NCBI RefSeq assembly: GCF_024204665.1 | Contig: NZ_CP100355.1 | Location: 3,205,451-3,269,450, forward strand | DNA: 64,000 nt | Direction of reading: 5' to 3' | DNA from: Natronosalvus rutilus | GTDB taxonomy: Archaea; Halobacteriota; Halobacteria; Halobacteriales; Natrialbaceae | In this document: piece after piece, positions 1 through 64,000 of the stretch | Position numbering within the stretch: the stretch's first letter is position 1 | How the letters are laid out: each line of letters begins with the position of its first letter | Notes under the pieces: generated by a model | What the model was told of the DNA's origin: nothing | Seen by the model: the letters and a program-made list of their open reading frames with translations, nothing else | Databases searched by the model: none | Made by a program: the position numbers and the translations under genes

Positions 1-718
1 CCAGCAGGTACGCGACCCCGTTGAGTGCCAGCGCGGCGAGCTCGAGTCCGGGCATCGACCAGAGGGGGACGCCGTCGACCATCGCCCGGTAGAGCAGGTC
101 GCTCCCGAGACTGAACGGGACGACCAGCAGGGTGCTCGAGTCCAGCGCACCGGGGGCGGCGATCAGCCCGATGAAGGCGAACTGGAGGAGTTGCTGGACG
201 TTCTCGATCCGCTTGTACAACAGTGAGAGTCCGGCGAAGAGAAAGCCGAGGCCGATCGCCGGGAGGATCGTCACGAGCACGAGTGGGACGATCGTCAGCG
301 GGTCGACGGTGAGCGTTCGGTCGGTCGTCAGCAACATGATCGCGAGCAGCGCCATCGCAATAGTGGTGCTGAAGACCACGTTGAAGAGCGTCTTGGCGAG
401 CAACACCCGGCCGATCCCGAACGGCGACATAAACAGCTGCTCGAGGGTGCCCCACTGGGCTTCCCGCATCACGTTGCCGGCGACGTCGAAGTAGGCGGCC
501 GTCACCGCGAGAAAGAGGAAGAAGCCGACCACGAGCCCGTCGAGGGTGCCGTCGAAGGCGGGGCCAGCGGCGGCCTGACCGCCGAAAAAGATCACGGCGA
601 AAAACAGGTAGAAGCCGACCAGCATCATCGTCGTGTTGATCCAGTATCGACGCAAGAGGATGAGCTGTTTCTCGAAGATGGCTCGCGTCAGCCCGACGTA
701 GCCGGTTGCAGAGCTCAT
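1..718 (-). CDS. ABC-2 type transporter permease (3' part missing)
   Basis: This is the membrane subunit of an ABC exporter. The ATG at 718 overlaps the stop of the upstream ATPase gene (ATGA overlap), so the two are co-translated. About 239 codons are visible and the C-terminus runs off the window. The N-terminus is a short cytoplasmic segment, followed by hydrophobic stretches such as MLVGFYLFFAVIFF near residue 35, and then the GTLEQLFMSPFG motif typical of the ABC-2 permease core near residue 95. Further helices follow. The substrate cannot be read from sequence; drug, polysaccharide or Na+ export are all possible. Confidence 0.85.
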   Translation of the reverse strand, partial: MSSATGYVGLTRAIFEKQLILLRRYWINTTMMLVGFYLFFAVIFFGGQAAAGPAFDGTLDGLVVGFFLFLAVTAAYFDVAGNVMREAQWGTLEQLFMSPFGIGRVLLAKTLFNVVFSTTIAMALLAIMLLTTDRTLTVDPLTIVPLVLVTILPAIGLGFLFAGLSLLYKRIENVQQLLQFAFIGLIAAPGALDSSTLLVVPFSLGSDLLYRAMVDGVPLWSMPGLELAALALNGVAYLL

Positions 719-1878
719 CGGTTCTCCCTGTGCTCGACCCGCGGCTCTCCGCCGGACTCCTCGGGCCGTCCGGTTCCGCGCCCTTCGAATGTGTGGCGCT
801 GCCTCGATCCGACGTCGTCGGTAGTAGCCCCGCCGCCGGTCACCTCGAGAAACACGTCCGCGAGGTCGGGTTCGATGGTCTCGACGCCGAGGAACGTACA
901 GTTCGTCCGCTCGAGAACGGCCACGAGGTCGTAGAACGCGTCGCCCTGGAGCGCCACCTCGAACGACCGCTCCGGGCCGCGTTCGGTCCACTCGTCGACG
1001 CCGAACCGTTCCGCGAGGGTCCGCCTCGCGGCGTCCGGTACCAGGGCCTCGAGCGTGAACCGGTAGGTGCGAGTCTGAAACACGTCGACGAGTTCGTCGA
1101 CCGTCCCGTCGGCCACGATCCGGCCGTCGTTCATGATGATCACCCGGTCGCAGACGGCCTCGATCACGTCCATGTCGTGACTCGAGAGGACGACGGTTCG
1201 GGACTCTCGTTCGACGAGGTCGCGGAGCTGGCGCCGCAACTCGAGTGAACTCTCGACGTCGAGACCGAGCGTCGGCTCGTCGAGGAACGCGATCGGGGTG
1301 TCCCGGATCAGGGTGCACGCGAGTGAGACCTGCTGTTTCATCCCGCGAGAGAGTTCGTTGACCGTGGTGTCCGCTTTCGCGGTGAGCCCCACCTGCTCGA
1401 TGAGGGCGTCGATCCGGTCGGCGTCGGCCGGTCGATCGGCCAGTCGGGCGAAAAAACGGAGGTTCTCCCGGACGGTGAGCCGCCAGTAACTGTTTCGCGC
1501 GCCCTCGAGCATGGCGCTGACGGAGCGGTAGCTCGCGCGGGGGTCGTCGATGGGATCGGTTCCGTCGACCCGAACCGTCCCCGCATCGGGGATGATCAAT
1601 CCCAGCAAGAGCTTGATGGTCGTGGTCTTGCCGGCCCCGTTCGGCCCCAGCAGGCCGACGACGGTCCCACGTTTGACCTCGAGGTCAATCCCGTCGACGG
1701 CCTCGACGGCGTCGTCGCCGTCGCCGTACGTCTTCGTGAGGCCGGTTGCCGAGAGGATCGGCTCGGTCGACCGGGAATTGGCCGTCGATTCGGCGCTCGA
1801 GGACCGACTCGCTTGAGGGTCGCGATCGGCCCCCGGCGACGGCTCGAGACGGTCCGATGATTGGCTCATTGACAGCAT
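715..1878 (-). CDS. ABC transporter ATP-binding protein
   Basis: This is the ATPase of the exporter whose permease follows directly. Walker A (GPNGAGKTT) lies at residues 78-86, the ABC signature (LSRGMKQ) near 176-182, Walker B (IAFLDE) near 196-201, and the H-loop His near 234. The first 40 residues are a Ser/Glu/Arg-rich extension before the conserved core. The C-terminal 130 residues after the H-loop match the accessory region often found in ABC-2 exporter ATPases. ATG codons occur at 1878 and 1869, and either could be the start. The substrate is unknown. Confidence 0.92.
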   Translation of the reverse strand: MLSMSQSSDRLEPSPGADRDPQASRSSSAESTANSRSTEPILSATGLTKTYGDGDDAVEAVDGIDLEVKRGTVVGLLGPNGAGKTTTIKLLLGLIIPDAGTVRVDGTDPIDDPRASYRSVSAMLEGARNSYWRLTVRENLRFFARLADRPADADRIDALIEQVGLTAKADTTVNELSRGMKQQVSLACTLIRDTPIAFLDEPTLGLDVESSLELRRQLRDLVERESRTVVLSSHDMDVIEAVCDRVIIMNDGRIVADGTVDELVDVFQTRTYRFTLEALVPDAARRTLAERFGVDEWTERGPERSFEVALQGDAFYDLVAVLERTNCTFLGVETIEPDLADVFLEVTGGGATTDDVGSRQRHTFEGRGTGRPEESGGEPRVEHRENR

Positions 1879-2102
1879 CTCCGTCGCCGGTTGTTGTAAC
1901 TATTTCCCGAAGTCGCTCTGGAGGGATTGTCGCTATCGCGGCGTGACGTCGGTCGGGCGGGCTGATGTCGCTCACTACCCGTTGACGATCTGCTGCCGGT
2001 CGCGTCCGTCGCACGAAACCGATCGGCGATCGCGTTCGCCGCGCCGAGTCGACCACCATTCTCGAGGCGTCGATAGCGCTACCGGGAGGTGAATCCAAAA
2101 TA

Positions 2103-2134
2103 TATTGGCCATTGAGTTTTGAGGAATGCCAATA
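2103..2134. repeat. Inverted repeat in AT-rich island
   Basis: TATTGGC at 2103-2109 and GCCAATA at 2128-2134 are perfect complements across an 18-base spacer, and the inner ATT/AAT also pairs if one C is bulged. It lies 225 bases upstream of the ABC ATPase start, so it could be an operator or a stem in an unannotated transcript. Confidence 0.4.
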
Positions 2135-2365
2135 ATGAGAAGATTGCAGGGAATCAGATACGCACGGTGTGTCACCTCCTTCGCTGCTCGCGCTGAAAGC
2201 GGTTCTATCGATGCCTTCGTCCGCTAGAATCGGTTCGGTCGATGAAGCGAACGAGAATGGCAGTGCTCGAGGGTGAAGACTGCTCGACCCCCCTACTGGA
2301 AACGGATTTCGGCAGGCACTCTCGAGATAGTCGATATTCATCAAATTCTTGATTAGTGGTCGCGA

Positions 2366-2373
2366 GATTTATC
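2366..2373 (+). promoter_or_regulatory. Putative TATA box for HalX response regulator
   Basis: The sequence gatttatc lies 25 bases before an in-frame GTG (2391) and 70 bases before the favoured GTG (2436). It therefore supports either a leaderless start at 2391 or a 40-base leader. Confidence 0.45.
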
Positions 2374-2435
2374 AACTAGAGCCACCATTTGTGACGCGTG
2401 CCTGCAATCGAAGACGAGAACGGAGTGGTCTTTCC

Positions 2436-3008
2436 GTGAGCGACGAGCCCGAGGTTCTCGTCGTCGACGACGAGTCTCGTCTCGCCGATCTCTTTGCGGC
2501 CTGGCTCGGAGCGGACCGTCCCGTCGCCACCGCCTACGACGGCGAGGAAGCCCTCGAGAAGATGGCCGACTCTGTCGAGGTCGTACTCCTCGACCGTCGC
2601 ATGCCGGGGCTCTCCGGCGACGAAGTCCTCCAGCAGATCCGTGACGATGGATACGACTGTCGCGTCGTGATGGTTACGGCCGTCGACCCCGACTTCGACA
2701 TCATCGAGATGGGCTTCGACGACTATCTGGTCAAGCCGGTCTCGAAAGACGAACTCCTCGAGATGGTCCAGGAGGTATCGACCCGATCCGAGTACAAGAC
2801 CGACATCCAGGAGTACTACGCCCTGGTCTCGAAGAAAGCGCTCCTCGAGTCCGAGAAGGCGGATCGCGAACTCGCAGATCACGAAGAGTACCAGGAACTC
2901 AGTAGTCGTGTCGATACGCTCCGAGAGCAGGTCGACGAGACGATTTCCGGAATGTCTACCCACGACGACTTCGTTGGCGCGTTCCAGGACCTCCAGACCG
3001 AAAACTGA
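2436..3008 (+). CDS. HalX-domain response regulator
   Basis: A two-component receiver with a haloarchaeal HalX output helix region. From the GTG at 2436 the protein has 190 residues. The acidic pair is Asp11-Asp12, the phospho-acceptor is Asp53 (LLDRRMPG), and the switch residues are Thr81 and Lys100 (LVKPV). The HalX region covers about residues 125-190 and is charged and helical with no recognisable HTH, so DNA binding cannot be assumed. An in-frame GTG at 2391 would add 15 residues and fits the TATA spacing, but family members begin just before the LVVDDE strand, which favours 2436. A histidine kinase lies convergently downstream and may be its partner. Confidence 0.88.
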   Translation: MSDEPEVLVVDDESRLADLFAAWLGADRPVATAYDGEEALEKMADSVEVVLLDRRMPGLSGDEVLQQIRDDGYDCRVVMVTAVDPDFDIIEMGFDDYLVKPVSKDELLEMVQEVSTRSEYKTDIQEYYALVSKKALLESEKADRELADHEEYQELSSRVDTLREQVDETISGMSTHDDFVGAFQDLQTEN

Positions 3009-3014
3009 AGGCGT

Positions 3015-3033
3015 CGCTTACGCTTTCTAAGCG
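3015..3033. terminator. Hairpin between convergent genes
   Basis: CGCTTA at 3015-3020 pairs perfectly with TAAGCG at 3028-3033 over a 7-base loop. It sits between the stop of the HalX regulator (3008) and that of the histidine kinase (3053), so it may end transcription from both sides. Confidence 0.45.
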
Positions 3034-3052
3034 AAACCTTGGCGTACCTCTG

Positions 3053-5017
3053 TTACGCCTCGACCCCACACTCGAACTCGAACCTCGCTCCACCCTCCTC
3101 GCTCTCGACCGCGTTGACCGACCGGCCGTGGGCGACCTCTCTGACGACCCAGAGGCCGAGGCCGATCCCCTCCGAACCGGTCGACACGGACGAATCGAAG
3201 ACCTCGCTGCGGAGCGATTCGGGTATCCCGTGGCCGTCGTCGGCGACGTAAAATCCGTCAGACGAGTCGCCCCACTCGAGTCGCCCCACGCGGATCGTGA
3301 GCGGGCTCGAGTCGTCGGCCGAACCGTGTTCGATCGCATTGCGAAACAGGTTCTCGAGCAACCGGAGCATCGGCGACCGATCTGCCTCGAGCGTCACCGA
3401 CGATTCGACGGTCAGAGTCGCGTTCTCGGCAGTGACGTTCTCCCAGGCCTCCCTGGTGACGGTCTCGAGGTCGATCGATTCGAGATCACTCGCCCACTCG
3501 CCTTCGCGCGCGACGGTGAGCACGTCGGCGATGATCGCCTCCATGCGCTCGAGTCCGTCGCGGACCTGTGTGAAATCTTCCGGGGCGCCCGTCTCCTCGG
3601 CGAGGGAGAGATACCCCTGGGCGACGCCGAGCGGGTTTCGAAGGTCGTGACTGACGATCTGGGCGAACGCGTCGAGGCGCTCGTATTGCTCGCGGAGTTT
3701 ACGTTCGCGTCGCTTTCGGTCGGTGATGTCGCGAACTACTCCGACTGTGCCACGAAAGGTGTCGTCGTCGACGACGACCGCCGCCTGCGTCTCGCAGGGA
3801 ATCTGCTCGCCGGCCCTCGTCTCGAGGACCGTCTCGAACGTCGTCGCCGTCTCGCCCGAGTCGGGTAATCGCTCGAGCGGGTGGGGGGACGACCCGTCCT
3901 GGCCCTGGTGTTCGTCGTCTGGCTCCTCGAACAGGAACGAGTGGTGCTCTCCGAGGACCCCCTCCCTGGTGTGGCCGGTCATCTCGACGAGCGCGTCGTT
4001 GACCGTCGTGAAGTGGCCGTCGGCGTCGACGACGTACATCCCGTCGCCGGCCGTCTCGACCAGCCGTTCGTACCGGCGAAGCGACTGGGTCTGCTGGGAG
4101 AGCTGGCCCCGGATCGCGATCGACTCGAGGGCGTAGGACGCGGTTTCGGCCACCGAATCGATCGCCTCGCGTTCGCGTTCGTGTTCGCTCAGCGGACCCT
4201 CGGCGTACACGACGAGGACGCCGTACCGATCGTCTGCGGTCGCCAGCGGGGCGACCGCAACGGAGGATGCCCCGCGTTCGACGGCCACCTCTCCGAACGG
4301 AATGGCCGACACCGTCGACGGCTCGTCGAGTCCGTGGCGGACGGCGGACGTTCGCGATCGGAGCGCGTACTCGAGCAGCGGGTGCGTGCCGTCCCCGATC
4401 GAAAACGTTCGCTGGAGCGGCCAGTCGACGGGTGTCTCGGTGGGTATCCAGGGGAGAATCGCCCGCTCGCCGGAGTCGTACTCGCCGACCCAGGCGAACA
4501 GGTAGCGATCCCGGGTCGTAAACGGCTCCCGAATCGCCCGCTCGATCTCGCTCGCGGTCCGGGCGTCCGCGAGTCGTCGTTTCACCCGATTGGTGACGAG
4601 TGCGACCTGGGCGGCGCCGTCCTCGAGATGCGCCGCGACCGCGCTGGTGAGTGCTCGCGGTTCCTCGAACGTCGGCAGGTTGGTGGTGTCGTCGACGCCC
4701 TCGAGAGACCCGTCGTCGTGATCGTTGACGCCCGAAGCGTCGATCCCGCCGCAGTAGCCGAACGCGGGCGTCCCCGGCCACCGCGTCTCGACGGTCTCGA
4801 GCAGCGACGACACCCGGGAGATGGTCTCCACGTCGAGGACGACGACGCCGACCCGTTCGTGTTCGAGTTGCTCGATCGCTGCGTCCGCCGTTCTGGCGAG
4901 CACGACGTTGACGGCCGCGTCGGCGAGCGCTCGAGTGAGGGTGGCCCGCGTCTCCAGGGCTTCGCTCACGCAGAGCACGCGGGGGCGGCCTCGAGGGGAT
5001 CGGTCGTCGGCGGTCAT
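3053..5017 (-). CDS. Multidomain sensor histidine kinase (REC-like, GAF, PAS, HisKA, HATPase)
   Basis: Cytoplasmic sensor kinase of 654 residues without membrane helices. An N-terminal receiver-like domain (about 13-130) begins with RVLCVSEALE and lacks the usual acidic pair, so it may not accept phosphate. A GAF-like region (about 160-310) and a PAS domain (about 320-440, with DGMYVVDADGHF) follow. The phosphorylated His is His457 in SHDLRNPLG. The ATPase N-box (LFRNAIEH) is near 558-564, the G1 box is DDGHGIP and the G2 box is GIGLGLW. It converges on the HalX regulator at 2436, a plausible partner. Confidence 0.88.
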   Translation of the reverse strand: MTADDRSPRGRPRVLCVSEALETRATLTRALADAAVNVVLARTADAAIEQLEHERVGVVVLDVETISRVSSLLETVETRWPGTPAFGYCGGIDASGVNDHDDGSLEGVDDTTNLPTFEEPRALTSAVAAHLEDGAAQVALVTNRVKRRLADARTASEIERAIREPFTTRDRYLFAWVGEYDSGERAILPWIPTETPVDWPLQRTFSIGDGTHPLLEYALRSRTSAVRHGLDEPSTVSAIPFGEVAVERGASSVAVAPLATADDRYGVLVVYAEGPLSEHEREREAIDSVAETASYALESIAIRGQLSQQTQSLRRYERLVETAGDGMYVVDADGHFTTVNDALVEMTGHTREGVLGEHHSFLFEEPDDEHQGQDGSSPHPLERLPDSGETATTFETVLETRAGEQIPCETQAAVVVDDDTFRGTVGVVRDITDRKRRERKLREQYERLDAFAQIVSHDLRNPLGVAQGYLSLAEETGAPEDFTQVRDGLERMEAIIADVLTVAREGEWASDLESIDLETVTREAWENVTAENATLTVESSVTLEADRSPMLRLLENLFRNAIEHGSADDSSPLTIRVGRLEWGDSSDGFYVADDGHGIPESLRSEVFDSSVSTGSEGIGLGLWVVREVAHGRSVNAVESEEGGARFEFECGVEA

Positions 5018-5218
5018 TCGAGAGGAGTCCCTGTGCTCGATGTGAGACTGGTATCGACGGCGAATGGGGCTGGCCGAGGGCTACTGATGGGACTCCTCAC
5101 GGTAGTGGTAACTCGTGCGTTGCGATACTAAATTGCTCTTGCGGTGACGTCTCGGTGCGAGCGAGGAACCGACGAAAACCGTGGAGACTTTGCGCCGTCA
5201 CCACGGAACGACGCACGA

Positions 5219-6664
5219 ATGCGCCAGGCCCACCCCATAGAGCAGGCCGTCGGCATCGAGCACTATGTCTCCGAGACCGACGGCATCGGCGGCCACCTCC
5301 GCGACCGCGACGAGCACTTTCGGGTGCGCGAACTCGAGCGGTTCGCCACGGAGCCGGTCGACGCCTCGACCGACGCCTACCCGCACCTGGTCTTCCGGGC
5401 GACGCTCCGTGGCTGGGACACGAACGACTTCGCGCGCCGACTCTCGAACGAACTCGGTGTCTCCCGCGAGCGAGTGTCCTGGGCCGGAACGAAGGACAAG
5501 CGGGCGATCACGACGCAGCTGTTCTCGGTCTATGGCGCCGACCCCGCGGACCTCCCCGACCTCAACCGCGCCGACATCGACGTGCTCGGACGAGCCGGAC
5601 GCTCCCTCGAGTTCGGCGACCTGGCGGGCAACGCGTTCGAACTGGTCGTGAGCGACCCCGACGAGGGCGCGCTCGAGCGGGCCGAGGCGATCACGGACGA
5701 GTTGGCGGCGTTTGCGGGGCTCGAGGGCGAGGACGGGGGTGGGATTGGGAGCGACGACAGTGAGCCGACCATCGGCGTCCCCAACGTCTTCGGCCAGCAA
5801 CGCTTCGGGAGCAAGCGCCCGATCACCCACGAGGTCGGCCTCGAGATCGTCCGCGGCGACTGGGAAGGCGCCGTCATGGCCTACCTCGGCCGGCCGACCG
5901 ACGCGGAACCCGAAGACACCCAGACCGCGCGGGCGTTCGTCGAGGAGACTCGCGACTGGCAGGAAGCGCTCGAGCGCTTTCCGAACCGGCTCCAGTACGA
6001 GCGATCGATGCTCCACGAGCTGGCCGAGGGTGACGGTGACGGCGACGGGGACGGGAGCGGGGACGGGAGCGGGGAGGGAGAGAGCGGAGACGGCGGCGGC
6101 AGCGAGAAACCGTCCCCCGAGACGTTCCGAAACGCCCTCGAGCGCCTCCCCTCGAACCTCCAGCGGCTGTTCGTCCACGCCGCCCAGTCGTTCGTCTTCA
6201 ACCGCATTTTGAGCGAACGCCTCGAGGCTGGCCTCCCGTTCGACAGACCGGTCGCCGGCGACGTCGTCTGTTTCGCCGATCTCGACGCGCCGGAGGGGCT
6301 CGAGTTGCCCGACGTCGACCGAAGCCAACGCGTCGACGAGCGCCGGGTACGGTCGGTGACTCGCCACTGTGAACGTGGCCGGGCGTTCGTCACTGCGCCG
6401 TTGGTCGGCACGGAAACGACACTAGCCGACGGGGAACCGGGCGAGATCGAACGGCGGGTGCTCGCGGATCTCGACCTCGAGCCGTCGGACTTCGAGTTGC
6501 CCGGCGAGTTCGATTCGACCGGAACCAGGCGAGCGATCCTCGTTCGCACGCCGCTCGCCGTCGAACCGGATCCGCTGACGTTCTCGTTCTCGTTGCCGAA
6601 GGGGTCGTACGCGACGGTCGTGATGCGCGAGTACCTCAAGAGCGACCCGCTCGCACTCGGGTGA
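5219..6664 (+). CDS. truD: tRNA pseudouridine(13) synthase TruD
   Basis: TruD isomerises U13 in tRNA. From the ATG at 5219 the protein has 481 residues and opens with the archaeal [12 protein letters not shown] motif, which fixes the start over an upstream ATG at 5144. The catalytic Asp is Asp93 in AGTKDKRA. The conserved NVFGQQRFG motif follows near residue 195. A haloarchaeal acidic insertion of Gly/Asp/Ser/Glu repeats (codons around 6030-6110) interrupts the TRUD insertion domain and comes from a degenerate six-base repeat. It probably forms a disordered loop. The gene stands alone and converges on the small gene at 6751. Confidence 0.95.
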
Positions 6665-6684
6665 GATTGGTCCCACCAGGCTGA

Positions 6685-6720
6685 TTCACGACTCACTAAC
6701 CGTGGCTCGTGACTCGTGAA
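6685..6720. terminator. Imperfect stem-loop between convergent genes
   Basis: TTCACGACTCAC at 6685-6696 pairs with GTGACTCGTGAA at 6709-6720 in 11 of 12 positions across a 12-base loop. It lies between truD and the convergent gene at 6751, fitting a bidirectional terminator. Confidence 0.45.
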
Positions 6721-6750
6721 ACGGCGTCAAGACACCCTCGAAGCCGGCGG

Positions 6751-7017
6751 TCAGACCTCGTCGTCAGGGTCGTGCGTCGATTCCATCCGTTTCGCCTCGG
6801 CGGCGTACCGTTCCTGCAGGTCGGGCTCCTCGACGGTGCCGAGGTCCTCGGCCGAGACGTCTTTGGCGGCCGTCACCGCACCCAGCGCCTGCGAGGCGAT
6901 TTCTCTTCGGTAGACTCGATTCCCCTCGAGCGTCGCGTACTTGAGAATCACGAGGTCGCGATCGGTGTAGCCGCGCTCGACGAGCCACGCGCGTACGTCG
7001 CCGGACTCTGGTGGCAT
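6751..7017 (-). CDS. Small haloarchaeal protein of unknown function, 88 aa
   Basis: I do not recognise a named family. The 88-residue protein starts MPPESGDVRAWLVERG at an ATG (7017), has a basic central stretch (ILKYATLEGNRVYRRE) and an acidic tail ending DPDDEV. It has no cysteines or membrane helix. The composition and phrase GYTDRDLVILKYAT look like a small helical protein conserved in haloarchaea, but that is from memory. It is divergent from the DUF2103 gene and converges on truD. Confidence 0.75.
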   Translation of the reverse strand: MPPESGDVRAWLVERGYTDRDLVILKYATLEGNRVYRREIASQALGAVTAAKDVSAEDLGTVEEPDLQERYAAEAKRMESTHDPDDEV

Positions 7018-7160
7018 GCGTTCGTGAACGACGCGGTTACTGATACCTGTTCCCCCGGCATCGTCCGCGGATGCGGTGGCCGCGACCCGTACAGGTGGCG
7101 ACCTCCGTGCCGGCAATCCGCTCCGGACACCGACACGGCCCCAGACTCGAAACACCGCAG

Positions 7161-7166
7161 TTTTAG
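7161..7166 (+). promoter_or_regulatory. TATA-like element for DUF2103 gene
   Basis: The element ttttag is centred 26 bases before the ATG at 7189, the distance expected for a leaderless archaeal transcript. Confidence 0.5.
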
Positions 7167-7188
7167 GCGCTCGCCGGCAACCACGCCC

Positions 7189-7911
7189 ATGGAGTGTCGC
7201 CACTGCGGATCGCCCCTCGAGAAACCCGGCGACTTCTGTCTCGTCTGTCGCACCGGGAACACCGACACGGTGGTCCTCGAGGCCGCCCGCGACCGGGCGA
7301 CGCTGACGATGCTCGACGACGAGACGCGACTGGGGGAGACGACGATCACGACGGCGCCCGAGGAGGGGGACCTCGAGGTCGTCGAATTCAGAAATTTCGC
7401 GAGCCTGCTCGGGGACGAACTCCGCCGAAAGCGCCCGGAGGAGGTCTACGCCGCGGGCGACCGGGACGTGATCCAGGGGGTTCGCGAGGACACCCACTAC
7501 GCGTTCTACCGCGTCGAGGACGACGACCCCGTCGAAGCCGTCCTCGAGCGACGCGGTGACCGAGCGCTCGACGTGGTCGAGACGGCGCCGGCGGACAAAC
7601 TCGGCGGGAGCCACACCACCCTCATCGGCGGGCGGGCGGGTATGCGAGCGATCCAGACCGTCGCGGGCCACCCCCACGTCAAGAAGGTGATTCCCGGCCC
7701 CATCGACGCCGGCGGCACTGGCTCCCAGTCGGGGCTCCGGGCGAAGGTCACCCGGGCCGACGCCGGCGGAAACGTCCGCATGCTCCTGCGCGACGGCTCG
7801 AGCGTCCAGGAGAACCGGATCGTGACGACGGCCCGGGACCGTGAACTGGGCGAGGTCGTCCGCGACGATCTGAACGAGGCGCTGCTCGAGGCGGGCTTGC
7901 GGGAGGAGTGA
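7189..7911 (+). CDS. DUF2103 family protein with N-terminal zinc ribbon
   Basis: The 240-residue protein starts at an ATG (7189) placed 26 bases after a TATA-like element. The N-terminus has two CxxC pairs, CRHCG and CLVCR, that form a small zinc ribbon. The rest contains GGSHTTLIGGRAGM near residues 141-154 and GPIDAGGTGSQSG, matching what I know as DUF2103, a predicted metal-binding family. Function is unknown. It is followed by the ribosomal and RNA polymerase genes L37Ae and rpoP, so a role in RNA or translation is possible but only inferred. Confidence 0.82.
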   Translation: MECRHCGSPLEKPGDFCLVCRTGNTDTVVLEAARDRATLTMLDDETRLGETTITTAPEEGDLEVVEFRNFASLLGDELRRKRPEEVYAAGDRDVIQGVREDTHYAFYRVEDDDPVEAVLERRGDRALDVVETAPADKLGGSHTTLIGGRAGMRAIQTVAGHPHVKKVIPGPIDAGGTGSQSGLRAKVTRADAGGNVRMLLRDGSSVQENRIVTTARDRELGEVVRDDLNEALLEAGLREE

Positions 7912-7928
7912 CAGCTCCAACTCAACAC

Positions 7929-7936
7929 CTTTATCA
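7929..7936 (+). promoter_or_regulatory. TATA box for the L37Ae-rpoP-pcc1 operon
   Basis: The element ctttatca ends 27 bases before the L37Ae ATG (7963), consistent with a leaderless transcript. No other TATA box of this quality appears before the next three genes. Confidence 0.6.
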
Positions 7937-7962
7937 GAACGAGGGGGATAGAAACCGATACT

Positions 7963-8235
7963 ATGGCCGAAAAGAAGCGAGGAAAGGTCGGGAGTGCCGG
8001 CCGATTCGGAGCGCGATACGGACGCGTCGCTCGACGACGCGTCTCGGAGATCGAACACGACATGCAGTCCTCGAAGGTCGACGGCGACGACGTCAAACGC
8101 CTCGGCCCCGGCATCTGGGAGAACGAGGAGACCGGCGAGGTCTTCACCGGCGGTGCCTACCGCCCCCAGACCCCGGCCGGCGAGACCGTCCGTCGCTCGA
8201 TCCGAGCCGCTCTCGGCGAGGAATCCGACGAGTAG
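7963..8235 (+). CDS. rpl37ae: 50S ribosomal protein L37Ae (eL43), zinc-finger cysteines absent
   Basis: A 90-residue large-subunit protein. The diagnostic [22 protein letters not shown] motif is at residues 10-31 and [22 protein letters not shown] follows. The usual archaeal protein has two CxxC pairs flanking the GIW segment; here all four Cys are missing, with Asp, Lys, Glu or Asn in that region. The fold must therefore be held without zinc. The gene starts the rpl37ae-rpoP-pcc1 cluster, an archaeal arrangement that supports the call despite the missing ligands. Confidence 0.93.
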
Positions 8236-8263
8236 TCCGGAAACCCAGACCACACCACCTCAC

Positions 8264-8398
8264 ATGAGTTACAAGTGCTCCCGCTGCAAACGCGACGTAC
8301 AGCTCGACGAGTACGGGGGCGTCCGCTGTCCCTACTGCGGTCACCGCGTGCTCCTCAAAGAGCGCAGTCGAGACGTCAAGACCGTCGACGTCAACTAG
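8264..8398 (+). CDS. rpoP: DNA-directed RNA polymerase subunit P
   Basis: A 44-residue zinc-ribbon subunit of archaeal RNA polymerase (Rpb12 homologue). The Cys pairs CSRC at residues 5-8 and CPYCG at 22-26 are intact and the tail is basic ([12 protein letters not shown]). Length and motif layout are canonical. It follows L37Ae by 28 bases and precedes pcc1 by 10, so it is almost certainly in one operon. Confidence 0.95.
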
Positions 8399-8408
8399 GC
8401 ATTTTCCG

Positions 8409-8744
8409 GTGTTTCCCCACGACGCCACCCTCGAGTTCGAGTACGAGTCGCCGACTCGAGCGACGACTGTCGCCGAGGCCGTCGCCCGCGAGGTCGGCGA
8501 GATCGACGAAGATCGTTCGCGGACGACGATCGACCGCGATACAGAGACGGTGACAGTTTCGGTCGTCGCTCGCGACCTGACGGCGCTCCGGGCGGCGCTC
8601 AACACCTGGTTCTCACTGGTCGACGTCGCGGAGCGAGCGACGGCGGTCGGGGAGCGATACCGGAGTCTCGAGACGAACGAGGCGGACGAGACGGATCGTT
8701 CGGGTGGCGACGACAGCCACGACAGCCACGACGGCGATGGCTGA
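8409..8744 (+). CDS. pcc1: KEOPS complex subunit Pcc1
   Basis: Pcc1 is the dimerisation subunit of KEOPS, which makes N6-threonylcarbamoyladenosine at A37 of ANN-decoding tRNAs. The 111-residue protein opens HDATLEFEYES and shows the alternating beta-alpha pattern with LTALRAALNTWFSLVDVAE near residues 57-75. The start is a GTG at 8409, ten bases after rpoP; no ATG is suitable. The C-terminus is a 9-base tandem repeat coding SHDSHD just before the stop. The next gene starts inside this one (8737). Confidence 0.85.
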   Translation: MFPHDATLEFEYESPTRATTVAEAVAREVGEIDEDRSRTTIDRDTETVTVSVVARDLTALRAALNTWFSLVDVAERATAVGERYRSLETNEADETDRSGGDDSHDSHDGDG

Positions 8745-9510
8745 CGACGCCACCCGCTCACCGTTCGAGCGGCCCCCGACCGAGGACTCGACGTCCCACC
8801 CCATCGAAACCTGGCAGCTGACGCCGACGAACTCGAGACTTCTCCGTGGGTTGTTGTACGCCTCCTGGACGATTTCGGGTGGGTTCGTCGTCCTGCTCGC
8901 CACGCTCTCCGCGTTTCTCGCCCTCGAGGGTGCGGTTCCTTCGCGTGCAGGTTCGATGCCGGGTCTCACAGTCGTCGTGGTCGTCGCCCTCGTCGTCACC
9001 CTCGCCGGATTTGGCTGGCTCCTCACGCGACTCGTTCGCTGTCGACACGGCCGCACCTTCCTCCGACTTCGCGCGCCGGAACCGAGCGATCCGACCCGAT
9101 CCGTCGTCGAACACGCGCCGATCCGATCGCTCGTCGCGTTCGCCGGTGTCGGCGCCGTGATCCACGCGGGCGGCTTCGCACTCGTTCTCAGTCTCGAGCG
9201 ATCCTCGTTCTGGTACCTGCTCCCCGTCGGTGCCGTGTATGCAATCCTCGTCGCCGTTCGCTGGTGGCTGCCGACCGCCAGTCGCCTCACCGACGACGTC
9301 CTGGTCGTGACGTCGTTTCCCCACGAGGGGGCCGCCGGCAGTCGCTGGTTCGGCACACTCGAGACGACGCTCGAGATCGATCGGGCGTCGATCCAACGGG
9401 TTCGGGCGCGGTCGCTGGGCGAGACGACACTTGTGTGGCTCGACCGCGGTCGATCCGCGTCCGTCGTCGCGGCCGTCCCACCGTCCGTTCGTGACCGTCT
9501 CGAGGGGTGA
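8737..9510 (+). CDS. Membrane protein of unknown function
   Basis: A 257-residue protein with no recognised domain. The ATG at 8737 overlaps the pcc1 stop by 8 bases, which supports co-translation. Four likely membrane helices appear as two pairs: around residues 40-60 (GGFVVLLATLSAFLAL), 73-95 (VVVVVALVVTLAGFGWLL), 132-150 and 158-175. After the helices lies a soluble domain of about 75 residues with TLETTLEIDRASIQRV, resembling a PH-like fold, but that is inferred. Two PH-like membrane proteins of this layout exist in haloarchaea. Confidence 0.75.
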   Translation: MADDATRSPFERPPTEDSTSHPIETWQLTPTNSRLLRGLLYASWTISGGFVVLLATLSAFLALEGAVPSRAGSMPGLTVVVVVALVVTLAGFGWLLTRLVRCRHGRTFLRLRAPEPSDPTRSVVEHAPIRSLVAFAGVGAVIHAGGFALVLSLERSSFWYLLPVGAVYAILVAVRWWLPTASRLTDDVLVVTSFPHEGAAGSRWFGTLETTLEIDRASIQRVRARSLGETTLVWLDRGRSASVVAAVPPSVRDRLEG

Positions 9511-9515
9511 CGTGA

Positions 9516-9540
9516 CTCCCGTCGAACGCAGCGACGGGAG
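9516..9540 (+). terminator. Perfect hairpin after membrane gene
   Basis: CTCCCGTCG at 9516-9524 pairs perfectly with CGACGGGAG at 9532-9540 over a 7-base loop, six bases past the stop at 9510 and before the prefoldin promoter. This fits a transcript end of the L37Ae operon. Confidence 0.5.
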
Positions 9541-9570
9541 GTGAATCGACTCACGGGACGCAAAGCTTGG

Positions 9571-9577
9571 CTTTATC
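9571..9577 (+). promoter_or_regulatory. TATA box for prefoldin beta
   Basis: The sequence ctttatc lies 25-30 bases before the ATG at 9602, matching a leaderless start. Confidence 0.6.
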
Positions 9578-9601
9578 AGTGCGGAGGGCAACCGTCGAGA
9601 C

Positions 9602-9997
9602 ATGCAAGGCAATCTGCCACCGGAGGCACAGGAGAAGATCGAACAGCTCCAGGACCTGCAGGAGACGGCACAGACCGTCGCCGTCCAGAAGCAGGAAGCC
9701 GAGTCCTCGCTCGACGACGCGCAGGCTGCCCTCGAGGAACTCGAGGACGTCGACGACGACACCACGATGTACCGCCAGGTCGGCGAACTGTTCGTCCAGA
9801 CCGAGTACGACGAGGCCCAGGACCAGCTCGAGGAGAAAACCGACACCCTCGAGATTCGTCTCGAAACCCTCGAGAAGCAAGAAGAGCGCGTCCAGACGCA
9901 GTTCGAGAGCCTCCAGGAGGAACTCCAGAACCTGCTGGGCGGTGGCGGCATGGGCGGGCCCGCCGGTCCGGGCGGCCCGGGCGCCGGCGGCGCGTAG
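9602..9997 (+). CDS. pfdB: Prefoldin beta subunit
   Basis: The chaperone prefoldin delivers unfolded proteins to the thermosome. The 131-residue subunit has the two long coiled-coil arms (about residues 8-48 and 75-113) flanking the beta-hairpin region ([15 protein letters not shown]). The C-terminus ends in a Gly/Pro-rich tail ([15 protein letters not shown]) rather than a helix. The downstream DUF3194 gene begins at the next base, so the pair is tightly coupled. Confidence 0.93.
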
Positions 9998-10258
9998 ATG
10001 CCGACCAGCGAATCGGCACCCGAGGACGAGGCGGTCGTCCAGACCGCCGCTGACGCCGCCGAAGACGTCATCTTCTCGGCGTACAAGCAGTCGGCCGTCC
10101 GCGACTACGACGTCACCGTCGTGTTCGAGGAGAGCGTCCTCGAAGTCGACGTCTACCTGAACGTGCCGGACGACGCGGGCGAACGGAACCCGGATGCCGT
10201 CGCGGACGAGGCGGCCCTCGCCGCCCGGTCGGCGGTCGACGACCTGTTCGGCGAGTGA
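9998..10258 (+). CDS. DUF3194 family protein
   Basis: An 86-residue acidic protein starting immediately after the prefoldin stop, with no spacer. The core YDVTVVFEESVLEVDVYLNV looks like a beta-hairpin and is typical of DUF3194, an archaeal family found next to prefoldin beta. No catalytic residues are visible and function is unknown. Co-transcription suggests a role in protein folding or translation, which is inferred only. Confidence 0.82.
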   Translation: MPTSESAPEDEAVVQTAADAAEDVIFSAYKQSAVRDYDVTVVFEESVLEVDVYLNVPDDAGERNPDAVADEAALAARSAVDDLFGE

Positions 10259-10647
10259 GCGGCGCCTCGAGCGAATTTTTGACGGTGAACCCCGACCAGA
10301 GCGTGCAAACTGATTGCACACTACCCCAACGGTTTTTACGGTACCCGTCGAGGCTCGAGTCGAGACGAATGGAGACCCTTTCTTTTCACTGACCGGGATT
10401 CTCACCCGACGGGATCCGCGCGGCGCGTTCGGCTACCGCCCGTAGCGGCATCGGTCGGTCGCTAGTCTATCGCTAGTCGGTCGCAAGTCGCTCGCCCGCT
10501 GATCCGCACGACTCGTTCGCGTCGAGAACCCCGGACTCGAGGACGTCTCGAGCGGCAGCGTTCCCATTCGCGCAGATTGCGACGAATCTATCGCCGCCGA
10601 ACCGTTTCCGACCAGGTCGTGGCGACCTGGTCACCCACCGTCGACAC
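10259..10647. other. Gene-free leader region before hflX with hairpins
   Basis: No convincing gene. A T-run (tttttg near 10276) follows the DUF3194 stop, and GTGCAA (10303-10308) can pair with TTGCAC (10314-10319). A TATA-like ggtttttacgg at about 10330-10340 could start a leader transcript reaching hflX. A perfect inverted repeat lies just before hflX (10610-10632). A 7-codon ATG frame near 10368 is too short to call. Confidence 0.45.
10610..10632 (+). promoter_or_regulatory. Perfect inverted repeat just upstream of hflX
   Basis: GACCAGGTC at 10610-10618 and GACCTGGTC at 10624-10632 are perfect complements with a 5-base loop. The hflX ATG is at 10648, 15 bases further. It could be an operator or a hairpin in the mRNA leader; its position over the initiation region favours control of hflX. 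Confidence 0.5.
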
Positions 10648-11976
10648 ATGTCACGACCGAGTGCAAACACGTCCACGAACCGCCCGCCAAAATCCGCCGT
10701 CGTCGTCGCCCGCGAGCCGACGACGCCGGTCGAAACGGCCGAAATCGAATCGCTCGCCCGAAGCGCCGGCTACGGCGTCGTCGACGCGGTCACCCAGCCC
10801 GGCCACCCCGATTCCGGGACGTACCTCGGGGCGGGTCGGCTCGACGACGTCGCCGAAACGGTCGCCTCGAGCGCCGCGTCGACGGTCGTCGTCGGCGACC
10901 GACTCACCCCGGGTCAACACCACGCCATCGAATCGACGTTGCCCGACGAAACGAGCGTCCTGGATCGCTACCGACTCGTCCTCGACATCTTCGAGGCGGG
11001 GGCGAGTTCCCGCCGAGCGAGCCTCCAGGTCGAACTCGCCCAACTTCGCTACGATCTGCCCCGACTGGTCGCCGCGAGCGACGAGGGGATGCTCAACCGG
11101 GTAACCGAGAGCGGGACGCCAGTCTACGACGTCCGCGACCGAATCTCTCGGCTCGAGCGCCGACTGGCCGAACTCCCGGATCCGGCCGAACAGTTCCGCG
11201 AGCGTCGCCGCGAGGAGGGCTTCGACCTCGTGACCATCGCTGGCTACACGAACGCCGGGAAGTCGACGCTGTTGCACCGACTGGCGGACGAGCTATCGGT
11301 CGAGACGTCCGAGTCTGCAGACAATTCCGAGAACGAGCCCACCGACGGCTCGAACAAACACGCTACTGCCAGCGTCGCGGACCGCCTGTTCGAGACGCTC
11401 GAGACCACGACCCGACGAGCCACGATTGGCGACCGGCCCGTGCTCGTCACGGACACGGTTGGCTACGTCGACGAGTTGCCCCACGACCTCGTCGCGTCGT
11501 TCAGCGCGACCCTCTCGGAGGCGGCCGCGGCCGACGTCGTCGTCCTGATGGTCGACGCGAGCGACGACCTCGATACCGTCGAGGAACGGCTGCGGGTGTC
11601 TCTCGACGTACTCGCCGAACAGGACGTCGACCCCGATCGGGTCGTCACCGCGCTGAACAAGATCGACCGCCTCGAGCCCGGCGAACGGGAGGCTCGCGTC
11701 GCCCTCGCCAACGAAGTAGGCCTGGACCCGATTCCGGTCAGCGTTCGTGAAGGGACGAACCTCGAGGCGCTTCGAGAACGCATCGAAGACCACATACCGA
11801 CGGAACGTCTCCGCCTCGAGATGCCCGCCGGGGACGAGGCGATGGCGCTGGTCTCGCGAGCCTACGATCGGACGGCCGTCAAGGACGTGACGTACCGCGA
11901 CGAAACGGTCGTCCTGGAATGTACGGGCCGTCCGGCGGTCCTCGAGCGGCTTCGGGGGGCCGCCGAGCGAGCGTAG
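10648..11976 (+). CDS. hflX: Ribosome-associated GTPase HflX
   Basis: HflX is a translation-factor-like GTPase that binds the large ribosomal subunit and rescues stalled ribosomes in bacteria. The 442-residue protein has an N-terminal HflX domain (about 15-190, with GTYLGAGRLDD and GASSRRASLQVELAQLRY), then the G domain: G1 GYTNAGKST at 199-207, G3 DTVGYV at 269-274 and G4 NKID at 337-340. A haloarchaeal acidic insertion lies after G1 (about 218-243). The stop at 11974-11976 directly touches the stop of the convergent DnaJ-like gene. Confidence 0.93.
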   Translation: MSRPSANTSTNRPPKSAVVVAREPTTPVETAEIESLARSAGYGVVDAVTQPGHPDSGTYLGAGRLDDVAETVASSAASTVVVGDRLTPGQHHAIESTLPDETSVLDRYRLVLDIFEAGASSRRASLQVELAQLRYDLPRLVAASDEGMLNRVTESGTPVYDVRDRISRLERRLAELPDPAEQFRERRREEGFDLVTIAGYTNAGKSTLLHRLADELSVETSESADNSENEPTDGSNKHATASVADRLFETLETTTRRATIGDRPVLVTDTVGYVDELPHDLVASFSATLSEAAAADVVVLMVDASDDLDTVEERLRVSLDVLAEQDVDPDRVVTALNKIDRLEPGEREARVALANEVGLDPIPVSVREGTNLEALRERIEDHIPTERLRLEMPAGDEAMALVSRAYDRTAVKDVTYRDETVVLECTGRPAVLERLRGAAERA

Positions 11977-12683
11977 CTACTCTCGGGGTTCCTTCCGGTC
12001 GCGCTCGTAAGGCACCCGATCGAGCGTCTCGCGAAGCCGCGGGCGAATGTCGAACAGGTATCGCTCCGTGCTCCCGTCGGGCCCCGACTGGGTGTAGACC
12101 ACCTTCTCGATGGAGACGCCCTCGGGGACGGTCTGGGTGACGACGACCGCGTCGAGCGCCAGGTTCGGCGGGATCTCGGCGTCGGTACCGCACCAGCGCG
12201 AGGGGAGGTTCGCGGCGTGTGGGCGAAGGACGTTCGACCCCTGGTAGAGGAACCCGTCGTCGCCGACGAAACTGGTGTTCGAACGTCCACGCCACGCGAG
12301 GGGACGGTCACTGCTGTTCTGGGCAGTGAAAAACGCGGCTGTCACCCTCGTTCCGAACTCGAGGGGTATTCGAGGAGCGCCCCGAGGCCGACGTCGTCGA
12401 CGAGGCCGACGAGCGACAGCGTCAGGAACGAACCGTCGACGGTCGGGCCGACCGGTGGCGTGACGTCTCGGGTCGTAGTATCGTAGAACTCGGCGTGCAC
12501 GCCGTCCGGTGTGGCGTCCTGCTCGCCCGTGATCGTCTCGTAGGCGCGCTTGATTCGCAGAAACCGCGCGCGAGAGCCACCCTGGTCGGGATGGTGCCGC
12601 TTGAGGAGGGCCCGATAGGCACGTCGGACCTCCTCGGTGTCGGCCTCTGGCGACACACCGAGGACCTCGTAGTGGCTCTCCAT
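11977..12683 (-). pseudogene. DnaJ-domain protein split by a one-base frameshift
   Basis: The N-terminal part is a J domain (HYEVLGVSPEADTEE and the HPD motif in RHHPDQGG) from the ATG at 12683 to about 12363. The C-terminal part (RVTAAFFTAQN, then NTSFVGDDGFLYQGSN) continues in another frame to the stop at 11977. The total length is 707 bases, one short of a multiple of three. Adding one C to the C-run read on the minus strand at 12363-12366 restores a single frame of 235 codons. This may be a homopolymer sequencing error or a true mutation. A TATA box 27 bases upstream supports the start. Confidence 0.8.
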
Positions 12684-12706
12684 ATACCACACTGAAAGTC
12701 ACTCGG

Positions 12707-12714
12707 TAAAAAGA
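12707..12714 (-). promoter_or_regulatory. TATA box for DnaJ-like gene
   Basis: On the minus strand cttttta lies about 27 bases before the ATG at 12683, fitting a leaderless transcript. Confidence 0.5.
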
Positions 12715-12755
12715 GTGTTCCGTCCGCCGGATTGGTAGGACGGTCTCGTGAGAGT

Positions 12756-13040
12756 TCAGTCCGCGATGGACTCGAGGGTGATCTCACCCGTGCTGTCGAC
12801 GGCGACTTGACGACCACAGTACTGAAACTGCACGGTGACCTCGTTTTGCTGCCGGGTTGGTGACGTCGACTCGAGCAACTGATCGAGCGCCTGCGGATCG
12901 ATCGCCTCGTGAAGCGGCGGGTAGGCCGGTGGAGCGAGTTCCTCGACGGGGACGTTCTCCGCACGAGCCACCGCCTCGACGACGGCGAGGCTTGGCGCTG
13001 TCTGAAACGACGAAACCATGCTGTCTTCCCCCGACCCCAT
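12756..13040 (-). CDS. HalOD1 output-domain protein
   Basis: A 94-residue small protein. The order SLAVVEAVARAENVPVEELAPPAYPPLHEAIDP, then a central acidic stretch and a C-terminal beta segment (VTVQFQYCGRQVAVDSTGEITLE) match the HalOD1 family (haloarchaeal output domain 1), a stand-alone form often encoded near regulators. The ATG at 13040 is placed 27-30 bases after a TATA box at 13067-13074. An internal ATG at 13019 is the alternative start. The function of HalOD1 is unknown. Confidence 0.8.
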   Translation of the reverse strand: MGSGEDSMVSSFQTAPSLAVVEAVARAENVPVEELAPPAYPPLHEAIDPQALDQLLESTSPTRQQNEVTVQFQYCGRQVAVDSTGEITLESIAD

Positions 13041-13066
13041 ACCTATAACCACGTTCCCGAGTCCCT

Positions 13067-13074
13067 GTATTAAG
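13067..13074 (-). promoter_or_regulatory. TATA box for HalOD1 gene
   Basis: Read on the minus strand the element is cttaatac, 27 bases before the ATG at 13040. It also overlaps the end of the EamA gene (stop at 13070), so the two genes run head to tail. Confidence 0.5.
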
Positions 13075-14005
13075 CCTGTCCTTCCTCACCGAGTCGCGCC
13101 TCCCGGCGACGTCGGTCGACCGTGGTCCAGCCAATCCCGGCGAGAACGACGAGTCCACCGAGAATCGTCGCAACGTCGGGAATCTCTCCGAGCAGGGCGA
13201 GCGCTAGCACCGTCGAGCCGACCGGCTCGCCGAGCCAGGCGACGCTCACGACGACCGACTCGAGGTACTTCAGCGCCCAGTTCGAGACGGTGTGGCCCAG
13301 GATGCCGGGTCCGACGGCCATCGCCAGAAAGAGCACCCACTCTCGAGGCGGGTAGGCGACGTAGTCGTGGCCCTGGACGCCGACGAGGACGAAGAGCGTG
13401 ATCGCGCAGGCGGCGTAGACGACGGTGACGTAGGGAAACAGCGAGACGCGCTGGCGGATCGACCGTCCCGCGAGGACGTAGCCGGCGACCGTCACCGCGC
13501 CGAGGAGGGCGAGCGCGTTCCCGTAGAGCGTCGCGTCCGCGACCGGGGCCTGCCCGGCGTCACCGAACGACATGACGGCCGCGCCGGCGATGGCGACAAC
13601 GATGCCGGCGACCGTCGTTCTCGTCACCCGTTCGTGCAGGACGAGCGCGGCACCCGCGGCGACGAACAGCGGCTGGGTCTGGACGAGCGTGACGCTCGCG
13701 GCCACGCTCGTGTACGACAGGCTCTCGAACCACGACGCGAAGTGGGCCGCGAGGGCGACCCCCGCGACGGTCGCACCGAGGAGGTCGCGTCTCGAGAGCC
13801 GACCGAACTCCTCGTGGTGGAATCCCAGCGCGACCGGGGCGACGATAGCCGTCGTGAACAGTACCCGGTAAAACGCCGCGACCGAACTCGGGGCGGCGCT
13901 CCAGCGAATCAGGATCGCGCTCGTACTCGCCGCGAGGACGGCGAACGCGAGTGCCGCCACCGGGGCAACCTCGAGATCGCCACCTGCGCGGACGTCTGGA
14001 ATCAC
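13070..14005 (-). CDS. EamA/DMT family transporter
   Basis: A drug/metabolite-type transporter with ten predicted membrane helices. The first helix contains ALAFAVLAASTSAILIRW, followed by SSVAAFYRVLFT, and a repeated EamA unit occurs after the middle (LLGAVTVAGYVLAGR). No substrate can be assigned. I favour the GTG at 14005, 26 bases after a TATA box at 14028-14035; a TTG at 14053 would add 16 residues. Confidence 0.85.
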   Translation of the reverse strand: MIPDVRAGGDLEVAPVAALAFAVLAASTSAILIRWSAAPSSVAAFYRVLFTTAIVAPVALGFHHEEFGRLSRRDLLGATVAGVALAAHFASWFESLSYTSVAASVTLVQTQPLFVAAGAALVLHERVTRTTVAGIVVAIAGAAVMSFGDAGQAPVADATLYGNALALLGAVTVAGYVLAGRSIRQRVSLFPYVTVVYAACAITLFVLVGVQGHDYVAYPPREWVLFLAMAVGPGILGHTVSNWALKYLESVVVSVAWLGEPVGSTVLALALLGEIPDVATILGGLVVLAGIGWTTVDRRRREARLGEEGQA

Positions 14006-14027
14006 GTGGCTCAGATTCGAGGGGAGT

Positions 14028-14035
14028 CCTATAGG
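14028..14035 (-). promoter_or_regulatory. TATA box for EamA transporter
   Basis: The palindromic element cctatagg is centred about 26 bases before the GTG at 14005, which is why that start is preferred. Confidence 0.5.
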
Positions 14036-14084
14036 GGTAGCGAAAGCGGCCAACGTGGGTGACGCCGGATCAGTGCACGAGGAG

Positions 14085-14564
14085 TCACTCGAGCGCGCGT
14101 CTCGTTCGCCTGTGACGATCCAGGAACATCCCCTCGAAGCCGACTCGCGAAAACGGTGCTACCGTCTCGCCGAGTCTGCCACCCGGCAGGGCGTACTCGA
14201 TCTTGTCCCGGAGGACCGTCTGCTCGCCGTCGGCGAAAAACGAGTGGGTGTGCACCCAGGTGGCGAACGGGCCGTGAACCATCTCGTCGCTGAAGTACGC
14301 TCGTCCTGGGCGAGAATCTCGCTCGAGGATGACCGACGTCCAGTGAACGCGCGGGCCCACGCCGAACGGGCGGATCGACATCGAAATCTCTGCGTCCTCC
14401 TCCAAGATGTCAGGATCTCGTTCGCCGTCGGGTCCCATTACCGCCTCGGCTCGCAGGTTCAGCCACGGCGGCGTCACGGCCTCGAGTCCCGAGACGCGCG
14501 AGTGAAAGTCCCAGACCTCCTCGAGGGGTGCGTCGATCCGGATCGATCGCTCGTAGGTTGGCAT
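14085..14564 (-). CDS. SRPBCC (START-like) ligand-binding protein
   Basis: A 159-residue member of the SRPBCC superfamily, recognisable by the opening YERSIRIDAPLEEVWDFHSRV and the long C-terminal helix (VGFEGMFLDRHRRTRRAL). Such proteins bind hydrophobic ligands; the substrate is unknown. The protein is acidic and the start ATG at 14564 is unambiguous. It stands alone, upstream of the EamA gene and downstream of the Lrp gene, all on the minus strand. Confidence 0.85.
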   Translation of the reverse strand: MPTYERSIRIDAPLEEVWDFHSRVSGLEAVTPPWLNLRAEAVMGPDGERDPDILEEDAEISMSIRPFGVGPRVHWTSVILERDSRPGRAYFSDEMVHGPFATWVHTHSFFADGEQTVLRDKIEYALPGGRLGETVAPFSRVGFEGMFLDRHRRTRRALE

Positions 14565-14744
14565 GGCGAGGGATACGACGCCTCGAGGGAAAATAGTACG
14601 ACTATCGATGGGGGACGATTGCGAACTGTCTCGAAAATCGACAGCCGTTCATTCTCCACCAGTTCTCGAAAAGCCACGGCGATTAGATCGCCAACAGTTC
14701 TCGAGAATCGTTCGGAGAGAGCCGTGTACGCGCCTCGAAGACGC

Positions 14745-15173
14745 TTACTTCAGCCGTTCCTGCAAAAACGATGGATGTGCCGCGGTCACGCCCTCGACCT
14801 CGAGAATCTCCGTCGCGATCACGTCCCCGAGTTTGTCGCCGTTCGCCGCGCGCACTTCGGCCATCAGCATGTGGTCGCCGCTCGAGGTGTACAGCGATTC
14901 GATCTCGTCGAGGGCCTTGAGCGCCCGGGTCGCCTCGACGTAGCGCTCGCTGGCCACGTCGATGCCGACCAGCGCGATGGTCTGGCTCGAGAGTTTCTTG
15001 GGGTCGACGTCCGCGGAGTAGCCGACGATGACGCCGTCCTCCTCGAGCTGGTTGATGTACTTTCGAACGGTCGGTTTCGAGACCTCGGCTCGCGAGGCAA
15101 TCTCGGCGTAGGACGCCTGGGCGTCCTCCTCGAGGACCTCGAGAATGCGATCTTCCGTTGGGCGAGTGCTCAT
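14745..15173 (-). CDS. Lrp/AsnC family transcriptional regulator
   Basis: A 142-residue feast/famine regulator. The winged HTH (about residues 6-50) contains ILEVLEEDAQASYAEIASRAEVSKPTVRKYI, and a C-terminal RAM domain (about 60-140) carries SSGDHMLMAEVRA near residues 97-109, where an effector amino acid usually binds. The ATG at 15173 is fixed by a TATA box 25 bases upstream. Targets cannot be read from sequence. Confidence 0.92.
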   Translation of the reverse strand: MSTRPTEDRILEVLEEDAQASYAEIASRAEVSKPTVRKYINQLEEDGVIVGYSADVDPKKLSSQTIALVGIDVASERYVEATRALKALDEIESLYTSSGDHMLMAEVRAANGDKLGDVIATEILEVEGVTAAHPSFLQERLK

Positions 15174-15195
15174 ACACCCTCTTTTGCTCGGGCGG

Positions 15196-15203
15196 AAAAA
15201 TAT
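15196..15203 (-). promoter_or_regulatory. TATA box for Lrp regulator
   Basis: Read on the minus strand, gatattttt lies 25 bases upstream of the ATG at 15173, which is the archaeal TATA spacing. Confidence 0.6.
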
Positions 15204-15282
15204 CTTTTGTATCTGAAAAGCCGAGTTTGGGACGACGTGTCGACCGGCGGACTTATCCGCCCCGGCGACAGAACGGACGTCG

Positions 15283-15600
15283 ATGGTCTCGTTCGACGTC
15301 GCTATGGGACTCTTCTGGGTCGGATGTGGGATCGTCATCCTGATCCCCGCCTGGCTCATCGCCGTCCGTGGTCGGGCCGACCTCCACGTCCACTACGACG
15401 ACAGCGTCGACCCCGCCTACGTCTCGCGTCGAGCGGGGACGACCGCCCTGCTCATGGGCGTCGTGACGATCACGTACGGACTCGCCCAGATCCGGTTTGG
15501 CTACCGGCCGCTGGCCTTCGGCGGGTTGCTCGTCACGTTGCTCGTCCTGACGACGCTCACGAAACGATTCGCCCAGGGCTGGGGCTGGCACGGCGAGTGA
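15283..15600 (+). CDS. Small membrane protein, DUF3784-like
   Basis: A 105-residue protein with three hydrophobic segments: about residues 8-27 (GLFWVGCGIVILIPAWLIAV), 50-65 and 75-90. The short polar stretch after helix 1 (RGRADLHVHYDDSVDPAYVSRR) resembles the loop seen in DUF3784-like proteins. The function is unknown. Its 3' end converges on the small zinc-ribbon gene at 15636, with a 9-base hairpin between them. Confidence 0.75.
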   Translation: MVSFDVAMGLFWVGCGIVILIPAWLIAVRGRADLHVHYDDSVDPAYVSRRAGTTALLMGVVTITYGLAQIRFGYRPLAFGGLLVTLLVLTTLTKRFAQGWGWHGE

Positions 15601-15609
15601 ACCGATCGG

Positions 15610-15634
15610 CTCGAGGGCCTCGGTTGCCCTCGAG
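15610..15634. terminator. Perfect hairpin between convergent genes
   Basis: CTCGAGGGC (15610-15618) and GCCCTCGAG (15626-15634) are perfect complements across 7 bases, between the stops at 15600 and 15636. A bidirectional terminator is the simplest reading. Confidence 0.6.
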
Positions 15635-15635
15635 G

Positions 15636-15851
15636 TCAGGCGTACTTCGGCCGCTCTCCCGTGACCTGGATCGAGCCGTCGACGATCGGATCCTCGGCGT
15701 CCTCGCTGTAGGTGTACTGGCCGGTCGAGTCACAGAGCGTACACTGGTACGTCTCCATGATCTCGTTGATCAGTTCCCCGTCCTCGAAGAAGACGCGGCT
15801 CTGGGTGATCTGCAGGAACTGCGCGGTCTCACAGTTGGTACACTCTATCAT
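15636..15851 (-). CDS. Small zinc-ribbon protein, 71 aa
   Basis: The ATG at 15851 gives IECTNCETAQFLQ and, 40 residues later, TYQCTLCDSTGQYTYSE, so two CxxC pairs (CTNC and CTLC) that would bind one zinc. Family identity is uncertain: it resembles small haloarchaeal zinc beta-ribbon proteins of unknown role. The spacing of the Cys pairs is longer than in rubredoxin-like knuckles. An upstream ATG at 15863 adds four residues. Confidence 0.8.
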   Translation of the reverse strand: MIECTNCETAQFLQITQSRVFFEDGELINEIMETYQCTLCDSTGQYTYSEDAEDPIVDGSIQVTGERPKYA

Positions 15852-15905
15852 AGCTGGCGACACACGGAGATACCTCGTAGTTATCCAGCGAGTACCGCAT
15901 TCGAC

Positions 15906-15926
15906 GCGCTCGCTATGCGCTCGCTA
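15906..15926. repeat. 11-base tandem repeat
   Basis: GCGCTCGCTA occurs at 15906-15915 and again at 15917-15926 with one base between. It lies in the 262-base gap before the oxidoreductase gene, which otherwise holds nothing I can support. Confidence 0.4.
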
Positions 15927-16113
15927 CCGTTGACGGCAGATATTCTCGATCGTCGGGTGAGGTTTGCTTGACCACTCGTGCGAAGCCGTCGCCGCTCGAG
16001 CAAACCGAGGACTCGGGTCGTCTCCTCACCGTTAGCCGCCCCTACTCGAGCGAAGGCGGTCGTTTACCCGGTCGTCGATACTCGCGACTCGAGCCAAAAA
16101 ATCGACCGTCGAC

Positions 16114-17166
16114 TCAGAGCTCGACCGGAATTCGCTCGCCTCGTCTCGCCGAGGCGTAGGCGGCCTCGGTCAGCGCCGTCACGGCGAGGGCGTCTCGAGC
16201 GGTCGCCGGCGGTTCGCGCCCCTCCATGACGCTCTCGAGGAACGCGTCCGCGCGCGAGCGTTCGCGACGCGGGTCGATGTAGGGGTGGTACTCCGCGCTC
16301 TCGGTGTCGATCTCGAAGACGCGTCGGGATCGCCACTGCTTGCCCTCGAGGTAGACGGCGCCTTCGTCGTCCCAGACGTGGATGTGCTCGCGGACTGCCG
16401 GGGCGTCGCCGAGGAACGAGAACGTTCCGGTGGCGCCGTTGGCGAACCGAACGTCGAGGTGTGCCCGTCGGTCGATTCGCTGATCGTCGTCGTGGAAATC
16501 CATGCTGGCCCGGACGGATTCGGGCTCCAGGCCCGTCGACCAGAGGACGCCGTCGAGCACGTGGCTGCCAGTGTCGTAGAGGAAGCCGCCGCCCGAGAGG
16601 TCGGGGTCGAGCCGCCAGGTGTCCGCGGAGTCCTCGATCCAGCCCTGAGTGATCGAGGCGGTGAGCCAGGTGGGGTCGGTTCCGTCCTCGCTCTCGGGGG
16701 CGAACCGGTCTCGAGCCGTCCAAAACGCCGTCTGGAGGTGACGCTGGTAGCCGACCATCAACACTTCCTCGCCCGCTTCGCTTCGATCAGCGAGGTCTCG
16801 CGCGCGCTTGAGATCCGTCGTGAGCGGTTTGTCGCAGTAGACGTGGAGTCCCCGGTCGAGGGCGGCGACCACCTGTTCGTAGTGGAGCGTGTGGGGCGTC
16901 CCGACCAGGACGGCGTCCAGCGGTGCGTCCTCGAGCATGGCCGTGTAGGACTCGTACCGGTGAGCGTCGTCGACGACGAACTGGTCGCCGACGGACGCCA
17001 GCCTGACGGCGTCGAGGTCGCAGACGGCGGCGACCTCGGCGTCAGGGTGGCGGTTGAACTGGTCGCCAACGTACGACCCGATGTAGCCCAGGCCGACGAT
17101 ACCGATGCGAAGGGGTGTGTGGGTACTAGCAGTCGTCACAGGGGTGTCCACACCGCCGATCGACAT
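16114..17166 (-). CDS. Gfo/Idh/MocA family oxidoreductase
   Basis: A 350-residue NAD(P)-dependent dehydrogenase-like protein. The Rossmann motif is GIVGLGYIGSYVG near residue 22, the conserved EKP-like motif is here CDKPLTTD near 116-123 (Asp in place of Glu), and GGGFLYDTGSHVLD near 197-210 holds the catalytic-site His. The substrate, likely a sugar or inositol derivative, is not determined. The ATG at 17166 precedes the fold by 20 residues. It is divergent from the glutaredoxin gene. Confidence 0.9.
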   Translation of the reverse strand: MSIGGVDTPVTTASTHTPLRIGIVGLGYIGSYVGDQFNRHPDAEVAAVCDLDAVRLASVGDQFVVDDAHRYESYTAMLEDAPLDAVLVGTPHTLHYEQVVAALDRGLHVYCDKPLTTDLKRARDLADRSEAGEEVLMVGYQRHLQTAFWTARDRFAPESEDGTDPTWLTASITQGWIEDSADTWRLDPDLSGGGFLYDTGSHVLDGVLWSTGLEPESVRASMDFHDDDQRIDRRAHLDVRFANGATGTFSFLGDAPAVREHIHVWDDEGAVYLEGKQWRSRRVFEIDTESAEYHPYIDPRRERSRADAFLESVMEGREPPATARDALAVTALTEAAYASARRGERIPVEL

Positions 17167-17217
17167 GGATGTTTGGCCGGGCGCGCGAAACCGGACGGTC
17201 CCGCCGTCACCCGCGAC

Positions 17218-17225
17218 GTTTTTGA
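17218..17225 (+). promoter_or_regulatory. TATA-like element for glutaredoxin
   Basis: The element gtttttga lies about 27 bases before the ATG at 17248, fitting a leaderless transcript. Confidence 0.5.
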
Positions 17226-17247
17226 CGCGCCGCGCGAACGACCTCCT

Positions 17248-17487
17248 ATGTCGATCACGCTCTACCAGCTCGAGGGCTGTCCGTTCTGTGAGAAGGTTGC
17301 TGACGCGCTGGACGACGCCCAGATCAGCTACGAAACGGTGTGGACGGACGCGATGCACTCCGGACGCGACGAGGTCAAGCGCGTCTCCGGTCAGCGCGGC
17401 GTCCCGGTGCTCGTCGACGAGGATCGTGGGGTCACGATGGCCGAATCGGACAACATCCTCGAGTACGTCGATCGAACGCTCGCCTGA
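17248..17487 (+). CDS. Glutaredoxin family protein
   Basis: A 79-residue thioredoxin-fold redox protein. The active site is CPFC at residues 11-14 (LEGCPFCEKVADAL) and the cis-Pro is in GVPVLV near residues 51-56. Haloarchaea mostly use gamma-glutamylcysteine rather than glutathione, so the reductant is uncertain. The length and motif placement are canonical for the short form. It begins a divergent pair with the oxidoreductase. Confidence 0.92.
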   Translation: MSITLYQLEGCPFCEKVADALDDAQISYETVWTDAMHSGRDEVKRVSGQRGVPVLVDEDRGVTMAESDNILEYVDRTLA

Positions 17488-17785
17488 CCGACTCGAGGGC
17501 CGTAGGAACCGACTACGGCGATGGTAGCCGGTGCCTGTCGTCAGTCGGCACGAACTACGCACTCGTGTGCCACTGAATAACAAAGGGGTAAACGGTACTC
17601 GGTGACGATGCGGGGAACACACGCCCCGTCGGGTGCGCGATCGGTGCAACTACCCGTCGCCGACTCGACGTTCGCTCGGACGTCGCGGCCGACGGGACGA
17701 CGCGCTGACAGTCGAGTGCTGTGTCCGTGCCCGTAACTCGAACGTGGACTCGCCCCCGCTTCGAGTACGCTCATGTCTCTCACCA

Positions 17786-17802
17786 GGGCGGGCTCCCCGC
17801 CC
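17786..17802. repeat. Perfect GC-rich hairpin
   Basis: GGGCGGG at 17786-17792 pairs perfectly with CCCGCCC at 17796-17802 across a 3-base loop. It lies in the middle of a 572-base interval with no gene. Function is unknown. Confidence 0.4.
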
Positions 17803-18026
17803 CCGCCCGGTTTCGACCGAACGCACTCCCACGAGCCATCGCCAGACAGCGGCTCGGGTGGTGGTGTGGCTCCTGGCCGAACCATTTTGGCGACCGTGCG
17901 GAACTATGAGGTCAGCCCTTATCTGACGATTCCGCCGTCACACTCTTCGAGAACCGGATCCACCGCCGTCTCGAGTCCGAGACGAGCGCTATCTCGTTCG
18001 CTAAAATACGCATTTCACCTTCCGTG

Positions 18027-18034
18027 ATTTATAG
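18027..18034 (+). promoter_or_regulatory. TATA box for Tat lipoprotein
   Basis: The element atttatag lies 26-33 bases before the ATG at 18060, consistent with a leaderless start. Confidence 0.6.
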
Positions 18035-18059
18035 GGGAATCCGAATACAACCCCCTCAT

Positions 18060-18839
18060 ATGCAGATAACTCGACGACGGATGTTGACCGCAGCCGGCAT
18101 CGCAAGCGTCTCGGCGATTGGCGGCTGCCTCGGAGAGAGTGGCGACCTGGGCGCTGGAAATGGAAACGGCAACGGCGACGACAACGACACCGACGACGAG
18201 AACGAAACCGAAACAGGGAACGGTTCGAACGACACCGAGAACGGATCGGACGACACCGAGAACGGAAACGGAGACGACGCGAAAAGCGGTAACGGAGACG
18301 ACGACACGGAGAACGGCTCGAGCGATGACGGGAGCGAATCGGCCGACGTCGGCAACGAGGTTTCCGGCTACGGAACCGTCCAGTACGAGGGGAACGACGG
18401 GGAGACGACCGCCGTGCCGTTCTCGAGCCGTGAGGAAGCCGAGTCCTACCTCGAGGTCGAGTCCCGGCAGGATGCGGAGCGCAACGCCATCGTGGACCTC
18501 CTCGAGGCGACGGACTTCGAGACGGACTCGCTCGTCGCACTCGAGTCCCAGGGGAACGACGGTTGCGCCGAACTCCAGTTGAAGTCACTCGAGGTGACGG
18601 CCGAGAGCGGCATTTCGATGACCGCGGCAGTGGTCGATACCGGTGGCGACGACGAGATGTGCACCCAACAGATCACTAACCTGGGTCTGCTGGTCCGGGT
18701 CAGCTACGACGGCGAGGCGCCCTCCAGCGGTTCGGTGACGATCACCGACGGGCAGGGCGGCGAGCACGGCATGGGCTGGAGTTCCGCGAGCGACTCGGCG
18801 GAAGGCGGAGACAGCGAATCGACGAGCGAAGACGAGTAG
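18060..18839 (+). CDS. Tat-exported lipoprotein with acidic linker
   Basis: A 259-residue surface lipoprotein candidate. The N-terminus ITRRRMLTAAGIASVSAIGGC has a twin-Arg motif, a hydrophobic core and a lipobox ending at Cys22. Residues about 30-100 form an Asn/Asp/Gly/Glu-rich linker with repeats of DDTENG, probably disordered and suited to high salt. The folded domain follows (about 105-235), with Cys in GNDGCAEL and EMCTQQ that could form a disulfide. Function is unknown. The domain is of an immunoglobulin-like length but no family is recognised. Confidence 0.85.
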   Translation: MQITRRRMLTAAGIASVSAIGGCLGESGDLGAGNGNGNGDDNDTDDENETETGNGSNDTENGSDDTENGNGDDAKSGNGDDDTENGSSDDGSESADVGNEVSGYGTVQYEGNDGETTAVPFSSREEAESYLEVESRQDAERNAIVDLLEATDFETDSLVALESQGNDGCAELQLKSLEVTAESGISMTAAVVDTGGDDEMCTQQITNLGLLVRVSYDGEAPSSGSVTITDGQGGEHGMGWSSASDSAEGGDSESTSEDE

Positions 18840-18857
18840 GAGAGAAAGCGGCTCCAC

Positions 18858-19544
18858 TCACTCGAGGGCTGGATCGACCGCTCGCGCTCGCTTGTCGTCG
18901 CTCGCCTCAAGCCACCACGCGAGGCGATCGATCTCGAGTGGGCGATAGGTGGTCGTCAGCGAGAGCCACTCACAGGACGCCAGCGTCCGCAGCGGTTCGC
19001 TCGTCTCGACCACGGCCGTTTCGGATTCGTGCGCGACGGACTTGAGCAACGACTCGAGTGCGGCGTTCGGCCTGGCCGTGTCGATCCCGGCGAGCTGGCG
19101 AAGGTACTGAAACGAGGTCGGGCCGACGCCCGAGACGTCGCCGACTGGATCCAGGTCGTATCGGTAGACGTCGGCTTCGGCGGCCCACGAACACAGCGCT
19201 TCGATGTCGGACCGCTCCGGTCGGTTCGCGAGGACGTGGGCCACTTCACAGAACACGCGACGCTTTCGGTCGGCGTGAAAGACCTCATGGAGCCGCTCGT
19301 CGTCGGGTTCGAGGTCGGCGACGTCCGAAAAAGACGTGACCTCGCCTCGCTCGAGGAACGTCTCCTCGACGGTTTCGACGACAGATGTCGTCGCGGATCC
19401 GCCGTCGGTCGCCGCGGTCGCCGTCGCGAGCATCGACAGCGGTTCGTCGCCAGCCGGTCGGTCGAACGAGCGAAACGAATCGGCCAGCGGCGCATACGGG
19501 ACGTCGTCGGCGAACCGGTCGAGCACCGCCTGAGGTGAGGCCAT
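18858..19544 (-). CDS. Conserved haloarchaeal protein with HhH-like motif
   Basis: A 228-residue protein I do not recognise by name. It contains VGDVSGVGPTSFQYLRQLAG near residues 138-157, which looks like a helix-hairpin-helix as in HhH-GPD glycosylases and DNA endonuclease III, but the catalytic Asp/Lys of that family is not obvious. It could be a DNA-binding protein without glycosylase activity. The ATG at 19544 gives ASPQAVLDRF. Confidence 0.75.
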   Translation of the reverse strand: MASPQAVLDRFADDVPYAPLADSFRSFDRPAGDEPLSMLATATAATDGGSATTSVVETVEETFLERGEVTSFSDVADLEPDDERLHEVFHADRKRRVFCEVAHVLANRPERSDIEALCSWAAEADVYRYDLDPVGDVSGVGPTSFQYLRQLAGIDTARPNAALESLLKSVAHESETAVVETSEPLRTLASCEWLSLTTTYRPLEIDRLAWWLEASDDKRARAVDPALE

Positions 19545-19602
19545 GACTCCTGTCGGCACACAACACAGTCGATACAGATAGGTGTACCGCCCGGTGTACT
19601 CG

Positions 19603-19690
19603 GTGGAGATGGAGGTAGAGGTGGAGTTGGAGAGTAGGGCGAGGGTGAGGGTGAAGGTGGAGATGGAGGTGATAGAGGGAGAGAGTGACT
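19603..19690 (+). repeat. Polypurine degenerate hexamer tract
   Basis: About 88 bases of almost pure purine on the plus strand, built from units such as GGAGAT, GGTAGA and GGTGGA. It lies between two minus-strand genes (18858-19544 and 19695-20669). It could form triplex or slipped structures; the tract could also code for a Val/Glu-repeat peptide but no gene is supported. Confidence 0.6.
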
Positions 19691-19694
19691 TCGC

Positions 19695-20669
19695 CTACTC
19701 CGGTGCGCCGTTCGTGATCGTCGTGTGCGCCCCGATGAGCGCTCCCGCGAGGTCCATATTCTCGAGGCGCGTTTGCTCGTCGATGATCGAACGGCGGATA
19801 TCGGCGTGGCGAATCTCCGCCTGCGGGAAGATGACCGCGTGATCGAGCGTGGTGTTCTCGAGGACCGCGTCGTCCATCACGTGGACGTTCTCGCCGAGGG
19901 TCGTCTCCTCGAGGACCGCCGACTCCGCGACGTGGTTGTCGCCGTCGAGGAACCAGGCGACGGCGTCGAGGTAACTGTCGGGGGTGCCGATGTCGAACCA
20001 GGCTCCCTCGAACGTGAACGCGTAGGTCGGCTGGCGGTTCTGCAGCCACTGGATGAACCAGCCGGGCTCGTCCGGGTTGTTTCCCTCCTCGAGGTACGTC
20101 GGGAGCAAGGAGAGATCCTCGCGGGGGAAGGCGTAGCAGGCGATCGAGACCAGCGTGCTCTTCGGATCGTCCGGTTTCTCCTGGAAGTCCACGACGCGTT
20201 CGTCCTCGAGTTCGACGAGGCCGTAGGATTTGGCCTTCTCGCGCGACCCGACGTCGTAGGCCGCGAGCGTCGGCGTCCCCTGCGCCTCGAAGTAGTCGAC
20301 GAAGTTGGCGACGTCGAAACTGATGAGGTTGTCTCCGGCGATGACCACCAGGTCGTCGTCGACGTTCTCGCGCTCGATGAGCTGGGCGAGCGCACCGACG
20401 ACACCGAACTTCTCGTCCTCTGCTGCGGTGTCCTCAACTGACAGGCGCGGTTTCTCGAAGTCCGACGCCGCGAGGTGGGCCTCGAACTCCGCTTCGAAGC
20501 GCTCGTTCGTGCTGACGAACACCTCGTCGATCCGCTCGTCGGCCTCGAGGTCGGCGAAGATCCGGTCGATGACGGTCGAGTCGCCGATCGGGAGAAACAT
20601 CTTCGGTCGATGTTTGGTAATCGGCCACAGTCGAGTCGCGTACCCTCCGGCGAGAACGACGGCCTTCAT
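19695..20669 (-). CDS. Sugar-nucleotidyltransferase (glucose-1-phosphate thymidylyl/uridylyltransferase type)
   Basis: A 324-residue nucleotidyltransferase that would activate a hexose-1-phosphate with an NTP. The nucleotide-binding motif is VLAGGYATRLWPITKHRPK at residues 5-23, the sugar-binding VVIAGDNLISFD near residue 97, and FEGAWFDIGTPDSYLDA near 198-214. A left-handed beta-helix follows with VLEETTLGENVHVMDD hexapeptides. The exact sugar and nucleotide cannot be told from motifs. The role is likely in surface glycans. Confidence 0.9.
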   Translation of the reverse strand: MKAVVLAGGYATRLWPITKHRPKMFLPIGDSTVIDRIFADLEADERIDEVFVSTNERFEAEFEAHLAASDFEKPRLSVEDTAAEDEKFGVVGALAQLIERENVDDDLVVIAGDNLISFDVANFVDYFEAQGTPTLAAYDVGSREKAKSYGLVELEDERVVDFQEKPDDPKSTLVSIACYAFPREDLSLLPTYLEEGNNPDEPGWFIQWLQNRQPTYAFTFEGAWFDIGTPDSYLDAVAWFLDGDNHVAESAVLEETTLGENVHVMDDAVLENTTLDHAVIFPQAEIRHADIRRSIIDEQTRLENMDLAGALIGAHTTITNGAPE

Positions 20670-20735
20670 ACACTCGCAATTCACCAGCAGGGTGTAAGAC
20701 ACTTGCCCTTTCTCGAGCAACGGAATGCTCGGGCC

Positions 20736-21080
20736 TCAGTTCTCGCCGGACCGCGACTGAGACTGACTTTCGACGACCGCCTCGAGCACGACTCCCGCTC
20801 CGAACCCGCCCCGTTCGGCCGCCTTCTCCCGACGGCGTTCCTCGAGTTCTTCGACCGACCAGCCTTCCTGGACGCAGCACGCCCGAACCACCTCTAGGAC
20901 GTCGGCGAGTTCGTCCAGACTTCGGTCCTCGCGGTACTCGGCGCACTCCTCCTCGAGTTTCGCGAGCAACCGGCGGTCGTACTCCTCGTCGTTGGCGACG
21001 TGGGTGATCGGTCGCTCGCCGTTGGCCTCGACTACTGTCGGGATCTCGTCGCGGACCAGTTTGTCGTAGATACGCGGCAT
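20736..21080 (-). CDS. MazG-like nucleotide pyrophosphohydrolase family protein
   Basis: A 114-residue protein of the all-alpha NTP-PPase superfamily. It starts MPRIYDKLVRDEIP, with the typical LEEECAEYREDRSLDELADVLEVV helices (residues 42-65) that carry the Mg-binding ExxE and ExxD motifs. Similar small proteins are annotated as phosphoribosyl-ATP pyrophosphohydrolase-like. The C-terminus is Ser/Gln/Arg-rich. It begins divergent from the HTH gene at 21179. Confidence 0.82.
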   Translation of the reverse strand: MPRIYDKLVRDEIPTVVEANGERPITHVANDEEYDRRLLAKLEEECAEYREDRSLDELADVLEVVRACCVQEGWSVEELEERRREKAAERGGFGAGVVLEAVVESQSQSRSGEN

Positions 21081-21141
21081 ACGCCGGACGTCGAACGGAA
21101 CCCACTCGAGCGTGTCGGATCGAGGTGGCGAAAGAGAACCT

Positions 21142-21148
21142 CTATAAC
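21142..21148 (+). promoter_or_regulatory. TATA-like element for HTH zinc-ribbon gene
   Basis: The element ctataac lies 31-37 bases before the ATG at 21179. It is slightly far for a leaderless transcript, so a short leader is likely. Confidence 0.4.
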
Positions 21149-21178
21149 CGACGGGGCGTTCAGTCACGACGAACCGCT

Positions 21179-21469
21179 ATGCCAGAAGCCGACGAAACGA
21201 CGCGTCAACGCCTCGCCGACGCGCTCCGGGACGAAGCGGCGACCCCGAGCGCGCTCGCGACCCGACTCGACCTGACGACGGGAGCCGTCCTCCGCCACGC
21301 CGAACACGTCGCCCGCTCGGTCGACGGCACCGACGAGCAGTTTCTCGTCGCGCCCCCAGCCTGTCGAGAATGCGGTTTCGACGCGTACGACGACCTGTTG
21401 AATCTCCCCTCTCGGTGCCCCGAGTGCAAGAGTGAAGCCGTCGACGAACCGACGTTCACCATCGAGTAG
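21179..21469 (+). CDS. HTH and zinc-ribbon transcriptional regulator
   Basis: A 96-residue predicted regulator with an ArsR-like winged HTH (about 8-45; TRQRLADALRDEAATPSALATRLDL) followed by a zinc ribbon with CRECG and CPECK. This order (HTH then ribbon) matches small archaeal predicted regulators (COG3357 type). The target is unknown. The ATG at 21179 is favoured over a GTG frame upstream because of the HTH position. Confidence 0.85.
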   Translation: MPEADETTRQRLADALRDEAATPSALATRLDLTTGAVLRHAEHVARSVDGTDEQFLVAPPACRECGFDAYDDLLNLPSRCPECKSEAVDEPTFTIE

Positions 21470-21799
21470 TCGGCCGCTCGAGCGGCGGACCCGGCGTATT
21501 CGGGCTGTAGCGCTGGCGAGTCGACTCGTGCTGGCGTATGGCCAAGTCGATACGGATATCAGTCGTCGTACCGACAATCGGGATATGAACGATCGAGTGA
21601 ACGACTACCGAGCGTCTGCGATAGGTGTCGCACAGGGGCGCCGACGCCGGTTTCGTTTCCGTTTGAGCAGACCCCGCTTCGCTCGAGTTCCACCTCGTCC
21701 GCGTTCCCGTATCAGTCCTCGTTCCGGTTTTAGTACTTCACACCACACACAACAGTGGCGCTCACGAGTTCGAACCCCCGCCAGTCCAGGAGGGAAACG
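21470..21799. other. Gene-free interval
   Basis: No gene or structured repeat is supported between the two HTH genes. A TATA-like ttttagtac near 21730 could start transcription of the downstream gene, either leaderless from a GTG at 21755 or with a short leader to the ATG at 21800. Confidence 0.4.
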
Positions 21800-22171
21800 A
21801 TGACCCAGCCTCCCGAACCCGAACCCGGTACGCACGGGGCCTGTTCGGAACTGGCGTTCGACCTTCTCGAGTGGCTCGGCGAGCAGCCGGAGTCGGCAGC
21901 GACGATCGACGAAACGCTCCGGGCGGTAGCCGCCGAGCGCCGACGGCTGTTGCTCTCCGTGCTCGAGGAGCACGAACAGGAGTTGACGTTACCCGACGCC
22001 GCCGAGGAGGTCGCCCAGTGTGAAACCGGCAAGCCGATCACCGAACTGTCGGCCGAGCGCGTCGCGAACGTCTACATCTCGCTGTATCACGACCACCTGC
22101 CCCGACTGGTCGACGCCGGATTGCTCGAGTACGACCAGGAACGAGACCTGGTCGCGCCCGCCTCGTTTTGA
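21800..22171 (+). CDS. Winged-helix DUF7344-like protein
   Basis: A 123-residue protein ending with a winged-helix-like pattern: RRLLLSVLEEHEQELTLPDAA, then ISLYHDHLPRLVDAGLLEYD. This matches the haloarchaeal DUF7344 type, probable DNA-binding proteins. A Shine-Dalgarno-like GGAGG lies about six bases before the ATG at 21800, unusual among the leaderless genes here and a reason to choose this start over a GTG at 21755. The targets are unknown. Confidence 0.8.
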   Translation: MTQPPEPEPGTHGACSELAFDLLEWLGEQPESAATIDETLRAVAAERRRLLLSVLEEHEQELTLPDAAEEVAQCETGKPITELSAERVANVYISLYHDHLPRLVDAGLLEYDQERDLVAPASF

Positions 22172-22267
22172 GCCCGTCGGCCGTGTACGTGGCGTAGACG
22201 CCGGACCACGACCGATTTTTGGGAATTGAACGTCAGCACGTCGCGCTCGAGGGCTTCGGTCACCAAG

Positions 22268-23167
22268 TTACCCGTAGTGGTCTCGCTCGACTCGCTCGTC
22301 GAATAGCCTGGCCAGGAGTGACGTCACCGGCCGCTCACGCTCGTCGCCGTCACCGAGAGTGATTCCGTCGACCCGGTCGACCGGACGCACCACCCACGTC
22401 GTGTTGGTAAGAAAGACCTCGTCAGCCTGGCGGACGTCCTCTGGCCGGAATCGTCCCTCGTCGATCGGAATCCCGGCGTCGGCTGCGAGTTCGAGGACGA
22501 CCCGACGAGTAATGCCGGGGAGGACCGCCCCCTCAGTCGTCGGCGTGTGCAGCCCGCCATCGTCGACGAAGAAAACGTTGCTCGTGGCCCCCTCGGCGAC
22601 GTCCCCCTCGAGGTCGCGAACGAGCGCCTCGTCGGCGTCGTGGAGTTCCTGTCTCGCGAGGATGCCGTTCAGGTAGTTGTGCGTTTTCGCGCCCGCGGGG
22701 AGCGCGGCGTCCGGAATTCGGCGCACTTTGACCGTCTGGAGCGTGGCCGGACCGTCCCACACCGACTCGCCCTCGAGGCCGCCCCTCGGGAGCGGTTTGA
22801 CGTACACCACGACCGTCGGGTCGACCTCGGGCCGGGGGGCGAGCGTGCCGGGCTGGACGCCGCGGGTGATCGACAGCCGGACGTAGGCGTCCGTGAGGTC
22901 GTTAGCAGCCAGGGTTGCCTCGATTCTATCGGCCAGTTCCTGGCGCGAGAGGCCGTGCTCGAGCCCGATCGCCTCGCAGGTTCGCTCGAGGCGGTCGGCG
23001 TGGGCCTCCCACTCGAAGATCGAACCGCCATAGGCCCGCAGGGTCTCGAACGCGCCGTCGCCATAGCGAAAGCCCCGATCGTCGACGCTGACGGTCGCCT
23101 CGGGGGCGGGGACGAGTTCGCCGTCGAGGTGATACAGGCGCTCGCTCGCGGGTTCGTCCTCAGTCAT
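22268..23167 (-). CDS. pabC: Aminotransferase class IV, likely aminodeoxychorismate lyase
   Basis: A PLP enzyme of fold type IV with 299 residues. The conserved SVDDRGFRYGDGAFETLRAY is near residue 27, the PLP-binding Lys is in AGAKTHNYL near residue 157, and EGATSNVFFV is near residue 188. The adjacent pabA and pabB genes favour 4-amino-4-deoxychorismate lyase, giving p-aminobenzoate, over branched-chain aminotransferase. The ATG at 23167 overlaps the last codons of a preceding 11-codon ORF in a tandem repeat (see findings). Confidence 0.87.
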   Translation of the reverse strand: MTEDEPASERLYHLDGELVPAPEATVSVDDRGFRYGDGAFETLRAYGGSIFEWEAHADRLERTCEAIGLEHGLSRQELADRIEATLAANDLTDAYVRLSITRGVQPGTLAPRPEVDPTVVVYVKPLPRGGLEGESVWDGPATLQTVKVRRIPDAALPAGAKTHNYLNGILARQELHDADEALVRDLEGDVAEGATSNVFFVDDGGLHTPTTEGAVLPGITRRVVLELAADAGIPIDEGRFRPEDVRQADEVFLTNTTWVVRPVDRVDGITLGDGDERERPVTSLLARLFDERVERDHYG

Positions 23168-23195
23168 CGTTACCCTCAGAGTTGTCTTTAGGCAT
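23160..23195 (-). other. 11-codon ORF 2 of the pabA-pabC relay
   Basis: A 36-base frame from an ATG at 23195 encodes MPKDNSEGNDD and stops at 23160. The ATG at 23167 of pabC lies inside its last codons. It is the second of two similar short frames in a 28-base tandem repeat. It may only serve translation coupling. Confidence 0.5.
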
Positions 23196-23235
23196 CGTTG
23201 CCCCCGGATTTGTTTTTAATCATCGTCACCCCCAG
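23165..23235. repeat. 28-base degenerate tandem repeat at pabA-pabC junction
   Basis: Copy 1 covers 23165-23192, copy 2 23193-23220 and a partial third copy 23221-23235; each begins CATCGT on the plus strand. On the coding strand each unit ends in a G-rich stretch followed by an ATG. Because 28 is not a multiple of three, each unit shifts the frame. Confidence 0.75.
23188..23223 (-). other. 11-codon ORF 1 of the pabA-pabC relay
   Basis: A frame from an ATG at 23223 encodes [11 protein letters not shown] and stops at 23188. The ATG lies inside the last codons of pabA, and ORF 2 starts inside its end. The similarity to ORF 2 follows from the tandem repeat. Whether it is translated is unknown. 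Confidence 0.5.
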
Positions 23236-23926
23236 CATCGTACTCGGCGGCGAAGGTACAGAACGTCCGGATCATCCGCGTGCCAACCTCGAGGGAGATG
23301 CGGTCGCCGCTCGCGTACGCTCGACTCGAGTGATCCGATTCCTCGTCCAACTCGTCGCCGGGTTCGCTATCGGTTGTCCCCGTCAGAATGCTCTCGGGGT
23401 GGAACTGGACGCCCAGGTGCGGGCGGTCGCGGTGGCGAACGGCCATCAACACGTCGCGCTCGTCCGTGGTCCACGCCGTCTCGAGCAGGTCGTCCGGAAG
23501 CGACTCCCGCTCGACGGCCAGCGAGTGGTACCGACCGACCCGGAGTCGCGCCGGGAGCCCCTCGAAGATTCCCTCGCCCGTGTGCTCGATCGTCGAGGGC
23601 TTACCGTGGACCACCTCCGGGGCGTGAACGACCGGCGCGCCGTTAGCCGCACACAGCGCCTGGTGGCCCAAGCAGACCCCGAGGGTGGGGTACGAGAGCT
23701 CGGCGAACAGGTCGGTCGTGACGCCCGCGTCGGCGGGCGTTCCGGGTCCTGGCGAGACGACGATGCCGGTCGGATCGAGTGCGCGGACGTCCTCGAGGGT
23801 GATCGCGTCGTTCCGGCGGACGACGACCTCGTCTGCGGCCTCCCCGACGTACTGGACGAGGTTGTAGACGAAGGAGTCGTAGTTGTCGACGACGAGGATG
23901 CGGGTCGCGCGATCGGAATCAGTCAT
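23216..23926 (-). CDS. pabA: Glutamine amidotransferase, aminodeoxychorismate synthase component II
   Basis: A class I glutamine amidotransferase of 236 residues that supplies ammonia to the synthase. The catalytic Cys is in LGVCLGHQ near residue 84 and the His in VQFHPES near 178. The opening [15 protein letters not shown] is typical of the PabA/TrpG family. The ATG at 23926 overlaps the pabB stop (ATGACTGA), so the two are co-translated. Because PabA and TrpG overlap in sequence, the folate role rests on neighbours. The tail ends Asp-rich before the repeat region. Confidence 0.88.
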
Positions 23927-25607
23927 TGCGATCACCTCTTGTTTCATTACCGGACTCACCGCCGCCGGTCTCGAGCGTCATCGCCGCCCGCTCGCCCAGC
24001 GCCGCGTCGATCGCGTTCAACAGAGCCTGCGCCTTCGCGAGCGTCTCGTCGTACTCGCGCCCGGGGTCGGAGTCGTGGACGATCCCGGCGCCCACCCGGA
24101 GGTGGTACGCCTCGGCGTGGCGGACGAGCGTTCGGATGACGATGTTGATCGTCGCCCGACCGTCGAACCCGAAGATGCCGACGCCGCCGGTGTACGGCCC
24201 GCGCCGGGTCGCCTCGAGTTCGTCGATGATCGCCATCGTCCGGGGCTTGGGTGCCCCCGTGATCGTCCCGCCGGGGAACGTCGCCGCGATCGCGTCGCCG
24301 AGGGTCGCGTCGGGTCGAAGGCGTCCGGTGACGTTCGAGACGAGGTGCATGACCTCGGAGTAGCGATCGACCCGGCGGTACTCCTCGACCTCGACGCTTC
24401 CGTAGGTACAGACCTTCCCGAGGTCGTTTCGCTCGAGGTCGACCAGCATCGCGTGTTCGGCGCGCTCCTTCTCGTCATCTTGGAGGTCGGCCTCGAGCGC
24501 CGCATCCGCCGCCGGGTCCTCACCTCGGGGACGGGTCCCGGCGATGGGTTCGGTGCGGACGAACGCGCCGTCGCGCTCGAGGAGGAGTTCCGGGCTCGCG
24601 CTCACCAGGTCCGTGGACCGTCCTTCGAGCAAACAGGAGTACGGGGCCGGGTTCACGGTCCGGAGCGCCTCGTAGGCGGCGACGGGATGGACCGCCGCGG
24701 GGGCGACGAGACGCTGTGAAATGTTCGCCTGGAAGGTGTCGCCGTCGCGAACGTACCGCTTGACCTGCCGAACACGGTCGGCGAACGCGTCCCGGCCGCA
24801 GGTGCTCTCGAAGGTCGCCTCAGCCGCGTCGACCGGTGGGGGGCCGGCGGTGAGGTCGCCCTCGAGCGCTCGTCGGGCGAGCGCGAGCGCCCGCGAGCGA
24901 GCTCGTTCGTAGGTCGCCTCGAGCGCCTCTATATCGCCCGCCGAATCTCCACCCTCGAGCGTCGACGCGTCGATCGACGGACAGGCCGTCACCCGGAGTC
25001 GGACCTCTTCGTCCGCGTCAGCCGGACACTCCCACGCCGCGAGTCGGTCGTACACGCCCACCTCGAGTCTGGGCAGCCCGCGGTCGTCGACGGCGCTTCC
25101 GGCCAGGTCCTCGAGTTCGCGGGCGACGTCGTAGGAGAGCCAACCGACGACGCCGCAGGGGTAGGGGACGTCGCAGTCGCCACGAACGAGCGACGTGCCC
25201 TCGAGCAGTCCCTCGAGGGCGGCGAGCGTCGGCGACTGTGACGCCGGCGTCGTGGTGGATCCGCTGTCGATCGCTGGCGGGTCGAGGTGCTCTGAACCCG
25301 ATGCCGACCGATCGCGACGCACCGCCGCATCCGGCCCGACCGTCAGCCGCTCGACGGGGTCGACTCCGAAGTAGCCCCAGCCCGGTTGGCCACCGGTCGT
25401 CTCCAGGAAGACGCCGGGAGCCGACTCGCGCCGAGCGCGGCGATAGGCGAGAAAAGGGTCGTCGACGGTGACGGCAACTTCGACGGGGAGTCGAATCTGG
25501 CTGGCTTCCCCCAGTCCAGGTGCGCGATCGTCGCCGGCATCGGTACGGGCCGTCCTGGCGGCGTCGAGGAACGCCTCCTCGTCCGTAACGACGCGCGGCT
25601 GGTTCAT
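23919..25607 (-). CDS. pabB: Aminodeoxychorismate (or anthranilate) synthase component I
   Basis: A 562-residue chorismate-utilising enzyme. The C-terminal catalytic region contains [12 protein letters not shown] near residue 311, the PIAGTRPRG motif and [10 protein letters not shown], which define the TrpE/PabB family. With an amidotransferase and a class IV aminotransferase following, aminodeoxychorismate synthase is more likely than TrpE, but this rests on context. The ATG at 25607 precedes [12 protein letters not shown]. The N-terminal half includes a Ser/Thr-rich loop typical of haloarchaeal proteins. Confidence 0.9.
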
Positions 25608-25764
25608 GCTCGAGTCGATGTGCGGGTGGCCTAACGCTTTTGCGGTTCTCGCGGCGTTTCGATTCCGCATCGGCTCGATCGCGCAGCGTTTCAGCCTCAC
25701 GGAGACTCGATCCCGCGTCGTCGCCGTCGCTCGAGGCAGAAAGGAAACCGAACAACGTGTCGAG

Positions 25765-26463
25765 TTATCGGACTTCCGCCCGGTCGATCCAGCCCTGGAG
25801 CCGCTTCGCGGAGATGTCCGTGTCCGCCGAGAGCGAGTCGGCGTCTGCCGTCGCGAGGTCGGCGACGGTTTCGACGCCAGCACCCTCGAGTCGGTCGGCG
25901 TAGGCAGGGCCGATGCCCTTGATGACGTCGACCGGCTCCTGGCTGTGATCGTCCGGCACCTTGCTGGCCTCGGGGGTCGCGTCCTCGCTGGTCGGTCCCG
26001 TGGCTTCGGCCGGTTCGGCGGCTTCCTCGGCGTCGTCGGGAATTTCGGTCATCGCGTCGGTCGAACTCGAGGCGTCGGTGCCGGTGGCGGCCGTTTCCGC
26101 GGCCTCGTCCGTGTCGCTCGATTCGGCTGTGTCGTGCGATTCGACTGTGGCGTCTTCGGTTTCGGTGGCGCCTTCGGTTTCGTCGGCTTCGTCGGTTTCG
26201 CTTTCCGCTTCGACGATCGGTTCGTCCGCGACGTCTTCTGCCTCAACGTCATCGTCCTCACCAACGTCTTCGTCGGACGGACCAGTCGGCGATTCGGTCG
26301 TCCCCTCCTCCGTCGGCGTCCCCGGATCGGTCGACGTCTCCGCCGCATCCTGGCCTCGTTTGTGTTCGAATGTGACGCCAACGTCACGGCCCTCCGCCGA
26401 CCGCGAGTCGGCGTCGCTGTCACCGATGCCGAGAAGCGACTGTAGCTTCTGCAGGAGTCCCAT
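25765..26463 (-). CDS. Acidic protein with C-terminal helix-hairpin-helix
   Basis: A 232-residue protein. The N-terminus [16 protein letters not shown] is a short helix, followed by about 150 residues rich in Glu/Asp/Thr/Ala repeats likely to be disordered. The C-terminal HhH region contains [32 protein letters not shown], a two-HhH DNA-binding unit as in RuvA/PolX/topoisomerase accessory proteins. It could bind DNA, but no catalytic part is present. The TATA box at 26488-26495 supports the start at 26463. Confidence 0.8.
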
Positions 26464-26487
26464 TATCGGAGGGTAGTTACCACCGCT

Positions 26488-26495
26488 ACTTAAAG
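26488..26495 (-). promoter_or_regulatory. TATA box for acidic HhH protein
   Basis: On the minus strand ctttaagt lies about 27 bases before the ATG at 26463. Confidence 0.5.
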
Positions 26496-26541
26496 TCGTC
26501 TGATATCGGACAGTTGCCGTTACGCACACGGAATACAACAG

Positions 26542-27351
26542 TTAGAGGCGCGACCGAAGCGCCTCGTTCATCCGACCGACCGGCGCCTCGCGTCCCGTCC
26601 ACCGCTCGAACGCCTCGACGCCCTGATAGAGCAACATCCACGCGCCATCGACGGTCGCCGCGCCGGCGTCCCCCGCCGCCTGGAGGAGGCGTGTCTCCAG
26701 TGGACTGTACACCGCGTCCATTACCGTCAGTTCGTCGTGGAGGGCATCCCTCGAGACGGGGGACGCGTCCTCCTCCATCCCGACGCTGGTCGCGTTGACC
26801 AGGACGTCGGCATCCGGGAGCACGTCGGGGAGGCTGTCGAGTCCGCCGGCGGTCGCGCCGGTGACGACTGCGGCGAGTTCCTCGGCTCGCGACACCGTCC
26901 GGTTCACGACCGTCACCTCGGCTCCTTCGTCGGCGAGTCCGAACGCGATCGCCCGACCGGCCCCGCCGGCGCCGACCACGACCGCCGACGCTCCCTCGAG
27001 GGCGACCTCGTGTTCGCGGAGCGCACGGACGGCGCCGACGGCGTCGGTGTTGTACCCCGCGGGCGGCCCGTCCGGCGAGAAGTCGATCGTGTTCACTGCG
27101 CCAATCCGCGCCGCCAGTGGGTCTGGCTCGACGAACGTCAGCGCGTCCTGCTTGAACGGAATCGTGACGTTACAGCCGGCGATCCCGAGCGCCCGCGCCC
27201 CGTCGATGGCTCGCTTGAGCGTATCCGGATTCGGGTCCGGCTCGAACGTGACGTACCGGGCGTCGATGTCGAGCGCGTCGTAGGCGGCTTCGTGCATCGG
27301 CGGCGAGAGCGAGTGGCCGACCGGATTCCCGAGGAGACCGAAGACCTGCAT
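26542..27351 (-). CDS. aroE: Shikimate dehydrogenase
   Basis: AroE reduces 3-dehydroshikimate with NADPH in aromatic amino-acid synthesis. The 269-residue protein carries [17 protein letters not shown] near residue 7-23, [11 protein letters not shown] near 61-71 (catalytic Lys), AVNTI near 86-90, a GAGGAGRA Rossmann turn near 127-134 and [10 protein letters not shown]. The ATG at 27351 gives [16 protein letters not shown]. It is alone, divergent from the CaCA antiporter gene. Confidence 0.94.
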
Positions 27352-27444
27352 GCGCGTGAGTGGTTCCCGGGCGGGTATAACGGGTGTGACTCCGGCAGGC
27401 TTTCCTGGCGATCTGGTGACCCGCACCGACCGCGTTTCACACGC

Positions 27445-27451
27445 CTTATAC
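27445..27451 (+). promoter_or_regulatory. TATA box for CaCA antiporter
   Basis: The element cttatac lies about 30 bases before the ATG at 27480. Confidence 0.5.
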
Positions 27452-27479
27452 CACCGTCTCGAGTACCACTCCCGTATCG

Positions 27480-28424
27480 ATGGTCGACGGAACACTCCTC
27501 TCCACTCTCTTGCTCGTTCTCGGCGCCGGCGCGCTCTTCGGCGGCGCCGAACTCCTCGTCAAGGGCGCCGGCAACCTCGCGCTCGGCCTGGGTCTCCGGG
27601 CGGCCACCGTCGGCGTCACCGTGATCGCCTTCGCGACGACTGCCCCCGAACTGTTCGTCGCCATCCTCGGCGCGCTCGACGTCTCCTCAGACGTCGGCTT
27701 CGGGACGGTCGTCGGGTCGAACATCGCCAACATCGCCCTCGTCCTGGGGATCTCCGCGCTCATCCGACCGCTCTCGATCAGCGACGCGATGATGCGCCGC
27801 CACGTCCCGTTCATGGTCCTCGCGGCCGTCTTGCTCCCCGTGCTCGCCCTCGACGGGCGGATCGGGAAACTCGAGGGGGGAATACTGCTGGCGGTACTGG
27901 CCGGGTTCACCGGGTATCTGCTCCACACCGTGAACTCGAGCCCTGCGGCCGCCGAGATGGCCGAGGGGAGCCAGGACGAAATCACCGTACGCGACGTTGC
28001 GTTTGTCCTCGCCGGGTTGGTCACTCTGCTCGTCGGCTCTCGTTGGTTGATCTCCGGCGGCTCCTCGCTCCTGCTGGCGATGGGCGTCTCAGAGTTCGTC
28101 GTCGGGATGACGGTCCTCGCGCTCGGGACGTCCCTGCCGGAACTCGCCGCCTCGGCCGTCGGAGCCGCCCGCGGGGAAACCGAGTTCACCGTCGGCAACG
28201 TCGTCGGCTCGAACATCTACAATATCGTCGCCGTACTGGGGCTACTCGCCGTCGCCGTGCCGATCACGGTCACGGACTCCATGCTCCGGTTCGAACTCCC
28301 GCTCGTGGTCGCGTTCACGCTCGTGCTCGTCGGCATGATGTGGCGGGGACGTCGGTTGACCCGGGTCGACGGGGCCGCTCTCGTCATTTCCTACGCCGTG
28401 TTCGTCCGGTTCCTGTTCGCCTGA
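27480..28424 (+). CDS. Calcium/sodium antiporter, CaCA family
   Basis: A 314-residue cation/Ca2+ exchanger of the YrbG type, with about ten membrane helices. The two alpha repeats are clear: [19 protein letters not shown] near residue 45 and [19 protein letters not shown] near 210, each with the acidic GTSxPE or ATTAPE motif. The paired GSNIANI and GSNIYNI motifs near residues 80 and 242 are diagnostic. The transported ion could be Ca2+ or another divalent cation. Confidence 0.93.
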
Positions 28425-28509
28425 CCCGTCTTTCGAACTGATTACTTCCACACCCTCGAGCCCACGATTATTCCGTAGATTGATGCACTTCTGGAGGTAG
28501 GTCGACATC

Positions 28510-29565
28510 GTGCAACGCGTCGTAGCCGACGACGACTGGGTGGCCGACCTCGGTGAGCGCCTGCCCGTGTCGCCGCTCTCGGCACTCGGACTCCTGCTCG
28601 CAGCGACCATCGGCTTTCGAATCGCCGTCGAGAACGCCTCGAGCCGGGCGCTTCTCGAGAGTGCGTTCCCGCTGCTCGCGGCGACGGCCGTCGTCCTCGC
28701 CAACCGACGGCTGGTCGCAAGCGGTGTCGGCGTCCGCGACCGCCTCACCGTCTTCGCCTACGGCCTCGGCGGCTTCCTGGCCGCCGCACTCGTCACTGCG
28801 CTCCACCTGCACGTCCTTCGGCTCGACGGGGCCGGCGTTACGACGCCGCTGTACCTGACACTCATGAGCGGCACTGTCGGGGTCGCCGCCGGAACCGTCG
28901 CCGGGCTGTACGAAATCCGCCAGCGATCAGCCGTCCGCGAGGCCAGACGCCAGCACGCGCGCCTCGAGGAGTTCGCGAGCGTCGTCTCACACGACCTGCG
29001 GAACCCGCTGAGCGTGGCCCAGGGCCGGCTCCAGGAGACCTGTCGGACGGGCGACCCGAGCCACCTCGAGGCGGTCGATCACTCCCTCGAGCAGATGGAC
29101 GAGTTGATCGACGACTCCCTGTCGGTCGCCCGAAACGGCACGCAGGTCACCGACCGGGAGCCGGTTCAACTTGTGGACCTCGCCTCGGAGGCGTGGGCCG
29201 TCGTCGAGACGGCCGACTCGAGCTACGAACTCTCGGGGAACCGGACGATTCGTGCAAATCCGGCTCGATCGAAACGGCTCCTCGAGAACCTGTTCCGCAA
29301 TGCGATTGAACACGCCGGACCGGAGACCGTGGTTCGAATCGGCGCGCTCAAAAACGGCTTCTACGTCGAGGACGACGGCCCAGGCGTCCCCGAGGATCGC
29401 CGTGAGTCCGTCCTCGAGCAGGGAGTCTCCTCCACGGCCGACGGCTCCGGACTCGGGCTCGCCATCGTTCGCGCCATCGCCGACGCCCACGGCTGGGACG
29501 TCGCGGTCGCCGAGAGCGATACTGGCGGCGCTCGCTTCGAATTTACGGGCGTCCAGGGCAGGTGA
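28510..29565 (+). CDS. Membrane-anchored sensor histidine kinase
   Basis: A 351-residue kinase. About four hydrophobic segments occupy residues 22-135 (ALGLLLAATIGFRIAV, AAALVTALHLHVL, GTVGVAAGTVAGLY). The HisKA has SVVSHDLRNPLSVAQGR near residues 157-173, and the ATPase part has LLENLFRNAIEHAG near 256, DDGPGVP and DGSGLGLAI. The start is a GTG at 28510 with a Shine-Dalgarno-like GGAGG 12 bases before it, in line with a GTG-initiated gene. The partner regulator is not next to it. Confidence 0.85.
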   Translation: MQRVVADDDWVADLGERLPVSPLSALGLLLAATIGFRIAVENASSRALLESAFPLLAATAVVLANRRLVASGVGVRDRLTVFAYGLGGFLAAALVTALHLHVLRLDGAGVTTPLYLTLMSGTVGVAAGTVAGLYEIRQRSAVREARRQHARLEEFASVVSHDLRNPLSVAQGRLQETCRTGDPSHLEAVDHSLEQMDELIDDSLSVARNGTQVTDREPVQLVDLASEAWAVVETADSSYELSGNRTIRANPARSKRLLENLFRNAIEHAGPETVVRIGALKNGFYVEDDGPGVPEDRRESVLEQGVSSTADGSGLGLAIVRAIADAHGWDVAVAESDTGGARFEFTGVQGR

Positions 29566-29599
29566 CGACGTTCACTGCCCGTTACCGAAGCGAATTTCA

Positions 29600-29613
29600 G
29601 TAATCCGCATTAC
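29600..29613 (+). promoter_or_regulatory. Palindromic operator candidate GTAAT-N4-ATTAC
   Basis: GTAATCCGCATTAC is a perfect inverted repeat with a 4-base centre. A related AT-rich half site (TTTTCAGATTAC) follows at 29622-29633, overlapping the likely TATA region of the gene at 29667. Confidence 0.5.
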
Positions 29614-29666
29614 AGAAATGATTTTCAGATTACACTTATGCGGATACCGATCCTCTCATTACCTGT

Positions 29667-29921
29667 ATGATGCCACACTACCCCCACATCGAACGCGTCC
29701 ACGTCGCGTCGGTGCCGCGTCTCGTCGTCTCCCTGGCCATGCTGGTCGGGTTCGTCGGATTCCTGGTCGCGCTGTCGTACCCGATTCCGGCGCTGGCGGC
29801 GATCGGTGGCGCCGTCGGGGCGCTCACGGCCGCTCGACTTGTGCGAACGGCGCGGTCCCTCGAGACGGTCCGTCTGCCGGGAACGAAGCGTCGATACCGA
29901 CTTCACTCGGCCAGACACTGA
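29667..29921 (+). CDS. Small membrane protein of unknown function, 84 aa
   Basis: An 84-residue protein with two hydrophobic segments (about 16-35, RLVVSLAMLVGFVGFLVALS, and 40-55, LAAIGGAVGALTAARL) joined by a short loop and a basic C-terminus. No family is recognised. Two adjacent ATGs exist (29667 and 29670). An inverted repeat and a related half site lie upstream, so regulated expression is likely. Confidence 0.75.
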   Translation: MMPHYPHIERVHVASVPRLVVSLAMLVGFVGFLVALSYPIPALAAIGGAVGALTAARLVRTARSLETVRLPGTKRRYRLHSARH

Positions 29922-29976
29922 GTCCGAACCGACTTCCGAACGCGTAGTTGGCGTTCGCTTTTCGACGTCGCCACTA

Positions 29977-30055
29977 GTCCTCGAGAATGTAATCGATCAG
30001 TGCCGAGTCATGGCTCCTCGTCTTCAAGGATGCGATCGATCAGCGCCGAATTGTC
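29977..30055. repeat. Degenerate direct repeat of the K+ channel 3' end
   Basis: Copy A (30020-30055) codes the C-terminal DNSALIDRILED of the channel; copy B (29977-30009) lies beyond its stop and reads H-DSALIDYILED in a shifted frame. The two differ mostly at third codon positions, plus a missing AAT triplet in copy B. Confidence 0.75.
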
Positions 30056-31195
30056 GCTCCCGAGGGCCGAGCGAACCAGCAGACTCCCGCCCAGAACAGC
30101 CGGGCTGATCACGGCATCCGCGCCCGCCCGTTCGAGTTTGGTCGTGTTTTCCCGATCGGTCGCCGCGGCCACAATCCGCAGGTCCGACGCGAGTTCGCGC
30201 GCAGTGAGTACCGAGAGCGCGTCCTCGGCGTCGTGGTTCGTCGCGACGACGGCGGCGACCGCGCGCTCGATGTGGGCACGCTCGAGGGGTGCCTCGTCGC
30301 TCGGGTCACCCGTCACGACAGGGATGTCCCGTTCGGCGAGCTCGGTCGCCGCCTCGCGGTCCTTCGTGACGATGACGAACGAGCGCCCGGCCGCGTTGAG
30401 TTCGTCGACGATCGGTTCGGTCAACTCGCCGTAACCGAGGACGAGGATGTGATTCTCGAGGAGTTCGAGCTGTGATTCTGTCATCTTTCCGAGTGTCTTC
30501 GTGATCCGCGCCTGAATCGCCGGGCCAACCAGCGCCCCGATAGCGATACCGAAGCTGGCGACGCCGAGGACGACGACGGACATGGTGAACAGCTGTGCGT
30601 CCGGCGAGGTCGGGCCGATGTCGCCGTAGCCGACGGTGCTCGAGGTGACGAGGGTAAAGTAAAAGGCGTCGAGGAGGTTCGAGATGCCGTCGAAGTCCTC
30701 CCGGAGGGCGAACGCGCCGAAGGTGCCGTAGGCCTGGACCCCGATGAGCGCCCCGCCCGCGGCAAGCTGAGTCGTCGTCAACCCGAGTTCGCGGTCGAAC
30801 TGTCGGCGGGTGATCAACACCGTCGGGAGCGAAATCAGCGAGAGGACGACCAGCGGGATCGAATAGGGGCTCGCCTGGAGGAGCCCCTGAATCGCCGTCA
30901 TCGGGAGCAAGACGACGGTCGCGTACCAGCCGACCCGCAGACCGCGCCGGAGCGCGAGCGCGCTCGCGACCATCAGGAACCCCGTCAGCGCGCCGGTGAA
31001 ACCGACGCCTTGCTGAACAATCGCGGGGACGTAGGCGGCGACCGGCCCGAAATCTGCGGCCGGTTGCTCGATGTTGACGATGCCGGTCGCGACCGATAGC
31101 AGCGCGACGGCCAGCGAGAGAAGCACCGCCGCTCGCGTCCCGACGATCCAGGTCCAGTTCTGTGGCAATCGCCGGGCCACACGCTCACCGACCAT
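30008..31195 (-). CDS. TrkA-N / ion-channel protein (K+ channel with RCK domain)
   Basis: A 395-residue putative potassium channel. Four or more membrane helices lie in the first 230 residues, including a pore loop with the selectivity filter TVGYGDIGP near residue 190. The cytoplasmic RCK/TrkA-N domain begins HILVLGYGELTEPIVDEL near residue 240 and includes the NAD-binding Rossmann motif. The C-terminus ends DNSALIDRILEDEEP. The ATG at 31195 has a TATA box 25 bases upstream. A decayed copy of the gene's tail follows the stop (see findings). Divergent from two TrkA_C proteins. Confidence 0.9.
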   Translation of the reverse strand: MVGERVARRLPQNWTWIVGTRAAVLLSLAVALLSVATGIVNIEQPAADFGPVAAYVPAIVQQGVGFTGALTGFLMVASALALRRGLRVGWYATVVLLPMTAIQGLLQASPYSIPLVVLSLISLPTVLITRRQFDRELGLTTTQLAAGGALIGVQAYGTFGAFALREDFDGISNLLDAFYFTLVTSSTVGYGDIGPTSPDAQLFTMSVVVLGVASFGIAIGALVGPAIQARITKTLGKMTESQLELLENHILVLGYGELTEPIVDELNAAGRSFVIVTKDREAATELAERDIPVVTGDPSDEAPLERAHIERAVAAVVATNHDAEDALSVLTARELASDLRIVAAATDRENTTKLERAGADAVISPAVLGGSLLVRSALGSDNSALIDRILEDEEP

Positions 31196-31217
31196 ACTCG
31201 AGGTGTCGTCGGCCAGC

Positions 31218-31225
31218 GATTAAAC
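31218..31225 (-). promoter_or_regulatory. TATA box for K+ channel
   Basis: On the minus strand gtttaatc lies about 25 bases upstream of the ATG at 31195. Confidence 0.5.
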
Positions 31226-31377
31226 GAACACGGTTTCGGTACCGATTGCGCCGACCGCTCGTCGTTCGCGACGACTCGAGGCGCCCACACCGGCTCGAGG
31301 CGAACGCCGCCGGTCCGAATCGCTCGCGACACGCCGCCGATCAGACCAACCGCGTCGCACTCGCCGCGGTCGGTACT

Positions 31378-31385
31378 GGTTTATC
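31378..31385 (+). promoter_or_regulatory. TATA box for RCK membrane-protein pair
   Basis: The element ggtttatc lies 23-30 bases before the ATG at 31408. The same 212-base gap also holds the promoter of the K+ channel, facing the other way. Confidence 0.55.
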
Positions 31386-31407
31386 CGATCCGTGACTGAC
31401 ACAACCC

Positions 31408-32691
31408 ATGGCAACGCTTCCGCTCGAGATTCTCCTCGGTCTGTACCTGGGACTGCTGACCGGCATCGTGCCCGCGTTCGCCGCCGGGTCGCTCGGCTTC
31501 CTGGTCCGGTACTTTACCGGCGTCGGCCTCCCCGGCTTCGGTGTCGTGGTAATGGCCCTGTCCATCGCGAGCGTCCAGGGCGGCCTCCTCGGGCTGGTGG
31601 AACCCGACATCGCCCAGTCACCCCGCTTGCTCGTCGCCGTCCTGGTCGTGTTGATGCTCGCGCTGTACGCCCACAACCAGGGGGACAAACTCGGCGCCGA
31701 ACTCCCTCGCCACCTCTCGCTGACGGCGCTCCGCCAGCGAACGCTCTCGGCGGACGTCGTCGAGTTCGTCGGCAGCGTCGGCCAGGTGACCGTCCGACCC
31801 ACCGGCGAGATTCACGACCTGGAGGGGTACCCGCCGCTGTCGCCCGCGCTTCGATCGACGCTGAAAACCGGCTCGTGGCGCTTTCCCGCCGACCTCCCGC
31901 TGTCGGAACTGTCGGTTCGCCTCGAGGAACGCCTCCGGACGGATCACGACCTCGCCGACGTCGAAGTCTCCATCGACGAGCGGGGCCAGGCGACGATCGC
32001 CGCCGCGCCACCCTCGAGCGGCCTCTCGAAACGGATTCCCGACGGTCACCGGGCGGTTTCGCTTACGACACTCGTCCCGACCGGGACGGCTCGCGGCGAC
32101 GAAGTCGTCGTCGACGCCGACGGCGAACTCGTTCGAGGCACCGTCTGTAGCGTCCGAACGGAGGTCGACGAGTCGCTTTCGGCCGACGACGCGACTGAGG
32201 CTCCGGCGACCGTTGACGCGAACGACGCAAACTCGAGCGACGACGAACCCGTTTCCCCGCCCACAGCGAACGCGCCTCGACTTGCCACCGCCGGGGGCAC
32301 CGGCCGAATCACGGTCTCTCTGCCACGACGACGTGCGAGAACCGTTCTCGGCGCCGAGTCGATCCGACTCACGGTGTGTGCTCGAGCGACCGAAGACGCG
32401 TTCGAGGCGTTTTCGCGCCTCCGAGAGGCCGGCTACGCGATTAGACGGGCCGCGCTTCGAACCGCCGACGCGGCTCGTCGACTCGAATCCGAGGGGAGCG
32501 ACCTCGTCTGTCTCGCCCGCAGGCGGCCGGACGCGGGCGACGCCGGCACCGCGCGAAACTGGCAGTTCGGTGCCGACGTCGAGGGACCGCTCGAGGCCGG
32601 CGACGAGGTGTACGTCGCCGGTCGCGAACCCGACGTCGAGGCGTTCCTCGAGCCCGACACGCGAGCGACCGTCACCGAGGGGGTACGATGA
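31408..32691 (+). CDS. Membrane protein with RCK-like (TrkA_C) regions, paralogue A
   Basis: A 427-residue protein. Membrane helices fill about residues 6-90 (LEILLGLYLGLLTGIVPAFAA; LLVAVLVVLMLALYA). The soluble part has two beta-rich blocks resembling TrkA_C/RCK regulatory domains, the last ending ARNWQFGADVEGPLEAGDEVYVAG near 390-412. An acidic linker rich in Asp/Ala/Thr (about 255-290) separates them. Function is unproven: it may sense a ligand or partner with the divergent K+ channel. It overlaps the next gene by 4 bases (ATGA), so the two are co-translated. Confidence 0.8.
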   Translation: MATLPLEILLGLYLGLLTGIVPAFAAGSLGFLVRYFTGVGLPGFGVVVMALSIASVQGGLLGLVEPDIAQSPRLLVAVLVVLMLALYAHNQGDKLGAELPRHLSLTALRQRTLSADVVEFVGSVGQVTVRPTGEIHDLEGYPPLSPALRSTLKTGSWRFPADLPLSELSVRLEERLRTDHDLADVEVSIDERGQATIAAAPPSSGLSKRIPDGHRAVSLTTLVPTGTARGDEVVVDADGELVRGTVCSVRTEVDESLSADDATEAPATVDANDANSSDDEPVSPPTANAPRLATAGGTGRITVSLPRRRARTVLGAESIRLTVCARATEDAFEAFSRLREAGYAIRRAALRTADAARRLESEGSDLVCLARRRPDAGDAGTARNWQFGADVEGPLEAGDEVYVAGREPDVEAFLEPDTRATVTEGVR

Positions 32692-33902
32692 TCGTCGCCC
32701 CACTCACGAACCCGGTTCTCCTCGTCGACGGAATTTCCCTCGTGTCGACGGGAACGTCGGAACTCGTCCTCGATGCGGTCGTGCGGATTCTCGGGTTCGT
32801 CGTCCTCTCGGGGGCCATCGGCGCCGGCGTGGCATTCGTCTACCGGTGGTACAGCGGCGACGGTATCCCGGACGGCGTCGCAGTCCTGTCGGGGCTCGTC
32901 GCGGTCGCCCTGTGGCTGAACACCCAGACCGCGCTGCAGTCCGCCATTCTGGGAGACGCCGACGTGCTCGACCCGTTGACGGCGACCTTTACTATCGCGT
33001 CGTTCGTCGCGAGCGCGATCGCGGCCGACGGCGGCCGCCGAACGGGCGACGGGCTGGCGGCAGACGTCGGCACCGTTGCCACCGCCCGGACCATCGACGA
33101 CGTGAGCCAGCTGGTCAGGTCGGCCGGACGGGTCATTACCATCGACCTCCCCGACGAAATCGAGGACGCCGAGGGCTACGATCCGGTCGACGACGACACG
33201 AAAGCGGCCGTCGCCGGTGAGACGCTGCTGTTTCCCCGTGGACTCACCGTCGCTACCCTGCGCGAACGCCTCGTCGACCGTCTCGAGGCCGATTACGGCA
33301 TCGGCTACGTCGACCTTGAGGTGAGCCAGGATGGGACGATCGACCACCTCGCGGTCGGGAGCGTTCCGTCGGGCATCGGGCCGACCCTCGCGCCGGGGTC
33401 GGTCGCCGTGGCGGTCCGCGCCGATCCGGCCCCGGACGCCAGCCCCGGCGACGTCGTCGAGGTCTGGTCCGCCGACGGTCCTGACAGTCGCCGCATCGCC
33501 ACGGCTGACCTCCGGGCGACAGCAGGGGACGTCGTCACGCTCGCGATCGGCGAAGACGACGCCGCCGACCTCGAACCCGATCGCGAGTTCCGACTCGTGA
33601 CGCGGCCCAGCACGGCCGACGCAAGTCGGGAACTCCGGGCCCTGTTGCGGACGGCCGACGCGACCGTCGCGACGGTCTCCATCGAGGCTGACGACACCCT
33701 CGTCGACGCTCGAGTCGACGCGCTGCCTGGACTCCCCCTCGTGCTCGAATCGTCGGAAGGCGGCTGCGGGGAGACGACTCCTGCACTGGTACCGTTCCCC
33801 GAAAGCGACCGGCGCCTCGAGGTCGGTGACGCCTGCTACGTCATGGGTCGGCCAGACGAACTGGCCCAGGCCCGGGTTCGAGAGCGGGAACGGGAGCGGT
33901 AG
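32688..33902 (+). CDS. Membrane protein with RCK-like (TrkA_C) regions, paralogue B
   Basis: A 404-residue protein related in layout to its neighbour. Helices lie at about residues 28-50, 60-80 and 90-105, then a soluble part with two RCK-like blocks (AEGYDPVDDDTKAAVAGETLLFP, and RRLEVGDACYVMGRPDEL near the end). The C-terminus is a degenerate Arg/Glu repeat (RVRERERER). The start ATG at 32688 overlaps the upstream stop. As with A, no catalytic residues are seen. The pair resembles a two-component RCK complex, which is inference. Confidence 0.8.
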   Translation: MIVAPLTNPVLLVDGISLVSTGTSELVLDAVVRILGFVVLSGAIGAGVAFVYRWYSGDGIPDGVAVLSGLVAVALWLNTQTALQSAILGDADVLDPLTATFTIASFVASAIAADGGRRTGDGLAADVGTVATARTIDDVSQLVRSAGRVITIDLPDEIEDAEGYDPVDDDTKAAVAGETLLFPRGLTVATLRERLVDRLEADYGIGYVDLEVSQDGTIDHLAVGSVPSGIGPTLAPGSVAVAVRADPAPDASPGDVVEVWSADGPDSRRIATADLRATAGDVVTLAIGEDDAADLEPDREFRLVTRPSTADASRELRALLRTADATVATVSIEADDTLVDARVDALPGLPLVLESSEGGCGETTPALVPFPESDRRLEVGDACYVMGRPDELAQARVRERERER

Positions 33903-33957
33903 CTACTTGCCTCCAGCGACGATAGCGGCGAGTATGACCACGTCCACATCCACGTCT

Positions 33958-34233
33958 ATGGAATGGAAGCTGTTCGCGGATCTCGCCGAGCATGCGGGTG
34001 ACCGCGAGGTGTCCGTGGCCGCCGATCCAGGCGACACTGTCGGGGACGCCCTCGACGCCCTGCTCGATGACCGACCGGCGCTGGCCGAGCGCGTCCTCGA
34101 GGACGGCGAGTTGCGCTCCCAGATCAACCTCCTTCGCAACGGTGCCGACGTCAGGTCACAGGAGAAGGGACTCGAGACGGAACTCGAGGCGGGGGACGAA
34201 CTGGCGCTGTTTCCGCCGGTTAGCGGCGGCTGA
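33958..34233 (+). CDS. samp1: Small archaeal modifier protein SAMP1 (ubiquitin-like, MoaD family)
   Basis: A ubiquitin-like protein of 91 residues. The opening EWKLFADLAEHAG matches Haloferax SAMP1 closely, and the C-terminus ends LALFPPVSGG, whose terminal GG is adenylated by UbaA for protein conjugation and, for MoaD-like members, sulfur transfer into molybdopterin. The ATG at 33958 gives this start; an in-frame ATG at 33934 would add MTTSTSTS and is less likely. The acidic beta-grasp fold is intact. The gene is monocistronic. Confidence 0.93.
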   Translation: MEWKLFADLAEHAGDREVSVAADPGDTVGDALDALLDDRPALAERVLEDGELRSQINLLRNGADVRSQEKGLETELEAGDELALFPPVSGG

Positions 34234-34241
34234 TCGAGGTC

Positions 34242-34325
34242 GGGGTCTTTCAGTTTCGGTTGCGGTTACAGTTTTAGTCGCAGTCTTGGTCGCAGTCGAG
34301 GTTTCGGTCACAGTCACTGGTGCGG
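34242..34325. repeat. Degenerate tandem repeat after SAMP1
   Basis: Units such as AGTCGCAGTC, GGTCGCAGTC and GGTCACAGTC recur with roughly 12-18 base spacing just beyond the SAMP1 stop. It may be a slippage-derived 3' region shared with the terminator area. Confidence 0.45.
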
Positions 34326-34337
34326 AATACCCGCAAG

Positions 34338-34472
34338 TCACAACAGGAGCGTCAACACCAGTCGAATCGCCGCTCCAGCGACGAGCGTGACGATCAACAG
34401 CACCGTCGTAATCACGACGATCGGGGGAAGCTGTTTCTCCTCGTAGGTAAACAGGGTGTCTCCGAGCGACAT
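34338..34472 (-). CDS. Single-span small membrane protein, 44 aa
   Basis: A short gene starting at an ATG (34472). It encodes 44 residues with a charged N-terminus (GDTLFTYEEKQLPP) and one hydrophobic helix (IVVITTVLLIVTLVAGAAI). Its codon use and position, between SAMP1 and a GNAT gene, support a real gene. The function is unknown; it may be a small regulatory membrane peptide. Confidence 0.6.
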   Translation of the reverse strand: MSLGDTLFTYEEKQLPPIVVITTVLLIVTLVAGAAIRLVLTLLL

Positions 34473-34593
34473 ACTCGAGGCTCCGAGCCTCGACAGTTAA
34501 CCCTTTCGTCGTGTTGCGGTGGAGATGGTGAGTTGTGTTTCGGAGGTAGAAATGGTGGATTCCGTTTCGAACGACGACTCGAGATGCGCCCCC

Positions 34594-35604
34594 TCACTCG
34601 ACCTGCCCACGAGAGCCGCTGAGATCCACCTCGAGGACGAAATCCGGCTCGTCCGAAATCGGCGCCCCAGCGAACGAGGCGTCGCTGACGGCGTCGACCG
34701 TTTCGGGGATCAGGACGCGCGTCCGGTCGGCCTCGAGGCGGGCCGCGTCCCTGGCAATCGCGGCGAACAGCGAGCGGGCGGCGTCCACGTCGTCCCAGGC
34801 GCTGACGCCGTACTCGACCCAGTGTTCGGTGTCGCCCGCCTCCGTTTCCCGGTCGTAGGTTCGGTTTCGGTAGCTCACGCCGGCGACGCCGCTCGGCCGG
34901 TCGACCGTGAACACGCCCTCGTCGGCGGCGAAGTGCACGAGGTCCGTTCGGGAGAGTTCCCGCAAAGCCCACGATTCGTCCGGGTCCAGCGCCAGTCCCT
35001 GGAGGTGGTCTCGAGCCGCGCTCTGGCTCCAGGAACGCCACGCTCGGGCTGCGTTGTCGGCGGTCGACACCGAATCGGGACCGGACGCATCGGGGTCGGG
35101 GGCGGGGTGGGCCCAGCGGAACTCCGTCGCGGGTTCGTACCCGGCCGACCGGGACGCTCCGAGCGCGGGTGCGTTCCAGGAGAAGATCATCAGCCGGCCG
35201 ACGGTCGCCCCGCGTTCGCGCGCCCAGTCGAAACATGCTCGATTGAGGCGTCGGCTGAGGCCACGACGGCGATAGTCGCGGTGAATGCGCAACCCTTGGA
35301 ACCAGGCCTCGTCGGGCGAGAGCACGACCGCCTGGACGAGTCCGGCAACGGCGACGTCGCCGTCGCCGTCGCTCCCGCTCGCGTCCACAAGGAACGTCCG
35401 CTTGTGGTCGTCGTCGGGGTCCTCGAGCCAGTCCGGGTAGACGTACTGGAGGTAGTCCCCGCCGCGGTCGGTCCAGATGTCGCTCGTCAGTTCGACGACC
35501 GCGTCCTGGTCCTCGAGTGTCGCCCGCCGGATCTCGAGGGCGTCGTCAGCGTTGGCGTCGTCAGCGTCAGTCCCGTCGCCAGGTTTGGTGTGACTGTCGC
35601 CCAT
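34594..35604 (-). CDS. GNAT family N-acetyltransferase
   Basis: A 336-residue acetyltransferase. The GNAT core lies in residues about 24-170: after IRRATLEDQDAVVELT comes the acetyl-CoA-binding motif RIHRDYRRRGLSRRLN near 106-121. The C-terminal half is a second domain, possibly a degenerate GNAT (ending EPDFVLEVDL). The substrate is unknown. It is encoded 3 bases after gatD on the same strand, so the two are probably co-transcribed. Confidence 0.87.
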   Translation of the reverse strand: MGDSHTKPGDGTDADDANADDALEIRRATLEDQDAVVELTSDIWTDRGGDYLQYVYPDWLEDPDDDHKRTFLVDASGSDGDGDVAVAGLVQAVVLSPDEAWFQGLRIHRDYRRRGLSRRLNRACFDWARERGATVGRLMIFSWNAPALGASRSAGYEPATEFRWAHPAPDPDASGPDSVSTADNAARAWRSWSQSAARDHLQGLALDPDESWALRELSRTDLVHFAADEGVFTVDRPSGVAGVSYRNRTYDRETEAGDTEHWVEYGVSAWDDVDAARSLFAAIARDAARLEADRTRVLIPETVDAVSDASFAGAPISDEPDFVLEVDLSGSRGQVE

Positions 35605-35607
35605 GGC

Positions 35608-36876
35608 TCACCGCTGGCTCTCCCACGGGACGGATCGCTCCTGAATCTCTCCCGCGAGCGAGGTTCGCATGGCCTCCTCGAGGCCGTCCGCGTTCGCCAG
35701 CGCCCACATCAGCTTCACCTTCGCGGTGCCCGGCAGCATGTCCTCGCCCTCGAGGACGCCCGCCGCGAGAAGGTCCCGGCCCGTGTCGTAGACGCGGTCA
35801 CAGACTCGCCCCTCGAGACACTGGCTGGTCACGACGACCGTCGTACCCTCGTCGACCAGTTCCTCGACCTTTGGAATCAGGTCGGTGTGGACGTGGCCGA
35901 GCCCGGTTCCCTCGAGGACCAGACCCGCCGACCCTGCGGCGACGTCGAGGAAGGCGGGGTCCATTCCGGGGGTGAACTTGACCAGTTCGACGTCCTCCTC
36001 GAGGTTGGCTTCGACGGCGAGGTCGATCGCGTCGCGTTCGCGGTACTCGCTGCGGAAGGTGACCGACTCGCTGTCGTAGTCGACCTCGCCGACCGGTTCG
36101 GCGCCGACGGTCTCGAACGCGTCCCGTCGCGAGGTGTGGTTCTTTCGGACCCGAGTTCCGCGGTGAAGCGCGCAGGTCGTGTCGCTCTCGCTCGCGTGCA
36201 TGCAGACGAGCACCTCCGCGCAGTCGCTTTTGGCGGCTTCGACGGCGCAGACGGCGTTCATGACGTTGTCCGAGGACGGCCGGTCGGCCGAGCGCTGGCT
36301 GCCGGTGAAGACGACGGGGACCGGCGTCTCGAGCATGAACGCGAGCGCCGATGCGGAGTACTGCATCGTGTCAGTCCCGTGCATGACGACGACGCCGTCG
36401 GCGCCGTTTTCGATCTCCTCGGCGACGGCCTCGGCGAGGTCCTGCCAGATCGGCGGCTCCATGTTCTCCGAGAGGATGTTGGCGACGACCCGACCGCGGT
36501 AGTTGGCTCGGCCCGCCAGGTCGGGGACGGCACGGAGGACGTCCTCGGCGTCGAACTGGGCGGTGACGGCACCTGTCCGGTAGTCGACCGTCGAGGCGAT
36601 GGTGCCGCCGGTCGAGATGAGCGCGATGGTGGGAAGGTCCTCGTCGAACTCTATTTTTGAGGTCGCATCGGACTCCGCCTGCGCGCTCTCGACGTCGTAG
36701 ACGTCCTCGGCGAGCACCTCGAGGTCCGCCTCCTCGCGGTCGATGCCGACGTTGTACCCCCCCTCGAGTTTCACCACGACGTGCTCGTCGGTGCTCGAGG
36801 GGAGCAGTACGCCCTCGTACGTCCGGCCAGAGCGATCGACGCGGATTCGATCGCCGGGGGCTGGGGTCTGACTCAT
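35608..36876 (-). CDS. gatD: Glu-tRNA(Gln) amidotransferase subunit D
   Basis: GatD is the asparaginase-like ammonia-generating subunit of archaeal GatDE, which converts Glu-tRNA(Gln) to Gln-tRNA(Gln). The 422-residue protein has an N-terminal SH3-like region (GDRIRVDRSGRTYEGVLL) and an asparaginase fold: ALISTGGTIAS (Thr near 92) and HGTDTM near 166-171, with SGSQRSADRP-like VFTGSQRSADR following. The ATG at 36876 is favoured over a longer frame from 36960. gatE is not in this window. GNAT gene follows 3 bases later. Confidence 0.95.
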   Translation of the reverse strand: MSQTPAPGDRIRVDRSGRTYEGVLLPSSTDEHVVVKLEGGYNVGIDREEADLEVLAEDVYDVESAQAESDATSKIEFDEDLPTIALISTGGTIASTVDYRTGAVTAQFDAEDVLRAVPDLAGRANYRGRVVANILSENMEPPIWQDLAEAVAEEIENGADGVVVMHGTDTMQYSASALAFMLETPVPVVFTGSQRSADRPSSDNVMNAVCAVEAAKSDCAEVLVCMHASESDTTCALHRGTRVRKNHTSRRDAFETVGAEPVGEVDYDSESVTFRSEYRERDAIDLAVEANLEEDVELVKFTPGMDPAFLDVAAGSAGLVLEGTGLGHVHTDLIPKVEELVDEGTTVVVTSQCLEGRVCDRVYDTGRDLLAAGVLEGEDMLPGTAKVKLMWALANADGLEEAMRTSLAGEIQERSVPWESQR

Positions 36877-37025
36877 GGTGGTCGCTTTCGCGTCGTCGGA
36901 CTTGAAAGCACGCTTTCGGGCCGGGTGACGGTGTTCGGCTCGCGGAACGGTCACTTTCATTTACCCGGAATCCGGTCGCGTCGACCAGGGGGATATACAA
37001 GCCGCTGGCCCCCGAACGGGAAGAC

Positions 37026-37457
37026 GTGGCCCCGGAACACGTGCTCGTCCCACTGGATGGGTCACCGTTAGCCGACGATGCGCTCGCACACGCCCTCGAG
37101 ACCTTCGGCTGCCCCATCACCGTGTTGAACGTCGTCACCCCGCTCGACGCGACCATGAGCGAAGGTGGCGTGCTGGAGACCGACGAAGAGCGACTCGAGG
37201 CGGCACGCAGCCATGCCGAGGAGGCGATTCGGCGCGCTAGTCGCCAGGTTGCGACAGAGAAGCGGACGATCGAAACGGTGGTCGAGACCGGCGAACCGGC
37301 CGAAACGATCCTCGCGTACGTCGATACCGAAGACGTTGATCACGTCGTACTGGGTGGCCACGGCGGCCCCAGGATGGGCGCCGTTCGCCGCCTGCTCGGC
37401 ACCGTGGCGACGACCGTGGTTGGCGAAGCGCCGGTATCGGTGACGGTCGTCCGGTGA
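37026..37457 (+). CDS. Universal stress protein, UspA family
   Basis: A 143-residue UspA domain protein. It opens HVLVPLDGSPLADDALAHAL and ends with the nucleotide-binding loop LGGHGGPRMGAVRRLLGTVATTVV, so ATP binding is likely (G2xG9G(S/T) pattern). The start is a GTG at 37026. It is divergent from gatD and convergent with the phosphate transporter. Another Usp pair lies downstream. Confidence 0.9.
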   Translation: MAPEHVLVPLDGSPLADDALAHALETFGCPITVLNVVTPLDATMSEGGVLETDEERLEAARSHAEEAIRRASRQVATEKRTIETVVETGEPAETILAYVDTEDVDHVVLGGHGGPRMGAVRRLLGTVATTVVGEAPVSVTVVR

Positions 37458-37486
37458 TGGTCGACCGGTGGACGGTGAACCTATCT

Positions 37487-38749
37487 TCAACTCGTCCCCA
37501 GGAGCGTCGACAACAGCCGGTAGAGGCCGAATCCGATTCCGATAGACGTGACCAGCGTGAGCACCCAGAAGAGCACCGTTACCCCGATTTTTCGTCGGGA
37601 GACGCCGGCAGATCCGGCGGCCAGTCCACCGCCGATCACGCCCGAGATGATGATGTTGTTGAACGAAATCGGAATGCCCAGCGCGATCGCCGTCTGGGCG
37701 ATGACGAACCCCGGCACGAGCGCCGCAATCGAGCGCCGAACCCCCAGCTGGGCGTACTCTCGCGACGTCGCCTGCAGCAATCGCGGCGCCCCCATCCACG
37801 CCCCCGCCAGGATGCCCGACGCCCCAATGACGAGCAATACGACGCTCGGGAGCCCGAGTTCGGTCCCATAGAGCGCCTCGAGCGGCCCGGTCGCCAGGCC
37901 GACCTGGCTACCGCCGCTACTGAACGCGACGATGGCGCCCAGGACAAGGAGGAATGATCGAATACCCCGTTCGACCGACGCAACCACCTTCCGACGGATG
38001 AACTGAAAGCTGAGGGCGGCGAACACGACGGTTGTACCGACGACGGACGGATCGACGCCGAGGACTGTTGGGCTTCCGAGGGCATGTGAAACCAGTTCCG
38101 CGATCGATCCCTGCGAGCGGTCGGGGTGGGGAATCACGCCGAGTCGAATATTGGCGAGAATGCCCGCGACGACGGCCGCCAGCACCGGAACGCCGACCGT
38201 TTCCGGGATGTCGTCTCTGCGGAGGAGTTTCGCCGTCAGGAACGCGATACCGCCCGACGACGGCGGGACGAGTAGCCAGAACATGACGATTCGTCGGTAC
38301 GTGCCGAACGCCGGGTCACCACCGAGCGAAAGGCCGACGCCAACCATCGCGCCGGTGGTCGCGAAGGCAGCCGGAACCGGATAGCCGGAGTAGACGCCGA
38401 ACGACATGAACGTCGCCGCGACCAGCAGTCCCGTCGTCGCGGCCAGCGGCGTAATCGCGGTGCCGCGGATGAGTTCGGCGCCGACCGTCTCGGAGATGCT
38501 CCCACCCTGCGTGACGGCACCCGCTGCCGCGAGTATTCCGATCAGGAAGGCGGCCCGCAACGTCGAAACCGCGTTCGCACCGATCGCCGGCGCGAACGGC
38601 GGCGAGTTGCTGTTCGCACCGAGTGACCACGCCATGAACAGGCACGCGATCGTCGCGAGTCCGACGAACGTCCAGAACGCCAGTGTCAGCGCCAGCATCG
38701 TCGTCACCGTCATCGTCGCCAGCGTCAGCGCCGCTAGCGTCACCGCCAC
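37487..38749 (-). CDS. Inorganic phosphate transporter, PiT family
   Basis: A PiT-type transporter of up to 420 residues with about ten membrane helices. The two PiT motifs are visible: ANSNSPPFAPAIGANAVS near residues 46-63 and GIPISFNNIIISGVIGGG near residues 363-380. The start is ambiguous: GTG 38749, ATG 38713 and ATG 38698 are all in frame inside a 15-base tandem repeat (VAVTLAALTLATMTVTTM), so the N-terminus may be 403 to 420 residues. It directly follows the Usp gene, two bases after its stop. Confidence 0.87.
   Translation of the reverse strand: MAVTLAALTLATMTVTTMLALTLAFWTFVGLATIACLFMAWSLGANSNSPPFAPAIGANAVSTLRAAFLIGILAAAGAVTQGGSISETVGAELIRGTAITPLAATTGLLVAATFMSFGVYSGYPVPAAFATTGAMVGVGLSLGGDPAFGTYRRIVMFWLLVPPSSGGIAFLTAKLLRRDDIPETVGVPVLAAVVAGILANIRLGVIPHPDRSQGSIAELVSHALGSPTVLGVDPSVVGTTVVFAALSFQFIRRKVVASVERGIRSFLLVLGAIVAFSSGGSQVGLATGPLEALYGTELGLPSVVLLVIGASGILAGAWMGAPRLLQATSREYAQLGVRRSIAALVPGFVIAQTAIALGIPISFNNIIISGVIGGGLAAGSAGVSRRKIGVTVLFWVLTLVTSIGIGFGLYRLLSTLLGTS
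38685..38744 (-). repeat. 15-base degenerate tandem repeat in the phosphate-transporter start
   Basis: Read on the minus strand, four 15-base units (38744-38730, 38729-38715, 38714-38700, 38699-38685) share the pattern GxTGACGxTxxCGxC. Each carries GTG, CTG or ATG in different phases, so the region holds several in-frame starts. Confidence 0.6.
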
Positions 38750-38751
38750 CG

Positions 38752-39672
38752 TTACCCTCGTCTCCAGAGTCCCCTGAGTTTGTCGAGACGAGACGGGCTA
38801 ACGACGTCACCCGAACGCGCGAGGATGACCGTCTCGTCGATTCGAGGGATGACCCGCTGGGGAATCGACCCGACGAGTCGCCGCTGAATCGCCCCCTGGC
38901 GCGTCACGCCAAAGACGAGCACGTCGTGATCCGGTGCCAACTCCGCTATCGTCGCGGAAACGTCGTCGCCGGTTCGAACCGCCGTCTCGACCCGGACGTC
39001 GGGACTGAAATCAGGGCTGGCTCCGGAACCGGGCGAATCCTCGAGCAACTGCACCCCGGCCTCGAGGTGATCGCGTGCGGCGCCCTCGTCGATGTCGGGT
39101 TCGACGATCGAGAGAAGGTGTACCGTCGCGTCGTTGCGGGCGGCGATAGCCTTCGCTGCATGCGTCGCCGGTCGAACGTGGGGGCCGCCCGCCACCGGCA
39201 CCAGGATCGAATCGACGCCGTTCGCTTCGTAGCCGATTCGCTCGACGTAGAGGTCGCACGGTGCGTTCTCGATGAGATTGTCGAGGTTCGTGCCGAGGAT
39301 GGCGTCGGTTCGACTCCGACTGTCGTGCCACCCGATGACGAGTGCCCGCGCGTCGGTGCGTCTGATCGCCTTGAGTACGCCGTCGGCCATCGTTCGACCA
39401 ACGACGATCTCGCGTTCGATCGGGACGTCCTCGGGGGCGACCGCGATTGCCGCGTCGAGGAGATCCCTGGTATCCTGGGCGAAGCGTTCGATGATCGTTT
39501 CGTCGGTGTACACCGAAAACGGCGAGGAACTGGGTTTGACGGCGACTGAAACGATCGTGACGTAGCTCTCTAGGAGGCGGGCGAGGTCGCTGGCGGTCCG
39601 GACCAGTTGCTCGGCGTGTTCGGGATTCGCGACCGCGACCAGTACCGGTCGGTTCTCCGGAGAGCGGTCCAT
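38752..39672 (-). CDS. Tandem universal stress protein
   Basis: A 306-residue protein with two UspA-like domains: residues about 8-155 (RPVLVAVANPEHAEQLVRTA) and 156-300 (DSILVPVAGGPHVRPATHAA). The C-terminus of the second has DVLVFGVTRQGAIQRRLVGSIPQRVI, a nucleotide-binding loop. The ATG at 39672 gives DRSPENRPV. It precedes the phosphate transporter by two bases, so a link between phosphate uptake and stress is suggested but unproven. Confidence 0.87.
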   Translation of the reverse strand: MDRSPENRPVLVAVANPEHAEQLVRTASDLARLLESYVTIVSVAVKPSSSPFSVYTDETIIERFAQDTRDLLDAAIAVAPEDVPIEREIVVGRTMADGVLKAIRRTDARALVIGWHDSRSRTDAILGTNLDNLIENAPCDLYVERIGYEANGVDSILVPVAGGPHVRPATHAAKAIAARNDATVHLLSIVEPDIDEGAARDHLEAGVQLLEDSPGSGASPDFSPDVRVETAVRTGDDVSATIAELAPDHDVLVFGVTRQGAIQRRLVGSIPQRVIPRIDETVILARSGDVVSPSRLDKLRGLWRRG

Positions 39673-39892
39673 CGGGCCTAGTTCGACGGGGAGAAACGAA
39701 TAGTTATGGTTTACCTGATGGTCTCTCGAGGACGACCTGACGGCGTACCCGTGGCTCGAGCCAGTATTGCGACGATCCGACGGCCCCCATGGCTCGAGCG
39801 GGCGTCGCGACGGCCTGGCGGCTACCGTGGACATCGAAACGACGTGCCGATCGCTCGAGTTTTTGCGACGGATTCGGAAATCCTACCGTAAC

Positions 39893-39905
39893 GGCTCCAG
39901 GAGCC
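39893..39905 (-). terminator. Short hairpin after small membrane gene
   Basis: GGCTCC (39893-39898) and GGAGCC (39900-39905) are complementary with a single base between, read just past the stop of the membrane gene at 39919. In practice the loop would open by one pair. Confidence 0.35.
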
Positions 39906-39918
39906 CCACCGCGGCGAC

Positions 39919-40131
39919 TCACAGACCGGTGTACGAGAGGAACGCGTACCCCAGGAAGACGAACCCCAGCACGCCGCCAGACAGGGCGATGAGCCCGCCG
40001 ATAACCCGCATCGTGGTCGTCATGACCGTCGGATACTCCGGCTGGGGCTCGAGGTTGGCCACGAGCACGAACGCGAGTGCACTCGCTCCGAGGGCGAAAC
40101 AGCCGAACGTGAGAAACGCGAGCGTCCTCAT
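39919..40131 (-). CDS. Small two-helix membrane protein, 70 aa
   Basis: A 70-residue protein with two hydrophobic helices (about 5-26, AFLTFGCFALGASALAFVLVAN, and 42-64, VIGGLIALSGGVLGFVFLGYAF). No family is recognised. It lies 13 bases after the HTH gene at 40145, probably in the same transcript. Confidence 0.75.
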   Translation of the reverse strand: MRTLAFLTFGCFALGASALAFVLVANLEPQPEYPTVMTTTMRVIGGLIALSGGVLGFVFLGYAFLSYTGL

Positions 40132-40144
40132 CGAGGCGAGCGGG

Positions 40145-40558
40145 TCACGTCTCCGCCGAGCTATCGTACAGCCGTTCGAACTCCCACTCGCCGCGGATCA
40201 GTTCGTCGACGCCCTCGGTGAGCGTGACCTCGCCGAACACGGTCGCCCGATAGTACGTGTACAACCCGTCCTGATCACGTTCCGTGCGCTGGCGTTTTTC
40301 GAGGAGTCCCACGTCCACGAGTTCGTTGAGGTGGTAGTGGAGAGTGCTGTCGTCGACCCCGATCGCTTCCTCGAGTTCCTTGGGGCTCATGTCGCCGCCG
40401 TGGACGAGTCGGTACAGGATCTCGTAGCGGGTTCGGTGGCCGATGGCGGCGTGCATCGCGAGGTACTCCTCGAGGCGGAGGACACTCTGTTCCGGAAGCA
40501 GGTCTTCCGGGTCCTCCGGGGCGTCTCCGCCGGCCGCGTGCGCTCCATTGGTCGCCAT
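40145..40558 (-). CDS. ArsR-type winged-helix regulator
   Basis: A 137-residue HTH protein: after a Gly/Asp-rich start, LRLEEYLAMHAAIGHRTRYEILYRLV (about 27-52) leads to the recognition helix MSPKELEEAIGVDDSTLHYHLNELVDVGLLE. This resembles a winged helix of the ArsR/TrmB group. No metal-binding Cys is present, so a metal sensor is unlikely. It is divergent from the gene at 40656, which it may control. Confidence 0.85.
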   Translation of the reverse strand: MATNGAHAAGGDAPEDPEDLLPEQSVLRLEEYLAMHAAIGHRTRYEILYRLVHGGDMSPKELEEAIGVDDSTLHYHLNELVDVGLLEKRQRTERDQDGLYTYYRATVFGEVTLTEGVDELIRGEWEFERLYDSSAET

Positions 40559-40625
40559 CTACGTCGACCTACGAGCGTCGGATTCTTAGCTGTTGTCGAG
40601 CCGAGACCTCTCAAAAAGTGCCTGT

Positions 40626-40635
40626 TTTATATATT
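40626..40635 (+). promoter_or_regulatory. TATA box for DUF7509-like gene
   Basis: The element tttatatatt lies about 25 bases before the ATG at 40656. The 97-base divergent gap also carries a weaker TATA candidate for the HTH gene (near 40585). Confidence 0.65.
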
Positions 40636-40655
40636 ATCGCTGAGCACCCACTCGC

Positions 40656-41273
40656 ATGGGCGAGATTACGCGCGACGTGATCGTCGATCGGCTGGGGTCC
40701 GTGAAGTACGATCGGTTTCTCTTCTACCTAATGGGACCGTACAAGTCGTTCAACCTCAACTACGTCTTGAGCGAGGAGGAGCGTCGAGACATCGACATCG
40801 AGGACCTCCCCGGGCCGTTACGCCGGCTGTTCCGGAGCAAAGACGAGATAGACGGGGCGCAGGCACTGTTGCGGCGCGTACAGGGAGCGCTGCGAGCCGA
40901 CCCAGGAGTCAACGCGTTTCTGGCGCTCGATCCCGAGATCGACACCGACGACGTGGACGCGGTGACCCAGAGCCTCGAGTACACGCGGTGTAGCAACGCG
41001 ACGGCGTTCGTCGTGCCGTTTCTCGGCCACAACTTCGGCGTGGGCGAGGAGGCCGGAAGCATCCTCGAGACGCTCTCGGAAACCCACGGCGACCGGCTGG
41101 TCTTCGTTCACGAGGACGACGTGACGAGCGCGATGATCCGCTCGGCGAGAGTTCGATGGGACCTGCGAGTCGAAACTTACGAAACGGAGGCCGAACTGGT
41201 CGACCGGCTCCGGCGGTTCGCGGGCGGCATCATGCAACGGGAACGACGCGGTTCCCTCGAGCGGTTGGATTGA
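40656..41273 (+). CDS. DUF7509-like protein with deoxyribosyltransferase-like motifs
   Basis: A 205-residue protein I recall as a haloarchaeal DUF7509 family. Two segments stand out: FLFYLMGPYKSF at residues 21-32 resembles the iYLAGPY strand of nucleoside 2-deoxyribosyltransferases, and RCSNATAFVVPFLGHNFGVGEEAGSILE (about 109-136) resembles the nucleotide-binding strand with its catalytic Glu. A basal fold similarity is inferred, not proven. Other Rossmannoid folds (SLOG, TIR) would give the same pattern. It is divergent from the HTH regulator at 40145. Confidence 0.75.
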   Translation: MGEITRDVIVDRLGSVKYDRFLFYLMGPYKSFNLNYVLSEEERRDIDIEDLPGPLRRLFRSKDEIDGAQALLRRVQGALRADPGVNAFLALDPEIDTDDVDAVTQSLEYTRCSNATAFVVPFLGHNFGVGEEAGSILETLSETHGDRLVFVHEDDVTSAMIRSARVRWDLRVETYETEAELVDRLRRFAGGIMQRERRGSLERLD

Positions 41274-41282
41274 TCGCTCGGC

Positions 41283-43049
41283 TTAGTCTTTCTCCTCGAC
41301 GTGGCGAATCTCACAGGCCACGCCGCGCGTGCTCTCGACCATCTCGCGGCCGAACATCCCGGCGCGACCGATGCCGAAGGCCTTCGGTCCCTCGACGACG
41401 ACCTCGTCGCCGACTCTAATGTCGTCGTCGGCGTCGACGACCCCCGGCGCCAGGACGCTGCCTTGCGGGACGAAACCGTCGATCTCGAGGCGCTTCGTCG
41501 GCGCGTCGCTCGCGACCCAGCGTCTCGCCCCCTCGAGCGTGAACGACAGGGTGCCGTACTGGGGGACCATCGTCGCCAGTTGCGTTTCCTCGGAATCGGT
41601 ATCTCGAATCTGGAGTCGCGGATAGTGACTCGTCGTTCGGAACTCCTCGAAAAGGTCGTCGCCGGCGCCGTCGCCGAGCAGGTAGTCCGCGAGCGCCCGG
41701 ATGGTGTTGTGCTCGCGTTCGCGCTTCTGGTACGCGGACTCGCCGGAGAGGGCGTCGCTCAGGTTCGCCAGGGACTCGTCGTCGGTCGGGTGGGCGCCCC
41801 GGTCAACCGTGTAAGTCACCTTGAGGTCGAGTTCGTCCTGAACGCGCTCGACGATGTCGTGGTAGCCCTCGTCGGGCACGTGGGCGACGATTCGCGGGTA
41901 CGCGTTTCGCTCGAGGTAGCGCCGGAGGACCCGAGTGACGAATCCTTTCTCGTCGGCGGACCAACGACCCGTCACGACGGTGTCGTAGTGCTGGGCCGGG
42001 TAGGTCGTCTCGAGTTCCTGAGGGACGACACCAATGGGCGAGGTCATCGAGACGAGGTGAGCGCGCCACTGGATTGCCCGGTGGAACTGGCTGTGGCTCT
42101 GGGACTCGCTGTAGGGTTTCCGGGCCGAACAGGGTACGAGCACGAGCGGCGCGTCGAACCGGTTGCGGTAGCGGCTGGTTACCCGGTCGGCGAAGCGCTG
42201 TATTTCGACCCGCCGGAGGGTGTCTTCGGTCGCCGCGTCGAGGTCCGCTTTCCGGAGGATGGGCGTTCGTTCCTCGAGGTAGGTCCACTGCGCGTCGAGT
42301 TCGCGCATCGCGGCGGTGAGCCACTGTTCCTGGCGAACCTGGCCCTCGACGTAGTCGCGCAGGCGGCCGTCTCGAATCCGCTGGCGAACGACCGCGAGTT
42401 CCGCGGCCAGGGCGTTCCGGTTGTGCTCGGCGCAGTCCGCTCGCGTGAACTCGTCGCGGGGACCCTGGCAGGCCGGGCACGAACACGGCAGTTCCTCGAG
42501 GTCCTCGAGGAAGTACTCGCTCTCGGTGGTGAGGTACTTTCCCTGGGTGCCCTTGATCGTCGCCCTGGCGGCGTCGAAACAGTCGACGCCCGCGTAGGCG
42601 AGGAGTGCGACGTTTCGGGGGGTCGCGACGCCCGAGAAGAATAGTGCGGTGTCGGACGGGATGGCCTCTCGGACCGACACCACGGCCTCGACGAGTGCGG
42701 CCCCGTGGCCGACGATCGACTGCACGTTGGAGACGGCGTAGGCGTCGGTTCCCTCGTCGGCGGGGCTCGCGCTCGAGATCACGGCGACGCTCGGGTACGA
42801 AACGTCGGGGTAGTCGACGGCGAACGACTCACGGACGGGTTCGGCCGTCCCACCGGGGAAACCGCGGTGGGGAAGGACGGTCAGCGAAGACTCGTCGCCG
42901 TTCGGAACGCCGCGGTCGGCCGCCCACAGCGAGCCGCCGTCCTGAAGCAGGTCGCCGACGAGCGCCGGGGTCGTCCGCGGCGTCTCGAGGCGGAGTTCGC
43001 CCAGGCGCGCGGCCCCGTCGCGCGCGTGGACTTCGAAGTAGTCGGTCAT
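41283..43049 (-). CDS. arcS: Archaeosine synthase (ArcS)
   Basis: ArcS converts preQ0 to archaeosine at position 15 of tRNA, using a TGT-like fold and a C-terminal PUA domain. The 588-residue protein has a TGT-like N-terminal half ending in the zinc-binding CPACQGPRDEFTRADC region, the ArcS-specific VLVPCSARKPYSESQSH near residue 306, and a C-terminal PUA domain ending EMVESTRGVACEIRHVEEKD. The length matches the canonical ArcS. Start ATG at 43049 is unambiguous. Confidence 0.94.
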   Translation of the reverse strand: MTDYFEVHARDGAARLGELRLETPRTTPALVGDLLQDGGSLWAADRGVPNGDESSLTVLPHRGFPGGTAEPVRESFAVDYPDVSYPSVAVISSASPADEGTDAYAVSNVQSIVGHGAALVEAVVSVREAIPSDTALFFSGVATPRNVALLAYAGVDCFDAARATIKGTQGKYLTTESEYFLEDLEELPCSCPACQGPRDEFTRADCAEHNRNALAAELAVVRQRIRDGRLRDYVEGQVRQEQWLTAAMRELDAQWTYLEERTPILRKADLDAATEDTLRRVEIQRFADRVTSRYRNRFDAPLVLVPCSARKPYSESQSHSQFHRAIQWRAHLVSMTSPIGVVPQELETTYPAQHYDTVVTGRWSADEKGFVTRVLRRYLERNAYPRIVAHVPDEGYHDIVERVQDELDLKVTYTVDRGAHPTDDESLANLSDALSGESAYQKREREHNTIRALADYLLGDGAGDDLFEEFRTTSHYPRLQIRDTDSEETQLATMVPQYGTLSFTLEGARRWVASDAPTKRLEIDGFVPQGSVLAPGVVDADDDIRVGDEVVVEGPKAFGIGRAGMFGREMVESTRGVACEIRHVEEKD

Positions 43050-43131
43050 ATCAACACTCGAGCGCGGCGGGTGAAAGAGGCTGTCGATACGGGTCGAATG
43101 CCGGGACGCGAAAATCGTGGGCTGGCGTGGC

Positions 43132-43596
43132 TTACTCGAGTTCGACGGTCACTTGCCCGTCGAAGGTGAGCATGATCGTCTGGGCGAGACTGCCGAAGAG
43201 GGCCTTCCCGGTCCGGGAGCGCTTGCGGCCGACGAGGAATATGTGATCGCAGACGTGTTCCTCGGCGGCGTCGAGAATCGCCGTCGCCTCCGTGTTCGCG
43301 TCGACGATTTTCGGGACGACGGTGAAGTCGACCTCGCCCTCGATGCTCTCGAGTGCTTCCCGTGCCAGCTGGCCGGTATTGTGGAAGAGGCGATTTTCGA
43401 TCGTGTCCGTACCGTAGGCGGCGACGTGAGCGTCGCTGACCTGGCCGATTGCCTCGCGTTCGGCGTTGACCTCGTCCGTCGTGGTCATGGGAAGCAAGAC
43501 GAGTTCAGCGTCCGCCCCGGCGGCGAGTTCGCCCGCGGTCTCGAGCAGCAATCGATGTCGGTCCGTGTCGTCGACGACGACGAGTCCTGTGTTCAT
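43132..43596 (-). CDS. Universal stress protein, UspA family
   Basis: A 154-residue UspA protein. The N-terminal TGLVVVDDTDRHRLLLETAGEL fits the fold, and a nucleotide-binding loop (VGRKRSRTGKALFGSLAQTIML) lies near residues 122-143. The ATG at 43596 is used; an upstream frame to 43704 lacks a plausible promoter. It is divergent from the M28 peptidase gene. Confidence 0.88.
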   Translation of the reverse strand: MNTGLVVVDDTDRHRLLLETAGELAAGADAELVLLPMTTTDEVNAEREAIGQVSDAHVAAYGTDTIENRLFHNTGQLAREALESIEGEVDFTVVPKIVDANTEATAILDAAEEHVCDHIFLVGRKRSRTGKALFGSLAQTIMLTFDGQVTVELE

Positions 43597-43810
43597 AGTC
43601 ACTGATACGCTCGATATTGTGAAAGTACTTGCGTGAATACACGACTCATGGGAGACAGTATCGTGCGTCTGTGACCGTCTTACGGGGTTGGGGAGGCATG
43701 ACACGATCGATAGAAACGCACGAAACTCGTATCAGAAATAATAGACCGAGTGGCTGGCTATCTCTCGAGACTACCCAACGACTTTCTCGATTCGAGTCCA
43801 GGTGTCGGAT

Positions 43811-45199
43811 ATGACCACACCGACGGACCCGGACGATTCGAGTCGGCTCGAGCGGACGCTCGGGCGGGCCTGGTCCGACGACCGACCGTGGGAGCTGTTG
43901 ACCGCGCTCACCCAGCTCGAGAGCCGCATGGGCGGGTCGCCGGGCGAACGGGCAGCGGCCGACCTCGTCGCCGAGGCGTTCGAACGCGTCGGCGTGGCGA
44001 ACGTCGGTCTCGAGTCGTTTCCGATCCAGTACTGGGAGCGCGGGAAGACGACGTTCACCGTTACCGAGCCCGTCGAACGCGAGTTCGAGGCGCTCGCACT
44101 CCCCTACGCTCCCGCAGCGGACCTCGAGGCGCCGCTGGTCGACGTCGGCTACGGGACCCCGGAGGAAATCGACGACGCGGGCGAGGCCGTCGAGGGAGCC
44201 ATCGTCGTCGCGAGCACCACCACCCCGGCCGGCCAGCGTTTCGTCCACCGCATGGAGAAGTTCGGCCACGCCGTCGACGCGGGCGCGCGGGGGTTCGTCT
44301 TCGCCAACCACGTTCCCGGACAGCTGCCACCGACGGGGGCGCTCCGGTTCGACCGCGAGGCGGCCATCCCCGGGATCGGCGTCAGCGCGGAGACTCACGA
44401 CTGGTTGACGGAGTACGCCAATTCACCGGCGGCTGACCCGGACGAATCCGCGAACGCCCGGGCCAGTCTGCGCGTCGAGGCGACGACGACCGACGGCTCG
44501 AGCCAGAACGTCGTCGGCACCCTCGGACCCGATACTGACGACGAACTTCTCCTGCTTGCTCACTACGACGCCCACGACGTCGCCGAAGGGGCCCTCGACA
44601 ACGGCTGTGGCGTCGCGACGGTCCTCGGCGCCGCGTCGGTTCTCGCTGCCGTCGAGTCGGATCTGGGGTGTCGGGTCCGCGTCGCCGCCGTTGGCTGCGA
44701 GGAAATTGGGCTACTGGGCGCCGAAGCCCTTGCCGAGCGCCTCGACCTCGAGTCCGTCCGCGCCGTCGTGAACGTCGACGGAGCGGGCCGGTTTCGGAAT
44801 TTGCAGGCGTACTCCCACGCCTCAGAAGAGATGCGGGCGCTAGCGACCGAAGTCGGTGAACACTACGGTCAGCCGGTCGTTCACGAGCCCGATCCGCACC
44901 CGTTCAGCGACCACTGGCCGTTCCTCCGGGCCGGCGTACCTGCCCTCCAGTTACACAGCGAACCGGCCGGCGGCGGCGAGCGAGGGCGTGGCTGGGGACA
45001 CACGGCTGCCGACAGCCGCGATAAAGTCGACGTGCGGAATATTCGAACGCACACCATGCTCTCGGCCGTCCTGGTTCGAGTACTCTCGAGGCGAACCCCA
45101 CCTCGAATCGACGGCGCGGATCTCCGGGATGCATTTCGAGAACAGCACTACGAACCAGGGATGCGCGCGTCGGATACTTGGCCTCGCGCCTGGGACTGA
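43811..45199 (+). CDS. M28 family metallopeptidase
   Basis: A 462-residue zinc aminopeptidase-like protein. The metal-binding motifs are HYDAHDVAEGALDNGCGVA near residues 252-270, GCEEIGLLGAEAL near 297-309 and NVDGAGR near 325; the final HSEPAGGGERGRGWGHTAADSRDKVD supplies the C-terminal His. The N-terminal PA-like insert (about 80-200) separates the first motif from the N-terminus. Intracellular or surface location cannot be told; there is no signal peptide. The ATG at 43811 is preferred over a GTG at 43802. Confidence 0.9.
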   Translation: MTTPTDPDDSSRLERTLGRAWSDDRPWELLTALTQLESRMGGSPGERAAADLVAEAFERVGVANVGLESFPIQYWERGKTTFTVTEPVEREFEALALPYAPAADLEAPLVDVGYGTPEEIDDAGEAVEGAIVVASTTTPAGQRFVHRMEKFGHAVDAGARGFVFANHVPGQLPPTGALRFDREAAIPGIGVSAETHDWLTEYANSPAADPDESANARASLRVEATTTDGSSQNVVGTLGPDTDDELLLLAHYDAHDVAEGALDNGCGVATVLGAASVLAAVESDLGCRVRVAAVGCEEIGLLGAEALAERLDLESVRAVVNVDGAGRFRNLQAYSHASEEMRALATEVGEHYGQPVVHEPDPHPFSDHWPFLRAGVPALQLHSEPAGGGERGRGWGHTAADSRDKVDVRNIRTHTMLSAVLVRVLSRRTPPRIDGADLRDAFREQHYEPGMRASDTWPRAWD

Positions 45200-45236
45200 C
45201 GGCGGGGCGCTCCTCGAAACCGGTCGTGGACACCGA

Positions 45237-45875
45237 TCAGGCGTCCGGGGCACCCTCGAGAATCGCCACCCCGCTCGAGGCGCCGATTCGCTCGGCACCA
45301 GCCTCGATCATGTCCATCGCTTTCTCGTAGCTCCCGACCCCGCCGCTCGCCTTGACCGGGAGGTACTCGCTCATCAGTTCCACGTCCGCGACGGTGGCCC
45401 CGCCATCGGCGAACCCGGTCGACGTCTTGACCATCGTCGCGTCGGCCGCCTTCGCCGCCTCGCAGGCTGCGCGCTTCTCCTCGTCGGTCAAAAGCGCCGT
45501 CTCGATGATCACCTTGACAGGGATGGGGACGGCCGCGACCAGTTCCTCGAGTTCGGCTTCGACTGCGTCCGTCTCGCCGGCTTGCAGGAGGCCGACGTTG
45601 ATTACCACGTCGAGTTCGTCGGCACCGGCCTTCCAGGCGAGTTCGCCCTCGAGATGTTTCACCTCGTGGTCGTGCTGGCCGTGCGGGAAGCCGATGACGG
45701 TCGCGAGCGTGACGTCCGGGTGGGTTTCGGCGGCGCTTTCGACCGCGTACGGCGGAATGCAGGCGTTCATCCCGTGTTCTGCAGACTCGTCCAGGACGCG
45801 TTCGACGTCCGACGGCGTCGTTTCGGGGCCGAGGACGGTGTGGTCGATCAGGGGTGCGAGTTCGCTGCGGTCCAT
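45237..45875 (-). CDS. deoC: Deoxyribose-phosphate aldolase
   Basis: DeoC splits 2-deoxyribose-5-phosphate into glyceraldehyde-3-phosphate and acetaldehyde. The 212-residue protein has [17 protein letters not shown] at residues 9-25, [12 protein letters not shown] near 88-99, [10 protein letters not shown] near 118-127 and [19 protein letters not shown] near 147-165, with the Schiff-base Lys in VKTSTGF. Length is canonical. The ATG at 45875 has a TATA box 25 bases upstream. Confidence 0.94.
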
Positions 45876-45896
45876 ACCGGCCCGACTCGCTCGTGG

Positions 45897-45904
45897 GATA
45901 AAAA
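45897..45904 (-). promoter_or_regulatory. TATA box for deoC
   Basis: Read on the minus strand, tttttatc lies about 25 bases upstream of the deoC ATG (45875). Confidence 0.6.
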
Positions 45905-45947
45905 GGCGCCCGGTAGTGTGCGGTCTCCGGACCGACGGTCGTGGCAG

Positions 45948-46448
45948 TTACCTCGAGACGTCCACCTCGAGGTCGTCACGCTCGACAGCGAGTCGGAACG
46001 TGGGAACCGTCCGGTACTCGACCTCGACGACGTCCTTGCGCCGGAGACTCTGGAGACCGGATCGGACGTCCTCGACGTCGGGGTCGACGTCGAACGCGTC
46101 CCGGAGGGCGTGGAGGACGGCGACGACGCTCTGTGAACGCTCCTCGGGTCCGGCGAGTACCTCGACGATTTGCGCCTGGAGCTCGGGCACGCGGATCCGC
46201 GATGGCGGTCCCTCGCCCTCTTCGCTGACGACGCCGGGTTCGACGTCGACGAGTTCGGCCGCTTCGGGCGTCGCCCGGATCAGGCTGTTGTCGTCCCGAA
46301 AGTAGTACTCTTCCAGCTCGTTCTCGAGGAACTGGTGTACCTCGCTCCCGCTCTCGAGGTTCCACCGATCCTGCAACTCGCTGTTTTTCGTCGGCTGTAG
46401 CTCCACCACGTCCGCCAGTCGATCGCGAGCCTCCTCGGAGAGCGTCAT
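45948..46448 (-). CDS. DUF5797 family protein
   Basis: A 166-residue haloarchaeal protein. The opening LSEEARDRLADVVELQPTKNSELQDRW, then the ESGSEVHQFLENELEEYYFRDDNSLI segment, match DUF5797 as I recall it. The order of helices looks like a winged-helix with acidic surface, and the C-terminus (LQSLRRKDVVEVEYRTVPTFRL) is beta-rich. Function is unknown. The ATG at 46448 is unambiguous. Confidence 0.83.
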   Translation of the reverse strand: MTLSEEARDRLADVVELQPTKNSELQDRWNLESGSEVHQFLENELEEYYFRDDNSLIRATPEAAELVDVEPGVVSEEGEGPPSRIRVPELQAQIVEVLAGPEERSQSVVAVLHALRDAFDVDPDVEDVRSGLQSLRRKDVVEVEYRTVPTFRLAVERDDLEVDVSR

Positions 46449-46570
46449 CCTCGTATCACCTCGACGTACGTGGGTCCGCTATTTTTGCGTTGCGTCACGG
46501 GGACGGGACTCGAGTCGCGATTGGACTCGACCAGCGACGGGGTATGCCCGCGGCGAGACTCCGGTACCCG

Positions 46571-47347
46571 TTACGCTTCGACGCGAACGTCGAATCGCGT
46601 CGTGATCAGGGTTCCAGCGGGTTTGGTCTGGAGGAACAGCCGGTACCGACCGGGCGTCGGAAACCGTACGCGAAACGCCGCGCGACCGCTCTCGGCAGCC
46701 GTCTCCTCCGGGTGAACGTGGAGGTATGCCAGATCACCTTCTCGTAGCGCGACGAGATGACCGAGCGCACCAAGGTATCGGTCCAAGCGGGCGACGGCCC
46801 CGTCCTCCGTCAGGACCTCGAACGCCAGTTCGGTGTTTTCGCCGGCCTCAACGCCGTCCGCCAGGAGTTCGACTTCGTACCCGTCCGCGGCGCCGCGTCG
46901 GGACGATCCGGGTCGCGGCTCGACATCATCGACGCCGGAGGCGAACAGGTCGTACCCGAGCGTCGTCGCTCGCCCGTCGACGACCACGTCTACGAACGCG
47001 CGATAGACGCCCGGGTCGGGGAACGCGAGCCGTTCGAGTCGCCAGGTTCCATCCGAATCCAGTTCGGGGTGGCGGTGCTGAAACCGGGTCAGATCTCGAC
47101 GCACCACGATGAGGTGAGCGCGCTGCCCATGGGCGGTCTCGAAGTCGGTCACGACCGACCCGTCCTCGACGATTCGGAACGACCAGTTCGTCCGCTCTCC
47201 CGGATCGAATCGCGTCTCCGACGGAACGAGTCGGAGACCGTTCGCGGCGAGCGAGAGGCCGGCCGGCACGGCGTGTCCGACGGCGTCCATTCCTCGAGTC
47301 GAGTTCCGAGAATCGTCGTGACCGTCGTGGTTGGAGTGGTGTTCCAT
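46571..47347 (-). CDS. Tandem-domain protein with HxHPE motifs, possible metal binding
   Basis: A 258-residue protein. It begins with a His/Asp-rich stretch (EHHSNHDGHDD) and contains two related beta-sandwich-like repeats: RFQHRHPELDSDGTWRLERL near residues 88-107 and YLHVHPEETAAESGRAAFRV near 207-226, each followed by DPGVYRAFV or TPGRYRLFL. The HxHPE motif in both copies and the His-rich N-terminus suggest Cu or Zn binding, but no signal peptide is clear. A palindrome lies right before the start (see findings). A family name is not certain. Confidence 0.78.
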   Translation of the reverse strand: MEHHSNHDGHDDSRNSTRGMDAVGHAVPAGLSLAANGLRLVPSETRFDPGERTNWSFRIVEDGSVVTDFETAHGQRAHLIVVRRDLTRFQHRHPELDSDGTWRLERLAFPDPGVYRAFVDVVVDGRATTLGYDLFASGVDDVEPRPGSSRRGAADGYEVELLADGVEAGENTELAFEVLTEDGAVARLDRYLGALGHLVALREGDLAYLHVHPEETAAESGRAAFRVRFPTPGRYRLFLQTKPAGTLITTRFDVRVEA

Positions 47348-47348
47348 A

Positions 47349-47361
47349 CCGTTCGGAACGG
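47349..47361 (-). promoter_or_regulatory. Palindromic operator candidate CCGTTC-G-GAACGG
   Basis: A perfect 13-base palindrome starting 2 bases upstream of the ATG at 47347 and downstream of a TATA-like gtaattac near 47374. A repressor here would block initiation of the HxHPE gene. Confidence 0.5.
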
Positions 47362-47556
47362 TCGCTATCTACGTAATTACGGTGCGCGCGGAATCGTCGA
47401 CGTCGTCACCGCGCCCTGATCGAGCGTCGTCATCCCGATAAATTCCCCAACGGAGCGATCGGTTCGGATTCGAAATTTCAACTGGACGGAGAGCCGACGG
47501 CAGCCGAGGAGCTACACCGACCGGTGGCCATTACACTACAAATCGAGGTGTAAGCA

Positions 47557-48405
47557 TCACTCGAGCGCGTCGACGCGCGAGAAGACGAATTCCCGGAGCA
47601 ACTTCCCGGCCAGCGAGGCGGCCTGGCCGTCGTCGCGGTCGTTGACTTCGACCGCGTCGAACCCGGTCGCGTACGGCGCGACGGCCCGCACGACGTCGCG
47701 CATCGTCCGGGGCTCGAGGCCGAACGGTTCCATCGTCCCTGTTCCCGGCGCGTAGGCCGGGTCGGCGCCGTCGATGTCGACACTGAGGTACGCCTCCCGA
47801 CCCTCGAGGCGGTCCTCGAGTTGGGGGACGAACTCCGCGGCCTCGTCGGGAGGAACGACGGTCACGTCGTTCTCACTCGCCCACTGCCACTCCTCCTCGC
47901 TCCCCGTCCGTGCACCGAGGATGATCGCCTCCTGGACGTCGATGTCGGGCGCGTCATCGTAGTCGTCGGGATCGAGGATGCGTCGGGTCACGCAGGCGTG
48001 ACTGAGCGGGTTGCCGTCGTACTCGCTTCGCAAGTCGAGGTGAGCGTCCAGACAGACGAACACGTCCGGGTCGACCGCGCCCGCACCCGCCGCCGAGACG
48101 GTGTGTTCGCCGCCGAGCAACAGGGGGACGGCGTCGTCCCAGTGGACGTCGCGCAGGGTGCCCTCGAGGAACTCGAGGTACTCGTCTACCGCGTCCCAGG
48201 CGTGGACGTCGCCCGCGTCGTGGACGCTGCAGTCGGTGAATCGCCGGTCCGTCCGGTGGTCGTAGTCGTCGAACGTCTCCGAAAAATGGCGGATGCGTCG
48301 GGGACCGAAGCGAGTCCCCGGCGCGAAGGTCGTCGATGCGTCGAGGGGCGCACCGACGACCACGAAGTTCGCCTCCGTTCGATCGGCGGTCGCCCCCGGG
48401 TACAT
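47557..48405 (-). CDS. speB: Agmatinase (ureohydrolase family)
   Basis: Agmatinase hydrolyses agmatine to putrescine and urea. The 282-residue protein has the Mn-binding motifs LLGGEHTVS near 96-104, VCLDAHLDLRSEYDG near 116-130, and YLSVDIDGADPAYAPGTGTMEP near 202-223. The ATG at 48405 overlaps the eIF5A stop by one base. In haloarchaea agmatine-dependent hypusine formation on eIF5A has been described, so this linkage is functional as well as positional. Putrescine synthesis is not excluded. Confidence 0.93.
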   Translation of the reverse strand: MYPGATADRTEANFVVVGAPLDASTTFAPGTRFGPRRIRHFSETFDDYDHRTDRRFTDCSVHDAGDVHAWDAVDEYLEFLEGTLRDVHWDDAVPLLLGGEHTVSAAGAGAVDPDVFVCLDAHLDLRSEYDGNPLSHACVTRRILDPDDYDDAPDIDVQEAIILGARTGSEEEWQWASENDVTVVPPDEAAEFVPQLEDRLEGREAYLSVDIDGADPAYAPGTGTMEPFGLEPRTMRDVVRAVAPYATGFDAVEVNDRDDGQAASLAGKLLREFVFSRVDALE

Positions 48406-48779
48406 CAGACGATCTTGCGCTGGCCTTCCATCTCGAGGTACTCGATGTTGTCGTCGGGGGACGCGTCGACGTCCTCGGGAATGCGCATCGTGATGGTCTC
48501 GTAGGTCTCGAGGTCCATGACCTGCATGTCGTTACCGTCGACGGAGACGATCTGACCCTGTTTGCGGTTGATGATCGGGACCCAGATTTTCGCATCGACG
48601 GGCTGGGACAGCGACCGTCGCTTGCCGTCGAAGACGCCTCGAGCCTCGATTCGGGCCTTGGCGCTGCCGTGTTTGCCGGGCTTTGCCGTCGAGTAGGAGT
48701 CGATTTTACACGCTGCGTCGTCAATCAGGACGTAGCCGCCTTCTCCGAGGTCGCGAACTTCTTTCTGTTGCTTCGCCAT
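48405..48779 (-). CDS. eif5A: Translation initiation factor IF-5A
   Basis: eIF5A relieves ribosomal stalls at difficult peptide bonds and needs a hypusine or deoxyhypusine residue. The 124-residue protein carries the modified Lys in [20 protein letters not shown], likely Lys36 in PGKHGSAK. The C-terminal OB-fold ([19 protein letters not shown] onward) is present. The gene ends inside the agmatinase start, so they are co-translated. TATA box 24 bases upstream. Confidence 0.95.
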
Positions 48780-48802
48780 ACAGCGGGGTAATCAATCGAA
48801 CG

Positions 48803-48810
48803 TGATAAAG
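48803..48810 (-). promoter_or_regulatory. TATA box for eIF5A-agmatinase operon
   Basis: On the minus strand ctttatca lies about 25 bases before the ATG at 48779. Confidence 0.6.
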
Positions 48811-48890
48811 GGATTGAATCGCGCTCTGTGTCGAATCGACGGCCTCGAGCGGTCGATCGGCCCGGACAGCGGGGACCGCACATTGCGTCT

Positions 48891-49685
48891 TCAGGTCGCG
48901 CTGATCCGCGGTGCCACGAGGTACTCAACGTCGCCGCCTCCGTCGGCGAACTCGTAGCGGATCGATAGCGGTTTCTCGGTACCCAGCCCGAGACCGACGT
49001 CGACGCCACCCGGCATCGCCCGATTGATCGACGCGAGGTAATCGACGGAGAACAGGGAGGAGGTGTCCGCTGGCTCGAGGTCGACGAGGTCGCTCGCCGA
49101 CAGCGTGAGCGAGACGTCGTCCGTGTCTCCGTCCGCGCGGACCGCGAACACCTCGTCGGCGGCGTCGAGTTCGAATTCGAGGTGCGTCGAGACCATCTCG
49201 GCGGCCCGCACCGAGCGATCGAAGGTCTCGGCACTGGCGACCACTGATCCCGCGAGGTCGAACGCGTCGCTCGAGCCCTCCTGCGGGGAGCGAATCGTCT
49301 CCGGATCGAGGAGCGCGAGCGTGTACTCGAGTTCGTCGATGCGAATCGAGAGCGTTCGACTCTCGGCGTTCACCTCGAGGGCGACGAACTGGTCGCGGTC
49401 GGCGATACTCACGACGTCGCGAAACCGTTCGAGGTCGATTCCGAGGTGATCGGGAGCCCCCTCGAACGACTCGAAGGCGGCTCGCTCGAGCGTGACGTCC
49501 GCACGGACGACGGTCGCCGCGTCGATTGCCGCGAGGCGGAGCCCATCGGGGTCGACGTACAGGTGACACTCGTCGAAGACGGCGTACGCGACGTCGACGG
49601 TTCGTTTGATCGTTCCGGCGTCGAGCACGCCGCGGAACGTCGTGGTAGCGCTCGAGTTCGACTCCTGAACTGTTTGCTCGACCAT
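48891..49685 (-). CDS. DNA sliding clamp (PCNA), divergent paralogue
   Basis: A 264-residue PCNA-type clamp. The fold is recognisable from FRGVLDAGTIKRTVDVAYAVFDECHLYV, GLRLAAIDAATVVRADVTL, the linker ELEYTLALLDPETIRSP (interdomain connecting loop near residue 118), and DVEYLVAPRI at the end. Against the usual haloarchaeal PCNA as remembered, many core residues differ (DAGTIKRTVDVA for SADTLQATLDS; LGIDLERFRDVVSIA for IGVNLSRLEDIAGMA), and it has an N-terminal extension of 17 residues. It may be a second clamp with a specialised partner, or a fast-evolving only clamp. The genome was not seen. Confidence 0.8.
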   Translation of the reverse strand: MVEQTVQESNSSATTTFRGVLDAGTIKRTVDVAYAVFDECHLYVDPDGLRLAAIDAATVVRADVTLERAAFESFEGAPDHLGIDLERFRDVVSIADRDQFVALEVNAESRTLSIRIDELEYTLALLDPETIRSPQEGSSDAFDLAGSVVASAETFDRSVRAAEMVSTHLEFELDAADEVFAVRADGDTDDVSLTLSASDLVDLEPADTSSLFSVDYLASINRAMPGGVDVGLGLGTEKPLSIRYEFADGGGDVEYLVAPRISAT

Positions 49686-49755
49686 ACCCCGTCAACCTCG
49701 AATGAGAGGGAAAAGTGTTCCTAGCCAAATTGATAGATAACTCAAAATGGGGTAC

Positions 49756-49763
49756 CTATATAT
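49756..49763 (+). promoter_or_regulatory. TATA box in AT-rich divergent promoter
   Basis: The element ctatatat lies about 34 bases before the ATG at 49797. The 111-base divergent region (49686-49796) is unusually AT-rich for this genome. Confidence 0.5.
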
Positions 49764-49770
49764 GTGTGTG

Positions 49771-49785
49771 GATTAGTAGATAATC
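49771..49785. promoter_or_regulatory. Palindrome GATTA-N5-TAATC
   Basis: A perfect inverted repeat (49771-49775 and 49781-49785) between the TATA box and the ATG at 49797. Possible operator for the divergent pair of PCNA-like gene and gene 49797. Confidence 0.45.
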
Positions 49786-49796
49786 CATATCAAATT

Positions 49797-50363
49797 ATGA
49801 AAGGCGACAGCCGTCCCCGCGGAATCCTGAGCAGCGCCGACCGCGCGTTCCTGCGCGGCGAGTCCGACCTCGCGAGCGTCCAGTCCGAGCGCAACACGCG
49901 TGCTCGCATCCGCGAACGACTCTACCAGGGCGTTCGCGACTTCGAACTGCTCGTCGAATCGCTCTCCGACGACGACCGGAAACTCGTCTTCGAGAAACGG
50001 TTCGGCGAAATCGACGGTACCGAGGCGTTCGACGCGATGGTCTCGGCGGTGGCCTTCCTCTACCTGGCCGCGGACGACACCGACATCGAGTTCGAGACCC
50101 TCCTGACGGAAGGGATCAATCTCGCGGAAGCACGCCGGGACCGCGCCGCGACGGTCTCGCTGGACGTGACCTACCAGTCGCTTACCGTCGATCAGTTGCG
50201 ACACAAACTGAAGCGGGGCGAACCCCTCTCGCTCACCGAAATCGCCTATCTCCACGACAGCGAGGAGATTCGACGGGACGAACTGGCGCAATACTTCTCC
50301 GACGTCGACGACGTGGACGAGATCGACGACGGCCGAATCCAGTCGAAGATGACGAACTTTTGA
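49797..50363 (+). CDS. Conserved haloarchaeal protein of unknown function, 188 aa
   Basis: A 188-residue helical acidic protein. It opens KGDSRPRGILSSADRAFLRGESDL, with further segments such as RNTRARIRERLYQGVRDFELLVESL and LSLTEIAYLHDSEEIRRDELAQY. I recall similar haloarchaeal proteins without known function. The ATG at 49797 follows a short AT-rich leader. It is divergent from the PCNA-like gene and convergent with the aminotransferase. Confidence 0.8.
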   Translation: MKGDSRPRGILSSADRAFLRGESDLASVQSERNTRARIRERLYQGVRDFELLVESLSDDDRKLVFEKRFGEIDGTEAFDAMVSAVAFLYLAADDTDIEFETLLTEGINLAEARRDRAATVSLDVTYQSLTVDQLRHKLKRGEPLSLTEIAYLHDSEEIRRDELAQYFSDVDDVDEIDDGRIQSKMTNF

Positions 50364-50364
50364 C

Positions 50365-51453
50365 TTACCCAATTACGCGACCCACGCGCTCGAGACCCTC
50401 CTCGAGTTTCTCGGTCGGCAAGCCGAATCCGATGCGGAAGTAGTCCTCGAAGCCGAAGAGGTCGCCTGGTGCGAGAACCACACTCTCCTCCTCGACGACG
50501 GTCCGGCAGAACTCGGTCCCGTTCTCGAAGCAGTCGGGAATCGTCACGAACCCGTTGACGCCGACGGGATCGTACCACTCGAGGCCGTGGGCGTCGACGA
50601 ACTCGCGAACGCGGTCGCGGTGGGCCGCCGCGAGGGCGCGGTTCTCCTCGAGGATGTCGTCCTCCTGCTCGCCGAGGGCCTGTTTCGCGACGTGCTGGCC
50701 GAAGATGGAGGGCGAGATCGTCGTGTAATCCTTCCAGGTCCAGGCGGCCTCGATCACCTCGCGGTCGCCGACGAGCCAGCCGAAGCGGGTCCCGGCGAGA
50801 CCGTAGGCCTTCGTGAGACTCGTCGTCGAGAGGCCGTGAGGTCCGAGGCTGGCGACGGGCGGCAGCGGGTCGTCGGCGAGCAGGCGGTAGACCTCGTCAC
50901 AGAGCAGATAGGCGTCGTTGTCCGCCGCCAGGTCGTAGAGCGCCTCGACTCGCTCGAGCGGGTGATACCGACCCGTGGGATTGTTCGGGTTGTTGAGGAC
51001 GATGACCCGGGTGTCGGGGCGGATCGCGTCGGCGACCGCGTCGACCTCGAGTTCCCACCTTGGCGGCTCGAGCGAGACTCGCGTGACCTCGCCGACGGCC
51101 TCGGGGACGGCGTGGAGCGCCTGGTAGGTGGGCGTGACAACAACGGCGTGGCCGTCCCCCACGGTCTGCGACGACGACGCGTCGGCGCCGAGCAGCGACA
51201 GAAACGTCAGGAAGTTCGCCTCCTGAGTGCCGACGGTGAAGAGCACCTCGTCTGCCTCGCGGTCGTATCGATCCGCGATGTCGGCCCGGAGGTCGGGGTC
51301 GCCGTCGGTGGGAATCACGTACCCCAGGTCGCCGGGATCGGTGTCGAATCGACTCGCCGGCAGACTCCGGATGCCACTCTCGGCGAGCATGACGTCCGCC
51401 TCGTGTTCGTACTCGGCGAACCAGCGCTCGAGGCCGAAGGGTTCGATGTGCAT
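50365..51453 (-). CDS. Aminotransferase class I/II
   Basis: A 362-residue PLP enzyme of fold type I. VIVLNNPNNPTGRYHPLE near residue 151 and the PLP-Lys in TTSLTKAYGLAGTRFGWLVG near residue 224 are diagnostic, and YRIGFGLP-like DYFRIGFGLP lies near the end. The ATG at 51453 gives HIEPFGLERWFAEYEHEAD. The downstream and upstream context (an enolase-superfamily gene on the same strand) may point to an unidentified amino-acid pathway. The substrate is unknown. Confidence 0.9.
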   Translation of the reverse strand: MHIEPFGLERWFAEYEHEADVMLAESGIRSLPASRFDTDPGDLGYVIPTDGDPDLRADIADRYDREADEVLFTVGTQEANFLTFLSLLGADASSSQTVGDGHAVVVTPTYQALHAVPEAVGEVTRVSLEPPRWELEVDAVADAIRPDTRVIVLNNPNNPTGRYHPLERVEALYDLAADNDAYLLCDEVYRLLADDPLPPVASLGPHGLSTTSLTKAYGLAGTRFGWLVGDREVIEAAWTWKDYTTISPSIFGQHVAKQALGEQEDDILEENRALAAAHRDRVREFVDAHGLEWYDPVGVNGFVTIPDCFENGTEFCRTVVEEESVVLAPGDLFGFEDYFRIGFGLPTEKLEEGLERVGRVIG

Positions 51454-51494
51454 GCCAAAATGAGAGGGACGAGACGGCAAAGAGTCACCGACTC

Positions 51495-51534
51495 GCTATC
51501 ACCAAAACCCGAATTGCTACCACTGAAACCCGAC
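51495..51534 (-). repeat. 21-base degenerate tandem repeat across the stop of the enolase-like gene
   Basis: Copy A (51516-51534) includes the final codons and TAG stop; copy B (51495-51513) lies just beyond it, matching at 15 of 19 aligned positions. A partial third copy follows at about 51485-51493. Confidence 0.6.
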
Positions 51535-52629
51535 TCGCTCGTCCCCCGCTGGCGGCTCGAGCGGACTCGGCGGCAACTCAGCGGCGACCTCGGGGTCGTT
51601 GTAGACGCCGGGAGCGACGTCGTTGGGGCCGTCGGGATAGTACAGCGCGGCCAGCAACTGAATCTGCCCGCGGCCGACGCCGAGTTCGAACTGCCCGCCG
51701 CCGTAACACCGAATCCCGTGCTCCTCGCAGTAGGCGATTGTCTCGAGCAACGACTCGAGCGAGCCGAATCGGGAGGGCTTGACGTTCAACCAGCGGGGCT
51801 CCCACGGCAGCGCCTCGACGTCCTCGACCCCGTGGATCGGGGCGTCCCAGGAAAGTCGGTTCTGAACCTTCGGAGCCTCGAGCAGCGGGTGCGTCTCCTC
51901 GGTTACACCCGGATCCTCGATTACGGCCTCCGGGAACGACTCGAGGACGCGTTCGTAGAACACGGGGTCTGCTGGAACGTCCACGTCGGTCCCCTCGTAC
52001 TGTCCCTTCAGGTCGAGGATTCGGACGGCGTCGGTCGCCACCAGGTCGTCGATCACGGCGCCGGTCCATTCGGGCGTCGGATCGAGTTTGAACTCGAGGG
52101 ACGGAACGGCTTCGCGAAGGCGCTCGACCCGATCGACTGACGGCGGCTCCCCGAGGCGGGTGCTCGCGACGAAGCGGAGCGGTTTCGGTTCGCGGTCGAG
52201 TGCGTCCCCGAGCGAGGTTCCGGCCTGGCGTAGCGCCAGGTCGAGCGCCGCGCTCTCGAATGCCCAGCGTCGGTAGTCCTGGAAGTCCTCGCGGTCGGGT
52301 GGGCCCGCCGGAAACAGATCCAGGTCCTCGAGGCGGTCGGAGAACGACGCCAGCGTGAATTCGCCCTCGAATTCGCCGGTCGGCAATCCGACCCGGTGGA
52401 GGGCGTCGTGTTCCTCGGCATCGTAGGTGACGTCTTCGCCGCGGCCCGTGACTCGCGCGTCGCCACGGCCGCCAGCGCGACCGTCTTCGTGTGCGGACGC
52501 GGAACCCGGACCCGTGAACGCGACCTCCGTCGTCACCCGCGTAAAATCGCTCGAGGTGTCGCGCTCGAGTCGGTGGAGTTCGACGTCGTCGATGCGCACC
52601 TCGAGGTCGGCCAGTCGATCGAAGTCCAT
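51517..52629 (-). CDS. Enolase-superfamily enzyme (mandelate racemase/muconate-lactonizing type)
   Basis: A 370-residue protein with the enolase-superfamily barrel. Metal-binding positions fit DLKGQYEGTD near residue 215, VIEDPGV near 246-252 and SWDAPIHGVED near 270-280; a Lys base is in WLNVKPSRFGSLESL near residue 290, and GGQFELGVGRGQIQLLAAL near 315-333 holds a late acid. The specific reaction is not predictable, and o-succinylbenzoate synthase or dipeptide epimerase are candidates. The N-terminal capping domain contains a Gly/Arg/Asp-rich haloarchaeal insertion. It is 63 bases upstream of the aminotransferase. Confidence 0.85.
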   Translation of the reverse strand: MDFDRLADLEVRIDDVELHRLERDTSSDFTRVTTEVAFTGPGSASAHEDGRAGGRGDARVTGRGEDVTYDAEEHDALHRVGLPTGEFEGEFTLASFSDRLEDLDLFPAGPPDREDFQDYRRWAFESAALDLALRQAGTSLGDALDREPKPLRFVASTRLGEPPSVDRVERLREAVPSLEFKLDPTPEWTGAVIDDLVATDAVRILDLKGQYEGTDVDVPADPVFYERVLESFPEAVIEDPGVTEETHPLLEAPKVQNRLSWDAPIHGVEDVEALPWEPRWLNVKPSRFGSLESLLETIAYCEEHGIRCYGGGQFELGVGRGQIQLLAALYYPDGPNDVAPGVYNDPEVAAELPPSPLEPPAGDERVGFQW

Positions 52630-52704
52630 GGTCGTCGTTGAACTGCCAGGACGATGAACGTTGGTACGGCCTCGTTGCTCGCCCCCCTATACGAACCTGC
52701 GAAA

Positions 52705-52733
52705 CAGCGACGTTACTCTTCTCCGCGTCGCTG
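52705..52733 (-). terminator. Hairpin overlapping the ubiB-like stop
   Basis: CAGCGACG (52705-52712) and CGTCGCTG (52726-52733) are perfect complements with a 13-base loop that contains the stop codon at 52713-52715. It could be a transcript end for the minus-strand gene. Confidence 0.45.
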
Positions 52734-54317
52734 CCTGAGGTTCTGGCGCGTGAACTGCGGTTTCGTCGAGATGGAACTCGGCGTCCGGAACGACCAGTAG
52801 AGGACGATCGAGAGGACGGCCGAAAAGACCGCCGCGACGACCGCCGCCACGGGCGCTCCTAAGGCGTAGAGGACGCCCATCGAGAACAGCGACATCGTCA
52901 ACAACATGCCGTAGACCAGTCGCTTCGCCAGGGTGGCGAACACCTGATCGCTGTCCTCGACGCCGACCCGGACGAACTGGTCGTCCCGTTCGAATCGGTC
53001 GAGCGTCCGCTCGAGTTTCGGCGGGATCCTGACGGCGGATCGACTGGCATCCCTGACCTCGCCCGCAGTGTCCTCGAGGACCCGCTGGATCGACTCCTCG
53101 CGGTAGCCCTGTTCGGTGAGGTAGTCCGTCGCGGTGGCGATAAAGTCGAAGTCGGGATCGAGGGTCACGCAGACGCCCTCGACGACGGTCGCCACCCGGA
53201 GCACGAGCGCGAGATTCTTCGGGAGGCGGAACGGGAACTCGTAGATCGAGTCCTCGATCTGGCCGACGATCTGCTGGACGCGGTACTGCTCGATGTCTTC
53301 GCCGCGCGCGTCGGCGATGGCGAGTTCCATCACGTCGGCCATCACGGCTCGATCGGCCTCGGGACTCAGCGTTCCGATCGCGATGAGGGAGTCGAGGATC
53401 GCGTCGATGTCCTGGTTGGCGATCGCGATGTAGAACTCGACGATCCTGTCCTGGACGAATTCGTCGACGCGGCCGCTCATCCCGAAGTCGTAGAAGACGA
53501 TCCGCCCGTCGTCGGTCACCGCCAGGTTTCCGGGGTGGGGATCGGCGTGAAAGACCCCGTCGTCGATGATCATCTGGAGGTACGACCGCTGGAGGTTCTC
53601 CGCGACCTGCTCGCGGTCGATCCCCTTTGCGTCGAGTTCGTCGACCTGGTTGATCTTCGTCCCGTCGATGTAGGCCATCGTCAGGACCCGGTCGCTCGAG
53701 TAAGCCTCGTACACCTCCGGGATAAGAAACCGGTCGTCGTCGTCGAAATTCGAGCGAATCTCGGCGAGCATCCGGGCCTCGCGATGGTAGTCCATCTCCT
53801 CGCGAATCGTCTTCGCGAACTCGTCGGCGAGGTTCTCGAGGGAGAACGACCTGGATTCGTCGACGAACCGAATCAGTATCGGGAGCGACCACCGGATCAC
53901 CCGGAGGTCGGACTCGACGAGCGTCTCGATTCCCGGCCGCCGAATCTTGACGGCGACGTCGTCGCCGTCGATTGAGGCACGGTACACCTGCCCCAGACTG
54001 GCACCGCTGATTGCGTCGGTATCGAAGTCCTGAAAGCGGGTGTCGACCGAGCCGAGATCCTCCTCGAGCACGACTCGCGCGTCGGCCCAGTCGGCCGGGG
54101 GTACCTCGTCCTGGAGCGCCGAGAGCACGTCGATGTACGCCGGCGGGAGGACGTCTGGTCGCGTCGAGAGCAACTGCCCGAGTTTGATGAACGTCGGACC
54201 GAGGGTGAGCAACGACTCGAGCAGGACTTCCGCGCGCTCGCGATGGGTCTCCGAGCCGACGCGGCGTGGCCGTCCGAAGACGAGCCAGCGGCGGCGGTCG
54301 CGAGCGTACGCCAGCAA
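52713..54317 (-). CDS. ABC1/UbiB family kinase-like protein
   Basis: A membrane-linked kinase-like protein of at least 534 residues. The atypical kinase part has FIKLGQLLSTRPDVLPPAY near residue 44, SGASLGQVYRASIDGDDVAVKIRRPG near 102-127 and VFHADPHPGNLAVTDDGRIVFYDFG near 275-300. Two C-terminal helices lie near 485-520. The first canonical start is a TTG at 54317, but the conserved N-terminus reads in frame upstream (about 54318-54383) with no ATG, GTG or TTG, so the true start may be a CTG or a frameshift is hidden there. Confidence 0.85.
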   Translation of the reverse strand: MLAYARDRRRWLVFGRPRRVGSETHRERAEVLLESLLTLGPTFIKLGQLLSTRPDVLPPAYIDVLSALQDEVPPADWADARVVLEEDLGSVDTRFQDFDTDAISGASLGQVYRASIDGDDVAVKIRRPGIETLVESDLRVIRWSLPILIRFVDESRSFSLENLADEFAKTIREEMDYHREARMLAEIRSNFDDDDRFLIPEVYEAYSSDRVLTMAYIDGTKINQVDELDAKGIDREQVAENLQRSYLQMIIDDGVFHADPHPGNLAVTDDGRIVFYDFGMSGRVDEFVQDRIVEFYIAIANQDIDAILDSLIAIGTLSPEADRAVMADVMELAIADARGEDIEQYRVQQIVGQIEDSIYEFPFRLPKNLALVLRVATVVEGVCVTLDPDFDFIATATDYLTEQGYREESIQRVLEDTAGEVRDASRSAVRIPPKLERTLDRFERDDQFVRVGVEDSDQVFATLAKRLVYGMLLTMSLFSMGVLYALGAPVAAVVAAVFSAVLSIVLYWSFRTPSSISTKPQFTRQNLRQRRGEE

Positions 54318-54392
54318 CAGCGGCAGGAAGTGCCACGCGACGACGACGAATCGTCGATACGCGCGAAGGATGCCCAGGTCAAGTCACCCGGG

Positions 54393-54788
54393 TTAGACGT
54401 CCCCGTCGGCGTCTTCGGCGGTCGAGTCCTCGGGGTCGCTCACGACGTCGATCGGCGTCCTATCGGATCCCTCCCGTTTCGGCAGGGCGAGTTCGAGTAC
54501 GCCCCGATCGACGCTCGCCTCGGCGTTCGACTCCGTCGCGTCGTCGGGCAGGGGGAGGTCGACGTCGAGAAAGAGCGGACGGTTCTCCTCGAGGTAGTGG
54601 TACTTCTCGGGGAGATCCTTCTGGCGGCGGGCCTCGATCCGAATGCGGCCGTCTTCGACGGCAACGTCCACGGTCTCGGCAGGGACCCCTGGCACGTCGA
54701 GCACGAGGAGGTAGGAGTCGTCGCTCTCGAGTAGATCGAAGAACGCGGCGTCGGAGAGGTCCCGGAGGGCGTCGCGCAGCGCTGACAT
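54393..54788 (-). CDS. Hsp20 family small heat-shock protein
   Basis: A 131-residue alpha-crystallin-type chaperone. The core is a beta-sandwich: SYLLVLDVPGVPAETVDVAVEDGRIRIEARR near residues 26-56 and DVDLPLPDDATESNAEASVDRGVLELALPK near 76-105, a canonical alpha-crystallin end. The C-terminus is an acidic tail. The ATG at 54788 is 24 bases after a TATA-like element. The UbiB-like gene follows a few bases beyond its stop. Confidence 0.9.
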   Translation of the reverse strand: MSALRDALRDLSDAAFFDLLESDDSYLLVLDVPGVPAETVDVAVEDGRIRIEARRQKDLPEKYHYLEENRPLFLDVDLPLPDDATESNAEASVDRGVLELALPKREGSDRTPIDVVSDPEDSTAEDADGDV

Positions 54789-54811
54789 AGTGACAGGTTC
54801 GAACGCCGCGA

Positions 54812-54819
54812 CGAAAAAG
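54812..54819 (-). promoter_or_regulatory. TATA-like element for Hsp20
   Basis: On the minus strand ctttttcg lies about 25 bases upstream of the ATG at 54788. Confidence 0.5.
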
Positions 54820-54859
54820 GCCGCGGTCCCGACCGATCGTTCTCGGACCGACGAGCAGG

Positions 54860-55695
54860 TCAGATACCGCCGACGCCGACCGCGAGAGAGATGACGAGGA
54901 ACAGGACACCCGCGAGCGTTGAGAGCAGTCCCCGGACCGCGACGCGGGATGCCGAACGGCGCTCGGTCACGTCGAAGAGCAGAAACGGCGGGCCGAGCAA
55001 ACGGTGGCGAACGCGAGCCAGCAGACCCGACTCCGGCGGGACCGACCGCTCGACGACGGCGTTCACCTGTCCCGTCTCTCGAGAGGCCGTCGTGTCGCGC
55101 CGGGCCGTCCCGAGCAGGTGAACCGACTCCCCGACGTCCAGTCGACGCTCCAGATAGCGCCGGTCGCGCCCGGTCGAAATCTCGAGCGGCCCCAGCGAGA
55201 GGCTCGTGTTCTCGTCGGACACGTCCTCGTCGCGTTCGATGTGGCGGGCGATTGTCGCCGGGGGCGTCTCGCCTCCCTTCTCGCCTCCCTCGACGCGAAT
55301 CCGCGCGTCCGTCGTGAGACGCAGGTCCGCCCCTCGCGGGTCGACCAGGACGTTCCCGTCTCGTCCTCGAGGCGGAACGGCACGACCTGAGTCCCACTGT
55401 CGATTTCGACCCACTTCGTGGTGCTCCCCGTGTTGGTCGACTTCCGGCGTTTCTCCTCGACGGCGTACTCGAGGGCGACACAGGCCGTCTCGGTGAACGG
55501 CGACTCGAGGACGTCGTCCCAGGCGAGCACGGTTCCAGACAGTTCGACGGACCCGCCGTTCGGCGTGTCGAGTACCGTGTGCGGCTCGCGTGCGAAGAGC
55601 CGATAGGCGAAGCCCAGTTCGCGGAGCCCGTAGCCGAGAAGGGCAACGCCGAGCAGTGCACCGAGGGCGGCCAGAGAGAGGACCAGGACGGACAT
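54860..55695 (-). pseudogene. GIDE-type membrane protein split by a one-base frameshift
   Basis: The first part (from ATG 55695: SVLVLSLAALGALLGVALLGYGLRELG, one or more helices, then VELSGTVLAWDDVLESPFTETAC) matches the GIDE (E3 ligase MUL1-like) domain family without a RING. Near 55355 the frame changes: RLEDETG continues in the other frame as NVLVDPRGADLRLTTDARIRVEGG to a final double helix (AVRGLLSTLAGVLFLVISLAVGVGG). The total length is 836 bases, one short of a multiple of three; adding a G to the GGG run at 55355-55357 restores one 278-codon frame. Sequencing error or true mutation is undecided. Confidence 0.78.
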
Positions 55696-55753
55696 GATTG
55701 AATACCAATGTATCGATGATGGTGAAAGTCGTCGGATTCGCGGCCGACCCGCA

Positions 55754-55761
55754 CGTTTTTC
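55754..55761 (+). promoter_or_regulatory. TATA-like element for moeA (first copy)
   Basis: The element cgtttttc lies about 26 bases before the ATG at 55787. Confidence 0.5.
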
Positions 55762-55786
55762 ATCGCCGGCCGTCCCTCTTTGCGAT

Positions 55787-57088
55787 ATGAAGGGTGCCGA
55801 CCGCGACCGCAAGGAGTCGGGGTTCCGAGTGAGAACCCGCGTCGACGACGCCCGATCGATCCTCGAGGCGGCGCTCGAGGAGCGAAGCGTCCGATGTGAC
55901 CAGGAACGCGTGGCACTCGAGCGCGCCGACGGGCGCGTCCTGGCCGAGTCGATCACCGCCGACGTCGACGTCCCCCACTACGAACGAGCGGCGATGGACG
56001 GCTACGCACTGCGAGCGGCGGACACGTTCGGTGCGAGCGAACGCTCGCCCGCCGTCTTGCGCCTCGAAGATCAGCCCGACTCCGAAACCACCCTCCCCCC
56101 GGAAACGGCCCGTCGGGTCCACACCGGCAGCGCCGTCCCCGCCGATGCCGACGCAGTCGTCATGCTCGAGCACGCCGAATCGCTCGCGGCGACGGGCGAA
56201 CTCGAGGTGCTCGACGCGGTCGCTGAGGGTGAGAACGTCGCGCCCGTCGGGGAGGACGTCGAGGCCGGACAGCAACTGTACGAACCGGGCCACCGACTGC
56301 GGCCCTCGGACCTCGGCCTCCTCCGGTCGGCGGGGATCGACCGCCCACTCGTTTCGAACCGACCGACCGTCGGCGTCGTGCCGACCGGCGAGGAGGTCGT
56401 CCAGGCCGATCCCGACCCTGGCGAGGTGATCGAGACAAACGGGCTGACGGTCTCGCGACTGGTCGAGCGGTGGGGCGGTCGCGCGACCCACCGCGAGATC
56501 GTGACGGACGACGCCGAGGCGCTTCGCGTGGCGATCCAGCGCGATCTGACGAAGGAAGTCGTCGTCACGACTGGCGGGTCTTCGGTCGGCCAGCGGGATC
56601 TCCTGCCGGAGGTGATCGACGACCTCGGCGAGGTGCTGGTTCACGGCGTCGCGCTGAAACCCGGTCACCCGGTCTGTCTCGGGATCGTCGAGGAGACGCC
56701 GGTGCTCGCGTTGCCGGGGTATCCGGTGGCGTGTCTCATCAACGCGGTCCAGTTCCTGCGGCCGACGCTCGCGTGGCTCCAGGGGACCGAGGCGACCCCC
56801 CATCCGACGGTGGCGGCGCGTCTCGAGCGAAAGATCGCCTCGGAGCCAGGAACGCGGACGTTTGCCCGGGTGTCGCTCGAAGCGGATGAGGGAGTCGAGC
56901 AGGCGCACGAGGGACACGAGGAAGGGGAAGAAGGTGGGGAGCTGGTCACGACCCCCACGCGAGCGAGCGGGTCGGGCGTGCTCTCGAGCGTTGCGCTCGC
57001 CGACGGCTGGGTCGTCGTCCCGGAAGAGCGAGAGGGGATTCCAGCGGGTGAAACAGTGGCGGTGGAGAACTGGGAACCCTGGTTCTGA
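55787..57088 (+). CDS. moeA: Molybdopterin molybdenumtransferase MoeA, first copy
   Basis: MoeA inserts molybdate or tungstate into adenylated molybdopterin. The 433-residue protein has VPHYERAAMDGYALRAADTFG near residues 63-83, TGSAVPADADAVVMLEHAE near 110-128, the GVVPTGEEVV region near 199-208 and VVVTTGGSSVGQRDLLP near 258-274 (acidic cation site and G-rich loop), then LALPGYPVACLIN near 306-318. The N-terminus has a short basic extension. The ATG at 55787 fits a TATA element. The second moeA copy follows in the same direction after 223 bases with its own promoter. Confidence 0.93.
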   Translation: MKGADRDRKESGFRVRTRVDDARSILEAALEERSVRCDQERVALERADGRVLAESITADVDVPHYERAAMDGYALRAADTFGASERSPAVLRLEDQPDSETTLPPETARRVHTGSAVPADADAVVMLEHAESLAATGELEVLDAVAEGENVAPVGEDVEAGQQLYEPGHRLRPSDLGLLRSAGIDRPLVSNRPTVGVVPTGEEVVQADPDPGEVIETNGLTVSRLVERWGGRATHREIVTDDAEALRVAIQRDLTKEVVVTTGGSSVGQRDLLPEVIDDLGEVLVHGVALKPGHPVCLGIVEETPVLALPGYPVACLINAVQFLRPTLAWLQGTEATPHPTVAARLERKIASEPGTRTFARVSLEADEGVEQAHEGHEEGEEGGELVTTPTRASGSGVLSSVALADGWVVVPEEREGIPAGETVAVENWEPWF

Positions 57089-57281
57089 GCGGAGCGAGGC
57101 GACGAGGCGTCGGACTGTGGCGAACAGGCGACACACCGCTACCGCGATCCGTCGTGTCGCACGACCGCCGCGCGGATCGCGTCTCGAGTCAGTTCACGCC
57201 GGGTTTGGCCTCTCATTCGTACATAAACTCCCGTACAGCGATCGGGTCGAAGTGAGCCGAGCGCGCCGGTGGACACTCGAG

Positions 57282-57289
57282 GTTTTTAC
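57282..57289 (+). promoter_or_regulatory. TATA box for second moeA
   Basis: The element gtttttac lies about 26 bases before the ATG at 57312, so this gene has its own promoter. Confidence 0.55.
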
Positions 57290-57311
57290 GGCATCGCTTC
57301 CAAGGACGCCC

Positions 57312-59186
57312 ATGGCCCGCAAGGAATTTCGGGATCTCGCGACACCCGAGCAAGCCCACGAGGCGATTCGGTCGCTGTCGCTCGAGGGCGGCATCGACCG
57401 CGTCCCCCTGTCAGAGGCACGCGGCCGGGTACTGGTGACGCGCGTCGACGCCGAACTGGACGTCCCCGGCTTCGATCGCTCGAGTCTAGACGGCTACGCC
57501 CTCCGCGCGAGCGACACGTTCGGAGCGGACGAAGCCGACCCAGCTCGCCTCGAACTGGTTGGGGAGGTCCACGCCGGCGAGGAGCCGGGACTCGAGGTCG
57601 AACCCGGCGAAGCGGTCGAAATCTCGACCGGAGCCGTAATGCCGCCCGGGGCCGACACGATGGTTCCCGTCGAGCGAACGGACCTCGAAGATGGGACGGT
57701 TCTGGTCCGCACGAGCGTCGCTCCAGGAGACAACGTCATGTTCGCTGGGGCTGACGTCGCCGCCGGCGAGCGAGCGCTTGGGCCGGGGACGCAGCTGACG
57801 CCGCGGGAGACCGGCCTGCTCTCGGCGCTGGGCGTCGACGAGGTCCCCGTTCGTTCCCGTCCCCGCGTGGGAATCGTCTCGACCGGTGACGAACTCGTTC
57901 GCCCGGGCGGCGACCTTGAGAGTGCCCGCGGGCAGATCTACGACGTCAACAGCTACACGGTCGCCGCGGGCGTCGAGGAGGCAGGCGGCGAGGCGGTGCT
58001 CTACCCGCACGCGGGCGACGACCCCGCCGAGATGGAGCGCGTACTTCGGGAAGCGGCCGAGGGGTGCGATCTCGTGCTCTCGTCCGGATCGACGAGCGCG
58101 AGCGCGGTCGACGTGATTTACCGCGTGATCGAGGAACAAGGCGAGTTGCTGCTGCACGGCGTGAGCGTCAAACCCGGGAAGCCGATGCTGATCGGGCGCC
58201 TCGAGCGGTCGGATTCGGCGGGACGGTCCGCCTACGTCGGCCTCCCCGGCTACCCCGTCTCGGCGATGATGGTCTTCCGGACGTTCGTCGCACCTGCCAT
58301 CCGCGAGGCGGCCGGCGTTCCGGAACCCGAGACGGCGACGCTGACCGGCCGCCTGGCTCGAGAGGAGCGATCCGAGCAGGGGCGTCATCGCTTGCTTCCG
58401 GTCGGCGTCACGACTGACGGCGACGGCGAGTACCTGGTCTACCCCGTCGACAAGGGGAGCGGGGCGACGACCAGCCTCGTCGAAGCCGACGGAGTCGTCG
58501 AAATCGACGCCGACACGGACTACCTCGAGGTCGGCGCAACACTCGAGGTCCGGCTGTTCTCGCCCGATCGTCGGCTCCCGACGCTGTTCGGCGTCGGCGA
58601 GGACGATCCGACCCTCAACCGCGTCCTGGATCGTCTGGTGCGACCACGATACCTCCCGATCGGATCGCGCCCCGCACTGCGGCGGCTTCGGACGGGAGCG
58701 CCCGACGTGGCCGTGGTCGCCGGGCCGGTCGAGCCGGATCGCGAACCCGAAGGTACCGAACTCGGCTCCTGGGATCGAGAGTGGGGGCTGATCGTGCCTG
58801 CGGGGAACCCGGCTGAGGTCGAGGGGCTCGAGTCGCTCGTCGACCGCGACCTGCGGTTCGTCAACCGGACGACCGATTCGGGGTTGCGAACGAGCCTGGG
58901 CGTCGCCCTCGCGGAACTCGCGGACGAACGTGGCCAGGACCGCCACGACCTCACCGCGGCCATCGACGGCTTCGATTTGGGACTACGCGCCCACGAGAGC
59001 CCTGCTCGACGGGTCATCGCCGGGGAAGCGGACGTCGCGCTCGGACTTCAGGAGACCGCGGAGCGATTGAGCCTCGGATTCGTTTCCCTCGGGGAACAAC
59101 CAGTCCAAGTCTGGGCAGCGGCCGACCGCATCGACAAACCGGGCGTTCGGGAACTCAAGTCGGCCCTCCGTAAGAAACTCGAATAA
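57312..59186 (+). CDS. moeA: MoeA fused to a periplasmic-binding-protein-like domain
   Basis: A 624-residue fusion. The MoeA part (about 1-410) has DVPGFDRSSLDGYALRASDTFG near 46-67, TGAVMPPGADTMVPVERTDLE near 100-120, VGIVSTGDELVRPGG near 187-201 and LVLSSGSTSASAVDVIYRVIE near 250-270. The PBP-like domain (about 425-624) includes GLIVPAGNPAEVEGLESL, FVNRTTDSGLRTSL and AGEADVALGLQETAERL, as in LysR/ModE-type substrate-binding folds. Such fusions are found in archaea and may sense molybdate or tungstate. It may serve the AOR encoded at 63127. Confidence 0.92.
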   Translation: MARKEFRDLATPEQAHEAIRSLSLEGGIDRVPLSEARGRVLVTRVDAELDVPGFDRSSLDGYALRASDTFGADEADPARLELVGEVHAGEEPGLEVEPGEAVEISTGAVMPPGADTMVPVERTDLEDGTVLVRTSVAPGDNVMFAGADVAAGERALGPGTQLTPRETGLLSALGVDEVPVRSRPRVGIVSTGDELVRPGGDLESARGQIYDVNSYTVAAGVEEAGGEAVLYPHAGDDPAEMERVLREAAEGCDLVLSSGSTSASAVDVIYRVIEEQGELLLHGVSVKPGKPMLIGRLERSDSAGRSAYVGLPGYPVSAMMVFRTFVAPAIREAAGVPEPETATLTGRLAREERSEQGRHRLLPVGVTTDGDGEYLVYPVDKGSGATTSLVEADGVVEIDADTDYLEVGATLEVRLFSPDRRLPTLFGVGEDDPTLNRVLDRLVRPRYLPIGSRPALRRLRTGAPDVAVVAGPVEPDREPEGTELGSWDREWGLIVPAGNPAEVEGLESLVDRDLRFVNRTTDSGLRTSLGVALAELADERGQDRHDLTAAIDGFDLGLRAHESPARRVIAGEADVALGLQETAERLSLGFVSLGEQPVQVWAAADRIDKPGVRELKSALRKKLE

Positions 59187-59236
59187 CGTACGGAGATAGT
59201 CTCTGGGCACCGGTAGTCAGGATCTTCGAAGTAGTA

Positions 59237-59244
59237 GTTTTACG
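59237..59244 (+). promoter_or_regulatory. TATA box for BAT-type regulator 1
   Basis: The element gttttacg lies 23-30 bases before the ATG at 59267. Confidence 0.55.
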
Positions 59245-59266
59245 CCCGAGCGGTGTAGTGTGCGTG

Positions 59267-59914
59267 ATGTCGACGATTGCCGAGTTTCGGATCCCGGCCT
59301 CGGATACGGCGATGGAAACGACGTTCGAGCGAGCGCCACAGGCCAGGCTCGAACTCGAGTCCTCCGTGTCGAAGACGCTCCCGTCGATCTGGGTCTCGGG
59401 GACGACCTGCGAGGCGATCGAGAACGCCTTCGCGGCCGACGACACGATCGAGCGATTCGAACTGGTCGCGAGTGCCGAAGACCGGCTCCTCTACGACGTC
59501 GACTCCGAGCGCGGACAGTACCTCTACGACGAGTTGCTCTCTTCTGGCGGCTCGTTGCTCGAGGGGAGCGGCGTCGATTCCTGGTGGCAGTTCAAGATGC
59601 GATTTCGGACGCGCGAGCACCTCGTCGATACCCACGAGGCACTCGAGAGCCAGGGCATCGTGGTCGATTTGATCCGCGTCACTGACGTCTCGACGGTGTC
59701 GACTGGGAACACACGGCTCACGCCGGAGCAACACGAGGCGTTGACGGCCGCGTTCGAGAAGGGGTACTTCAAGATTCCGCGCCAGATTTCGATGGAGGAA
59801 CTCGCGAACGACCTCGGCATCTCCCACCAGGCGCTCTCGGAACGATTGCGGCGCGCGTACGGGACGCTAGTCGACGCGGAGGTACAGCCGGTGAACGAGC
59901 AGACGACCGACTAA
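59267..59914 (+). CDS. Bacterio-opsin-activator type HTH regulator
   Basis: A 215-residue regulator of the BAT/HTH_10 family. The N-terminal sensor-like domain (about 1-155) has VSGTTCEAIENAFAADDTIERF, without a clear cofactor motif, and the C-terminal HTH_10 contains LTPEQHEALTAAFEKGYFKIPRQISMEELANDLGISHQALSERLRRAYGTLV. This family activates genes in haloarchaea, often by light or oxygen. The 3' end overlaps the HAD gene on the other strand by 4 bases. Confidence 0.9.
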   Translation: MSTIAEFRIPASDTAMETTFERAPQARLELESSVSKTLPSIWVSGTTCEAIENAFAADDTIERFELVASAEDRLLYDVDSERGQYLYDELLSSGGSLLEGSGVDSWWQFKMRFRTREHLVDTHEALESQGIVVDLIRVTDVSTVSTGNTRLTPEQHEALTAAFEKGYFKIPRQISMEELANDLGISHQALSERLRRAYGTLVDAEVQPVNEQTTD

Positions 59915-60540
59915 AACAGTTCTTCGAACGATTGGACGCGGTAGTCGCCGAGCACGCAGCGTCCGCGCCGGTCGTGACCGACGCGTTCGACGTGAATCGC
60001 GTCAAGGCCGGCGTTCCAGGCAGCGCCGACGTCCCCGGCACCGTCGCCAGCGAGGACGCCCTGGTGTCCGTTTTCGGCGACCCCCAGGTTCGACATTACC
60101 TGCTCGACAGGGGTCGGGTCGGGTTTCCAGCCCGTCTCCGGGGTACAGCACAGCACGTCGTCGAACCAGTCGCGAATCCCGACGTGGTCGAGGACGGGAT
60201 CGGCCAGGAACTGCTGGCAGTGGGTGACGAGGCCGACCGGCGTCTCGAGGTCGCCGACGAACGCGGCGTCTTCGTGGAGGTACGTCTGTTCGGCGCGAAC
60301 GAGCGGATCCTCCTCGGCGTGGAAGGCGTCCCAGAACGCCGACGGCTCGATGCCCCAGGCCCTGAGCTGAGCGTCGCGGGAGCCGGTGAGGCCGTTCCAG
60401 AGGATATCGGCTTCCCGGTCGGTGAACTCTCGACCGAGCCGGTCACCGACGCGGTCGAACACCTCGCGGGTGTAGGACCACTCGACGTCGATCAGGGTCC
60501 CGTCGAGATCGAGGAGCCAGAAGTCGTACTCCGAGACCAT
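59911..60540 (-). CDS. HAD-superfamily hydrolase
   Basis: A 209-residue phosphatase-like protein. DLDGTLIDVEWSYTRE near residues 11-26 supplies the catalytic Asp in DxDGT, GLVTHCQQFLAD near 103-114 holds the Ser/Thr motif site, and WKPDPTPVEQVM near 138-149 with AGDGAGDVGAAWNAGLD near 163-179 completes the fold. The substrate is unknown. A palindromic TATA box supports the ATG at 60540. The 3' end overlaps a plus-strand BAT gene. Confidence 0.9.
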   Translation of the reverse strand: MVSEYDFWLLDLDGTLIDVEWSYTREVFDRVGDRLGREFTDREADILWNGLTGSRDAQLRAWGIEPSAFWDAFHAEEDPLVRAEQTYLHEDAAFVGDLETPVGLVTHCQQFLADPVLDHVGIRDWFDDVLCCTPETGWKPDPTPVEQVMSNLGVAENGHQGVLAGDGAGDVGAAWNAGLDAIHVERVGHDRRGRCVLGDYRVQSFEELF

Positions 60541-60564
60541 GTGGAGCTACCAGTAGTCGCTCCG

Positions 60565-60572
60565 CTTATAAG
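60565..60572 (-). promoter_or_regulatory. Palindromic TATA box for HAD hydrolase
   Basis: The sequence cttataag is its own complement and lies about 25 bases before the ATG at 60540. Confidence 0.6.
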
Positions 60573-60690
60573 TGTGTGTCGCCGCGAGCGCCGCCGGTGA
60601 CGGTATTGCTGGTTTCCCACGTCGCTCGTGTCGCCCGTCAGACGTCCCTCACGTCCCCCGTCACACGTCACTTCCCCATGAGCGCAGAAC

Positions 60691-60900
60691 TCACCGACGC
60701 GGTGACTCGAGCCTGACCTCCCTCGTCTCGACGCCGGCGCAGGAGGGACAGACGAACCGGTAGTGGACGGACCGTCCGGACGTCGTCACGTGCCAGCCCG
60801 CGTCGTCGCCGTCGTAGCCGCACTCTCGGCACCGGGCACTGGTTCGATCGAGTCGCTGGCGCAGTCGTTCGAACGGCGACCGACTTCTCTGTATAGACAT
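60691..60900 (-). CDS. HVO_0649-like zinc-finger protein
   Basis: A 69-residue protein with two Cys pairs: CRECG near residue 24 and CPSCAGVETR near residue 51. It has the phrase HYRFVCPSC which I recall from the HVO_0649 family of haloarchaeal zinc-finger proteins. The role is unknown. The ATG at 60900 has an AT-rich TATA-like element 24 bases upstream. Confidence 0.82.
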   Translation of the reverse strand: MSIQRSRSPFERLRQRLDRTSARCRECGYDGDDAGWHVTTSGRSVHYRFVCPSCAGVETREVRLESPRR

Positions 60901-60923
60901 GTGTTAACATACAACTCAGGGTC

Positions 60924-60931
60924 GTATAATT
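60924..60931 (-). promoter_or_regulatory. TATA box for small zinc-finger gene
   Basis: On the minus strand aattatac lies about 24 bases upstream of the ATG at 60900. A palindromic TGTTAACA at 60902-60909 sits just upstream of the ATG. Confidence 0.5.
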
Positions 60932-60982
60932 GTCCGCATCAGTCACGAACGAAGAATGTTCACCACCGCGATAGGGACTGGC

Positions 60983-60990
60983 GTTTTATG
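60983..60990 (+). promoter_or_regulatory. TATA box for LOV-BAT regulator
   Basis: The element gttttatg lies about 24-31 bases before the ATG at 61014, giving a leaderless start. An in-frame GTG at 61008 is an alternative. Confidence 0.55.
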
Positions 60991-61013
60991 ACCGGCCCGA
61001 AACTAGAGTGGAC

Positions 61014-62564
61014 ATGGACGACACCGACGGACGAGACGGGAAGGGCGACGTCGACCGAGCCGTGAAGGCGAGGGCGATCGACGAGGCGCCGATCGGCGTC
61101 TCCCTCTCCGATCCGTCACGCGAGGACAACCCGCTGGTGTACATAAATCCGGCCTTCGAGCGACTCACCGGCTACGACGACGAGGCGGTTCTCGGACGAA
61201 ACTGTCGATTCCTCCAGGGGCCGGACTCGAGCCCCGAAGTGGTCGCGGAAATGCGGGCCGCTATCGAGGAAGAACGACCGGCGACGGTCGAACTCCGGAA
61301 CTACCGAGCGGACGGCACCGAGTTCTGGAACGAGGTGACGATCGCCCCTGTTCGCGACGAGACGGGAACCGTCACGCACTACGTCGGCTTCCAGAACGAC
61401 GTCACGGCCAGAAAGGCAGCCGAGCTCGCCCTCGAGGAACGAACCGAGGAACTGGAGTACATCCTCGAGCGCGTCGAGGGCCTGATCCAGGACGTGACCA
61501 GCGTCGTCGCCGGATCGACCTCCCGGAGCGACCTCGAGACCGCAGTGTGTAGCCGAATCGCCGAGGAAGCCGCCTACGAGGGCGCCTGGATCGGCGAGCG
61601 CAATCCTGCAACAGACACGCTCGAGGTGCGAGCGAGCGTCGGCGTCGACCCCGACGATGTGCCGATCGACGCCGATCACCCCGCGACGACCAGCCTCGCT
61701 TCGGAGTCCGTCGTCGTCGACACGGTCGAGGGGTGGACCCACGCCTCGTTCCCGCTCGTCTACAACGGCGTCGAGTACGGGACGCTGACGGTCTGCAGCG
61801 ACGACTCGCACGAGGTCGACGACCGCGAGACGATCATCCTCTCGGCGCTCGCACGGGCGGTCGCCAGCGGGATCAACGCTCGCGAGACCAGTCGCATGCT
61901 CGCGACCGACGCCGTCGTCGCCGTCGAACTCGAGCTGACCGACCGCGACCTCCCACCAGTTGCGATCAGCGCCGAGACGGGCGGCCGCCTCGAGTACCGC
62001 CGATCGGTTCACCGGGTGGGCGACGACACGGCGTCGCTGTTTACGGTCACGAACGCCGACGCCGAAGAACTGGCGACGGCCGCCGACGGTCTCGAGGGAA
62101 TCGACCTCGCAGTTCTCGTCGAGCGGGCGGACCGCACGCTGATCGAACTCAACGCCGAGGACGACCTCGTCGAGTGGCTCTCTGAACGCGGCATTCTCGT
62201 CCAGTCGATCGAGGCCGAGGACGGTCGCGCCCGCGTGACCCTCGAGATTCCGCACTCGACGAACGTTCGCAGCGTCGTCGAGTCGGTCCAGGCGCGGTAC
62301 GACGGAACGGACGTCATTTCCTTCCGCCAGCACGAACGTGGCGGCGAGACCCGCGAGGAGTTTGCCGCCAGACTCGAGGACGAACTGACCGAACGCCAGT
62401 TCGCCTCCCTGCAACGGGCGTACCTCGGCGGCTACTTCGAGTGGCCCCGTCCAACCACTGGCGAGGAACTCGCCAGTTCGATGGGCGTCTCGCGACCGAC
62501 GTTCCACGAACACCTGCGGAGCGCCGAAGCGAAACTCTGTCAGGCGTTCTTCGAAGGTGAGTGA
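61014..62564 (+). CDS. LOV-GAF-BAT regulator (candidate blue-light photoreceptor)
   Basis: A 516-residue regulator. The PAS domain has the full LOV flavin set: NCRFLQG with Cys64 and Gln68, Asn96 and Asn106 in the ELRNYRADGTEFWNEVTIAPV segment, and Gln127 in YVGFQNDVT. A GAF-like region (about 145-300) has AAYEGAWIGE and the bacterio-opsin-activator type HTH_10 ends the protein (LTERQFASLQRAYLGGYFEWPRPTTGEELASSMGVSRPTFHEHLRSAEAKL). A decayed copy of the last codons follows the stop (see findings). Function as a light-controlled activator is inferred. Confidence 0.9.
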   Translation: MDDTDGRDGKGDVDRAVKARAIDEAPIGVSLSDPSREDNPLVYINPAFERLTGYDDEAVLGRNCRFLQGPDSSPEVVAEMRAAIEEERPATVELRNYRADGTEFWNEVTIAPVRDETGTVTHYVGFQNDVTARKAAELALEERTEELEYILERVEGLIQDVTSVVAGSTSRSDLETAVCSRIAEEAAYEGAWIGERNPATDTLEVRASVGVDPDDVPIDADHPATTSLASESVVVDTVEGWTHASFPLVYNGVEYGTLTVCSDDSHEVDDRETIILSALARAVASGINARETSRMLATDAVVAVELELTDRDLPPVAISAETGGRLEYRRSVHRVGDDTASLFTVTNADAEELATAADGLEGIDLAVLVERADRTLIELNAEDDLVEWLSERGILVQSIEAEDGRARVTLEIPHSTNVRSVVESVQARYDGTDVISFRQHERGGETREEFAARLEDELTERQFASLQRAYLGGYFEWPRPTTGEELASSMGVSRPTFHEHLRSAEAKLCQAFFEGE

Positions 62565-62589
62565 AGTGACGTTCGTCGAAGGCGAGTAA
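62544..62589 (+). repeat. Degenerate direct repeat of the LOV regulator 3' end
   Basis: Copy A (62544-62564) codes AFFEGE and the TGA stop; copy B (62569-62589) reads T-F-V-E-G-E and a TAA stop in a different frame. They match at 17 of 21 positions. Confidence 0.7.
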
Positions 62590-62672
62590 GGCGAAGAAAG
62601 ATCACCCTAGACTCGCTTACTGGGCCGTAGTCGCCCCTTAGCGCCGAAAAACCGAGTAGGACGGTCACCCGC

Positions 62673-62681
62673 GTTTATATA
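62673..62681 (+). promoter_or_regulatory. TATA box for DUF1328 gene
   Basis: The element gtttatata lies about 28 bases before the ATG at 62706. Confidence 0.6.
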
Positions 62682-62705
62682 CTCGTCTGTGGTGGCAACG
62701 CACAC

Positions 62706-62888
62706 ATGCTCGAGATCCCACTCCAGATCGGTGGCGGCGGCTTCCTGTACTGGGCGATCATCTTCTTCGTCCTGGCGATCATCGCCGCGGCGGTCGGGTC
62801 CCGCGGCGTCGCCGGGGTGAGTATGGAGATCGCACGGATCTTCGTGTTGATCTTCATCATCCTCGCGATCGTCGCCCTGTTACTGTAG
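62706..62888 (+). CDS. DUF1328 small membrane protein
   Basis: A 60-residue protein with two hydrophobic helices (about 14-31, [18 protein letters not shown], and 40-58, [18 protein letters not shown]) joined by [10 protein letters not shown], matching DUF1328 as I know it (a small hydrophobic family of unknown role, also in bacteria). The start follows a leaderless promoter. Confidence 0.85.
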
Positions 62889-62924
62889 CCGCCCTCGAGT
62901 GTCGGTACTCGGAGTCCGAGACTC

Positions 62925-63000
62925 GAGGCCGAAAACCAGAGAGGAGACCGGTAATCAGAGAGAGGGAGCCGGAGATACGAGGCCGGAAAACAGAGAAGCG
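62925..63000 (+). repeat. Degenerate purine-rich repeat
   Basis: The phrases GAGGCCGAAAACCAGAGAGG, GGTAATCAGAGAG and GAGGCCGGAAAACAGAGAAG recur within about 75 bases in the gap between DUF1328 and the AOR. It is not coding. Confidence 0.45.
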
Positions 63001-63126
63001 ACGCCAGCGTGCGGGCTGGCTACCGGGTCGAGACCGTCGTCTTCTTCGCAATGTAAGTGGATCCGGTTACGTGCCTGTGGGAACGCCTAACAGGCTCCGC
63101 CACGAATATAACGAACAGGGTTTACC

Positions 63127-64000
63127 ATGACTGAACTCGGCGGCTTTCACGACAGGGTTGCTCGCATCGATCTCTCCTCGGAGTCGGTCGATTACGAGTC
63201 GGTCGACGACGACGACGCCCAGAAGTACATCGGGGCTCGCGGACTCGGCGTAAAGTACGTCTTCGAAAACGGACCAGACGTCGATCCCGAGGGGCCAGAG
63301 AACCTGCTCGCGTTCATGAACGGACCGCTGACGGGCACGCAGGTGCCGATGTCCGGGCGAATCGCGGTCTGTACCAAATCGCCACTCACCGGGACCGTCA
63401 CCGACAGCCATCACGGCGGCTGGTCCGGCGCTCGGCTGAAGTGGGCCGGCTTCGACGGCCTGCTGTTCGAAGGCAGGGCCGACGAGCCCGTCTACGCCGT
63501 CGTCGAGGACGGCGAGGTCGAACTCCGGGACGCCTCTCACCTCTGGGGAAGCGGCGTCCACGAGACCCGCGACCGACTCGAGGAGGAAGTAGACGGTGCG
63601 TACGGGAAGAACCTCTCGCTGATGGCGATTGGTCCCGGCGGCGAGAACGGCGTGAAGTACGCCTGCATCATGAATGAAGACGACCGGGCCTCCGGCCGGG
63701 GCGGCACCGGCTGCGTGATGGGGTCGAAGAACCTCAAGGCGGTCGTCGTCAAGTCGACGACGAAGATGCCCAAGCCCGCGGACCAGGAGACGTTCAGGGA
63801 GGGCCACCAGCAGGCGATGAAGGCGATCCAGGAATCGGACGTCACCGCGCCCAACGAGGGTGGCCTCTCGATGTACGGGACGAACGTCCTGATGAACATC
63901 GGCGAGGAGATGGACGGCCTCCCGACGAAGAACGCCCAGTACACCTCGACCGAAAGCATGCGCGAGGCCGAGGGCGTCGACATCGACGCCGAGCGCGTCT
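63127..64000 (+). CDS. Aldehyde ferredoxin oxidoreductase (5' part)
   Basis: A tungsten-pterin enzyme that oxidises aldehydes with ferredoxin. The ATG at 63127 opens TELGGFHDRVARIDLSSE; the fold motifs IGARGLGVKYVFENG near residue 35, MSGRIAVCTKSPLTGTVTDSHHGGWSGARLKWAGFDGLLFEG near 75-115 and AIGPGGENGVKYACIMNEDDRASGRGGTGCVMGSKNLKAVVV near 167-208 are AOR hallmarks. The C-terminal part with cluster ligands is outside the window. The two moeA genes upstream may supply the cofactor. Confidence 0.92.
   Translation, partial: MTELGGFHDRVARIDLSSESVDYESVDDDDAQKYIGARGLGVKYVFENGPDVDPEGPENLLAFMNGPLTGTQVPMSGRIAVCTKSPLTGTVTDSHHGGWSGARLKWAGFDGLLFEGRADEPVYAVVEDGEVELRDASHLWGSGVHETRDRLEEEVDGAYGKNLSLMAIGPGGENGVKYACIMNEDDRASGRGGTGCVMGSKNLKAVVVKSTTKMPKPADQETFREGHQQAMKAIQESDVTAPNEGGLSMYGTNVLMNIGEEMDGLPTKNAQYTSTESMREAEGVDIDAERV

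Follow-up and report, generated by a model that had tools for sequence, protein, structure and literature searches.

How does a ribosome that has finished pabA arrive at pabC when 48 nt lie between the two genes? This question is raised by a 64-kb stretch of NZ_CP100355.1 (hereafter the window) from the haloarchaeon Natronosalvus rutilus (Natrialbaceae). Here the start of a vitamin-synthesis gene was very probably copied in tandem, and the duplication probably left pabA and pabC connected. Annotation pipelines would read the same junction as an uncoupled 48-nt gap.

The features of the locus are listed in Table 1. None of the NCBIfam models scored above cut-off on the pabC product, so the name pabC is taken from the operon context. 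The pabC ATG at 23167 is the single candidate start codon between the in-frame stop upstream and the conserved core, and by this measure the start assignment is not in doubt. The pabA stop is a TAA at 23218-23216 on the minus strand. An earlier note on this DNA had placed the pabA stop, the pabC ATG and two micro-ORFs between the genes, and its coordinates were exact, base for base. The note also described the same kind of overlap between pabB and pabA. That junction does read ATGACTGA, at 23926-23919, though a second ATG in the pabA frame, at 23947, precedes the one in the overlap, so the true pabA start is uncertain.

Table 1. Genes, micro-ORFs and repeat units of the pab locus in window coordinates.
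Feature	Coordinates	Strand	Description
pabB	23919..25613	-	Aminodeoxychorismate synthase component I; TIGR01824 PabB-clade2 above cut-off; 5' start provisional
pabA-like	23216..23926	-	Glutamine amidotransferase, TrpG/PabA family; TIGR00566 trpG_papA above cut-off; upstream of pabC
micro-ORF 1	23188..23223	-	11 codons; 8-nt overlap of its ATG with the pabA stop, ATGATTAA
micro-ORF 2	23160..23195	-	MPKDNSEGNDD*; 8-nt overlaps with micro-ORF 1 (ATGCCTAA) and pabC (ATGACTGA)
pabC-like	22268..23167	-	Branched-chain / D-amino-acid aminotransferase and aminodeoxychorismate lyase family
repeat unit 1	23206..23233	-	GGGGGTGACGATGATTAAAAACAAATCC; micro-ORF 1 ATG and the strongest SD-like stretch among the three units
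repeat unit 2	23178..23205	-	GGGGGCAACGATGCCTAAAGACAACTCT; micro-ORF 2 ATG and SD-like stretch
repeat unit 3	23150..23177	-	GAGGGTAACGATGACTGAGGACGAACCC; pabC start and SD-like stretch

The 28-base unit in 2.5 copies, with a G-rich stretch and an ATG, had been noticed before and was found again by TRF at 23165-23235 in minus-strand reading (score 86, the top of 88 rows in the window). Each unit joins a G-rich Shine-Dalgarno (SD)-like stretch to ACGATG and the opening codons of pabC. In register, units 1 and 2 are identical at 21/28 positions, units 2 and 3 at 19/28, and units 1 and 3 at 20/28. The self-shift score was 20; simulating the 64-kb window 120 times under a third-order Markov model never gave more than 19. 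When 1,470 gene starts (1.6 Mb of this genome) were ranked for start-containing tandem duplication, pabC came second; the top-ranked case, at a TTG, is probably a miscalled start. Further gene-start tandem duplications of this genome were weaker where inspected, and none of them lay at a coupled junction. Unit 3 is presumably the original copy. Elsewhere in the window, a 23-nt tandem repeat of 2.3 copies lies outside called genes at 60618-60669.

Read in the order pabA, micro-ORF 1, micro-ORF 2 and pabC, the chain has an overlap of -8 at each of its three junctions. The 48-nt gap is divisible by three, which returns pabC to the pabA frame after the shifts.

Seven other genomes of the genus were compared. 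The two closest species, G006 and G007, have pabC genes 95% and 94% identical to that of the window, respectively. Each has one micro-ORF. In G006 it reads MPKDKSGGNDD*, its ATG lies 2 nt past the pabA stop, a -8 overlap follows, and the gap is +30 nt. In G007 it reads MSKDNSEGNDV*, both links are -8, and the gap is +20 nt. The 28-nt unit was absent from the other five members. The comparison of copy number proposed in the earlier note thus gives 2 micro-ORFs in the window, 1 in each of the two sisters and no copy of the unit in the other genus members. Its suggestion that the array was built by duplication has strong support: the unit includes the pabC start, two sister species have one micro-ORF, and other relatives have a simple overlap. 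The array is real and specific to this clade, and it very probably derives from a gene start that was duplicated in tandem.

At fourfold sites the three species differ by 12-18%. The right half of micro-ORF 1 (AAATCCGGGGGC) is of the G006 type, and that of micro-ORF 2 (AACTCTGAGGGT) is of the G007 type. On the simplest reading, both unit types would predate the split of the three species and copies would have been lost later; recombination between species is an alternative that could also account for this pattern.

The array may have arisen as follows. In the ancestor of the three sister species, a -8 overlap of pabA and pabC (ATGNNTGA) would have been duplicated together with its SD-like stretch as a 28-nt unit. 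The ATG of each upstream copy would then open a short ORF that terminates within the ATGNNTRA of the copy that follows. Because 28 is 1 mod 3, a single overlap would have become a chain of -8 overlaps. By the same arithmetic, a duplicated -4 overlap needs a unit of 2 mod 3, as in the 17 nt and 14 nt from start to start at two other junctions (L011 and L122, below), and a unit that is a multiple of three extends the N-terminus. The array suggests a simple rule, in which a duplicated start/stop overlap preserves coupling when the unit length falls in the right mod 3 class. This rule is arithmetic, not evidence of selection.

What the chain would do can be judged from Haloferax volcanii, with the reserve that these coupling rules come from a different genus. 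In the passages on gene pairs drawn on here (Huber et al. 2019, PMC6728339; 2023, PMC10666635), all 9 of 9 overlapping pairs were strictly coupled, the downstream gene being fully dependent on translation of the upstream one, and gaps of 22-23 nt abolished re-initiation. The same passages give -8 as the third most common overlap class and a preferred one, and they describe re-initiation as less efficient at -8 than at shorter overlaps. If these rules apply, loss of the micro-ORFs would leave pabC stranded 48 nt past the pabA stop. With the micro-ORFs in place, a ribosome finishing pabA could pass to micro-ORF 1, micro-ORF 2 and pabC by successive re-initiation, and the relay would span a distance presumably too great for direct re-initiation. 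The micro-ORF peptides would be by-products. If the array is kept at all, it would be because one broken link would uncouple pabC.

The start signals are consistent with such a relay. All three window junctions carry an SD-like motif inside the upstream ORF, a feature that is common, not essential, in coupled pairs. SD-like pairing was -13.8 kcal/mol for micro-ORF 1, -8.6 for micro-ORF 2 and -6.1 for pabC; the medians for this genome were -8.25 at coupled internal starts and -2.7 at leading starts (these, like the junction and promoter statistics, rest on a home-made gene caller checked on the pab region only). Both micro-ORFs thus lie at or beyond the internal-start median, and pabC is somewhat weaker and still in the coupled-internal range. 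Every start lies within -8 to +6 nt of the preceding stop, the distance taken for coupling: -8/-8/-8 in the window, +2/-8 and -8/-8 in the sisters.

The termination-reinitiation chain put forward in the earlier note is the reading that the anatomy supports best: -8 overlaps, SD-like stretches, a clear pabC start, no detectable leaderless promoter and a 48-nt gap that is too long for direct coupling by the H. volcanii data. The function is what we infer from sequence, namely that the micro-ORFs are translated, that pabC depends on them and that their copy number may attenuate pabC. We consider it likely that the array works as a termination-reinitiation relay.

The survey of other haloarchaeal junctions bears on both this reading and its main rival. 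Among 148 linked pabA-pabC pairs, 142 had junctions between -16 and +8 nt, with -4 in 61, -8 in 43 and -16 in 17. A gap of at least 10 nt was found in only 6: the window, the two sisters, L011, L122 and L332. Micro-ORFs bridge 5 of these 6 (L002 by way of a +2 link); L332, with a gap of +13 nt, had no strict relay. The best four start-containing duplications among 116 junctions were those of the window, L002, L011 and L122, all of them gapped and relayed.

Two of these relays lie outside the sister group. L011 / L032 (G005, a fragmentary MAG of the same genus) has a 13-nt gap, GTGACGGAGGCGAACTCGTGA, with a 6-codon GTG-started ORF and a -4 overlap at either end; since the MAG is fragmentary, an indel error may be involved. 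L122 (G070, a single-contig genome of another genus) reads GTGACACCGAGACGATGA and has a 5-codon relay micro-ORF. Downstream of it, the pabC start of L122 carries 18-nt in-frame tandem repeats (MTDTETMTDTETMTDTDS...), which extend the N-terminus and are the multiple-of-three counterpart of the 28-nt duplication in the window. From the relays at the sisters, L011 and L122, short relays appear to have arisen about three times at the pabA-pabC junction.

The presence of a relay has to be weighed against chance. Genome-wide, relays at gapped junctions numbered 6 against 3.8 expected (p = 0.145), and relays are not enriched, which gives no reason to assume a dedicated relay system. When gaps were reshuffled between flanks drawn from pab junctions, a strict relay appeared by chance in 11-46% of cases, these flanks already carrying start/stop overlaps. 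A lower chance rate of 4-8% was set aside as inapplicable to such flanks. The presence of a relay is therefore weak evidence of selection and no proof. About 10 substitutions separate the four micro-ORFs of the window, G006 and G007, and none of them breaks the chain; on our inference this number is too few for significance or for a test of constraint.

The rival that survives best is a neutral duplication, in which pabC would initiate alone, through its own SD-like stretch or by ribosomes scanning from the pabA stop, and the micro-ORFs would be irrelevant. The pairing of -6.1 kcal/mol retained at the pabC ATG, the lack of genome-wide enrichment and the restriction of the array to three sister species all fit this reading. 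However, SD motifs in 5'-UTRs are reported not to drive de novo initiation in the H. volcanii passages cited above (PMC6728339, PMC10666635), gaps of 22-23 nt abolished re-initiation there, and the pabA-pabC junction is confined to -16 to +8 nt in 142 of 148 genomes. The earlier note had tied a neutral duplication to relatives lacking the repeat together with a pabC promoter of its own and no coupling. Relatives do lack the repeat, apart from the two close sisters; an own promoter without coupling was not seen, as far as sequence can tell. We regard the neutral reading as possible and do not favour it.

A second alternative places a basal promoter in the AT-rich duplicated stretch (ATTAAAAACAAAT in unit 1, CTAAAGACAA in unit 2), from which a pabC transcript with a short leader would be made. 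A weak promoter-like match of 4.8 bits does start about 57 nt upstream of pabC, and promoter activity is reported in the consulted text of PMC4213456 for the MIRU-bearing senX3-regX3 intergenic region. In contrast, no convincing leaderless promoter was found at pabC, where the score at the expected distance was 0.89 bits, the 7th percentile of leading genes, and the sister species have no comparable match, their best being 3.6 bits at -97 and 3.05 bits at -32. We think this reading improbable.

It is more doubtful still, and in our view very improbable, that the 11-residue peptides themselves have a function, such as that of a sensing leader peptide or of a small protein acting on folate synthesis. 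All four micro-ORFs have 11 codons and the pattern M-x-K-x-x-S-x-G-N-D-x, and they share this pattern because the copies have a common descent. About 8 of the 10 substitutions among them alter a residue, which speaks against peptide function, and the peptides look unconstrained. A leader-peptide attenuator was rejected as well: neither window peptide has a run of regulatory codons of the attenuator type, and the junction has no alternative RNA structure beyond that of shuffles (folding z = 0.27). Finally, short tandem repeats are sometimes misassembled, but a false duplication is hardly credible here, as any two copies are mismatched at 7-9 of 28 positions and the 28-nt unit is also present in two other genomes.

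Returning to the termination-reinitiation relay, we compared it with known systems. The window resembles the H. volcanii coupled pairs (Huber et al. 2019, PMC6728339; 2023, PMC10666635) in its -8 class, in the SD-like stretch within the upstream ORF, in its co-directed genes and in its haloarchaeal host. Unlike those pairs, it has three overlaps in series that stem from duplication, with 11-codon ORFs as links; the passages of the two papers drawn on here hold no description of micro-ORF chains. Termination-reinitiation at overlapping genes is known, and here it has probably been extended in series by a duplicated start. Our literature search found no papers on haloarchaeal pabC or on minicistrons.

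The nearest known architecture, as far as the cited excerpts go, is that of the mycobacterial MIRU at senX3-regX3 (Supply 1997, as cited in PMC12548453; PMC4213456). In both cases tandem repeats lie between co-directed genes, and a short ORF is coupled to the next gene by a start/stop overlap. Copy number also varies in both, the window having 2 micro-ORFs and each sister 1, which is a comparison between species. Unlike the 28-nt unit, the longer MIRUs (77 and 53 bp) are described in these excerpts as interspersed and seemingly mobile. A search of the 8 genus genomes allowing up to 3 mismatches found the 28-nt unit at the pab locus only, which ruled out a dispersed MIRU-like element. Because the unit is not dispersed and is derived from the pabC start, the array does not belong to the MIRU family. 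As in uORF coupling and the engineered bicistronic design (as outlined in the review PMC12548453), the short ORF would deliver a ribosome, not a protein. Unlike in those systems, the short ORFs of the window are in tandem, lie between two operon genes and come from natural duplication.

At this one junction, related archaea form a natural series with 0, 1 or 2 coupling micro-ORFs, in which the duplication step is still legible. The series could readily be used to ask how many times in a row an archaeal ribosome can re-initiate. Tentatively, the number of micro-ORFs might even act as an evolvable step-down dial, each unit passing on part of the terminating ribosomes. If so, 0, 1 or 2 micro-ORFs would set different PabC to PabA ratios in one operon, with promoter and enzyme unchanged.

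Short bridging ORFs were also observed at other places. In the window, at about 40115-40170 on the minus strand, a 6-codon ORF, VTRSPR*, spans the 13 nt between the genes of another pair with -4 overlaps; the number of such bridged pairs genome-wide is within chance expectation. At the pabA-pabC junction of L187 (G023), a 4-codon ORF starting with GTG spans a 7-nt gap and has a -4 overlap at either end.
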